Notes under the pieces: model-generated
The model's input: the letters and a program-made list of their open reading frames with translations, nothing else
Database searches by the model: none
What the model was told of the DNA's origin: nothing
Made by a program: the position numbers and the translations under genes
Shown here: one piece after another, positions 1-33,236 of the stretch
Layout: every line of letters starts with the position of its first letter
How positions within the stretch are numbered: the first letter of the stretch is position 1
Origin: Anaerotruncus sp. G3(2012)
GTDB lineage: Bacteria > Bacillota > Clostridia > Oscillospirales > Ruminococcaceae
Assembly: GCF_000403395.2 (NCBI RefSeq)
Contig: NZ_KE159668.1
Coordinates: 362,515-395,750 of the forward strand
Direction of reading: 5' to 3'
DNA: 33,236 bases

Positions 1-44
1 TCCCGCGCGGGCACTCCGCTGCGGGTGTTGGTTTCCGCGCCGCT
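1..44 (+). repeat. DGR variable repeat (VR), 3' part
   Basis: Bases 1-44 are identical to 1066-1109 (TR2). The last 21 bases (24-44) contain no adenine and are shared with all three TRs, as expected for the invariant initiation-of-mutagenic-homing (IMH) end of a VR. Similarity stops at base 44: VR continues into the stop region and the TRs continue into their own spacer. The 5' part of the VR is outside the window. Confidence 0.8.
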
Positions 45-71
45 TTTGAAAATCTGCAATCTGGTTCTTGA
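1..71 (+). CDS. 3' end of DGR target gene (partial)
   Basis: Only the last codons of this gene are in the window. Read from base 3, the frame encodes PRGHSAAGVGFRAA, then FENLQSGS and a TGA stop at 69-71. The VGFRAA ending is typical of the C-type-lectin (FGE-sulfatase-like) fold found at the C-terminus of DGR target proteins, where the variable repeat supplies the ligand-binding surface. Bases 1-44 match template repeat TR2 exactly and resemble TR1 and TR3, which ties the gene to the DGR cassette downstream. Because phage lysis-type genes follow, the product is probably a phage tail or receptor-binding protein. The body of the gene lies upstream of the window, so that is inference. Confidence 0.8.
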   Translation, partial: PRGHSAAGVGFRAAFENLQSGS

Positions 72-81
72 GATCTGGTTT

Positions 82-99
82 CCGCCGCGGTAGCGGCGG
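82..99. other. GC hairpin just downstream of VR
   Basis: CCGCCGC (82-88), loop GGTA and GCGGCGG (93-99) form a perfect 7-bp stem with a 4-nt loop. It starts 38 bases after the VR and 11 bases after the target-gene stop. In the Bordetella phage BPP-1 DGR, a short GC stem with a tetraloop just downstream of the IMH is needed for efficient target recognition. Position and geometry here fit that role, but function is inferred. It could also be part of the terminator. Confidence 0.5.
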
Positions 100-103
100 T
101 TTT

Positions 104-132
104 CCCCTTCGGGGTCTTTGACCCCGAAGGGG
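104..132 (+). terminator. Perfect 13-bp hairpin after DGR target gene
   Basis: CCCCTTCGGGGTC (104-116) pairs perfectly with GACCCCGAAGGGG (120-132) around a TTT loop. No strong T-run follows, so it may be a poor intrinsic terminator or a second cruciform-type element next to the VR. It separates the target gene from avd. Confidence 0.5.
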
Positions 133-216
133 TCGCGAAATTTTGAAAATTGGGGGCTGGTTTTTATCGGCAATTTGTGGTAGAATATTTAGACAAAAAT
201 CGAGGGGAGGGTGAAA

Positions 217-750
217 ATGCCGGATGATCAAGAACTGACAGAGGCACCGGATGGGCAGGAAACGATCAAGGTGAAAAAAGACCTGCTGGTGCAGCAGAAA
301 ATCTACGACATGATCCTCTATGCATACCCTGCCTTGGAGCAAATGCCGAAATCTCAAAAATTCAGTCTGGCCCAAGACATGAAGCACTGCATGGACAAAA
401 TCATGCGGCTGACGATTGCGGCCAACAAGAAGTACACAAAGCGCACCACCCTTCAGGAACTGGATGTCGAGATAGCGGCGCTCAAGGTTTACCTTCGGAT
501 TGCCTATGACCTGAAATACCTGCCGCCCAAGAAATACGAGGTGTGGTCTGGGATGATGGTCGAGATCGGCAAGATGGTGGGAGGCTGGATCAGGTCGCAA
601 AGAGAAAACGCTGAACCGCCAAACCCGGATGCCGAAAAGCGGTACTGTGCAGACTGCAATGCCGAGATACCGGAAAAGGCTCACAAATACTCTATGGAGC
701 ATTTCGGCAGACCGCTATGCTACCGATGCCAAAAGAAACAGCGAAAGTAA
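217..750 (+). CDS. avd: DGR accessory protein Avd with C-terminal zinc ribbon
   Basis: The product is 177 aa. Residues about 18-130 are helical and charged, and resemble the four-helix-bundle Avd family, which forms a pentameric barrel that binds the DGR reverse transcriptase and template RNA. Its position between the target gene and the TR/RT cassette is the standard avd position. Residues 144-171 carry two CxxC pairs (C144/C147 and C168/C171), a zinc-ribbon-like tail beyond the usual short Avd, with a KYSMEHFGRPLCYRCQKK ending similar to tails on phage recombination proteins. The start ATG 217 is preceded by GGAGG at 206-210 with 6-nt spacing; the in-frame GTG at 211 would abut the ribosome binding site. 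Nucleic-acid binding by the tail is inference. Confidence 0.82.
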   Translation: MPDDQELTEAPDGQETIKVKKDLLVQQKIYDMILYAYPALEQMPKSQKFSLAQDMKHCMDKIMRLTIAANKKYTKRTTLQELDVEIAALKVYLRIAYDLKYLPPKKYEVWSGMMVEIGKMVGGWIRSQRENAEPPNPDAEKRYCADCNAEIPEKAHKYSMEHFGRPLCYRCQKKQRK

Positions 751-770
751 AATCATGGGGACAGATCAGT

Positions 771-882
771 GCTTCCTTTGCGCGGCGGCAATTGGGATAA
801 TGTGTCCAGGGCTGGCGTGTTCGCGCTGACTTTCAACAACCCGCGCGGGATTAGCAACTCCAATGTTGGTTTCCGCGCCGCT
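771..882 (+). repeat. DGR template repeat TR1
   Basis: 112-bp copy running from GCTTCCTTTGCGCGGCGGC to GGTTTCCGCGCCGCT. In the translated frame the middle is rich in AAY, ACT, ATT and AGC codons. The variable block (between GGCGGC and GTTGGT) has 17 adenines by hand count, as expected for a template used in adenine-specific mutagenesis. It differs from TR3 at about 18 positions, not all at adenines. Its downstream spacer lacks the second conserved block found after TR2 and TR3. Confidence 0.8.
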
Positions 883-994
883 TCACCCCCACAGCCAGAT
901 ATTCAGAGCTTACGGGCTTTGTTTCAGCGCATGGGGGATAAAGGGATCTGCCCCCTTGCCGAAAGGGACTATCCGAAATTGGGAACAGGCCGGC

Positions 995-1109
995 GCTTCC
1001 TTTGCGCGGCGGCTCCTATTGGGACGACCAGTCCGGGGCTGGCGTGTTCGCGCTCTACTTGGCTGTCCCGCGCGGGCACTCCGCTGCGGGTGTTGGTTTC
1101 CGCGCCGCT
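995..1109 (+). repeat. DGR template repeat TR2, adenine-depleted and VR-like
   Basis: 115-bp copy with the same constant ends as TR1 and TR3 but one extra codon after GGCGGC. Its variable block has only 6 adenines by hand count, against 17 in TR1 and 18 in TR3. Where TR3 has AAY codons, TR2 has TAC, GCT, GTC, CAC, GCT and GGT, all of the form NNY: the footprint that adenine mutagenesis leaves in a variable repeat. Its last 44 bases equal the visible VR exactly. The flanks match the TR3 module, so it sits in template position. Confidence 0.8.
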
Positions 1110-1289
1110 CTACCCTCAAAGCCAGATACGCAAAGCTCACGGGCTGTGCGTCAGTGCAGAGGGGATAAAGGGGCCTGTTTCCATGCCGTCCAAATAGGCA
1201 AAAAACAAAACCCTCATGGAAGCCGTTAGTAACCCGGCCACAGGCCGGGCGAACGCCGTGACACATGAATTTTTTGGGAACAGGTCGGC

Positions 1290-1401
1290 GCTTCCTTTGC
1301 GCGGCGGCAATTGGTGGAACACCTCCGGGGCTGGCGTGTTCGCGCTCAATCTGAATAACCCGCGCGGGAACAGTAACTGGAATGTTGGTTTCCGCGCCGC
1401 T
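1290..1401 (+). repeat. DGR template repeat TR3 (canonical, RT-proximal)
   Basis: 112-bp copy directly upstream of the RT gene, the standard TR location. The variable block has 18 adenines by hand count, mostly in AAC/AAT codons, which is the classic template design that lets A-to-N changes reach many residues without stop codons. The 3' end GTTGGTTTCCGCGCCGCT is adenine-free. This is the best candidate for the main active template. Confidence 0.85.
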
Positions 1402-1567
1402 TTACCCTCACAGCCGGATATTCAGAGCCTATGGGCTTTGTTTCAGTGCAGAGGGGATAAAGGGACCTGTCCCCGGCCAGGAATGGCGAAAATCAAATCT
1501 CATGGAAGCCGCCAGTAGCCCAGACCGGGCGAGAGCCGTGACACATGAAACTTTTTCGGAGTTAGGC

Positions 1568-2749
1568 ATGAAATCCATCAAACACATCAAAGAAAAGGTC
1601 ACAGCCTATGACAACCTGTACCAAGCCTACCTCCACGCTCGGAGAAACAAGCGCTTTCGGGATGAGGTTCTCGCCTTCTCCGCGAATTTGGAGGACAACC
1701 TGTACGATCTGCAAAAGAGCTTGATCGACATGACCTACAGGCCGGGGCCATACCGCAAAAAGGTGATCCACGACCCGGTGGACCGGCTGATTATGTGGCA
1801 AGCCTTTATTCATCGGGTGGTGCAATGGGCAGTTTACCAGATTATCAATCCCGCTTTCGTTCGGGGGTATATCGAGGATTCCTATGCCTGCATCAAAGGC
1901 CGGGGATCGGACGCAGCGGCCCAGCGCCTGTTTTATTTTATGCAGCAGGATGGGCGCATCGAGAAAGCGGCTGGCCTTGATTCGAGCGGAAAACCCGCAA
2001 AGCGCTTTTACCTGCAAAAGCTGGATACCAGCAAATTCTTCTACAGAATAGATCACCAGGTTTCCCTCGACTTGGTGGGGCGCAAGTGCAACTACGATCC
2101 ATGGCTCATGTGGATCATGGATATGTTCGTCAACGCCGAGGGAGAGAAATTCGGCTTCCCGCCGGGGAAGGGCGTCAAAGAGGTTTCTCCAGATGAAATG
2201 GTCGCAGATAAGGGGCTGGCCGTAGGCAGCCTCTTAAACCAGATGCTGGCGAATGTCAACCAGAACGAGGTGGATCACTTCGCAAAGCGCAAACTGCAGA
2301 TAAAGCAGTATGTCCGGTACATGGATGACATCGTAATGATTTCGGATAGCAAGGCGCAGCTTCGGGAATGGCGCAGCAAGATCGAGGGATTCATGGCTGA
2401 AAAGCTGAAGCTGGAACTGAACCCAAAGAAATCCTTCATCCAGCCTATATCCCACGGGATAGACTTCTGCCAGTACCGCATATACCCAGACCACATCCGG
2501 CTGAAGAAAGCGACAGCCCTGCGGATGAAGCGCAACCTGAAGCGCATCCAAGCCCTGTACGCAGAGGGAAAAATCGACCTGGACCGTGCCCAGCGAACTG
2601 TCACCTCCTACATGGGGCTGATGTCCCATTGTGACAGCTACCAGCTCCGCAAGGCCATCTTCGGGGAGTACAGCGACACCGAGTGGACGGAGGGCTGGTT
2701 TTTCCTGAAGCGGGACAGCGAAAAAATCAAAGAAGAAGATGACGGGTGA
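1568..2749 (+). CDS. DGR reverse transcriptase
   Basis: 393-aa reverse transcriptase that copies TR RNA with errors at adenines and, with Avd, drives mutagenic homing into the VR. Visible landmarks are LDTSKFFYRIDH (152-163) with the first catalytic Asp, VGSLLNQ (219-225) and YMDD (251-254). VGSLLNQ corresponds to the DGR-diagnostic (I/V/L)GxxxSQ motif but has Asn where Ser is usual. Length suits a DGR-type RT without maturase or RNase H domains. I chose ATG 1568, with a weak GGAG at 1558-1561 just upstream; the frame is open further 5', but only through TR3 and its spacer. A hairpin terminator follows the stop. Confidence 0.92.
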   Translation: MKSIKHIKEKVTAYDNLYQAYLHARRNKRFRDEVLAFSANLEDNLYDLQKSLIDMTYRPGPYRKKVIHDPVDRLIMWQAFIHRVVQWAVYQIINPAFVRGYIEDSYACIKGRGSDAAAQRLFYFMQQDGRIEKAAGLDSSGKPAKRFYLQKLDTSKFFYRIDHQVSLDLVGRKCNYDPWLMWIMDMFVNAEGEKFGFPPGKGVKEVSPDEMVADKGLAVGSLLNQMLANVNQNEVDHFAKRKLQIKQYVRYMDDIVMISDSKAQLREWRSKIEGFMAEKLKLELNPKKSFIQPISHGIDFCQYRIYPDHIRLKKATALRMKRNLKRIQALYAEGKIDLDRAQRTVTSYMGLMSHCDSYQLRKAIFGEYSDTEWTEGWFFLKRDSEKIKEEDDG

Positions 2750-2780
2750 TTCCGCCATCTTCTTTTTATTTGGCACCCTG

Positions 2781-2812
2781 AAAGGGAGAGCGGCAAAACC
2801 GCCCTCCCTTTT
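2781..2812 (+). terminator. Terminator after DGR RT
   Basis: AAAGGGAGAGCGG (2781-2793) pairs with CCGCCCTCCCTTT (2799-2811), with one mismatch and loop CAAAA, ending in TTTT. It lies 31 bp after the RT stop and probably closes the DGR transcript before the lysis-type genes. Confidence 0.7.
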
Positions 2813-2837
2813 GTTATGCCATGAAGGGAGTGACCCC

Positions 2838-3032
2838 ATGAGCAACCTTCAAATCATCGAAGGACTGTGTGGCATCTGCACCGATATGGCCCGCATCATC
2901 CTGGAACAGAAAAAGGTGCTTGCCCAGCACGATGCCTCCGTTCTGGAAGATGAAATCGAAAGAACCAAGACCCGCTTCCAAAAGCTCATCGGCAGCGGCG
3001 AATGGCCGGAATTACCATCAGAGGGGAGGTGA
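2838..3032 (+). CDS. Small helical phage protein, unknown function
   Basis: 64 aa, predicted mostly helical and charged, with no membrane segment. It starts at ATG 2838 behind GAAGGGAG. It is the first gene of a tight rightward run that includes a single-pass membrane protein, an amidase and holin-like proteins. Small coiled proteins of this kind are common just upstream of phage lysis genes. I do not recognise a named family. Confidence 0.6.
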   Translation: MSNLQIIEGLCGICTDMARIILEQKKVLAQHDASVLEDEIERTKTRFQKLIGSGEWPELPSEGR

Positions 3033-3037
3033 ACCGT

Positions 3038-3316
3038 ATGTACATCGATGTGGATACCATCATCAAGGCCGCAAGCCTTCTCGGAGCCATGAGCGCCCTG
3101 ATCGGAGCTGTGATCGCCATCTATAAGGTCTATGAGAGCAACAAGAGGCAGACCGAGGCCATCAAAGCGATTCAGGAAGAACAGACGCTGGTGTGCTATG
3201 GCCTCCGTGGGGCTTTGCAGGGGCTGATCGAACAGGGATGCGATGGCCCCTGCAAGGATGCCCTGAATATGCTGGACAAGCACCTGAACAAGAGCGCCCA
3301 CCACCCTGATCTCTAA
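3038..3316 (+). CDS. Small single-pass membrane protein, lysis block
   Basis: 92 aa. Residues about 7-28 (TIIKAASLLGAMSALIGAVIA) form one hydrophobic segment, followed by a charged helical tail with three cysteines. The layout resembles XhlA/holin-partner-type phage proteins that anchor in the membrane, but this is by shape only. ATG 3038 follows GAGGGGAGG with good spacing; longer frames would start inside the previous gene. It lies 5 bp after the preceding stop and 21 bp before the amidase gene. Confidence 0.6.
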   Translation: MYIDVDTIIKAASLLGAMSALIGAVIAIYKVYESNKRQTEAIKAIQEEQTLVCYGLRGALQGLIEQGCDGPCKDALNMLDKHLNKSAHHPDL

Positions 3317-3337
3317 CGAAAGGAAGGATAAAGAAAA

Positions 3338-4333
3338 ATGGCATTACTCACAGCAAACAAGGTCTTTCAGATGAACGGCGTGACCGTCAGCGAAAAGATT
3401 ATCCCTGATGGCATCCGCTGGAAAGACGGGGCCAAAGCCCAAAAGGCCGGCTTCTCCGCTGGCAGCCTGTACAAAAAACAGCAGCGCCTGAGCGGCGGCA
3501 CTGGAAAGGTGCAGGGCGTCACTATCCACAACACGGCGGATCTGGCCAATGTACATGATGACGGGGAACAGTACACCCGCGCAACCTACAATGAAAACAT
3601 GGGATCGGTGCGGGTGCATTACTATGTGGACGATACCGGCGCATGGCAGAACCTGAAAGCAGGAACTGGCCTGTGCGCCAATGATCCAGTCGGTTCCGCA
3701 GAGGTGAGCTGGCACGCTGGCGATGGCAGCACCCCGGACGGCGGCAACATGACCACCATAAGCATGGAGGTAATCATGGGGGATACCGCAGCCCATGACG
3801 AAAAGGCCAAAGACAACGCCGCAAGGATGGCGGCATGGCTCCTCTGGAAGCATGGGCTGACCATTGACAAGCTGTTCAGCCATACCTACTGGGTGAACAA
3901 ATCGGCGGGAAAACACTTCGCAGATGTGGACCGGCAATGCACAAACCCGGTAAGGAACCAGAAATGGTGTCCGACTTATATCTTCGGAAGCAGCAACCCG
4001 GACATCGCCCTGAAGAACTGGAAAGCATTCAAGCAGCTGGTTCAGGGGTACATGGACGCTCTGAACGGCGGGGCGCAGGCTCCCACCGCCGATGCCGCCG
4101 GGACGCTCTATCGGGTGCAGACGGGGGCCTTTTCCTCCAAGGCAAACGCAACAGCCTATGCAAAGAAAATCAAGGCGGCAGGTTTTGATACCTATGTGGT
4201 CAAGGCAGATGGTCTGTACAAAGTGCAGGTCGGGGCCTATAGCAAAAAGGCAAATGCTGAGGCGCAGATGCAGAAACTGACCGCCGCCGGATTCCAGGCG
4301 TTCATCACCACAAAATCCGGTACCCCCGTATGA
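3338..4333 (+). CDS. N-acetylmuramoyl-L-alanine amidase (endolysin) with SPOR domain
   Basis: 331 aa. The Amidase_2-type catalytic domain spans about 55-235, with zinc-ligand candidates H64 (VTIHNTA), H182 (SHTYW) and C211 (KWCPTYI). It cuts the amide bond between muramic acid and L-Ala in peptidoglycan. A linker (about 243-255) leads to a C-terminal SPOR domain (about 257-326, with YRVQTGAFSSKANA and YKVQVGAYSKKANA repeats) that binds denuded glycan. No signal peptide is visible, which fits a phage endolysin released through a holin. RBS GAAAGGAAGG precedes ATG 3338. Its last 4 bases overlap the next gene (ATGA). The setting after a DGR and before holin-like genes supports a prophage lysis cassette. 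Confidence 0.9.
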   Translation: MALLTANKVFQMNGVTVSEKIIPDGIRWKDGAKAQKAGFSAGSLYKKQQRLSGGTGKVQGVTIHNTADLANVHDDGEQYTRATYNENMGSVRVHYYVDDTGAWQNLKAGTGLCANDPVGSAEVSWHAGDGSTPDGGNMTTISMEVIMGDTAAHDEKAKDNAARMAAWLLWKHGLTIDKLFSHTYWVNKSAGKHFADVDRQCTNPVRNQKWCPTYIFGSSNPDIALKNWKAFKQLVQGYMDALNGGAQAPTADAAGTLYRVQTGAFSSKANATAYAKKIKAAGFDTYVVKADGLYKVQVGAYSKKANAEAQMQKLTAAGFQAFITTKSGTPV

Positions 4334-4680
4334 CACCGGCACGAGGCAAGAGGGCTGTGCGTTCCAAGAGGAAAACCGCAAAGAGCAAGCAGGAGCAGGA
4401 ATTTTCCAAGCGCCTGATTGCAGACATTCGGGGCCTCCTCTGGACGGTTACCATCGGCGGTCTGGCCCTCGCCGCCTTTTGCATTTTCAAGAGCTTTGAC
4501 GGCGCTCTTCCATGGCTCTCCGCCATGGTGGGCCTCCCTTGGGCGGCGCACGGCGTGATCTGCAGTTTTTATCTCAACATGGCCAAAAGCGACCACCGCG
4601 AGGGCGGCGTGACCTTTGAGGCTGCAAAGGCCACAAATTTCAATGTGGACGATGAGGGCGAAAGCCCCCAGGAATTTTGA
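4330..4680 (+). CDS. Two-pass membrane protein, possible holin partner
   Basis: 116 aa. A very basic N-terminus (residues 1-30) is followed by two hydrophobic stretches (about 35-55 and 60-82) and an acidic tail. It overlaps the amidase stop by 4 bp, so the two are probably translationally coupled. The size, topology and position fit a phage lysis protein, but I do not recognise the family. Confidence 0.6.
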   Translation: MTPARGKRAVRSKRKTAKSKQEQEFSKRLIADIRGLLWTVTIGGLALAAFCIFKSFDGALPWLSAMVGLPWAAHGVICSFYLNMAKSDHREGGVTFEAAKATNFNVDDEGESPQEF

Positions 4681-4695
4681 CAGGAGGACAATCAT

Positions 4696-5013
4696 ATGAA
4701 CACCATCATCCAGCACATCCCCATGGCCATCTCCGCAATCTTGACAGCGGCCCTGATCCTGACCGTGGTGACCAACATCATCGTGCAGGTTCTGAAAGGG
4801 CTTACCTACGACAAAATCCCCACCAACTTTCTGGCGGTGGGGATTTCCATGGTCGTGACGCTGGTGGCATTTTTCGCTGTCTGCGCTATCGCCAAAATCG
4901 CCATCACATGGTACCTGATCGCCGGGGCCATTGCGCTGGGGCTTTTCGTGGCCTATGCCGCCATGTTCGGCTTTGACAAGCTCAAAGAGGCCCTGGGGCA
5001 GATCGGCAAGTAA
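4696..5013 (+). CDS. Holin-like membrane protein
   Basis: 105 aa with three hydrophobic segments (about 8-32, 44-67 and 70-92) and a short charged C-terminus. This is typical size and topology for a phage holin that permeabilises the membrane so the endolysin can reach the wall. RBS AGGAGG lies just upstream of ATG 4696, and the gene is next to the amidase. Holin assignment rests on topology and context, not on a recognised motif. Confidence 0.6.
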   Translation: MNTIIQHIPMAISAILTAALILTVVTNIIVQVLKGLTYDKIPTNFLAVGISMVVTLVAFFAVCAIAKIAITWYLIAGAIALGLFVAYAAMFGFDKLKEALGQIGK

Positions 5014-5029
5014 TAGGAGGTAAGCAGAG

Positions 5030-5404
5030 ATGGCACGAGGCAAGAAAAACGCAAAGGCGGAAACTCCGTCCCCGGAGGAATCCGTTCTGACCGCAACCCC
5101 GGAAGTTTCTAATACCGAGCCGCAGGGAGATACTCCCTCCAGCGCTCCCGATGCCGCCGAAGAACCGGAAGCTCCCCGCATTGAGGAAATCCCGCTCCCG
5201 TTTACCGCAAGGATCAATGTGGCGCTGGCTGTCCTTCGGATGGCCCCGGACAGCCCTCTCATGGAGGTGAGGCCGGTCGGCACCCTCCCCCTGGGAACCC
5301 CGGTCACAATCACCGCCATCCATGAGGGATGCGCCCGGCTGAGGAACGGCCTCTGGATCAAGGCGGATTTCCTGACCCCCGATTCCGCAAAGGACACTCC
5401 GTAA
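5030..5404 (+). CDS. Phage protein with SH3-like C-terminal region
   Basis: 124 aa. Residues 1-55 are a low-complexity linker rich in Pro, Glu, Ala and Ser. Residues about 56-118 look like a small beta domain: ARINVALAVLRMAPDSP, then VRPVGTLPLGTPVTITAIHEG and a closing GLWIKADFL, the order seen in bacterial SH3 domains that bind cell wall. TAGGAGG precedes ATG 5030. It is the last gene of the lysis-type block and is followed by a terminator. Confidence 0.6.
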   Translation: MARGKKNAKAETPSPEESVLTATPEVSNTEPQGDTPSSAPDAAEEPEAPRIEEIPLPFTARINVALAVLRMAPDSPLMEVRPVGTLPLGTPVTITAIHEGCARLRNGLWIKADFLTPDSAKDTP

Positions 5405-5440
5405 AAACAAAAAAGCGGCGCACCATGCGCCTGTTACACA

Positions 5441-5486
5441 AAGCGCCTGTGCGGCCCCTGGGAGGCCCGTACAGGCGCTTTTATTT
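5441..5486 (+). terminator. Terminator of the lysis block
   Basis: AAGCGCCTGT (5441-5450) pairs with ACAGGCGCTT (5471-5480), with an inner GGCC/GGCC pair, followed by TTATTTTT. It ends rightward transcription before the leftward small-gene operon. A second short hairpin, TTTTTTCC/GGAAAAAA, lies at about 5525-5543. Confidence 0.85.
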
Positions 5487-5590
5487 TTGTAGGGTAAACT
5501 TACACCAAAGCGCCGCAAAGGGCCTCTTTTTTCCTTTGGAAAAAAGACAGGCGGCAACCGCAAAGGTAGAGAAAGTATAAGGCAAAACAA

Positions 5591-5636
5591 AGAGGCGGCG
5601 TGTGGCCCCCGTATTGGGGAACCAGATGCCGCCTCT
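5591..5636 (-). terminator. Terminator of the leftward small-gene operon
   Basis: AGAGGCGGC (5591-5599) and GCCGCCTCT (5628-5636) form a 9-bp stem. On the minus strand it is followed by a T-rich run (complement of 5584-5592). It lies 11 bp past the stop of the last gene of the operon. Confidence 0.7.
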
Positions 5637-5646
5637 ACTTTGCCAT

Positions 5647-5856
5647 TCAGCGGTACACTTCGTTCTCAAAGCCGTGCCGCTTCAGGTAGGCTTCCGCCTG
5701 AGCCTCCTGGGTGAAGATGCGGGATTTTTTCTTCTGCCGGTCCCGCCCGATGATCACTGTCCCGCCGATGCCCTGAATCACCCAGACATCCTTCCCGGCT
5801 TTCCGAACCGGATTATAGTAGACAGCCTCGCCGGTGGCTTTGTTAATCATTTTCAT
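5647..5856 (-). CDS. Small basic protein, unknown function
   Basis: 69 aa. It begins MKMINKATGEAVYYNP, shows alternating Val/Ile strands in the middle and has a charged helical end (RIFTQEAQAEAYLKRHG). The layout suggests a small beta-alpha domain. I chose ATG 5856, with AAGGAGG 9 nt upstream; a TTG two codons earlier is only 3 nt from that site. It is the last gene of a six-gene leftward set of small proteins. I do not recognise the family. Confidence 0.65.
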   Translation of the reverse strand: MKMINKATGEAVYYNPVRKAGKDVWVIQGIGGTVIIGRDRQKKKSRIFTQEAQAEAYLKRHGFENEVYR

Positions 5857-5870
5857 ATTCAATATCCTCC

Positions 5871-6005
5871 TTACTCATCATCGGCCACATAGCCGCCACA
5901 ATACCCGGAATCCCGGAGCCTTGCCCTTGACAGAGCTTCATCAAAAGACCTTGCCCGAATCCTCAGATCGGGAAGCCCCGCACCAACAATCACCCATGTC
6001 AGCAT
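5871..6005 (-). CDS. 44-aa protein, unknown function
   Basis: A short frame with ATG at 6005-6003 and TAA at 5873-5871. It starts MLTWVIVGAGLPDLRIRARS and ends in GYVADDE. The ATG follows the stop of the upstream gene with no spacing, and its own stop overlaps the RBS of the next gene, which argues for a real, translationally coupled gene. The residue pattern (a beta strand, then a helix with several Arg) suggests a small compact domain. No known family recognised. Confidence 0.55.
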   Translation of the reverse strand: MLTWVIVGAGLPDLRIRARSFDEALSRARLRDSGYCGGYVADDE

Positions 6006-6356
6006 TTAGACCGCCTCCTTCAATTCCCAATCGGTGATAAGAGGGTGACAATCCTCGTACTGCCAGCGGAGGGCATCGGTCAGGACCTGCACATCCGGCA
6101 GAGAACCATCCCCTGCACAACCGATATTGGAGTATTCGCCACTGACCAAGATGGCAGAGGAATCGGCCTTCACGATTTCCCGGAGCCGCTCCAGATAGTC
6201 CGATTCCAAAACCATGATGCCCTTGTCGTAGAGCATATCTTCCGGCCAGATAGTATCAACATTCCACGACCGGCCTTCCTTCCAGAGAGCGATCCAGCAG
6301 ATACCGTCTGCCGCTTCTTCTCGAATGGATCTGGCACAATTTCTCAAACTCGCCAT
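6006..6356 (-). CDS. Small protein, unknown function
   Basis: 116 aa, Trp-rich and acidic, with an alternating strand/helix pattern: GICWIALWKEGRSWNVDTIWPED, then a helix DYLERLREIVKADS and a C-terminal helix. It ends directly at the start of the 44-aa gene and lies 3 bp after the upstream gene's stop. It is part of the leftward operon. No family recognised; it is probably an accessory protein of the mobile element. Confidence 0.6.
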   Translation of the reverse strand: MASLRNCARSIREEAADGICWIALWKEGRSWNVDTIWPEDMLYDKGIMVLESDYLERLREIVKADSSAILVSGEYSNIGCAGDGSLPDVQVLTDALRWQYEDCHPLITDWELKEAV

Positions 6357-6359
6357 TTT

Positions 6360-6626
6360 TCAGCCCTCCCCATAAGTAACAACATACCCGTTATACTCGA
6401 AGCCTTCGGCGGCTTTGGCAGCATCCATAAGACGCTGGGCGAAATCTACAGCCTCCGAAGCTGGGACGGTTCCGATGGCGCTCCAGTTTACGCCTAACCG
6501 AATCGGCTCGTTGCCGAAATTGCTGCCCATATCATAGACGGTGATCGTGCGGTCAAGGTCAAGCTCGGCTTGGAGCTTCGACAGGGCCAGCGAGTAGGTG
6601 CGATAGCTAACGGTTTTCTGATTCAT
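6360..6626 (-). CDS. Small protein, unknown function
   Basis: 88 aa starting MNQKTVSYRTYSLALSKLQAEL. It combines an N-terminal helix, a central strand region (ITVYDMGSNFGNEPIRLGVNW) and a second helix (VDFAQRLMDAAKAAEGF), ending in a strand. GGGAGG lies 8 nt upstream of ATG 6626. It is tightly packed with its neighbours on the same strand. Family not recognised. Confidence 0.6.
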   Translation of the reverse strand: MNQKTVSYRTYSLALSKLQAELDLDRTITVYDMGSNFGNEPIRLGVNWSAIGTVPASEAVDFAQRLMDAAKAAEGFEYNGYVVTYGEG

Positions 6627-6640
6627 CTTCAAATCCTCCC

Positions 6641-6952
6641 TTACATTTCAAACCCGGCATTTTTGACGGTTTCAGCGATGGCATTGTAGGTGCGCTTTCC
6701 GATGGTATCGTACCAGCGGCTTTTGATTTCCCGGCTATCTTTGTAGAAAGCCACATGGCAAATGCCGGATTTCCGGTTGATGAACACCTGGACGCTGAAG
6801 GTCTCCGTTCTTTTGCCATACCAGACAACCTCGGTTTCTTTCGACCACTCACGCTGGAGAATCAGGCCGTTGCAGCTTTGGAGAATCTCGTTCTCGGCAG
6901 GCTTCTCGGTGAAGCCATTCCCATTCAGCAGGTCAATCAGATTCGCTTTCAT
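6641..6952 (-). CDS. Small protein, unknown function
   Basis: 103 aa starting MKANLIDLLNGNGFTEKPAE. Several beta strands rich in Val, Trp and Tyr (TEVVWYGKRTETFSVQVFIN, then CHVAFYKDS) precede a C-terminal helix with TYNAIAETVKNAGF. GGGAGG lies 8 nt upstream of ATG 6952. It may share the alpha/beta plan of the neighbouring small proteins. Function unknown. Confidence 0.6.
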   Translation of the reverse strand: MKANLIDLLNGNGFTEKPAENEILQSCNGLILQREWSKETEVVWYGKRTETFSVQVFINRKSGICHVAFYKDSREIKSRWYDTIGKRTYNAIAETVKNAGFEM

Positions 6953-6966
6953 TTCCAAACCCTCCC

Positions 6967-7173
6967 TTATTTCTCGTGCCGGATACCAGCGAATACGGCG
7001 GCTTCATTAAGCAGAGCCAACAAGTGCTGGGCGCTTCCGGCGTGGCCCCAATTTACATCCTCCGGGGCGATGTCCATGTGGTTATCCACTACATACCCCT
7101 TCAGGTCTTCCAGCAGGGTGGCGATTTCACCGATGGAACCGATATAAGAATCAACAGCCTTTTGATTTTTCAT
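6967..7173 (-). CDS. Small protein, first gene of leftward operon
   Basis: 68 aa, acidic and helical, starting MKNQKAVDSYIGSIGEIATL and ending in a helix LLALLNEAAVFAGIRHEK. GGAGG lies 7 nt upstream of ATG 7173. It is the promoter-proximal gene of six co-directional small genes driven by the operator-containing promoter at 7228-7256. Such runs of small uncharacterised genes are typical of accessory or early regions in Firmicutes phages and conjugative elements. Confidence 0.6.
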   Translation of the reverse strand: MKNQKAVDSYIGSIGEIATLLEDLKGYVVDNHMDIAPEDVNWGHAGSAQHLLALLNEAAVFAGIRHEK

Positions 7174-7227
7174 TTGACTACCTCCGTTTTGCTTTCAGGT
7201 TTGTTCCCTGTCCTTTACTGTGATTAC

Positions 7228-7256
7228 ATTATACCATTCATATGAATGAATTACAA
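7228..7256 (-). promoter_or_regulatory. Promoter of leftward small-gene operon with operator
   Basis: On the minus strand, -35 TTGTAA (7251-7256) and -10 TATAAT (7228-7233) are 17 bp apart. The perfect palindrome CATTCATATGAATG (7235-7248) fills the spacer, so a bound protein would block RNA polymerase. The core ATTCAnnTGAAT recurs in the divergent promoter at 7317-7345. Confidence 0.75.
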
Positions 7257-7316
7257 GTGTCAGTAGTTACAAATAATCGGTCGTGTGAATGGTTATGTTA
7301 TAGACATAATGACGGA

Positions 7317-7345
7317 TTGACAAAACAATTCAAGTGAATTATAAT
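7317..7345 (+). promoter_or_regulatory. Promoter of HTH gene with matching operator
   Basis: TTGACA (7317-7322) and TATAAT (7340-7345) with a 17-bp spacer form a consensus housekeeping promoter. The spacer holds AATTCAAGTGAATT (7327-7340), sharing ATTCAnnTGAAT with the opposite promoter. This supports autorepression and co-repression by the HTH protein encoded just downstream. Confidence 0.8.
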
Positions 7346-7369
7346 AAAGAACAAAAGGGAGGTGAGCCA

Positions 7370-7630
7370 ATGCGGAAAATCCCGATTACAGAAAACATGA
7401 CCCCCATTGACAAAAAGTGCATAGAGGCGGGAATTTCCAGACGGGAACTGGCCCAAAAGAGCGGCATTCCGTATGTAACCATAGACCAATGGGCAAGGCG
7501 CAAACGCCTTCCCCGTGATGTCTACCAATTGAACAAGGTAGCTAAAGCCTTGGGGTGCTGCATTGAGGATCTGATAGAGCCAGAGCTGGCAGAGGCCGCA
7601 AACGAAAGCAAAGGGGATGGCTCAGATTAA
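7370..7630 (+). CDS. XRE/Cro-CI-type HTH transcriptional regulator
   Basis: 86 aa. A Cro/CI-type helix-turn-helix covers about residues 11-67: KCIEAGISRRELAQKSGIP, then a recognition helix around YVTIDQWARRKRLPRD, and a closing helix NKVAKALGCCIEDLI. The tail is short and acidic. ATG 7370 follows GGGAGG; an upstream in-frame ATG at 7334 would place the start inside the promoter. It likely represses its own promoter and the divergent leftward operon through the paired ATTCAnnTGAAT sites. That target assignment is inferred from proximity. No phage immunity partner (CI-like long repressor or antirepressor) is seen in the window. Confidence 0.8.
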   Translation: MRKIPITENMTPIDKKCIEAGISRRELAQKSGIPYVTIDQWARRKRLPRDVYQLNKVAKALGCCIEDLIEPELAEAANESKGDGSD

Positions 7631-7641
7631 GAGCCATCCCC
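7613..7641. terminator. Hairpin between convergent genes
   Basis: GGGGATGGCTC (7613-7623) and GAGCCATCCCC (7631-7641) form a perfect 11-bp stem overlapping the end of the HTH gene. The T-run is weak (only TATAATTATT after CCGC). It may serve both the HTH gene and the convergent gene. Confidence 0.6.
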
Positions 7642-7649
7642 CGCTATAA

Positions 7650-7967
7650 TTATTCCGCAACAGTAAGATCATACAGCTTGGCCTTCAGGGCCGCAACCAG
7701 CGCCTCCGCTTCCGCCAGCTGATGCCGCAGGGCCTCACGCTGATCGGCGGCGGAGGTTTCCCATTCACGAACCACCTGCTCCGGCAAGCGCACTTGCTGC
7801 AATTCATCCGGCGGGGCGGGCGCTTTCTGGGAAGCGGCCCGGTCAGGCTGGAGGATGCCGAAGCTCCGCTTCAGCGCCGCCGCAATGTAGCTGTCGGGGC
7901 CGAGGCCGGCGAGAATGCTGCCGATCTGCTCCAAAGCCTGCAAATCCTGATTTTTCATGGTTTCCAT
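7650..7967 (-). CDS. Small coiled-coil protein, unknown function
   Basis: 105 aa starting METMKNQDLQALEQIGSILA. Residues about 65-98 (LPEQVVREWETSAADQ, then a leucine/alanine-rich run) look like a coiled coil. GGAGG lies 8 nt upstream of ATG 7967, so the longer frame that is open upstream is unlikely. It is the gene nearest ssrA on the mobile side. Function unknown; it may belong to the prophage or island end. Confidence 0.6.
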   Translation of the reverse strand: METMKNQDLQALEQIGSILAGLGPDSYIAAALKRSFGILQPDRAASQKAPAPPDELQQVRLPEQVVREWETSAADQREALRHQLAEAEALVAALKAKLYDLTVAE

Positions 7968-8054
7968 TTGACAAACCTCCTTGATTTTTCTGCCCTGCGC
8001 TGTTACAATCAAGGTAGCCGGGGCAGAGCGTTCCCGGCCACCCTGATGTGGGTG

Positions 8055-8097
8055 GGGATAGCGGGGACCGGTCAAAGTGACCCGCTATCCCGTTTTT
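8055..8097 (+). terminator. Intrinsic terminator (rightward)
   Basis: GGGATAGCGGG (8055-8065) pairs perfectly with CCCGCTATCCC (8081-8091), followed by GTTTTT. No rightward gene lies directly upstream, so it may guard the mobile DNA/ssrA border or act as part of a small untranslated transcript. Confidence 0.6.
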
Positions 8098-8103
8098 ATA
8101 CGC

Positions 8104-8153
8104 AAAAAAGACCGCCTTAGCTTCCTCTTTGGAAAACTAAGACGGTCTTTTTT
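8104..8153 (-). terminator. Terminator of ssrA
   Basis: AAAAAAGACCGCCTTAG (8104-8120) pairs with CTAAGACGGTCTTTTTT (8137-8153), with one mismatch. On the minus strand the stem is followed by TTTTTT, placing an intrinsic terminator 80 nt beyond the mature 3' end of tmRNA. Confidence 0.8.
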
Positions 8154-8232
8154 ACCGCTTCGGCAGCGGCATCGCCAATACGAACACAGGGCCAACGAAA
8201 TAAATCGTGGTGCTGTTCGCTTGGCTCTCTTG

Positions 8233-8584
8233 TGGTGGAGATGGCGGGAATTGAACCCGCGTCCGAAAACCAATCCCTACAAGCTTCTCCGGGTGCAGTC
8301 GGTCTTTTCAGATTCCCTCACCGGAACGCCGCCCGACAGGCTTTCCGGTTTGGTATCCCCTGATACAATCCCGCCCTACGAGGCCGCTCAGGCGGGCCGT
8401 TCACCACTTATCGACGCCTGATCCGGGGCCGTGGTCCTCCCCGGGCAGACGGCAGCTTAATTAAGCTGCAAAAGCAAAATTATTGTTGTCGTTTAATTTT
8501 GAAAACGTCATACTTTTTAAGAGGTGCATGCTCCTCTACCCGCTGCCTGTACTTCACGATCCCCGTCGAAACCTTTACATCCCC
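8233..8584 (-). ncRNA. ssrA: tmRNA (transfer-messenger RNA)
   Basis: 352 nt. The 5' end GGGGATG (complement of 8578-8584) pairs with CATCTCC of the 3' end, which carries CCA at 8235-8233, forming the tRNA-like acceptor stem. The T-arm GGTTCAATTCC is present. GTTTCGACGGGG near the 5' end is the usual tmRNA signature. The tag frame runs through NDNNNFAFAA and ends in TAA at 8463-8461, a degradation-type tag ending in AA. tmRNA rescues stalled ribosomes together with SmpB, encoded directly upstream. The ssrA 3' end is a common phage integration site, and phage-like DNA lies on that side. Confidence 0.95.
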
Positions 8585-8620
8585 ATGAGGATACGGCGAA
8601 GCCGCATCGTTTCTAATACC

Positions 8621-8649
8621 ATTATAGCAGAAATGATCCCCGTTGTCTA
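8621..8649 (-). promoter_or_regulatory. ssrA promoter
   Basis: Minus strand -35 TAGACA (8644-8649) and -10 TATAAT (8621-8626) with a 17-bp spacer. The -10 overlaps the smpB stop. The start would lie about 30 nt before the mature tmRNA 5' end, leaving a leader for RNase P to remove. Confidence 0.7.
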
Positions 8650-9101
8650 TCCCGCAGAGCACGTTCGATGTCCCGTTTGGCATCCCGTTTTGCCATGTCT
8701 GCGCGCTTATCGTGGAGCTGTTTGCCCTTGCACAGCCCAAGCTGGACCTTGACCCGCGAGCCTTTAAAGTAGATTGAAAGCGGGATCAGGGTATATCCCT
8801 GCTGGGCGGTCTGTCCCATCAGCTTCATGATCTGCCGTTTATGCATCAGGAGGCGGCGCTCCCGGTAGGCATCCCGGTTGAAGATATTTCCATGTTCATA
8901 TGGCGCAATGTGCATCTGTTTGATCCACAGTTCACCGTCCTTGATGTCGCACCAGCTATCCTTGAGATTGCAGGAGCCTGCGCGAAGCGACTTTACCTCG
9001 GTGCCAAACAGCTCGATTCCTGCCTCGAAGCTCTCCTCCACAAAATACTCATGGCGGGCTTTGCGGTTGATGCTGATGGTTTTGGTCGGCAATTTTTCCA
9101 A
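8622..9101 (-). CDS. smpB: SsrA-binding protein SmpB
   Basis: 159 aa, the usual SmpB length. The OB-fold core is recognisable by NRKARHEYFVEESFEAGIEL, GTEVKSLRAG and GELWIKQMHIAPYE. The C-terminal GKQLHDKRADMAKRDAKRDI is the conserved tail that enters the mRNA channel. It binds tmRNA and delivers it to stalled ribosomes. The likely start is TTG 9101 with GGGGGAG 7 nt upstream; ATG 9131 is in frame but lacks a ribosome binding site. It lies directly upstream of ssrA on the same strand. Confidence 0.95.
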   Translation of the reverse strand: MEKLPTKTISINRKARHEYFVEESFEAGIELFGTEVKSLRAGSCNLKDSWCDIKDGELWIKQMHIAPYEHGNIFNRDAYRERRLLMHKRQIMKLMGQTAQQGYTLIPLSIYFKGSRVKVQLGLCKGKQLHDKRADMAKRDAKRDIERALRDRQRGSFLL

Positions 9102-9161
9102 GTGAGACTCCCCCTCTCCAGATTTATGCATGAATACCTGGTTTCATACCAGACAGCGGCA

Positions 9162-9563
9162 CTATTTGAAAACCCAAAACCTGCTGAGGATAAAATTCAG
9201 CAGGATGGTGACGCAGACCGTCGGCAGTTTGGCAAAAATAGTGCCGAACCCCATAAAGTCGATCAGCAGCTTGAGCATACCAATGCTTACCGCAAGGGTC
9301 AGCAGGTTGGAAATGACAAACTTGACCATCTGAAAACTGAAAAACCGGCTGGAAGTTTTAAAGGTCCAGCTCCGGTTGACCAGATAGCTGTTCAGCATTC
9401 CCGCCATATAGCCGCAGACCTGCGCCAGATAGACGTTGATCCCCAGCGCACCGGCCAGCAGGGTATAGATCAGCGCATCGACAAGGGTGTTCGCCACGCC
9501 GGTGATCCCAAATTTGACCATCCGCCAGATCTCCGCACCACGCGGCCCGTCCAGAAAAGACAT
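9162..9563 (-). CDS. GtrA-like four-helix membrane protein
   Basis: 133 aa. Four hydrophobic segments (about 15-35, 42-62, 80-100 and 108-130) and the pattern MVKFGITGVANTLVD ... YLVNRSWTFK ... ILSRFWVFK mark the GtrA family. These small membrane proteins are thought to help flip lipid-linked sugars for cell-surface polysaccharide modification. The gene starts 3 bp after the recR stop, so it is probably co-transcribed with recR although functionally unrelated. No glycosyltransferase partner is in the window. Confidence 0.85.
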   Translation of the reverse strand: MSFLDGPRGAEIWRMVKFGITGVANTLVDALIYTLLAGALGINVYLAQVCGYMAGMLNSYLVNRSWTFKTSSRFFSFQMVKFVISNLLTLAVSIGMLKLLIDFMGFGTIFAKLPTVCVTILLNFILSRFWVFK

Positions 9564-9566
9564 CTC

Positions 9567-10166
9567 CTAGATTTCACTCCTTCCCTCAAGCGCGCGATAA
9601 AGGGTCACCTCGTCGGCATATTCCAGATTTCCGCCGACCGGAATGCCATAAGCCAGCCGCGTGACCTTGACCCCCATCGGCTTGAGCAAACGCGCAATAT
9701 ACATCGCAGTCGCTTCCCCTTCAACGGTGGGGTTGGTCGCCATGACCACCTCTTTCACCTCGTCCGAACCTAGCCGCGAGACCAGCTCCTTGATATAGAG
9801 CTGATCCGGACCGATCCCGTCCATCGGGGAAATCAGCCCATGCAGCACATGGTAAAGGCCGTTGTATTCCCGCGTGCGCTCAAAGGCAATCACATCCTGG
9901 GAATTCTCCACAACACAGATTATGCTGCGGTCACGCGCGTCATCCGCGCAGATCGGGCACAATTCGCTCTCGGTTAAGCTTTGACAGATTTTGCACTTCT
10001 TAATCTTTTCATGTGCTTCGAGGATCGCGTCGGCAAACTGCTTCGCCTTTTCCTTGGGCATCGCTAAAACGTGGAATGCCAGTCGCTGGGCGGATTTGCG
10101 CCCGATGCCAGGGAGCCGCTCAAACTGTTCGATCAGCTTTGTGAGCGGCACAACATGGTAGGCCAT
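9567..10166 (-). CDS. recR: Recombination mediator RecR
   Basis: 199 aa, normal length. An N-terminal helix-hairpin-helix ([20 protein letters not shown], 16-35) is followed by a four-cysteine zinc finger (C58, C61, C70, C73) and a Toprim domain (about 81-175, with [11 protein letters not shown] and [16 protein letters not shown]). With RecO or RecF it loads RecA on SSB-coated single strands at gaps. The order dnaX, ybaB, recR is widely conserved in Firmicutes. It lies 3 bp after ybaB. Confidence 0.97.
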
Positions 10167-10169
10167 CGG

Positions 10170-10517
10170 TCAAAAAACGCCCGGGATGTTCAGGCTGCCG
10201 GTAATCTTATCCATCTCGGCGGCAGAATACTCCTCCACTGTGCGGATCGCCTCATTGACAGCTGCGACGATCAGATCCTGCAGCATCTCGATGTCCTCCG
10301 GGTCGACCACCTCGGGCTTCAGCAGGATGGATTTGACCTCCTTCTTGCCGCTGATCTCCACTTCGACCATCCCGCCGCCGGAAGTGGTCTTGAAGCTCAT
10401 CTGTTCGATCTCTTCCTGTCTGGTTTTCATGTCCTCCTGCATCTTTTGTGCCTGACGGATCATCGCGTTCATATTCTGCGGGCCACCGCCCATCCCTTTC
10501 GGAAGTCTGGCTTTCAT
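10170..10517 (-). CDS. YbaB/EbfC nucleoid-associated protein
   Basis: 115 aa with the hallmark N-terminal helix NMNAMIRQAQKMQEDMKTRQEEIEQ, then GGGMVEVEISGKKEVKSILLKPEVVDPEDIEMLQDLI. Members are small dimers that bind DNA, with the gene placed between dnaX and recR in most bacteria. RBS AGGAGG precedes ATG 10517. Here about 250 bp, including an inverted-repeat element, separate it from dnaX. Confidence 0.95.
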   Translation of the reverse strand: MKARLPKGMGGGPQNMNAMIRQAQKMQEDMKTRQEEIEQMSFKTTSGGGMVEVEISGKKEVKSILLKPEVVDPEDIEMLQDLIVAAVNEAIRTVEEYSAAEMDKITGSLNIPGVF

Positions 10518-10582
10518 GATCTGTTTTCCTCCTGAATCTGTGTTTGATAAATCTTTCTTTTTGGCGTCCGTTCTGCAACTTC

Positions 10583-10752
10583 TTAGAACCTGTATTCATA
10601 ATCAGAGGATGCCGGATGGGCGAGGGATTTTGCTGCCCTGCAAGGCGAAAAAACGCAGACAATACTTTGTGTATTGCAAGATTTTTCAACGCGGCAGGCC
10701 GGCAAAAGACCCGCTCAGACGGTGTCGAATGGTTGTGAATACGGGTTCTTAG
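10583..10752. repeat. 170-bp hairpin element (MITE-like) between dnaX and ybaB
   Basis: The ends are near-complementary: CTTAGAACCTGTATTCATAA on the left against the reverse complement CTAAGAACCCGTATTCACAA of the right end (17 of 20 matches). The inside also pairs: GCCGGATGGGCG with a right-hand partner, and CAATAC/GTATTG at the tip (about 10668-10684). The whole element can fold into one long imperfect hairpin. It has no convincing coding frame. Related AGAACCTGT-type ends occur at 18694-18806 and 22702-23160. Confidence 0.6.
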
Positions 10753-10768
10753 ATGCAAAACCGGTATG

Positions 10769-12391
10769 TTATTCGTTGACCTCAACCGGTACGCCCAGTT
10801 CATTCGCTTTTTTCAGCAGTCCGGCGAGCGGGTCGCTCTCCTGTTTCTGCTCTGCAACCGCGTATTTACCGGGGGTATACGGACCAAGGTTGTATTTTTG
10901 CCCAGTCACTGCGAAAATCGCGTCCCGCAGGCTCTCCTTTGCCGCTACGCTGGTACGCAGCAGGCTCCGGAACATCTCACTGGTGCAGTCGACCAGCATC
11001 ATTTCCCCGCGGGTAAACGCCCGAGAATCGACCATGGCGCCGTAAAGGGCGCCGTTTCGCTTCTGGAGTTGTTCAAGCACCTCCGCCCAGTTCGGGAACG
11101 GCTCCACCTCGGGGAGCTGCTGCTCCTGTTTGGAAGCGGTCTCCGGCAGAGGTTCCGACGGTTGAGGGGCCGCAGATGCGTGTTTCGTCCGGGGCGTACG
11201 GACAGGCTTCTGCACCGGAACCGCCTGTTCTTCGGGGACAGCGGCGCGGACAGCACCATCTTTCCATGCCTGTTCGAGCCGCGCGACCCGCTCTTCCAAC
11301 GCAGACACCGGGTTGGAGCTGCACAGGCGGATTACCGCCATCTCAAATTCGGTCCGCTTGAACGCGGTGCGGGAGAGCCTGCCCATCGCATCCTGCAAAA
11401 GGTTAATCGCATCCATCACCCGGTCGAGCCGGGCTTTTTTCGCCTGCGTCTGGAGCCGCCCAAGGTCTTCCGGTGTGGCCTGCACCAGGTCTTCCGGGTC
11501 TTTTACGGTGCTGACGACCATCAGGTTGCGGTAGTGGTTGACAAGCTGCTCGCAGAGCCGGGAAAAATCCACCGAGTTTTCACTGAGCGCGTGAATCTGT
11601 GCGAGTGCCTCGGCGGGCTTTCCTGCGATCGCCGCATCCGCAATCGCAAACAGATAATCCTGTCCGGCAAGCCCGGCTGCTTCGGTCACGGTTTCCGCGC
11701 TGATCTCCCCGCTGTAAGAGGCGCAGAGGTCGAGCAGGGAAAGCGCGTCCCGCATTCCGCCATCGGCAAGGCGGGCGATCAGCAGCGCCGCGTCATCCGA
11801 GAGGGAAAGCCCCTCCTGCCCGCAGATATAGAGCAGCCGGTCGGCGATCACGCGGGATTTGATCCGCTTAAAATCGAACCGTTGGCAGCGGGAAAGGATG
11901 GTCGGCAGAACCTTGTGGATTTCGGTGGTAGCCAGGATAAAGATGACATGTTCGGGCGGTTCCTCCAGAATTTTCAGCAGGGCGTTCACCGCGCCCGGGG
12001 AGAGCATATGGCATTCGTCGAGGATGTAAACCCGGTATTTTGCCACTGACGGCATAAAATAGGCTTCCTCGCGGAGCTGCCGGATGTTGTCCACCCCGTT
12101 GTTGCTCGCTGCGTCGATCTCCGCCACATCGAGGACCGAACCATCGTCGATCCCGCGGCAGACCTCGCATTCGTTGCAGGGGTTCCCGTCCGACGGGTGC
12201 AGGCAGTTGACCGCCTTGGCGATGATCTTGGAACAGGAGGTCTTCCCGGTCCCGCGGGAACCGGTGAACAGGTAGGCGTGGGAAAACTTCCCGGACGCAA
12301 CCTCATTTTTCAGGGTCAGGGTGATATGGTCCTGGCCAACCACCCCGTCGAAATCCCGCGGGCGCCATTTCCGGTATAATGCCTGATACAT
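10769..12391 (-). CDS. dnaX: DNA polymerase III gamma/tau subunit
   Basis: 540 aa. AAA+ clamp-loader ATPase: Walker A GSRGTGKT (44-51), zinc-binding cysteines C63/C72/C75/C78, Walker B with DECH (125-128), sensor 1 ATTE (154-157) and SRC arginine finger (167-169). Domain III and a Pro/Glu/Ala-rich linker (about 380-430) lead to a C-terminal tau-type domain. It loads the sliding clamp and couples polymerase to helicase. Starts MYQALYRKWRP, the usual DnaX N-terminus. The SRP RNA gene lies just upstream on the same strand, as in many Firmicutes. Confidence 0.97.
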   Translation of the reverse strand: MYQALYRKWRPRDFDGVVGQDHITLTLKNEVASGKFSHAYLFTGSRGTGKTSCSKIIAKAVNCLHPSDGNPCNECEVCRGIDDGSVLDVAEIDAASNNGVDNIRQLREEAYFMPSVAKYRVYILDECHMLSPGAVNALLKILEEPPEHVIFILATTEIHKVLPTILSRCQRFDFKRIKSRVIADRLLYICGQEGLSLSDDAALLIARLADGGMRDALSLLDLCASYSGEISAETVTEAAGLAGQDYLFAIADAAIAGKPAEALAQIHALSENSVDFSRLCEQLVNHYRNLMVVSTVKDPEDLVQATPEDLGRLQTQAKKARLDRVMDAINLLQDAMGRLSRTAFKRTEFEMAVIRLCSSNPVSALEERVARLEQAWKDGAVRAAVPEEQAVPVQKPVRTPRTKHASAAPQPSEPLPETASKQEQQLPEVEPFPNWAEVLEQLQKRNGALYGAMVDSRAFTRGEMMLVDCTSEMFRSLLRTSVAAKESLRDAIFAVTGQKYNLGPYTPGKYAVAEQKQESDPLAGLLKKANELGVPVEVNE

Positions 12392-12427
12392 CTTCCCACC
12401 GCCTTCCGGTAAACTCGAAAATAAAAC

Positions 12428-12562
12428 GTGTGCCCACAGATGCGGACATGCAGATTACCTGCGGCGCACATCACAACCGCTTAATGCTGCTCGGTTCCCC
12501 GCCTGACATGGTTCACGGCGCTCTGTCGCACAGGACCCGCATGCCCGCATGTCTGGGCACAC
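12428..12562 (-). ncRNA. ffs: Signal recognition particle RNA, short type
   Basis: About 135 nt. The ends pair (GTGTGCCCAGACATGCGG with CCGCATCTGTGGGCACAC), giving a long hairpin. The apical part carries the conserved SRP domain IV signature: CATGTCAGG, then GGGGAACCGAGCAGCA and GCCGCAGGTA, the asymmetric and symmetric loops bound by Ffh. After the 3' end the minus strand reads CGTTTTAT, a likely terminator tail. The position upstream of dnaX is conserved in Firmicutes. Exact ends are approximate. Confidence 0.9.
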
Positions 12563-12588
12563 ATTCCTTACGCTCCTGAAGCGAATCT

Positions 12589-12617
12589 ATTGTACCAAAA
12601 TTCTGCTGTAATTTCAA
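12589..12617 (-). promoter_or_regulatory. SRP RNA promoter
   Basis: Minus strand -35 TTGAAA (12612-12617) and -10 TACAAT (12589-12594) with a 17-bp spacer, placed about 25 nt before the predicted RNA 5' end. No other feature is seen in 12618-12719. Confidence 0.75.
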
Positions 12618-12719
12618 GCCAAAATCGATAATTTACAGCGGTGGCCGCAAAAACTTTTCGGTATCCGGACAGTTTGCCGGCTTTTTTCACCGGCCGCTGC
12701 AAAAATGCGAAACAGGTTT

Positions 12720-13586
12720 TCAGCGGGTGTGCGCCAAAAAGAAGAGTGCGACCGTTCCCGGACCAGAATGTGCGCCGATCGTCGGGCCGACATAACTCAC
12801 GCTGTAATTTTTCAGCCCGTAGCGGCGGCAGACCTCATTCGCGACAAACTGTGCGTCCTCAATGCAGTCCCCATGCGAGATTGCAAAACGGGTGCAGCGT
12901 TCCCGATCCATCTGTTTGCCCATCCGATCGACCAGCTCAAGCAGCGAGGCCTTGCGTCCGCGCACCTTGCCGACTGCGGTGAGCCGCCCCTGATCGTCCA
13001 CATGCAGGATCGGCTTAATGTTGAGCATGGAGCCGACCACCGCAGTAGCCGCCGAAACCCGTCCGCCCCGGTGCAGGTGGTGCAGGTCATCCACCGTAAA
13101 GAGCGCGGCGATCTGTGGCAGTTCCCCGCGGAGCACCGCGTCCGTCTCCCGCAGGGTCATCCCCTGGTCCCGCAGCTCTGCCGCACGCATGACCAGCATC
13201 CCTTCACCGAGGGATGCGCTGAGGGTGTCGATCACGCAGATTTCCCGTTCGGGAAATTCTGCCCGCAGTTCCTCCGCTGCAAGGCAGGTGCTGTGATAGG
13301 TGCCCGAAAGGGCAGAGGAAAACATCACGCAGAGCAGGTCCTGGCCCGCCAGCAGGCAGGGACGCAGATGCTCTTTGACATCCGTAATGTTAATCTGCGC
13401 GGTAATCGGCAGTTTTCCGGTGCGCATCTCGTTATAAAACGCTGAACGGGTATAGGCCGGGTCGTTGCAGCGGTAGGTTTTCCCATCCATTGTATAGGTA
13501 AGTTCCATCTCGATGATCTCATTCTCCGCAGCATAGCCGGGCACAAGGTCGGAGTTGGAATCGGTCACAATCGTAAATGCAGCCAT
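12720..13586 (-). CDS. DegV family fatty-acid-binding protein
   Basis: 288 aa. N-terminal FTIVTDSNSDLVPGYA is the DegV signature. It continues with FSSALSGTYHSTCLAAEEL, VIDTLSASLGEGMLVMRAAEL and the C-terminal GPTIGAHSGPGTVALFF, which line the acyl-binding pocket. Members (FakB-type) hold a fatty acid for phosphorylation by FakA kinase. ATG 13586 has AAAGGAGG upstream. Length is typical. No fakA is in the window, so the physiological role stays general. Confidence 0.92.
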   Translation of the reverse strand: MAAFTIVTDSNSDLVPGYAAENEIIEMELTYTMDGKTYRCNDPAYTRSAFYNEMRTGKLPITAQINITDVKEHLRPCLLAGQDLLCVMFSSALSGTYHSTCLAAEELRAEFPEREICVIDTLSASLGEGMLVMRAAELRDQGMTLRETDAVLRGELPQIAALFTVDDLHHLHRGGRVSAATAVVGSMLNIKPILHVDDQGRLTAVGKVRGRKASLLELVDRMGKQMDRERCTRFAISHGDCIEDAQFVANEVCRRYGLKNYSVSYVGPTIGAHSGPGTVALFFLAHTR

Positions 13587-13652
13587 GCGGCACCTCCTTT
13601 TTGTATGGCTTCGGGCACTCTGTCCCTGCAAAGCCGTTTTGTTGCTGCGCAT

Positions 13653-13681
13653 ATTATAACGGAATTTTTCTGAAAATACAA
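13653..13681 (-). promoter_or_regulatory. degV promoter
   Basis: Minus strand -35 TTGTAT (13676-13681), 17-bp spacer, -10 TATAAT (13653-13658), about 65 bp before the degV start codon. Confidence 0.7.
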
Positions 13682-13859
13682 CTGCTTTCCCGCAATCTTT
13701 TTGAAACCGGGATGGCAGGGCGGCCGAGTGGCGGGTTCCATGTGCGGGGGATGTTTTCCACAGGGAACCGCACCTGCTGTGAAAAATTTGTCCGCTGTTT
13801 TTCGGTTATGGGATGCTGCACCGGTCGGACGATTTGCAGGGAGGAAAGGGAAAAATGCG

Positions 13860-13888
13860 TTGAATTTGCGGGAATGATCTGCTAAGAT
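13860..13888 (+). promoter_or_regulatory. Promoter of dehydrogenase / MATE pair
   Basis: TTGAAT (13860-13865), 17-bp spacer, TAAGAT (13883-13888), about 38 bp before the start codon. The rest of the 340-bp gap between degV and this gene (13682-13859) shows nothing I can name. Confidence 0.5.
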
Positions 13889-13926
13889 GGACTTAGGACA
13901 TTTATTAGATGGAGGTTGACTGGCAG

Positions 13927-14877
13927 ATGGAAAAGAAAAAAATTGTCATTCTGGAGCCGTTGGGCGTGCCGCAGGAGCGGCTGCTGGAGATGATGCGGGA
14001 AAAACTGGGCGACCGGGTAGAACTGATCGCCTGCGCAGACCGGGCGGAGGACGTCCCGGCCCTGATCGAACGCAGCCGCGATGCGGATGCGGTGGTGCTC
14101 TCCAACTTCCCCTACCGGCGTGAGGTGATCGAGCACTGCCCCAGCCTCAAACTGATCTGTGTGGCATTCACCGGGGTTGACCATGTCGATCTTGCTTACT
14201 GCCGCGAGCGGGGGATTACCGTCTGCAACTGCGCGGGCTATTCAACGGCAGCGGTAGCCGACCTGGTGTTCGGCCTGTTGATCGGGCTTTACCGGAGGAT
14301 TACAGCCTGTGACCTTGCGGTGCGCAGCGGCGGCACCAAAAATGGACTGGTCGGCCCCGAACTGGAAGGGAAAAGGTTTGGCGTGGTCGGGACCGGCGCG
14401 ATCGGCTCTCGGGTAGCGGCGATCGCAAACGCGTTCGGATGTGAGGTCTACGCCTACAGCCGCACCCGAAAGGAGCTGCCGGGAGTCTGCTATGTGGACC
14501 TGGACACCCTGTTCTCGACCTGTGATGTCGTTTCGCTCCACCTGCCGCAGACCGAACAGACCAAAGGGATGGTCGATGCGCGCTTGATTGGGCTGATGAA
14601 ACCGGAAGCGGTCCTGATCAACACCGCACGCGGGCCGATCGTGGACAGCGCCGCCTTGGCGGATGCGCTGAAAGCGGGAAGGATCGCGGGCGCCGGGGTG
14701 GATGTTTTTGAGATGGAGCCGCCGGTACCGCAGGACCACCCGCTGTTCGGCGCACCCAACCTGCTGGCGACGCCGCATGTCGCGTTTGCGACCCATGAGT
14801 CGATGGTCAAGCGGGCAGCCATCGTGGCGGAAAACATCCGGGCTTGGCTGGATGGGGCCCCACAGAACCTGGTCTGA
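13927..14877 (+). CDS. D-2-hydroxyacid dehydrogenase (PGDH-like)
   Basis: 316 aa NAD-dependent oxidoreductase. The Rossmann motif GTGAIG is at 155-160. Catalytic residues of the family are in place: R235 (NTARG), E264 (FEMEPP) and H284 (TPHVAFAT). VAFTGVDHVDL and NCAGYSTAAVADLVFGLLIG are typical of the phosphoglycerate/hydroxypyruvate dehydrogenase group. It lacks the C-terminal ACT regulatory domain of serine-pathway SerA, so the substrate is open. ATG 13927 lies 11 nt after GGAGG. A MATE exporter follows after 51 bp on the same strand, which suggests co-transcription. Confidence 0.85.
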   Translation: MEKKKIVILEPLGVPQERLLEMMREKLGDRVELIACADRAEDVPALIERSRDADAVVLSNFPYRREVIEHCPSLKLICVAFTGVDHVDLAYCRERGITVCNCAGYSTAAVADLVFGLLIGLYRRITACDLAVRSGGTKNGLVGPELEGKRFGVVGTGAIGSRVAAIANAFGCEVYAYSRTRKELPGVCYVDLDTLFSTCDVVSLHLPQTEQTKGMVDARLIGLMKPEAVLINTARGPIVDSAALADALKAGRIAGAGVDVFEMEPPVPQDHPLFGAPNLLATPHVAFATHESMVKRAAIVAENIRAWLDGAPQNLV

Positions 14878-14928
14878 CCGGACGGCCCCGCCCGCGCAGG
14901 GCATCGAAAAAAGGAGGACGAGGATGAA

Positions 14929-16308
14929 ATGGGACAAGCGGGTACCGTAGAGGGAAACCCACTCTGGTATGAACCAATCGGAAAACTGCTTTTGCGGTTT
15001 GCAGTTCCGTCGATCATCAGCTTTCTGGTCAGCGCGCTCTACAACATCGTCGATCAGATTTTTATTGGACAGGGGGTCGGGATGCTCGGGAATGCCGCGA
15101 CCAATGTGGCATTTCCGCTGACCACCATCAGCACCTCGATTGCACTGCTGATCGGGGTAGGGGCCGCATCCAATTTCAACCTCGAACAGGGCAGAGGAAA
15201 CCGGGAGCGCGCCGGACAGATCGCAGGAAGCGGCATCGCGATGCTGGCGCTCTTTGGGATTGCGCTCGCTGCGGCTGTCCTGCTCTTTCTCAACCCGCTG
15301 CTGCTCCTGTTCGGGGCGACTGAAGAGGTTCTCCCCTACGCGCAGTCATACACCGGCATCACCGCTTTTGGTATCCCGCTGCTCATCTTCACCACCGGAG
15401 GAAGCCACATGATCCGCGCGGACGGAAGCCCCCGCTATGCGATGTACTGTATGCTTTCAGGTGCGCTCCTGAACACGGTCCTCGATCCGCTGTTCATCTT
15501 CCGGCTGGACATGGGGATTGCGGGCGCGGCGCTGGCGACCGTCCTCGGACAGGCTGTTTCCGCAGGCATGGCGATCTCCTATTTCCCGCGGTTCCGTTCG
15601 GTGCGGATCACCTGGCGGCTGCTTCGGCCGCGCGGGGACTGTATGCGGGCGATCGCCGCACTGGGGGCGGCTGCCTGCTTTAACCAGCTCGCGATGACGC
15701 TGGTGCAGATCACGATGAACAACACGCTGACCTTCTATGGTGCGCTGTCCGACTACGGGCAGAACATCCCGCTGGCCTGCGTGGGCGTGATCTCCAAGGT
15801 CAACGTGGTGCTGATGGCGTTCATCATCGGCACCGCACAGGGCTGTCAGCCGATCTGCGGGTTTAACTATGGCGCGAAAAACTATCCGCGGGTGAAAAAG
15901 ACCTATCTGACCGCGGCAGCCGCGGTCACGGCGATCAGCACAGCAGCTTTCCTCTGCTTTCAGATTTTCCCCCGTCAGATTGTCGCCATCTTTGGGGAAG
16001 GGAGCGAAGCTTATTTCCACTTTGCGGAACGGTATTTCCGCATCTATATGATGCTGGTGTTTCTCAACGGCATCCAGCCGCTGACCGCCAACTTTTTCAC
16101 CTCGATCGGCAAGGCAAAGATGGGGATTTTGATGTCTATGACCCGCCAGATCCTGTTCCTGCTCCCGTTGATCGTGATCTTCCCCCGCTTTTTCGGGATC
16201 GACGGGGTGATGTATGCAGGCCCGATTGCCGACGGGGTCGCCGCGCTGCTCTCGGCCTTTCTGGCGGGCCGGGAACTGCACGATATGGGAAAACCCAGAA
16301 CCGTCTGA
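14929..16308 (+). CDS. MATE family efflux transporter
   Basis: 459 aa with about 12 hydrophobic segments. It opens with LWYEPIGKLLLRFAVPSIIS followed by LYNIVDQIFIG, the N-terminal signature of Gram-positive MATE exporters, and repeats the plan in the second half (GFNYGAKNYPRVKKTYL). Members export drugs or metabolites using Na+ or H+ gradients. AAGGAGG at 14911-14917 serves ATG 14929; an out-of-frame ATG at 14924 hits a stop after 8 codons. A strong terminator follows. The substrate cannot be predicted. Confidence 0.93.
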   Translation: MGQAGTVEGNPLWYEPIGKLLLRFAVPSIISFLVSALYNIVDQIFIGQGVGMLGNAATNVAFPLTTISTSIALLIGVGAASNFNLEQGRGNRERAGQIAGSGIAMLALFGIALAAAVLLFLNPLLLLFGATEEVLPYAQSYTGITAFGIPLLIFTTGGSHMIRADGSPRYAMYCMLSGALLNTVLDPLFIFRLDMGIAGAALATVLGQAVSAGMAISYFPRFRSVRITWRLLRPRGDCMRAIAALGAAACFNQLAMTLVQITMNNTLTFYGALSDYGQNIPLACVGVISKVNVVLMAFIIGTAQGCQPICGFNYGAKNYPRVKKTYLTAAAAVTAISTAAFLCFQIFPRQIVAIFGEGSEAYFHFAERYFRIYMMLVFLNGIQPLTANFFTSIGKAKMGILMSMTRQILFLLPLIVIFPRFFGIDGVMYAGPIADGVAALLSAFLAGRELHDMGKPRTV

Positions 16309-16369
16309 GCTGTGGCAGGCGGGGAGCCCGAGCGTTCCCCGTGTGGAAGCCTCTGCAAAACATCTGAAA

Positions 16370-16416
16370 AAACAGCCCCCGGAAACCGTCTGTCCAGCGG
16401 TTTCCGGGGGCTGTTT
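16370..16416. terminator. Bidirectional terminator
   Basis: AAACAGCCCCCGGAAACCG (16370-16388) pairs over 19 bp without mismatch with CGGTTTCCGGGGGCTGTTT (16398-16416). It has A-rich and T-rich flanks on both sides, so it can end both the MATE gene and the convergent gene. Confidence 0.95.
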
Positions 16417-16440
16417 TTCTCTTTTGGGAGGAGCGCAGGG

Positions 16441-17337
16441 TTACGCAAGAGGCACAAGAGCTGCCAGCTCCTGTGCAGCCGCATCGGTGAGGTCCTGCAA
16501 AAGCCGCAGGTGGAAATCCAGCGGGATACCGTCGACCGACCGGGCAGCCTTTTTAAGCGCACCGTCCACCGCCCCGGCCTGTAGGACTGCGTCCAGCATC
16601 CGGGTTTCCTCCTCGACAGAGGGGAGCAGCAGCCTGCCGCAGCGGACCGATAGAAGCGCGGCAAGCCCCCAGCCCCACCAGTTTGACACCCCGGCGGCGA
16701 GGGTATAGTCGCCTGCGAGAGCGGCGCAGATTTCGGCACCATTCGGCACAGACCGCTCGACCAGAGGACGCAGGCCGCCCATCCCAAGCTCGTTCCCGCC
16801 ATCCCCGATCCCGATGGTGACCACCCCGCGCTGGTTTGCAAGGGAGAAGAGCGGGTCGGTGTCCGCTACAATCGCGTCGATCTGTTCCCCGCGCATATTG
16901 TGGAAATGGCCGTCCAGCGCTTTCCCCGGGCGTTCGAGCGCGACAAGATGGGTGGGCACGAAGCTGGCAAGCAGCGCTTCTGCGGCCTGTTCCGGCTGTT
17001 CCTGCGGAAACCGGACAAGCTTTGCCTCTGGTGCGCGCAGATCCAGCGCCGCCTGCACCAGCGGAAAGGAAACGGCATCGGTGACGACACAGACCTCCCC
17101 GCCAACCGCGGAGAGTGCGGCGGCAAGGTTGGCGGTTCCCGAAGGGCCGTCGGTCTCCCCGCGCACACCAGTTTTCCCGCCGCAGGGGATCGAAAAGCCG
17201 GTGAGCAGCAGCGTCCGCCCGGCACCGAACAGCGTATCTGCGGCCGCATCCGCCGGAAGCGGCGGGATTCCGGCAGGCAGGCCGCGTCCGCCTGGGTCCT
17301 GCCGCATCAGCGCGCAAACCTGTTCTGAAAAATGCAT
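16441..17337 (-). CDS. D-glutamate cyclase-like protein (DUF4392)
   Basis: 298 aa. TLLLTGFSIP, GETDGPSGTANLAAAL, TIGIGDGGNELGMG and the late VDGIPLDFH are hallmarks of the DUF4392 family, whose characterised member converts D-glutamate to 5-oxo-D-proline. This could serve D-glutamate turnover in a peptidoglycan-rich cell. The gene is monocistronic between a strong promoter (17477-17505) and a bidirectional terminator, with a terminator-like hairpin in its 5' leader that may control read-through. ATG 17337 has GGAGGG upstream. Confidence 0.8.
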   Translation of the reverse strand: MHFSEQVCALMRQDPGGRGLPAGIPPLPADAAADTLFGAGRTLLLTGFSIPCGGKTGVRGETDGPSGTANLAAALSAVGGEVCVVTDAVSFPLVQAALDLRAPEAKLVRFPQEQPEQAAEALLASFVPTHLVALERPGKALDGHFHNMRGEQIDAIVADTDPLFSLANQRGVVTIGIGDGGNELGMGGLRPLVERSVPNGAEICAALAGDYTLAAGVSNWWGWGLAALLSVRCGRLLLPSVEEETRMLDAVLQAGAVDGALKKAARSVDGIPLDFHLRLLQDLTDAAAQELAALVPLA

Positions 17338-17357
17338 ACTGATCCCTCCGTCATCGG

Positions 17358-17409
17358 GCAGGAAAACAAAAAAGACCCACCCAATTTTTGAAAAAAATTC
17401 GTGGATCTT
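17358..17409 (-). terminator. Terminator hairpin in leader of D-glutamate-cyclase-like gene
   Basis: On the minus strand AAGATCCAC (17409-17401) pairs with GTGGGTCTT around an inner AATTTTT/AAAAATT stem, followed by TTTTTTGTTTT. It lies between the promoter at 17477-17505 and the start codon at 17337, about 20 nt before the ATG. It could be an attenuator, or simply stop read-through from the upstream DUF4363 gene. I see no T-box or known riboswitch motif in the 70 nt before it. Confidence 0.55.
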
Positions 17410-17476
17410 GTCTATTTTGAGGACAGCCGGGAAAGCGCCCCGATAAACAAAAGAACTTTATCCTTTTTTCAGCCTT

Positions 17477-17505
17477 AATATACCAGATTCCCCCGAAATT
17501 GTCAA
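17477..17505 (-). promoter_or_regulatory. Promoter of D-glutamate-cyclase-like gene
   Basis: Minus strand TTGACA (17500-17505), 17-bp spacer, TATATT (17477-17482): near-consensus. It sits directly after the stop of the DUF4363 gene and implies a leader of about 130 nt. Confidence 0.8.
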
Positions 17506-17506
17506 G

Positions 17507-17887
17507 TTAAAAGATATTTTTCAGGCTGGGGATTTCGGATTCCCAGATGTGGCAGATCAGCTCCTGAATCCGCTCGGTTTCAGCAGCAAGGTCGGGATAT
17601 TGCTCATAAAATGCGTACGCGGGCAGGCGCGCCACGGCACCAGTGAGGGTATCCAGCTCGTCATGGTGGATGTAGTGGACCATGAACGACTCATGATGGT
17701 GCCATTCAAGCTGGAACTGTGCGGTCAGCTCTTTGAGCTTTGCGGCATCCTGTTTGTCAATCGCTTCGGAAATCTGCTCCAGTGTGGCTTCCATCTGGTT
17801 GGCGGCGCGGGTGAGGTGCCAGAGCGATACCCCGCTGAATCCCCAGACCATCACCAGCACCGAAAGTGCAATCCAGAGCCGCTTCAT
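17507..17887 (-). CDS. DUF4363 family protein
   Basis: 126 aa. Residues about 5-25 form a membrane anchor or uncleaved signal segment, followed by a soluble helical domain rich in His and Glu (QLEWHHHESFMVHYIHHDELD). This matches DUF4363 proteins that accompany DUF421/YetF proteins in Clostridia. Start and upstream stop overlap (ATGA), so it is coupled to the DUF421 gene. Likely located at the outer membrane face. Function unknown; spore-former association is known for the pair. Confidence 0.8.
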   Translation of the reverse strand: MKRLWIALSVLVMVWGFSGVSLWHLTRAANQMEATLEQISEAIDKQDAAKLKELTAQFQLEWHHHESFMVHYIHHDELDTLTGAVARLPAYAFYEQYPDLAAETERIQELICHIWESEIPSLKNIF

Positions 17888-18591
17888 CTCCCCGCCTCCT
17901 TTCGTTTTGCCGGATGTTTGTCCACCGGCACGATCAGATAATCCGCCTGCCGGTTGCAGGTCATCAGAAAGATGTCCTTGGTGTTATAGCCGTGGTCGGT
18001 CACCGTCTTTTCAAGCCACTCGTACCGGAGGTTGCAGTATTGCAGGCCGCTGTCGATCACCACACCGTCGCTGATGATGACCACCGGCGGTGCGGAATCG
18101 GCCGGCTGGCCCTGTAATCCCAGCGTTTTGGCGGTGAGCGGCTGTGCCTCGAACTTTTGGTAGACACTGAGCTGGCCGGTTGTCTCGACGATCGCAAAGG
18201 CGACGTCCCGGATATCAAAGATGTTGTTCCCGCGCAGCTGCTCCATCATATCGTCGATCGTAAACCGGAGCTCTTTCAGCTCCTGCTGGTCGATCTTGCC
18301 GTCGCGGATAATCACCCGCGGGGTGCCTGATATGATCCGGCGGGCGGCTTTGGATTTGAGGGTGAGCGCCGACACGATCACATCGAAGATCACGAGGGTG
18401 AGAATCGGGATCACGCCGCCCATCAGCGGGACATTGGAATCCTCGATCGACATGGTTGCGATATTGGAAACCATGATGGTCACGACCAGTTCAGACGGTT
18501 GGAGCTGTCCGAGCTGACGTTTCCCCATCAGGCGCAGGCCGGCGATGATGATGATATAGACGATCAGCACCCGGAAAAATACGATGAACAT
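17884..18591 (-). CDS. DUF421 / YetF-like membrane protein
   Basis: 235 aa. Three N-terminal hydrophobic segments (about 2-20, 33-50 and 58-78) carry AGLRLMGKRQLGQLQPSELV, the DUF421 signature. The soluble DUF421 domain follows, with IISGTPRVIIRDGKIDQQEL and IFDIRDVAFAIVETTGQLSVY. B. subtilis relatives (YetF, YrbG) are linked to sporulation-stage membranes. The neighbouring gerK operon on the opposite strand fits that setting. Molecular function is not established. Confidence 0.9.
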   Translation of the reverse strand: MFIVFFRVLIVYIIIIAGLRLMGKRQLGQLQPSELVVTIMVSNIATMSIEDSNVPLMGGVIPILTLVIFDVIVSALTLKSKAARRIISGTPRVIIRDGKIDQQELKELRFTIDDMMEQLRGNNIFDIRDVAFAIVETTGQLSVYQKFEAQPLTAKTLGLQGQPADSAPPVVIISDGVVIDSGLQYCNLRYEWLEKTVTDHGYNTKDIFLMTCNRQADYLIVPVDKHPAKRKEAGR

Positions 18592-18653
18592 GGGAACGGT
18601 TGACCTCCTGTTGCAGTTCGATTCTGAAAACTAGTTTGCACAGGAGGTTTCGC

Positions 18654-18683
18654 GGATATTCGGTACTGGTTGCCGGCATACTA
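18654..18683 (+). promoter_or_regulatory. Possible sigma-G promoter of gerK operon
   Basis: GGATA (18654-18658), 18-bp spacer and CATACTA (18677-18683) match the forespore sigma-F/G consensus GMATR-N18-CATNNTA with one mismatch. It lies about 148 bp before gerKA, and germinant receptors are forespore-expressed in B. subtilis. Short motifs like this can occur by chance. Confidence 0.45.
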
Positions 18684-18693
18684 AAAACATGCC

Positions 18694-18806
18694 CAGGACC
18701 TGTTTGAACGCCTTTTCAGGGACTCCAAAAAGCCTTCCGAAGGCTTGCGGCATACCTGGAGGGAGCAAAAAATCTGGTGAAACATTCGCTGTGAAGCAGG
18801 TTCTCA
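18694..18806. repeat. 113-bp inverted-repeat element upstream of gerKA
   Basis: Left end AGGACCTGTTTGA and the reverse complement of the right end, GAGAACCTGCTTCA, are similar. Inside is a perfect small hairpin AAGCCTTCCGAAGGCTT. It resembles the elements at 10583-10752 and 22702-23160 by its ends but differs in content and length. It lies in the gerK leader and could affect expression. Confidence 0.45.
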
Positions 18807-18830
18807 ATCTCTGAAAAAGGATGCATGGTT

Positions 18831-20384
18831 ATGAAGATTACAGATATTTTTCAGCGGCGGCCAGCAGTTCCAAACAGCGCCTACCAGCCGCCGCAGCCGG
18901 ACACAGGGCTGGACAGAAAACTCGCCCCCACGCTGCAGCAGCGCCTGGCCGACCTGCGCGAAATGGTGGGGAATACCGGCGACCTGATTGTCAACGAGCT
19001 TACGGTCTGCGGGATCGACTGTGCTGTTGTGATGTGCGAGGGTATGGTGGCGACCGCCGTATTTGCCGAGCTATTCGCCGAACCGCTGACCGCACTCCGG
19101 CTCGACCAGCCGACCCCCGAAAAGCTGCTCGGATGGGTGCGGCACCAGTCCCTGCTCGCCCCCGACCAGAAGGAATTCCAGACCTACGGCGACCTGACCC
19201 GGTTTATCATGTCGGGCTTTGTGGTGCTGCTGGCGGAAGGGGTCGAACCGGGACTGGCATTCGGTATTCAGGGGTATGACGGGCGCTCGGTCTCGGAACC
19301 TGCGGGCGAATCCAACGAGCGCGGCTCCCGCGAGGGGTTTATCGAAAAACTGCGCCCCAATCTGGCGCTGGTGCGGCGGCGGTTCAAATCCGCTGACCTC
19401 ACCTTTGAAATGGTCAACTTCGGGGTGAAAAGCCGCACCGACGGTGCGCTTGTCTATCTGCGCGGGGCGGTCTCTCCTGAACTGCTGGAGGAGGTGCGCC
19501 GCCGCCTTTCCCAGGTCAAAATCGACGTGGTGCTCGAGAGCGGCTATCTACAGCCGTTTCTGGATGCCAAGCCACTTTCGATCTTTTCCGGGGTGGGCTA
19601 TACCGAGCGTCCGGATACCCTCTGTGCCAAGGTATCGGAAGGGCGGATCGGCCTGCTGGTCGATGGCACCCCCTATGCGCTGGTCGTTCCATACCTCTTT
19701 AACGAGCATTTCCAGAGCTTCGACGACTATGCCCACCGCCCCTATTTTGCCACCTTTATCCGCTGGCTGAAATATGCGGCATTTCTCTTTTCGTTCCTGC
19801 TGCCGGGGCTGTATGTGGGGCTTGGGAGCTTCCATCCCGAACTGCTGCCCAAAAACCTGCTGCTCAAGCTGGCGCAGAGCGAGTCGGTGACCCCGCTGCC
19901 GCTCATGTTCGAGGCTTTGCTCATCTTTTTTATCTATGAGATCATGCGGGAAGCGGGGCTGCGGATGCCCAAGTCGGTCGGACACGCGGTGAGTATTGTG
20001 GGTGCTCTGGTGATCGGGGATGCGGCGGTGACCGCCGGGCTGATCGGTGCGCCGATGGTCCTGCTCGTCGCAATGACCGCAATCAGCTCGTTTGTCGTCC
20101 CCAGCCTGTACGAGCCGATTACCCTGCTGCGGTTCGGGTTCATCCTGATCGGCGGGGTTGCGGGATTGTTCGGGATCGTGCTTGCGCTCTGTGCGGTACT
20201 CGCAAATCTTTGCGCAGTCAACCCGCTCGGGGTCCCGGCTACCAGCCCTGCCGCGCCGTTCTCACTCTATGCGATGCGGGATGTCCTCTTCCGGGTGGGC
20301 TGGAAAACCCTCTCCCAGGAGGATTTGCGGGTACAGGGCCTGACCGGGAGCGATCTGAAAGGGGCGGATGTCGATGGAGAATAA
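18831..20384 (+). CDS. Spore germination protein, GerA/GerKA family
   Basis: 517 aa, normal for the family. The N-terminal soluble half carries NTGDLIVNELTVCGIDCAVVMCEGM and GTPYALVVPYLFNEHFQSFDDYAHRPYFATFIRWLKY. The C-terminal half has about four to five membrane segments with LFEALLIFFIYEIMREAG-like and RMPKSVGHAVSIVGALVIGDAAV motifs, all typical of GerA/GerKA receptor A subunits. It is a subunit of the germinant receptor in the spore inner membrane. ATG 18831 has AAAGG 10 nt upstream; ATG 18825 is also possible. It overlaps gerKB by 11 bp. A Pro-rich start (residues 9-25) is slightly unusual. Confidence 0.93.
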   Translation: MKITDIFQRRPAVPNSAYQPPQPDTGLDRKLAPTLQQRLADLREMVGNTGDLIVNELTVCGIDCAVVMCEGMVATAVFAELFAEPLTALRLDQPTPEKLLGWVRHQSLLAPDQKEFQTYGDLTRFIMSGFVVLLAEGVEPGLAFGIQGYDGRSVSEPAGESNERGSREGFIEKLRPNLALVRRRFKSADLTFEMVNFGVKSRTDGALVYLRGAVSPELLEEVRRRLSQVKIDVVLESGYLQPFLDAKPLSIFSGVGYTERPDTLCAKVSEGRIGLLVDGTPYALVVPYLFNEHFQSFDDYAHRPYFATFIRWLKYAAFLFSFLLPGLYVGLGSFHPELLPKNLLLKLAQSESVTPLPLMFEALLIFFIYEIMREAGLRMPKSVGHAVSIVGALVIGDAAVTAGLIGAPMVLLVAMTAISSFVVPSLYEPITLLRFGFILIGGVAGLFGIVLALCAVLANLCAVNPLGVPATSPAAPFSLYAMRDVLFRVGWKTLSQEDLRVQGLTGSDLKGADVDGE

Positions 20385-21471
20385 GCCGCGTATGATCTCC
20401 GGCACACAACTGGTCTTTCTGCTGCTCATCAGCCGGCTGTTCACACTGTTCACCTTTGTCCCCCGGGCGCGGACTGCTGCCAGCGGTTCAACGGCCCTGC
20501 TCTGTATCCCGCTGGCAGGGGCTGCGGTTGGTATTCTGCTGATCCCGTTCCTGCTGCTTCTCCGGCGCTCCCAAACCGACCTGCTCAGCTGTGCATTTCA
20601 GTTGGGCAGCGGGTATGGACTGGTTGTCTCGCTGCTTTTTGGGGTGTTTTGTATCTATATGGCGGCGTTTACCACCAGCCATTTTTCCTTTTTTATGGCC
20701 AGTGCGGTCTACCCCAATTCCACCCCCTGGGCGTTCCTGCTCCTGCTGACACTGGCGGCCGGATACGCCGCGTCACTCGGTCTGGAGGCATTCTCCCGGA
20801 TGAGCGTGTGGGTCTTTTCACTGCTTCTGCTCCTGTTGCTCCTCTTTGTCTGCGCGCTGCTGCCCGAGGTCAACCCTGTTTACCTCACCAGCCCGCTGCT
20901 TGACGGGCTCCCCGCAGTCGGAAAAGGGATATTCTACACCGCAGTCAACCATGCGGAAGCGGCGGCACTGATCCTGCTCCTCCCCAGGGCGCGCCGGGCT
21001 GGCGGCAGGGTTGCCGCAGGATGGCTGGTCCTGACCATTCTGGTCTATGAGCTGCTTTCGTTCCTGACGCTGACCGTTCTCGGGGACTACGCAAAAACCC
21101 GGCTTTTCCCGCTGCACACCCTTTCCTCGCTGGCCCAGCTTTCCGGGTTCGGGCGGCTTGACCTGCTGCACATCGCCCTGTGGATTTTCGCAGCGTTCCT
21201 GCGGTTGACCGTGTATCTCTACTGCGCCGCAGTTTGCCTGCGGCGGATTTTTCCAAGTGCTGCATTTGGCAGGTCCTGCGCCTGCTGTGCGGCGGTCTCG
21301 GGGATCTGGTCTCTGGCAACTGCGCAGGGAATGCAGTTCTGGAACCGGATCTCGGAGCAGGTTTGGGTGGTCGCCGCGCCATTTTTACTTCTGGTCGCAG
21401 CAGTGCCGCTGGTAACCCTGCTCCTCACCAGCCTTGGGCGGAACTCCGCCGGAAAGGGGCGTATCAAATGA
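20374..21471 (+). CDS. Spore germination permease, GerAB/GerKB family
   Basis: 365 aa with about ten hydrophobic segments and starting MENKPRMISGTQLVFLLLISR, as in GerAB-type permeases of the amino acid/polyamine transporter fold. This subunit is thought to bind the germinant. ATG 20374 lies 9 nt after AAAGGGG; ATG 20368 is too close. It overlaps gerKA upstream by 11 bp and gerKC downstream by 4 bp (ATGA). Hydrophobic leucine runs (about residues 150-165) are pronounced. Confidence 0.9.
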   Translation: MENKPRMISGTQLVFLLLISRLFTLFTFVPRARTAASGSTALLCIPLAGAAVGILLIPFLLLLRRSQTDLLSCAFQLGSGYGLVVSLLFGVFCIYMAAFTTSHFSFFMASAVYPNSTPWAFLLLLTLAAGYAASLGLEAFSRMSVWVFSLLLLLLLLFVCALLPEVNPVYLTSPLLDGLPAVGKGIFYTAVNHAEAAALILLLPRARRAGGRVAAGWLVLTILVYELLSFLTLTVLGDYAKTRLFPLHTLSSLAQLSGFGRLDLLHIALWIFAAFLRLTVYLYCAAVCLRRIFPSAAFGRSCACCAAVSGIWSLATAQGMQFWNRISEQVWVVAAPFLLLVAAVPLVTLLLTSLGRNSAGKGRIK

Positions 21472-22703
21472 AAAAAAGGAAACTTGCAGCGGCTTTTCTT
21501 TCCGCCTGCCTGCTGGGGGGCTGTATGAAAAGTGTCCGGCTGAACGAACGCGGGATCGTCCGCGCGCTCGGGATCGACCTGCCTGCATCGGGCGGCTGCC
21601 GCCTGACCATGCAGATCAACCTGCCTTCCGGGGAGGATGCGGTGGACAAACCGCTTGTGATCGAGGAAGAAGGGCGCACGATCACCGATGCGCTCGCGCG
21701 TGCAGCGGTCTCGCAGGGCAAACAGCTCTTTCTGGGGGACTGCCGGTTGATCGTTTTGGGGCAGGCGCTCGCACAGATGGACGCTTCCCCGGCCCTCGAT
21801 TTTCTCAATACCAACAGCATGATAACCCCTTCGGCAACCGTCCTGCTCGCAGAGGGGACCGCGAACGAGATCCTCGGGATACAGGAAAAGGCCCCCCGGC
21901 TGGATGCGGAAGGCCTGATCGAAATGACGGAGGGGGCGTACCATTATGGACGCGCCCCGCGGAGCCGCCTGCTTGACCTGATAAACGCGGCGGAAAGCGA
22001 CCATCTGGCGGGGACACTGGCGGTTGTTTCGGTCGAAGGGAAAGGCGGCGGGACCTCTCCTTCCCCGGATTCCCAGCCGGACGAAGGGGAAGCCTCGGAA
22101 AATCCGGAGGAATCGGATGCGAGCAGCCCGGATACGCCGGAATCGGAGGGAGCGTCCGGGGAGAAGCCCGCACAGGCGGAAGTGTCCGGCGTCGCGGTAT
22201 TCGACCGCGGGCATCTGGGGTTTCTGATGGAAGAAGAAGCGGCACGCGGATTCGGCTGGATGCAGAAGGGGATACGCGGCGCGCCGCTGGTCGTTGGGGA
22301 CGAACGGCTTGGGAAGGTTTCCACGCTCACCGTCAGCCATCGGGCAAAGATCGTCCCCGAAGCGGTGGGCGACCTGCTTGTATTCCACATGGAAGTGGAA
22401 ATCCGGAGCGCGGTGCAGGAGACAGCACTCTCTCCGGGCCTCACCTTCGGCGAGGAGGAGCGCGCATACGCTGCCAGGCTTCAGGAGCGGCTGGTCGAAT
22501 CCCAGATACAGGAGGCAGTAGATGCCTCCCGCAGATGGGGGTACGACCTGTTTGGGCTTTCGCTGCTTGTCCGGCAGAAGGACCCAGACTTCTACCAGAA
22601 ACATCAGGAGGACTGGATGTCGATCGTTCAGAAAAGCGGCTATGACATCCAGGTTTCCTGCGAGATCGAGCGTACAGGCGGCACAAAGCAGGAGGAAGTA
22701 TAA
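21468..22703 (+). CDS. Spore germination lipoprotein, Ger(x)C/GerKC family
   Basis: 411 aa lipoprotein: a basic start, a hydrophobic segment and lipobox LLGG|C with C19. It contains ERGIVRALGIDLPASGG, the usual start of the Ger(x)C domain, and ends with AVDASRRWGYDLFGL and the DWMSIV-like region. A long Pro/Ser/Glu-rich insertion (about 188-228) interrupts the middle; it is low in complexity and probably exposed. It completes the A-B-C receptor set and starts in the ATGA overlap with gerKB. Confidence 0.92.
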   Translation: MKKRKLAAAFLSACLLGGCMKSVRLNERGIVRALGIDLPASGGCRLTMQINLPSGEDAVDKPLVIEEEGRTITDALARAAVSQGKQLFLGDCRLIVLGQALAQMDASPALDFLNTNSMITPSATVLLAEGTANEILGIQEKAPRLDAEGLIEMTEGAYHYGRAPRSRLLDLINAAESDHLAGTLAVVSVEGKGGGTSPSPDSQPDEGEASENPEESDASSPDTPESEGASGEKPAQAEVSGVAVFDRGHLGFLMEEEAARGFGWMQKGIRGAPLVVGDERLGKVSTLTVSHRAKIVPEAVGDLLVFHMEVEIRSAVQETALSPGLTFGEEERAYAARLQERLVESQIQEAVDASRRWGYDLFGLSLLVRQKDPDFYQKHQEDWMSIVQKSGYDIQVSCEIERTGGTKQEEV

Positions 22704-23160
22704 GAACCTGTTCCGTATTCCTTTATGCAAGGGGGCTTTTTCTCTTGCAAAAGGCCCCCTCTTGCCGCTTCGCGGCAATTCACCCGAAAAACTGCCGCCG
22801 CACTACGAGCCGCAGCGAGTGTTTCGGAGCGCAACCGTTGCGAAGAAACGGCTCTTAGCGCGAAGATCGGCGTGCATAGGCCAACCGGCGCGAAGCGCCG
22901 GCTCTTAGGCCGGAGCAAAAAAATCGAGTAAAACTTTGGTTTTGGGAAAAAAGCGGCACCCGGCCCGGAAGGGAGGGGCCTACGGGGAGGGGTCACTGAC
23001 CCCTCGCCCGTAAGGCAAACTGAGGGGGCGTCGCGCGAAGCGCGCTTCGGGCTGAAAGCCCGAGAAGTCCCCCGAAGAAGGGCGCTTGCGCCCCGGAAGT
23101 TTGGGCTGGAACCCAAACTTCCGTTGCCTCACTGCCCCTAAATGCTGAACAGGCTCTAAG
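22702..23160. repeat. 459-bp hairpin-rich intergenic element after gerKC
   Basis: The 473-bp gap between gerKC and pepT holds no convincing gene. Its ends are related inverted repeats: TAAGAACCTGTTCCGTATT on the left and TTAGAGCCTGTTCAGCATT as the reverse complement of the right. Between them are stacked hairpins: AGGGGGC/GCCCCCT (22730-22760, possible gerK terminator), TTGCCGCTTCGCGGCAA, a GGCGC/GCGCC hairpin near 22890, TCGGGCTGAAAGCCCGA, GGGCGCTTGCGCCC, and GGAAGTTTGGG with its complement near 23095-23122. Confidence 0.6.
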
Positions 23161-23176
23161 GGCCCATTTAAAAGAC

Positions 23177-24397
23177 TCAGGGTTGTCCAAACTGGCAGAT
23201 CAGCTCTTCCAAAATCCTGCTGACCTGATCCATCGCTTCCACTGTGATATGTTCCTGTGGACTATGATACGCCCATCCGCCGATGCCAAGGTTGGGACAG
23301 GGAACCCCGGCAAAGCTCAGCCGGGCACCGTCCGTCCCGCCGCGGGCCGCCAGGAGGACCGGTTCGACCCCAGCCAGCCGGCAGGCCGTACAGGCCTTTT
23401 CGATCAGCTGGGGATGCTGTTCCAGGATTTCCCGCATGTTGGCATACTCCTCAACCAGAGAGATCGAAACGGTATCCGGGCCATAGCGGCCGTTCAATAT
23501 GCGAGCGGCTTCCCGCAGCAGGCCGATTCGTCGATCCATGCCATCACGCTCGAAATCCCGCAGATTATACACCAGCTCGGCTTCCTCTACGGTTCCCCGG
23601 GAGCGCAGCAGATGGAAAAATCCTGCGCGACCGTCGGTCCGGGCGGGGATTTCCTCCGCCGGAAGCATATGGGCAAATTCCATTGCGAGCAGCTGGGCAT
23701 TTACCATAATCCCCTTGGCATATCCCGTATGGATGCCGAGTCCCCGGATCCTGATTTTGGCCTGTATCGCATAAAAGGTCTCGGTTTCAATCTCGCCGGC
23801 CGCCCATCCATCGACGGTATAGGCGTATCGGGCACCGAACCGTTCCAGATCAAAATGGGCGGTTCCGCTGCCAATCTCTTCGTCCGGGATAAACACCACG
23901 CTGACCGGCCCATGTGCCCTGTCTGCGGTGGTCACCCGCTCGAGCGCGGTCAGAATTTCGGCAATGCCCGCCTTATCATCCACCCCCAGCAGGGTATCCC
24001 CGCTGGAGGTCAACAGCGTCTGCCCGGCCAGAGACGGGAGATGCGGGAACTCTGCGGGACGCAGAACCAGCCCCGAATCCCCCAAAACGACCTCCCCGCC
24101 ATCATACTGTTCAATGATCTGGGGGCGGACATTCTGTCCGGGACAGTCCGGATGGGTGTCCAGATGGGCCAGCAGCCCCAGGCAGGGAGCGGATTCACAT
24201 CCGGCGGAAGCGGGCAGATACCCGTAGACAAAACAGTGGTTGTCCACCCCAACCTGTTCCACCCCCAGTTCCCGCAGTTCAAAAGCCAACTGATGCGCCA
24301 GATCAAACTGCCGCAGGGAGGACGGTGCGGACCCGCTGCATCGTTCACTGCTGGTCCAGATCTTTACATATTCCAGAAAACGCTCATACGCACGCAT
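23177..24397 (-). CDS. pepT: Peptidase T (tripeptide aminopeptidase)
   Basis: 406 aa, close to the usual 408. M20 metallopeptidase marks: LLAHLDTHPD (metal His and Asp), GDTLLGVDDKAGIAEIL (bridging Asp), FIPDEEIGSG (catalytic Glu and metal ligand), AYTVDGWAAGEIE, and LAARGGTDGARLSFAGVPCPNLGIGG near the end. It releases the N-terminal residue from tripeptides in the cytoplasm. The usual HPG(S/Y)AK loop reads HTGYAK here. ATG 24397 has AAGGAG upstream; the longer open frame 5' crosses the promoter. It is divergent from a LysR regulator that probably controls it. Confidence 0.92.
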   Translation of the reverse strand: MRAYERFLEYVKIWTSSERCSGSAPSSLRQFDLAHQLAFELRELGVEQVGVDNHCFVYGYLPASAGCESAPCLGLLAHLDTHPDCPGQNVRPQIIEQYDGGEVVLGDSGLVLRPAEFPHLPSLAGQTLLTSSGDTLLGVDDKAGIAEILTALERVTTADRAHGPVSVVFIPDEEIGSGTAHFDLERFGARYAYTVDGWAAGEIETETFYAIQAKIRIRGLGIHTGYAKGIMVNAQLLAMEFAHMLPAEEIPARTDGRAGFFHLLRSRGTVEEAELVYNLRDFERDGMDRRIGLLREAARILNGRYGPDTVSISLVEEYANMREILEQHPQLIEKACTACRLAGVEPVLLAARGGTDGARLSFAGVPCPNLGIGGWAYHSPQEHITVEAMDQVSRILEELICQFGQP

Positions 24398-24448
24398 CGC
24401 GGAATCTCCTTTTGCGGAATTGGTCTCGGAGCGGTTTGTTCCACCGAT

Positions 24449-24477
24449 ATTATGACATAACCCGACGCAAAATACAA
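24449..24477 (-). promoter_or_regulatory. pepT promoter
   Basis: Minus strand -35 TTGTAT (24472-24477), 17-bp spacer, -10 CATAAT (24449-24454), about 50 bp before the pepT start. Confidence 0.65.
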
Positions 24478-24495
24478 TTATTTGAAGGAATAAAA

Positions 24496-24525
24496 TTGAC
24501 GGAAATATTCTGTTCGTGTTATAAT
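24496..24525 (+). promoter_or_regulatory. LysR gene promoter
   Basis: TTGACG (24496-24501), 18-bp spacer, TATAAT (24520-24525). The two -35 boxes are about 18 bp apart, so one LysR-bound site could act on both promoters. Confidence 0.75.
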
Positions 24526-24575
24526 ACACCGTATACCAGGGTCGGAATAGGGACATCTCCGGGGAGGGATACGCT

Positions 24576-25532
24576 GTGTTTCGTGGAATGGAATATGTCT
24601 ATGCGGTCTGGAGAGAGCGGAGCTTTTCCAGCGCGGCAAAAAAACTGTATATCTCCCAACCGGCTTTGAGCAACAGCATCAAGAGGGTGGAGGACAAGGT
24701 TGGCACGCCGCTTTTTGACCGCAGCACCTCCCCCATCCAGCTCACCGATGTGGGGCAGGAATACCTGCACGCGGTGGAACAGATTCTGGCCATTCAGGAG
24801 AATTTCTCCCACTATCTTGCAGACAGCCAGAACCTGAAAACCGGGCGCTTGACCATTGGCAGCGGAGCTATGATCTCTTCCTATCTGCTTCCTTCCCTGA
24901 TCGCCCGGTATAAGGAGCGGTTCCCCTATGTGGAAGTCGATGTGATGGAGAGCGGGGAAGGGCATTTGGAAGAGATGCTCCTGAACGGGGTGATTGATCT
25001 GGTGATCGAAAACAGCAGCTTTCCGGAAGCGCTGTTCGAACGCCAGCTTTTCCAACAGGAACACATCATTCTGGCTGTCCCCAAAAGCTGGCCGGTGAAC
25101 GGGAACCTTCTGGCTTTCCAGCAAAGCATCGACAATATCGCTTCCGGCTCCTATCTCAACCGCCGCTACCCGGCCGTACCGCTGCAGGCTTTTCAGGACT
25201 GTCCGTTTATTCTGCTGGGGCCGGGGGACGAAAACCATGAGCGTGCCCTATCCCTCTGCCGGGAACATGGATTTGTTCCACGCGTCATCCTGACGCTTGA
25301 CCAGCAGCTGACCTCTTACAATATGGCCTGTGCCGGATTGGGGGCTGCGTTTGTCAGTGACACGCTGGTGAGGAGCACACTTCCCCATCCAGACATGGTC
25401 TACTATAAGCTGGAAGGAGAAGCCGCCCGGCGGGACATCTGCTTCTATTATAAACGCAACCGCTATATGCCGCAATGTGTCAAACAGTTTCTGGAGGACG
25501 CCATGACGGCTGCGGCGGCTGCATCCATCTAA
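24576..25532 (+). CDS. LysR family transcriptional regulator
   Basis: 318 aa. The N-terminal winged HTH (about 1-60) shows VWRERSFSSAAKKLYISQPALSNSIKRVE and LFDRSTSPIQLTDVG, the classic LysR pattern. The effector-binding domain (about 88-300) follows with GRLTIGSGAMISSYLLPSLIARY. The start is GTG 24576, 7 nt after GGGGAGGG. Divergent pairing with pepT suggests it regulates peptide use; the ligand is unknown. The Ala-rich C-terminus (AAAAAS) is probably disordered. Confidence 0.92.
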   Translation: MFRGMEYVYAVWRERSFSSAAKKLYISQPALSNSIKRVEDKVGTPLFDRSTSPIQLTDVGQEYLHAVEQILAIQENFSHYLADSQNLKTGRLTIGSGAMISSYLLPSLIARYKERFPYVEVDVMESGEGHLEEMLLNGVIDLVIENSSFPEALFERQLFQQEHIILAVPKSWPVNGNLLAFQQSIDNIASGSYLNRRYPAVPLQAFQDCPFILLGPGDENHERALSLCREHGFVPRVILTLDQQLTSYNMACAGLGAAFVSDTLVRSTLPHPDMVYYKLEGEAARRDICFYYKRNRYMPQCVKQFLEDAMTAAAAASI

Positions 25533-25591
25533 AAAGCGGTACCAGCAGCCAGAACCGAAAGGTGCTTTTCCGGTATCCCCGTTTGATTACT

Positions 25592-25640
25592 TTGATGATT
25601 TTAAAACAAGGCTCTAGAGCCTGTTTTAAAACCGTCAAAG
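25592..25640. repeat. Two abutting inverted IS-like ends
   Basis: TTTGATGATTTTAAAACA followed by AGGCTCT, and the reverse complement of the right half, CTTTGACGGTTTTAAAACAGGCTCT, are nearly identical, meeting at CTAG near 25615. The right half is adjacent to the end of a transposase remnant, so it looks like that element's terminal repeat. The left half looks like a second end of the same type. Confidence 0.5.
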
Positions 25641-25757
25641 TTACCAGGCAAGACAGACAACAGCACGGAAATAGAGAGCTTCCTTCTCATATCTGGTAGC
25701 AAAGCGGCGGTTGTTTTTGAGTTTGAGGAACAGATTTTCCACCAGGAGAACATTTGT
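25641..25757 (-). pseudogene. C-terminal remnant of IS5/IS4-type transposase
   Basis: The minus-strand frame reads VENLFLKLKNNRRFATRYEK then EALYFRAVVCLAW and a TAA stop at 25643-25641. This resembles the end of IS5-type DDE transposases around the catalytic Glu (compare the ENCFLSLKRRRGLATRY motif of the IS at 26858-27708). No start or upstream catalytic parts remain; homology stops near 25757, where the accessory region begins. It indicates a past insertion cut by later DNA acquisition. Confidence 0.7.
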
Positions 25758-25761
25758 CAAG

Positions 25762-25792
25762 GGGGGATTTCACCCAAAAGATGAAATCCCCC
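25762..25792 (-). terminator. Terminator after acetyltransferase gene
   Basis: GGGGGATTTCA (25762-25772) and TGAAATCCCCC (25782-25792) form a perfect 11-bp stem 13 bp beyond the stop of the leftward GNAT gene. On the minus strand it is followed by TTGACAAATG, so the T-run is weak. Confidence 0.65.
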
Positions 25793-25805
25793 GATAAACT
25801 GGAAT

Positions 25806-26306
25806 TCATAAACCTCGTTGGGCAACAATTACGGTATAGTTTTCGGTATCATATGTAACTCCTGTTTCTCTAAAACCATTTTTGTACCAAAAATGTTCTG
25901 CTTGAGGATTCCCTTTTACCCAACCAAGGCGGACATTCGCCATCCCAATACGGAACAGATAAGCACACAGGCCATTGATAATCTTGCTCCCTGTTCCAGT
26001 ATTCTGTATGGACACATCCGTCATAAAAAATCCAATAAAGGCTGTTAATTCATCCGGGTAGGCCATGATGAAATCCATCACAGCAATCAGTTTTTCCCCA
26101 TCATAAAATCCCAGATAATACTTATCGCACATTTCCTTGTTGGGTGGGAGCGCATTCATATCATTCATAATGCTCTGTTCTGATACAAACGGTGGACAGT
26201 ATTGATAGTATAGACTGTTTTTATAGCATAATGTGTATACTTCCGCTACATCATTGGCGCACATCTTTCGAACAAGATATTGGTTTGAGAATAACGAAAC
26301 ATTCAT
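25806..26306 (-). CDS. GNAT family N-acetyltransferase
   Basis: 166 aa. The GNAT fold is suggested by a mid-protein LIAVMDFIMAYPDELTAFIGFFMTD strand pair, then the acetyl-CoA loop region QNTGTGSKIINGLCAYLF, and the late WVKGNPQAEHFWYKNGF that is typical of these enzymes. The substrate is unknown. I chose ATG 26306 (MNVSLFSNQYL) because AAGAAGG lies close upstream; ATG 26336 is possible but lacks a clear RBS. Its base composition is more AT-rich than the core genes to the left, in keeping with transfer. Confidence 0.8.
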   Translation of the reverse strand: MNVSLFSNQYLVRKMCANDVAEVYTLCYKNSLYYQYCPPFVSEQSIMNDMNALPPNKEMCDKYYLGFYDGEKLIAVMDFIMAYPDELTAFIGFFMTDVSIQNTGTGSKIINGLCAYLFRIGMANVRLGWVKGNPQAEHFWYKNGFRETGVTYDTENYTVIVAQRGL

Positions 26307-26409
26307 TTTCCTTCTTTTCCCTTTCCAAACATTCATGTTCCGATTTGTCGATTTATCACGAGTTCAGTATACCGCAAAAGCGAATGACATTCAACTTCCG
26401 TTTATAGGC

Positions 26410-26790
26410 ATTAATAGTAGTAGCAAGCAATGCACCGGTGTATACCCGGCGCAGCTTGTTGGTGGCCGACGGCCCCCAAGCCCTCAGTGCATCGGCGCAA
26501 CTCCGCCCGATGCACAAGCCGCCGTTGGCGTCTGCTGGTATATACCGGCAGGGGATGGACACCCCCGGCGGAGCCGCCCCCGGAGAGCGCACAGCCGCCG
26601 TCAGGCAGTACCACCATCGGCCCTTGGCCGGCAAAGAGAGCGGAGCGCCCAGGTCATCCCCGGACGCTCCTGTTTCGGTTCCTTCCTGCTGGTCGATCAC
26701 CGCCTTTCCAGCCTATGCCATTTTGCTACAAATGAACCGTCAGCCAATGTAATGTAGTGGCTTGGTGAAACCACCCTTTATACATTACAT
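26410..26790. other. GC-rich non-coding block and hairpin
   Basis: The 551-bp gap between the GNAT gene and the IS holds an abrupt GC-rich island (about 26430-26720) between AT-rich flanks. Frames are open on both strands (for example 26356-26700 minus), but with no recognisable domain, no clear RBS and strongly Pro/Arg-biased alternatives, so I call no gene. It is followed by ATGTAATGTA (26747-26756) and its complement TACATTACAT (26781-26790), a perfect 10-bp stem with an inner TGGT/ACCA pair. Confidence 0.4.
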
Positions 26791-26857
26791 CTCAGATGGC
26801 CTTCTTTTGTTTTTCGCTTATTTCATGCCTTTTCATGTGCTTTATTTTATCATCTTA

Positions 26858-27708
26858 GATAGCATCTACACGGGTTAAGAACGGATAGCAGCCCAAATAG
26901 CGATACAACGAACATGTATCGCGGCGATAAAAGCATCGGAGGTCTTGGCATAGCGGGTGGCAAGACCTCTCCGGCGTTTCAAAGATAGAAAGCAGTTTTC
27001 TGCCAAGCGGCGCAGTTTATAGAGATATTTATCATAGCCGCGCTGTTCTTTACGGTTCTTCTTCGGTGGAATTACGGGTTCCACCCCCGCTGAAACCGCA
27101 TAGGACAGGATATCATTTGTGTCATAACCCCGGTCTGCCAACAGGGTTTCTGCGGAAATGCCTTCTATCAGGTGGACAGCTTCTTTACAATCCGCTCGGG
27201 TACCCTCTGTAATAAGGATTCGGACTGGCATACCATGCGCATCCACGGCCAGATGTATTTTGGTGTTAAGCCCCCTTTTGTCTTGGACATATCCTGATTG
27301 CCGCCTTTTGCTCCCGCTGCGTGGGGATGTACCTTGATGTGGCTGGCGTCGATCATCAGCCATTCATAATCCGGCTCATCGATCAGAATTTCCAAGAGTT
27401 TTTCCCAAACACCTTTTCTACGCCAACGGATGAACCTCTGATGAACACTGCCCCACTTCCCGTAATCGGGAGGCAGGTCACGCCGGGGCGCCCCAGTTCG
27501 CAATACCCAAAACACCGCATTGATAGAACGGCGGTTATCCTAAGCGATCCCGCCCCACTGGCCTCGTTGTCCCGGCAAATGTGGTTCAAGCAATTCCCAC
27601 TTTATCGTTTATATCATGTCTGTGATAGGATGCATCCATCTTTCTGTCCCCGGTCTTTTTAGATAGTTCCATTCTATCACAATCCTAACTTCTTGTGTAG
27701 ACGATATC
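26858..27708. mobile_element. IS5-family insertion sequence, 851 bp, decayed
   Basis: The terminal repeats GATAGCATCTACAC (26858-26871) and GATATCGTCTACAC (complement of 27695-27708) match at 12 of 14 bases. They are flanked by TA duplications (26856-26857 and 27709-27710) within what would have been CTTAAG, the YTAR-type target used by IS427-group elements. Length is typical of that group. The single transposase is broken (see separate entry), so the copy is probably not autonomous. Confidence 0.85.
26875..27639 (-). pseudogene. IS5-family transposase, disrupted
   Basis: The start is MDASYHRHDINDKV. A 2-nt loss near GTGGGAATTG shifts the frame, then QRGQWGGIA runs into TAG, followed in frame by DNRRSINAVFWVLRTGAP and PPDYGKWGSVHQRFIRWRRK. 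The catalytic Asp in WLMIDASHIK is present. A shift at AAAAGGGGG joins this to LNTKIHLAVDAHGM, LLADRGYDTND (second Asp) and AENCFLSLKRRRGLATRY (Glu). The shift at the G-run may be the natural programmed frameshift of two-frame IS427 elements; the early frameshift and stop look like decay. Confidence 0.85.
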
Positions 27709-27761
27709 TAAGCCATTTATAGTAAGAACCGCAGGGAACACCGGCTAATCTACATATTGGT

Positions 27762-28184
27762 TTATCGCAGTAAAGCCATATTCCCGGTCAGCTTATTGAC
27801 CTTTTTCTTTGGGCCACAAATTGCGATGCCGAAATATTGTAGGTTACTTTCGGGAGCGTGGCCCATCTTCTCAATAAATTCGCCATAGGTCTTGCAGCCC
27901 TGGGCCAGATCGGAGAAATCCACCACCGTCAAATCTTGAAAATCAGGCTGGTAGAGTTTTTCCCGTATCTGCTTGATAATCTCCGGTGAACCGCGCAGGA
28001 TGGGCACAGGAAATTCTATGATGCCAAGATGTTCGTTGCCGCTTTGGTCGGTAACGTCAGCCCCTACCACCTCCGGCATTTTCTTTCCCAGGGTAATCCC
28101 CATGATCGCCGCCGTATTTGCGATGATACCCAGGGGCAGGCTCTCGTCAATGACCATGACGCACTTTTCATTTTGCCAGTCCAT
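27762..28184 (-). CDS. DUF2000 family protein
   Basis: 140 aa. The start MDWQNEKCVMVIDESLPLG followed by ANTAAIMGITLGKKMPEVVG is the DUF2000 pattern, and the end GIAICGPKKKVNKLTGNMALLR is also typical. These small alpha/beta proteins are uncharacterised. The gene overlaps the end of the EamA transporter gene by 17 bp, so it is the last gene of an AraC-EamA-DUF2000 operon. A role linked to the exporter's substrate is only inference. Confidence 0.85.
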   Translation of the reverse strand: MDWQNEKCVMVIDESLPLGIIANTAAIMGITLGKKMPEVVGADVTDQSGNEHLGIIEFPVPILRGSPEIIKQIREKLYQPDFQDLTVVDFSDLAQGCKTYGEFIEKMGHAPESNLQYFGIAICGPKKKVNKLTGNMALLR

Positions 28185-29082
28185 TTTGCTTTGCCTCTTT
28201 TCTCAAAAATAGTTTGCTCTCCGACAGGAGCAGACCCGCCAGCGTCAAAACCGTCCCGACAGCGGCCAGGGCGGTGATTTTCTCATGGAGAATTGCCACG
28301 GAAGTTACTACCGTAATCACGGGAACCATATAGATATAAACGCTCGTCTTGACCGCTCCCAACGCCTTGACCGCAAAATTCCAGGTGACAAAGCACAGAG
28401 CCGATGCGCCCAACCCTAAAAACAGAATGTTGAACAGGTACACAGGATTTGCAAATCTTATCAAATTCAGCTTGAAGTCAAACAGGAATAGTGTCGGGAG
28501 TATGAACAAGATGCCATAGCAGAACATTCGCCGGGTTGTAAGAATGGTGTGGTAGCCGTAACCGCTGATTTTCTTTGTCAGCACAGAATAACAGGCCCAA
28601 ATCAGTGCGGCCAGCAGTGCCAGCAAGTCCCCGGCGGGGTTCAGCTCCAGCTTGGAGCCGTTGAAGCTGATTAAAGCGATCCCGGCCATAGCCACTACAA
28701 AGCCAATGAAAAAGCTGGCATGGGGCTTTTCCTCTTTCAGAAACAGATGGGATAGGAGCGCCGTGAAAAACGGGGCTATGGAAATAATCACCCCGACATT
28801 GGAGGCCATTGTGTAGGTGAGTGCGATATTCTCCAACAGATAGTAAAGGCATATCCCGCACAGTCCCGCTGCGGCAAAGGTCAATTCCTGTTGCCGGTTC
28901 GTCCCTTTCAAAGGTTGGGGATAAACAACCAACAGGGCCAGCAGTCCCATGACGAAGCGAAAGAACAATATCTCTACCGGCTGGAAGTCGGCCAGCAGAA
29001 TTTTGGTGGAGATAAAGGTCGTCCCCCAAATGATGATTGTAAGAAGGGCGGAGAGATGGCCCACTGTTCCGTTACCCTTCAT
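28168..29082 (-). CDS. EamA/DMT family transporter
   Basis: 304 aa with about ten hydrophobic segments in two EamA repeats: LTIIIWGTTFISTKILL at the start, FFRFVMGLLALLVV, and the second-half LLALLAALIWACYSVLTKKI. Members export amino acids or metabolites. ATG 29082 with GGAGG 9 nt upstream is preferred over the longer frame open 5', because it overlaps the end of the AraC gene by 11 bp, a tight coupling. It is probably activated by the AraC protein. Confidence 0.9.
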   Translation of the reverse strand: MKGNGTVGHLSALLTIIIWGTTFISTKILLADFQPVEILFFRFVMGLLALLVVYPQPLKGTNRQQELTFAAAGLCGICLYYLLENIALTYTMASNVGVIISIAPFFTALLSHLFLKEEKPHASFFIGFVVAMAGIALISFNGSKLELNPAGDLLALLAALIWACYSVLTKKISGYGYHTILTTRRMFCYGILFILPTLFLFDFKLNLIRFANPVYLFNILFLGLGASALCFVTWNFAVKALGAVKTSVYIYMVPVITVVTSVAILHEKITALAAVGTVLTLAGLLLSESKLFLRKEAKQNGLAK

Positions 29083-29908
29083 GCGGCATTTCCTCCGTGT
29101 CCCTGAATATGTCCCGATAAATTCCGGGGGCCAGCCCAATAAATCGGTTGAAATAATTGGTAAAATGGCTCTGGTCGGAGAAGCCGGTTTGCAGCGCCGC
29201 CTCAACGGGGGGAACGCCTTGCTCTAAAAGTTTTTTAGCCCTGCCTATGCGAATGTTTTCCAGATAGCTGTACGGTGTGACGCCTTTTGAGAGGGCAAAG
29301 GCCCGGAGCAGGGTGGATTTGCTCAATCCGGCGCGGTGGCAAATCTGTTCCAGATAAATCCGCTCGGCATAATGCTGTTCCATAAAGGCACAGGCTTTTT
29401 CAATTTCCTCCCGGCACTCCGGGACACAACTCTCAAAAGGCTGGCCGTATTGCTGGATCAGCAGAGAGGTCAGGAGGAGCAGGGTTTCCTCTTTCCCAAA
29501 CTCGTTGGAACCTTTCATTACCAGTTCATGAAGGGGGCGCAAATAGCAGGTGACTTCTTCATCAGAGATTACGTTTTGGGAAAATCCAGGCAGCACCCGT
29601 CTGCCGGTAACTTCCTCCGCCAAATCCAGCATAACCTCCTTGGTGATGTTGAAGCCCCGATAATCCAGCGTACCGCCGTCACTCTGAACACAGGCGTGGT
29701 TATCTCCCGGGTTGAACAGAAGAACATCGCCCCTTTTGATGGTGTACTCCTGATTTTTGCAGGACAGGACACGCTCCCCATCTTCCATGAAACCAATCAC
29801 ATAGTATTCGTGAAAATGGTTCGGAAAAGGCTGTACGATGCCCTCAAAACGATAAGCCTCAATACGGAGTTCATCATCGTAGACCACCGTTCGTACTTCT
29901 TTTTTCAT
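29072..29908 (-). CDS. AraC family transcriptional regulator
   Basis: 278 aa. N-terminal cupin sensor (about 1-150, with FPNHFHEYYVIGFMEDGER and GDVLLFNPGDNHACV) and C-terminal double HTH (about 175-270: ERIYLEQICHRAGLSKSTLL, PYSYLENIRIGRAKKLL, TGFSDQSHFTNYFNRFIGLAPG). ATG 29908 has GGAGG upstream. An extended -10 TGGTATAAT lies on the minus strand at 29934-29942. The gene heads an overlapping operon with an EamA exporter and DUF2000 protein, which suggests it senses the exported compound. Confidence 0.92.
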   Translation of the reverse strand: MKKEVRTVVYDDELRIEAYRFEGIVQPFPNHFHEYYVIGFMEDGERVLSCKNQEYTIKRGDVLLFNPGDNHACVQSDGGTLDYRGFNITKEVMLDLAEEVTGRRVLPGFSQNVISDEEVTCYLRPLHELVMKGSNEFGKEETLLLLTSLLIQQYGQPFESCVPECREEIEKACAFMEQHYAERIYLEQICHRAGLSKSTLLRAFALSKGVTPYSYLENIRIGRAKKLLEQGVPPVEAALQTGFSDQSHFTNYFNRFIGLAPGIYRDIFRDTEEMPHEG

Positions 29909-29993
29909 GCGGCTTTCCTCCTTGATGATGCCTATTATACCAGATAGGATTACTGCTGGCTTGTAAAATATCTTCATTTTCTTCCTGATGTTG

Positions 29994-30033
29994 AAAAGTG
30001 CGCAAAAGGAAATTTTTCCCTTGGCGCACTTTT
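29994..30033 (-). terminator. Terminator after serine recombinase operon
   Basis: AAAAGTGCGC (29994-30003) pairs with GCGCACTTTT (30024-30033), with an inner AAGGAAA/TTTCCC-type extension. It lies about 290 bp beyond the recombinase stop. The rest of 29909-30322 (about 410 bp) has open frames on both strands but nothing I can identify. Confidence 0.6.
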
Positions 30034-30322
30034 GGTTTGTCAGCAACTCCGCATGGTTTTATGATCTTGTCCATATCAGTGAAATGGTATTTCCAGAATA
30101 TGATGTTCACTTTATCGCCGTAAATGACGGAGTGGACAGCGCAAAAGGAGATAGTGAATTTACCGCAATCCGCAACATATTCAAGAACACGAGGCATTTG
30201 GGAGGGGTAAACTGCTAATTTCTCTCCAATTCGACAAATCAGTGTGCAACAATCAAATATCGCTGCTGTTACAGAATGTTTCCGTCTGGCTGCTGATGCG
30301 GTCAGGCGCTTTTTTTGCCCGA

Positions 30323-31960
30323 TCACACCAGCCCAACAAAGCGGTAGTAGATTTTAATGTCCTGGTGTCTTTGACCGTCTATGATGGTTCGTTCTCCAAC
30401 TTCAATACGGTCAATCAGTTCCTCAATGATTTCCCGGTTCAGTTCCTGCAAGTCCAGATACTGCCGGATGGTTCCGACCCACTGGTGGATATTGGCGATG
30501 TCCTGCTGGGCTTTCCGTTCCCCGGCTAACAGACTGTCCAGGCGTTCCGATTTCTGGATGCGTTCCTGCTCGTTCTTTTGAATCAGAACCGAGAAGGAAT
30601 CGCCGCTGATTGCCCCGCTTACCTTATCTTCATAAAGTTTTGCGGTGATCTGTTCCAACTCCTCCAAACGCCGCCGCAAACGGCTGATTTCCTGTCGGCA
30701 GTCCTCTTGTTGCGCGGCGCTTGCGGATTGGATGTGCTGTTTCAGCTTATCCAGTACAGCGGCTTCATCGGCTGCAACCGCTTTGCCATGCGCCCGGATT
30801 TCACTCAGCACCAGGTTTTTCAAGCTGATCTCAAAAATCCGGTGCCATGAGCAAACGCTATGTCCGGTAGTGGCAAACCGGGAGCAGAAATAAGAAGTAT
30901 AGTGCTTGACAGTGCCATTTTTCCGGCGCTGTGTTTCGCGGGCGGCAACCAGAGGATGCCCACAGTCCGCACAGACCAACTTTCCGGTAAACAGAGATGC
31001 TTGGGGCGGCGTATTGTTAGCGGAAATCTGTTTCGCCGCCTGATTGATTTTCTGGACAGCCTCCCACAGCTCCGGCCCGATAATTGCCTCGTGCGCGCCC
31101 TCATGGGAAATCCATTCCGATTCCGGTTTCCTTATCATGGTCTTGTCTTTATAGGAACGGGAGCCGGTGCAGTTCTGTGTGAGCGTACCGACATAAATAT
31201 CATCGTTCAGAAGGCTTCGGACGGTTGCGTAAGCCCACAGCCGGGAATACTTGCAGCTGCCATTTCCGTAATGGACCGCCCAGTACCAGCGGGGAGGGAG
31301 AATCCCTTTCTCATTCAGGGCGGCGGCGATTTTCCCATAGGCCATGCCGGACTGACGCATCTGGAATATCTGCCGCACAACAGCGGCGGATTCCCCGTCA
31401 ATGACCAGCTTGTGTCTGTCCTCCTCGCTCTTACGGTATCCGTAGGGAGCGTAGGCGGCAAGATACTGGCCGTTTTTCTTCTTGGCATGAAGCACCGACT
31501 TGACCTTGCTGGACAGGTCCTTGAGATGGTAGTCATTCATCAGACTGCGGAAGTGCAGCATATCGGTGTTGTCCCCCTCGCTGTCCAGGCAGTCCAGAAC
31601 CGACACGAACCGGCATCCGAGGGAAGGGAAAATGACGTCCGTATAACGGCCCACCTCCACAAAATCCCTGCCTAAACGGGAAAGGTCCTTTACCAGAATC
31701 AGGTTAATCAGGCCATGCCTTGCGTCCTCCAGCATTTCCAAAAATCCGGGCCGCTGAAAATTGCCGCCGCTGTACCCATCGTCCTGATAGGTCTTGACCT
31801 CGATCCAGCCGTTGAGCATGACGAATTTGGAGAGGATTTCATATTGGTTCTCAATGCTCACCGATTCATCGCTGGGAATATAGCCCTTCGCTTTTGCGGA
31901 ATTGGAAGCGTCATCCACACTCAGGCGGCAGTAGATACCGACTTTATATTGCTTCGCCAT
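30323..31960 (-). CDS. Large serine recombinase (resolvase/integrase)
   Basis: 545 aa. The resolvase domain has YCRLSVDD with catalytic Ser14 and VKDLSRLGRDFVEVGRY with the conserved arginines. A recombinase domain follows (APYGYRK ... SLLNDDIYVGTLTQN), then a zinc ribbon (CADCGHPL ... FCSRFATTGHSVCSWH) and a coiled coil (about 430-500). Such enzymes integrate and excise conjugative elements and islands. ATG 31960 overlaps the end of the upstream recombinase gene by 17 bp, so the two are translationally coupled. Confidence 0.93.
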   Translation of the reverse strand: MAKQYKVGIYCRLSVDDASNSAKAKGYIPSDESVSIENQYEILSKFVMLNGWIEVKTYQDDGYSGGNFQRPGFLEMLEDARHGLINLILVKDLSRLGRDFVEVGRYTDVIFPSLGCRFVSVLDCLDSEGDNTDMLHFRSLMNDYHLKDLSSKVKSVLHAKKKNGQYLAAYAPYGYRKSEEDRHKLVIDGESAAVVRQIFQMRQSGMAYGKIAAALNEKGILPPRWYWAVHYGNGSCKYSRLWAYATVRSLLNDDIYVGTLTQNCTGSRSYKDKTMIRKPESEWISHEGAHEAIIGPELWEAVQKINQAAKQISANNTPPQASLFTGKLVCADCGHPLVAARETQRRKNGTVKHYTSYFCSRFATTGHSVCSWHRIFEISLKNLVLSEIRAHGKAVAADEAAVLDKLKQHIQSASAAQQEDCRQEISRLRRRLEELEQITAKLYEDKVSGAISGDSFSVLIQKNEQERIQKSERLDSLLAGERKAQQDIANIHQWVGTIRQYLDLQELNREIIEELIDRIEVGERTIIDGQRHQDIKIYYRFVGLV

Positions 31961-33236
31961 AATCCTGCCCCCTTTTCTGTGCCAGCGCCCCGTCCACATT
32001 CCCGACATAGCGGTAGTACACCTTGACCTCACAAATCCGCTGCCCGTTGACCTTCTGGGTATCGCCAACCTCGATCCGGTCTACCAGTTCAAAGAGAATG
32101 GTTTCGTCCAGTTCCGAGATTTCGGTATAGCGCCGGATAATTTCCAGCCAGCGGTCGGTATCCACCTGGTTTTCCAGGTGCGCCCGGACTTTCCTTTCCA
32201 GTTCCGGGACTGCCTCCGCCTTTTCTGCCCGTTCCGCTTCATATTTCTGCATCAGGGTCTGAAATACCGTCTGCGGGATGGAGCCGGTGCATTTATCCTC
32301 GTAGAGATTCTGCATCAGACGTTCCAAATCGGAAATACGGGCTAAGGAGGATTTTAATTCCTGCTCATAGGAGAAAAGCCGGGTGTGGGATTCTTTCTCC
32401 TTCAGCCGGAGAATCTCGCCCATCAGCCGGTCCGGGTCATATTCCGCAAAGCGGGCCTTTTCCCGGATGTCCTCCAATACCAGCTGGTTCAGCACCGTTT
32501 CATAGATGGTGTGGATGGTACACGCGCCCCTTCCGCTGCGGGAGTAGTTGCCGCAGATGAAAGAACTGTACCGTCCCGGCCTGCCATCCTTATAGGTGAA
32601 CTTTTCGATATGGTTCCGCATTTTGAAACCGCAGTCGGCACAGTACACAAGGCCGGTGAAGATGCTCTTGCAGCCATCGGACGGAGTGCTTTTCCGCACC
32701 TTCTTTTTGCCGATACTGGCTACGGTGTCCCACAGTTCCCGCGAAATAATGGCCTTGTGGGTCCCCTCCACCCGAATCCACTCGTCCTCCGATTTATTGA
32801 CGAGCTTGCGGGATTTATAGGAGAGTGTGCCGCTTTTGCCCTGTACCATGTTCCCGATGTAGACCTCGTTGCGGACCATGTTTTTAACCGTCTGGTCAGC
32901 CCATTTGTGGTTGACCCTGCGGGGGTCGCTCTGGCCCTTTCGCTGGTAGTACAGCACACCGGGCGGCTGAATCCCTTCTTCATTGAGCGCCACCGCGATG
33001 GCGTGGAATCCCATGCCTGATGCCCGCATCTCAAAGATACGGCGCACAACCGGCGCGGTTTCCTCGTCAATCACAAGATGGTGCTTATCCAGCGGGTCGC
33101 GCCGGTAGCCATAGGCGGGGTAGGTTCCCATAAATTTTCCGTTTTCGGCACAGGCTCTCTTGACCGCCTTGACCTTCTTGCTGGTGTCCCGGCTGTAAAA
33201 TTCATTAAATAAGTTCAAAAAGCACATGACATCGGT
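31944..33236 (-). CDS. Large serine recombinase, 5' end outside window
   Basis: Partial: the frame is open to the window edge, with TDV before the first internal Met. It lacks the N-terminal catalytic Ser region, which must lie beyond 33236. Visible parts are the end of the resolvase domain (NEFYSRDTSKKVKAVKRACAENG), the recombinase domain (AYGYRRDP ... KNMVRNEVYIGNMVQ), a zinc ribbon (CADCGFKM ... FICGNYSRSGRGACTIH) and a coiled coil. It resembles the downstream recombinase in plan but not in detailed sequence. Paired or triple serine recombinases are typical of Firmicutes mobile islands. Confidence 0.92.
   Translation of the reverse strand, partial: TDVMCFLNLFNEFYSRDTSKKVKAVKRACAENGKFMGTYPAYGYRRDPLDKHHLVIDEETAPVVRRIFEMRASGMGFHAIAVALNEEGIQPPGVLYYQRKGQSDPRRVNHKWADQTVKNMVRNEVYIGNMVQGKSGTLSYKSRKLVNKSEDEWIRVEGTHKAIISRELWDTVASIGKKKVRKSTPSDGCKSIFTGLVYCADCGFKMRNHIEKFTYKDGRPGRYSSFICGNYSRSGRGACTIHTIYETVLNQLVLEDIREKARFAEYDPDRLMGEILRLKEKESHTRLFSYEQELKSSLARISDLERLMQNLYEDKCTGSIPQTVFQTLMQKYEAERAEKAEAVPELERKVRAHLENQVDTDRWLEIIRRYTEISELDETILFELVDRIEVGDTQKVNGQRICEVKVYYRYVGNVDGALAQKRGQDYGEAI

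Follow-up and report, generated by a model that had tools for sequence, protein, structure and literature searches.

TR2, one of three templates in a DGR of Anaerotruncus sp. G3(2012), holds far fewer adenines than any other template compared here, and we give about an even chance to the reading that recombination replaced part of it with sequence from a diversified VR, leaving a template that writes a near-fixed sequence. The depletion is confined to its 3' half, where changes relative to adenine-rich templates concentrate at adenine sites. TR2 has its own structured spacer RNA on the 3' side, yet lacks an adenine-rich variable block. We infer a VR-to-TR2 direction of copying, a gene-conversion route, and continued use of TR2.

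A three-template DGR locus

The window, i.e., the whole 33,236-nucleotide stretch analyzed here (G000:C12:362515-395750), begins with its first base inside the DGR. Its elements are ordered 5' to 3' as VR end, GGTA-loop hairpin, avd, TR1, TR2, TR3, and RT gene, with the following features:

1 to 44, + strand: 3' end of the VR in the target gene (identical to TR2 at 44 of 44 bases; FGE-sulfatase-domain protein upstream)
82 to 99, + strand: 7-bp hairpin with a GGTA (GRNA-type) loop, a candidate homing element 3' of the VR (from comparing GRNA-loop hairpins in VRs and TRs)
211 to 750, + strand: avd, gene of the Avd accessory protein (Pfam bAvd PF22296, E 1.2e-32, 113 bits; PHROG 3206, 'Avd protein of DGR')
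771 to 882, + strand: TR1, adenine-rich template (17 adenines in the variable block)
881 to 1,000, + strand: TR1 spacer, shortened (RT-14 score of 33.4 bits, under the cut-off of 48.1; 3' terminal helix absent)
995 to 1,109, + strand: TR2, adenine-poor template of the 78-nt class (6 adenines, no AAY codons, and a VR-like 3' half in the template comparison)
1,108 to 1,268, + strand: TR2 spacer RNA (Rfam RT-14, 58.4 bits, cut-off 48.1; covarying helices in the spacer alignment)
1,290 to 1,401, + strand: TR3, adenine-rich template (18 adenines; the VR body of locus L012 is a TR3 product in the template comparison)
1,401 to 1,548, + strand: TR3 spacer RNA (Rfam RT-14, 59.2 bits)
1,568 to 2,749, + strand: DGR reverse transcriptase, 393 aa, YMDD (Pfam RVT_1; PHROG 1423, E 2.5e-113)

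The YMDD motif is invariant in an alignment of five RTs, and the window RT shares 41% identity with the BalMu-1 RT and 40% with the Lagaffe RT. Matches to the RT were found in 110 phage records, every one below 60% identity, and no DNA-level match to the window was found in phage records. The target protein, encoded upstream of the window, carries an FGE-sulfatase domain (PF03781, 30.4 bits, cut-off 23.3), which we take to have a C-type-lectin-like fold. It belongs to PHROG 2889, a family whose function is not known, and weakly matches a tail-protein family. Endolysin and integrase genes, identified when ten proteins were scanned, point to a prophage. The locus has a DGR-type RT, Avd, a candidate VR hairpin absent from the TRs tested, and an FGE-sulfatase-domain target; it is best read as a prophage DGR with several templates, in which TR1 to TR3 serve one VR in that protein.

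Multi-template arrays are rare among the 111 loci compared. Avd and RT matches occur together in 103 rows, and in 96 of these (some contigs occurring in more than one row) the two are 261–483 bases apart, which leaves room for one template. The remaining seven rows represent four contigs, with gaps of 725 bases in L017, 938 in the window, 939 in L059 (three rows), and 1,378 in L056 (two rows). L058 has at least three templates and L075 at least two, both arrays being cut by contig ends. A scan for adenine-biased repeats recovered a single TR-VR pair in each of 72 loci out of 84 and no pair in the other 12, including the window. The scan demands an ungapped match of 80 bases and overlooks templates from which the VR was not written.

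Adenine content of TR2 and its spacer RNA

TR2 comprises a constant 5' end (995–1,013), a variable block (1,014–1,091), and a constant 3' end (1,092–1,109). The variable block holds 6 adenines, compared with 17 in TR1 and 18 in TR3, and the six AAY codons in the 3' half of TR3 are represented in TR2 by TAC, GCT, GTC, CAC, GCT, and GGT. The extent of TR2, these counts (about 6 for TR2), the codons, and the identity with the visible VR over 44 bases had all been given in the original prediction and were recovered on recounting. Among 18 templates tabulated (from the window, L015, L016, L017, L056, L058, L059, and L075, leaving out L012 TR3, identical to window TR3, and the first L058 template, cut by a contig end), TR2 is the extreme: it has 6 adenines and lacks AAY codons, whereas adenines number 11–21 and AAY codons 3–8 in the remaining 17. 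Six VRs tabulated alongside them contain 6–12 adenines, and the hybrid repeats of L012, L015, and L057, kept apart from the table, have 9, 12, and 15.

The adenine loss sits in the 3' half of TR2, which holds 2 adenines compared with 8–14 in other templates. Relative to TR1, this half is changed at all 11 adenine sites and at 11 of the 34 remaining ones (Fisher p = 6.9e-5), and relative to TR3 at 11 of 13 adenine sites and 7 of 32 others (p = 1.6e-4). Comparable differences were obtained with L075 T2 (11/13 versus 7/32) and L016 T1 (12/14 versus 8/31), giving p values of 7e-5 to 2.4e-4 across these four comparisons, which are to be read as guides since the tests are post hoc and neighboring sites are non-independent. 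No such bias was found in nine template-versus-template controls (seven distinct pairs; p = 0.27–1), and it was weak against the adenine-poorer templates L058 T4 (p = 0.058) and L056 T4 (p = 0.083). Judged by these comparisons, the 3' half of TR2 looks mutagenized at adenines.

Neither TR1 nor TR3 was the source of TR2: its 3' half has 11 and 7 non-adenine mismatches to them, respectively, which rules out either as its parent. The third bases of some TR2 NNY codons also mismatch those of TR3 (AAT versus TAC), so TR2 is not derived from TR3. No progenitor was found in the template set, where the best 3' match still has 7 non-adenine mismatches. The variable block of TR2 is one codon longer (78 nt) than those of TR1 and TR3 (75 nt), a length shared with L056 T1, L056 T4, and L058 T4. 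It begins TCC TAT TGG, compared with TCT TAT/AAT TGG in L056 T4 and L058 T4 and TCT TAC in L056 T1. The 5' half of TR2 has 4 adenines versus 5, 3, and 4 in L056 T1, L056 T4, and L058 T4, with 1–3 mismatches to these templates at adenines and 11–14 elsewhere, and appears to have lost no adenines relative to them. The earlier proposal that TR2 is a diversified VR captured into a template position is therefore only partly upheld. It is favored by the adenine signature of the 3' half and by the RT-14 spacer unit that TR2 possesses, and disfavored by a 5' half without adenine loss and by the exclusion of TR1 and TR3 as sources.

Every template is followed on its 3' side by a related spacer, and those of TR2 and TR3 are members of the Rfam RT-14 family (RF02921) at 58.4 and 59.2 bits (cut-off 48.1), the TR1 spacer scoring 33.4. 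In 14 further loci, matches above the cut-off numbered 18 in total: four in L056, three in L058, two each in L017, L015, and L012, and one each in L059, L081, L082, L085, and L088, with none in L016, L053, L070, or L075. Template spacers in L016 and L075 score under the cut-off, as do two of the three in L059. Because the L016 template wrote its VR, a sub-cut-off score does not signify an unused template; a score above the cut-off is no proof of use. A shortened spacer without the 3' terminal helix follows the first template in both three-template arrays (window 881–1,000; L059 9,810–9,928).

When 17 spacers were aligned, both partners varied in 14 of 32 pairs, and 98.3% of cells pair. The covariation score, for a structure predicted from the very alignment scored, was reached by none of 500 shuffles. 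When partners were slid by 1–3 columns, 30–53% of cells paired. Further pair types in this alignment did not exceed shuffles (470 of 500 reach the value). The folding energy of single spacers is unremarkable (TR2 z = -1.34, TR3 z = 0.01), so the case for structure rests on covariation. With an above-cut-off spacer containing covarying pairs, TR2 is not an obviously dead copy; that spacer and a body free of stop codons likewise disfavor a plainly decayed one. For the DGR of BPP-1, such a spacer is described in excerpts of the source paper as recruiting the RT (PMC12875486).

Exact patterns for the TR2 body and for its 5' flank gave no match in IMG/VR, while an 18-base pattern of the 3' flank matched L012 (as L055) and one unrelated sequence, L060. 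Of 396 family genomes, only G000 and G006 contain the TR 3' end plus flank, and neither the IMG/VR patterns nor the 396 family genomes yielded TR2 together with its 5' flank a second time. A separate resemblance was seen between TR2 (window 1,056–1,067) and the VR of L016 (3,877–3,970), which have the codons TAC-(C/T)TG-GCT-GTC in common despite differing at silent sites around them; the shared codons may reflect convergent selection.

The VR and its sources in related loci

In its own genome, the VR is interrupted by 176 N (L001 1,325–1,500) directly upstream of window base 1. Sequence to the left of this gap ends ...GCGCGGCGGC, exactly where the variable block begins, so only the last 44 bases of the VR are readable. 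These bases (window 1–44) equal TR2 at 44 of 44 positions, compared with 7 adenine-site and 6 other mismatches to TR1 and 7 adenine-site and 5 other mismatches to TR3. The non-adenine mismatches mark the VR 3' end as TR2-type; on this alignment, adenine mutagenesis of TR1 or TR3 alone could not have produced it. Since the matching stretch of TR2 holds a single adenine and TR2 would write it almost unchanged, the identity is uninformative on direction, and writing from TR2 into the VR equally explains it. The constant 3' end, GTTGGTTTCCGCGCCGCT, is identical in the VR and all three window TRs, and the sequence common to the VR and TR2 at their constant ends spans 19 bases on the 5' side and 18 on the 3' side.

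L012 is nearly clonal with the window, with 1 substitution in 3,619 bases upstream of the VR, and no change either in the 459 bases that run from the TR2 spacer up to the RT gene or in the 1,182 bases of the RT gene itself. Its VR body differs from TR3 at 9 adenine sites and no others. The original prediction had looked to related strains for a VR alternating between TR2-like and TR1- or TR3-derived states, and the TR2-type VR end here, together with the TR3-derived VR body in L012, indicates that the VR does alternate between templates. Compared with window TR3, the TR3 of L015 carries two substitutions, each at an adenine (AAC to TAC; AAC to GAC). The L012 VR carries the same two codons and could equally be attributed to an L015-like TR3. 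These changes in L015 TR3 may be a further hint of flow into templates.

Products of more than one template also occur. The VR of L017 (3,500–3,610) is a mosaic whose 5' half comes from the first template (1 adenine-site and no other mismatches) and whose 3' half comes from the second (7 adenine-site and no other mismatches). In BPP-1, at least 8 identical bases are enough for 5' integration, according to excerpts of PMC3240598, and partial replacement is expected given that the constant middle of the repeats is longer than 8 bases. When nine VR or hybrid products were compared with templates, four were fully explained within their own record: L012, L016, and L056, the last two having one template each as the source of the VR, and L017 as a mosaic. 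The other five (L015, L054, L057, L059, and L075) were not fully assignable; in L054, L057, and L075 the array is truncated by the end of the contig. The 3' half of the L059 VR (8,860–8,970) is an adenine-only product (6 adenine-site and no other mismatches) of a template like window TR3 that is absent from the L059 array, a pattern that suggests template exchange between phages.

Origin of TR2 and relation to known systems

Under the reading we prefer, an adenine-rich predecessor of TR2, of the 78-nt class, would have written and thereby diversified a VR, and homologous recombination (gene conversion) would then, most likely, have carried this diversified VR over the 3' half of the TR2 variable block. 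Such overwriting would have erased the predecessor, and none is expected to be found, as observed. What TR2 now writes would be nearly constant, since only 6 adenines remain in it, and the VR here carries its 3' end. Rival explanations of TR2 overlap with this one and with each other (a template swapped in could itself be a capture), so the likelihoods we attach to them need not add up to certainty.

An assembly artifact is unlikely but is the rival we take most seriously. Here, the genomic TR2 would be adenine-rich, and an assembler or gap closer would have put the VR body in the TR2 slot and left the VR as N; the 176-N gap does adjoin the 44-nt match to TR2. Joints in related loci may add to this concern. 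In L012 (3,601–3,720) and L015 (4,428–4,550), the 5' side of the VR is fused to the TR2 3' flank, with avd and TR1 absent, and L057 (2,382–2,530, reverse strand) has a similar joint of VR 5' side and TR 3' flank at a contig end. By eye, the L012 joint falls within 22 bases common to TR2. The three joints are either VR-TR2 crossovers or assembly errors; in the latter case, the region may confuse assemblers, and they would be a warning that the window TR2 might be an error too. Against this, the TR2 spacer and flanks are contiguous and normal, and the artifact needs two wrong joints within shared ends of 19 and 18 bases, which would probably be below the k-mer lengths in usual use.

It is rather improbable that an old template lost its adenines by point mutation, with fewer variable sites perhaps being favored and no VR captured. 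The other 78-nt templates are themselves somewhat adenine-poor (11 adenines in L056 T4, 13 each in L056 T1 and L058 T4), and set against these templates alone the bias of TR2 has p values of 0.06–0.08. Between L056 and L058, template 4 differs by five substitutions, two of which involve an adenine in one of the copies, and template 3 by a single substitution that involves none; templates thus do not generally lose adenines. Ordinary divergence or selection would, however, have to account for the complete absence of AAY codons from TR2, for 3' changes that cluster at adenine sites in a template whose constant parts are preserved, and for TR-TR controls without such a bias.

We consider it improbable that mutagenic retrohoming integrated template cDNA in the TR2 slot rather than in the VR. 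A hairpin with a GRNA loop (consensus from excerpts of PMC3240598) follows six of seven VRs, none of nine TRs tested (of 18), and neither of two VR-TR hybrids tested, in a search limited to stems of at least 6 in 110 bases with the four longest per stretch kept; the L017 hairpin lies about 25 bases further from its VR. TR2 would so appear not to be a standard homing target, which makes direct retrohoming less likely than recombination, and TR2 is no adenine-only derivative of TR1 or TR3. The homing boundary could nonetheless be the constant 3' end common to the VR and TR1–TR3, and in BPP-1 loss of the hairpin impairs activity and does not abolish it, as excerpts of PMC12875486 report. Arrival of TR2 as a whole, already adenine-poor, by recombination with another phage is very unlikely: the L059 VR shows that templates may move, but the TR2 spacer differs from the L015 TR2 spacer by only 6 substitutions in 181, indicating a resident unit, and no donor was found.

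The locus resembles the BPP-1-type DGR in its Avd, YMDD RT, TR and VR, adenine-directed differences (in L012), C-type-lectin-like target domain, GC-rich constant 3' end, and downstream GRNA-loop hairpin, and departs from it in having three template units, where the BPP-1 type has one, and in the near absence of adenines from one of the three. More than one TR per DGR is known from excerpts of earlier reports: two in Stenotrophomonas sp. SKA14 and six in an atypical DGR of Pseudomonas costantinii (PMC6642488), and multiple Treponema denticola TRs in individuals sampled by metagenomes (PMC4891356). Neither an adenine-depleted, VR-like template nor a spacer RNA repeated with each template is described for those DGRs in the same excerpts. 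Excerpts of the open-PMC literature (PMC6642488, PMC12875486, PMC4891356, PMC10907252, PMC8144416, PMC3240598, and PMC5883640) likewise describe no captured adenine-poor template, which is weak evidence of absence. RT-14 copies above the cut-off number one to four per multi-template locus, compared with one in each of L081, L082, L085, and L088.

DGR information flow has been described as one-way, from TR to VR. If TR2 is an adenine-mutagenized template with a conserved spacer RNA, products can return to the template store, and a pure diversifier becomes a system able also to keep and restore an allele. This raises the question of how templates avoid adenine loss. Both points can be put to the test in these arrays, where each template comes with its own copy of the spacer RNA and one VR combines two templates. 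In silent-cassette gene conversion (pilS/pilE, vls), stored alleles are copied into one expressed gene and yield mosaic products. The L017 VR is such a mosaic, whereas copying here would run via RNA and a mutagenic RT.

It is doubtful, though conceivable, that in this phage clade a multi-template DGR works as a memory. A successful VR would be copied over one template, lose adenines there, and then be rewritten faithfully into the target; the other templates would keep mutating it, with halves of different templates combined. A crossover between VR and TR2 (as in the L012 and L015 joints, if real) would drop avd, TR1, and the homing hairpin and freeze the variant permanently. This function is speculation, and the roles of 'switch' and 'stored allele' for TR2 are functional guesses. 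The RT gene of L015 (5,001–6,182) contains one in-frame TGA, and no Avd match was found in the contigs of at least 3,000 bases of the L015 genome, which fits a locked, decaying element if its joint is real; a missing avd is weak evidence in such contigs and in the L012 record of only 5,385 bases. L015 also has a match to the Twister-sister ribozyme on the minus strand (10,087–10,171; 82.3 bits, cut-off 34).
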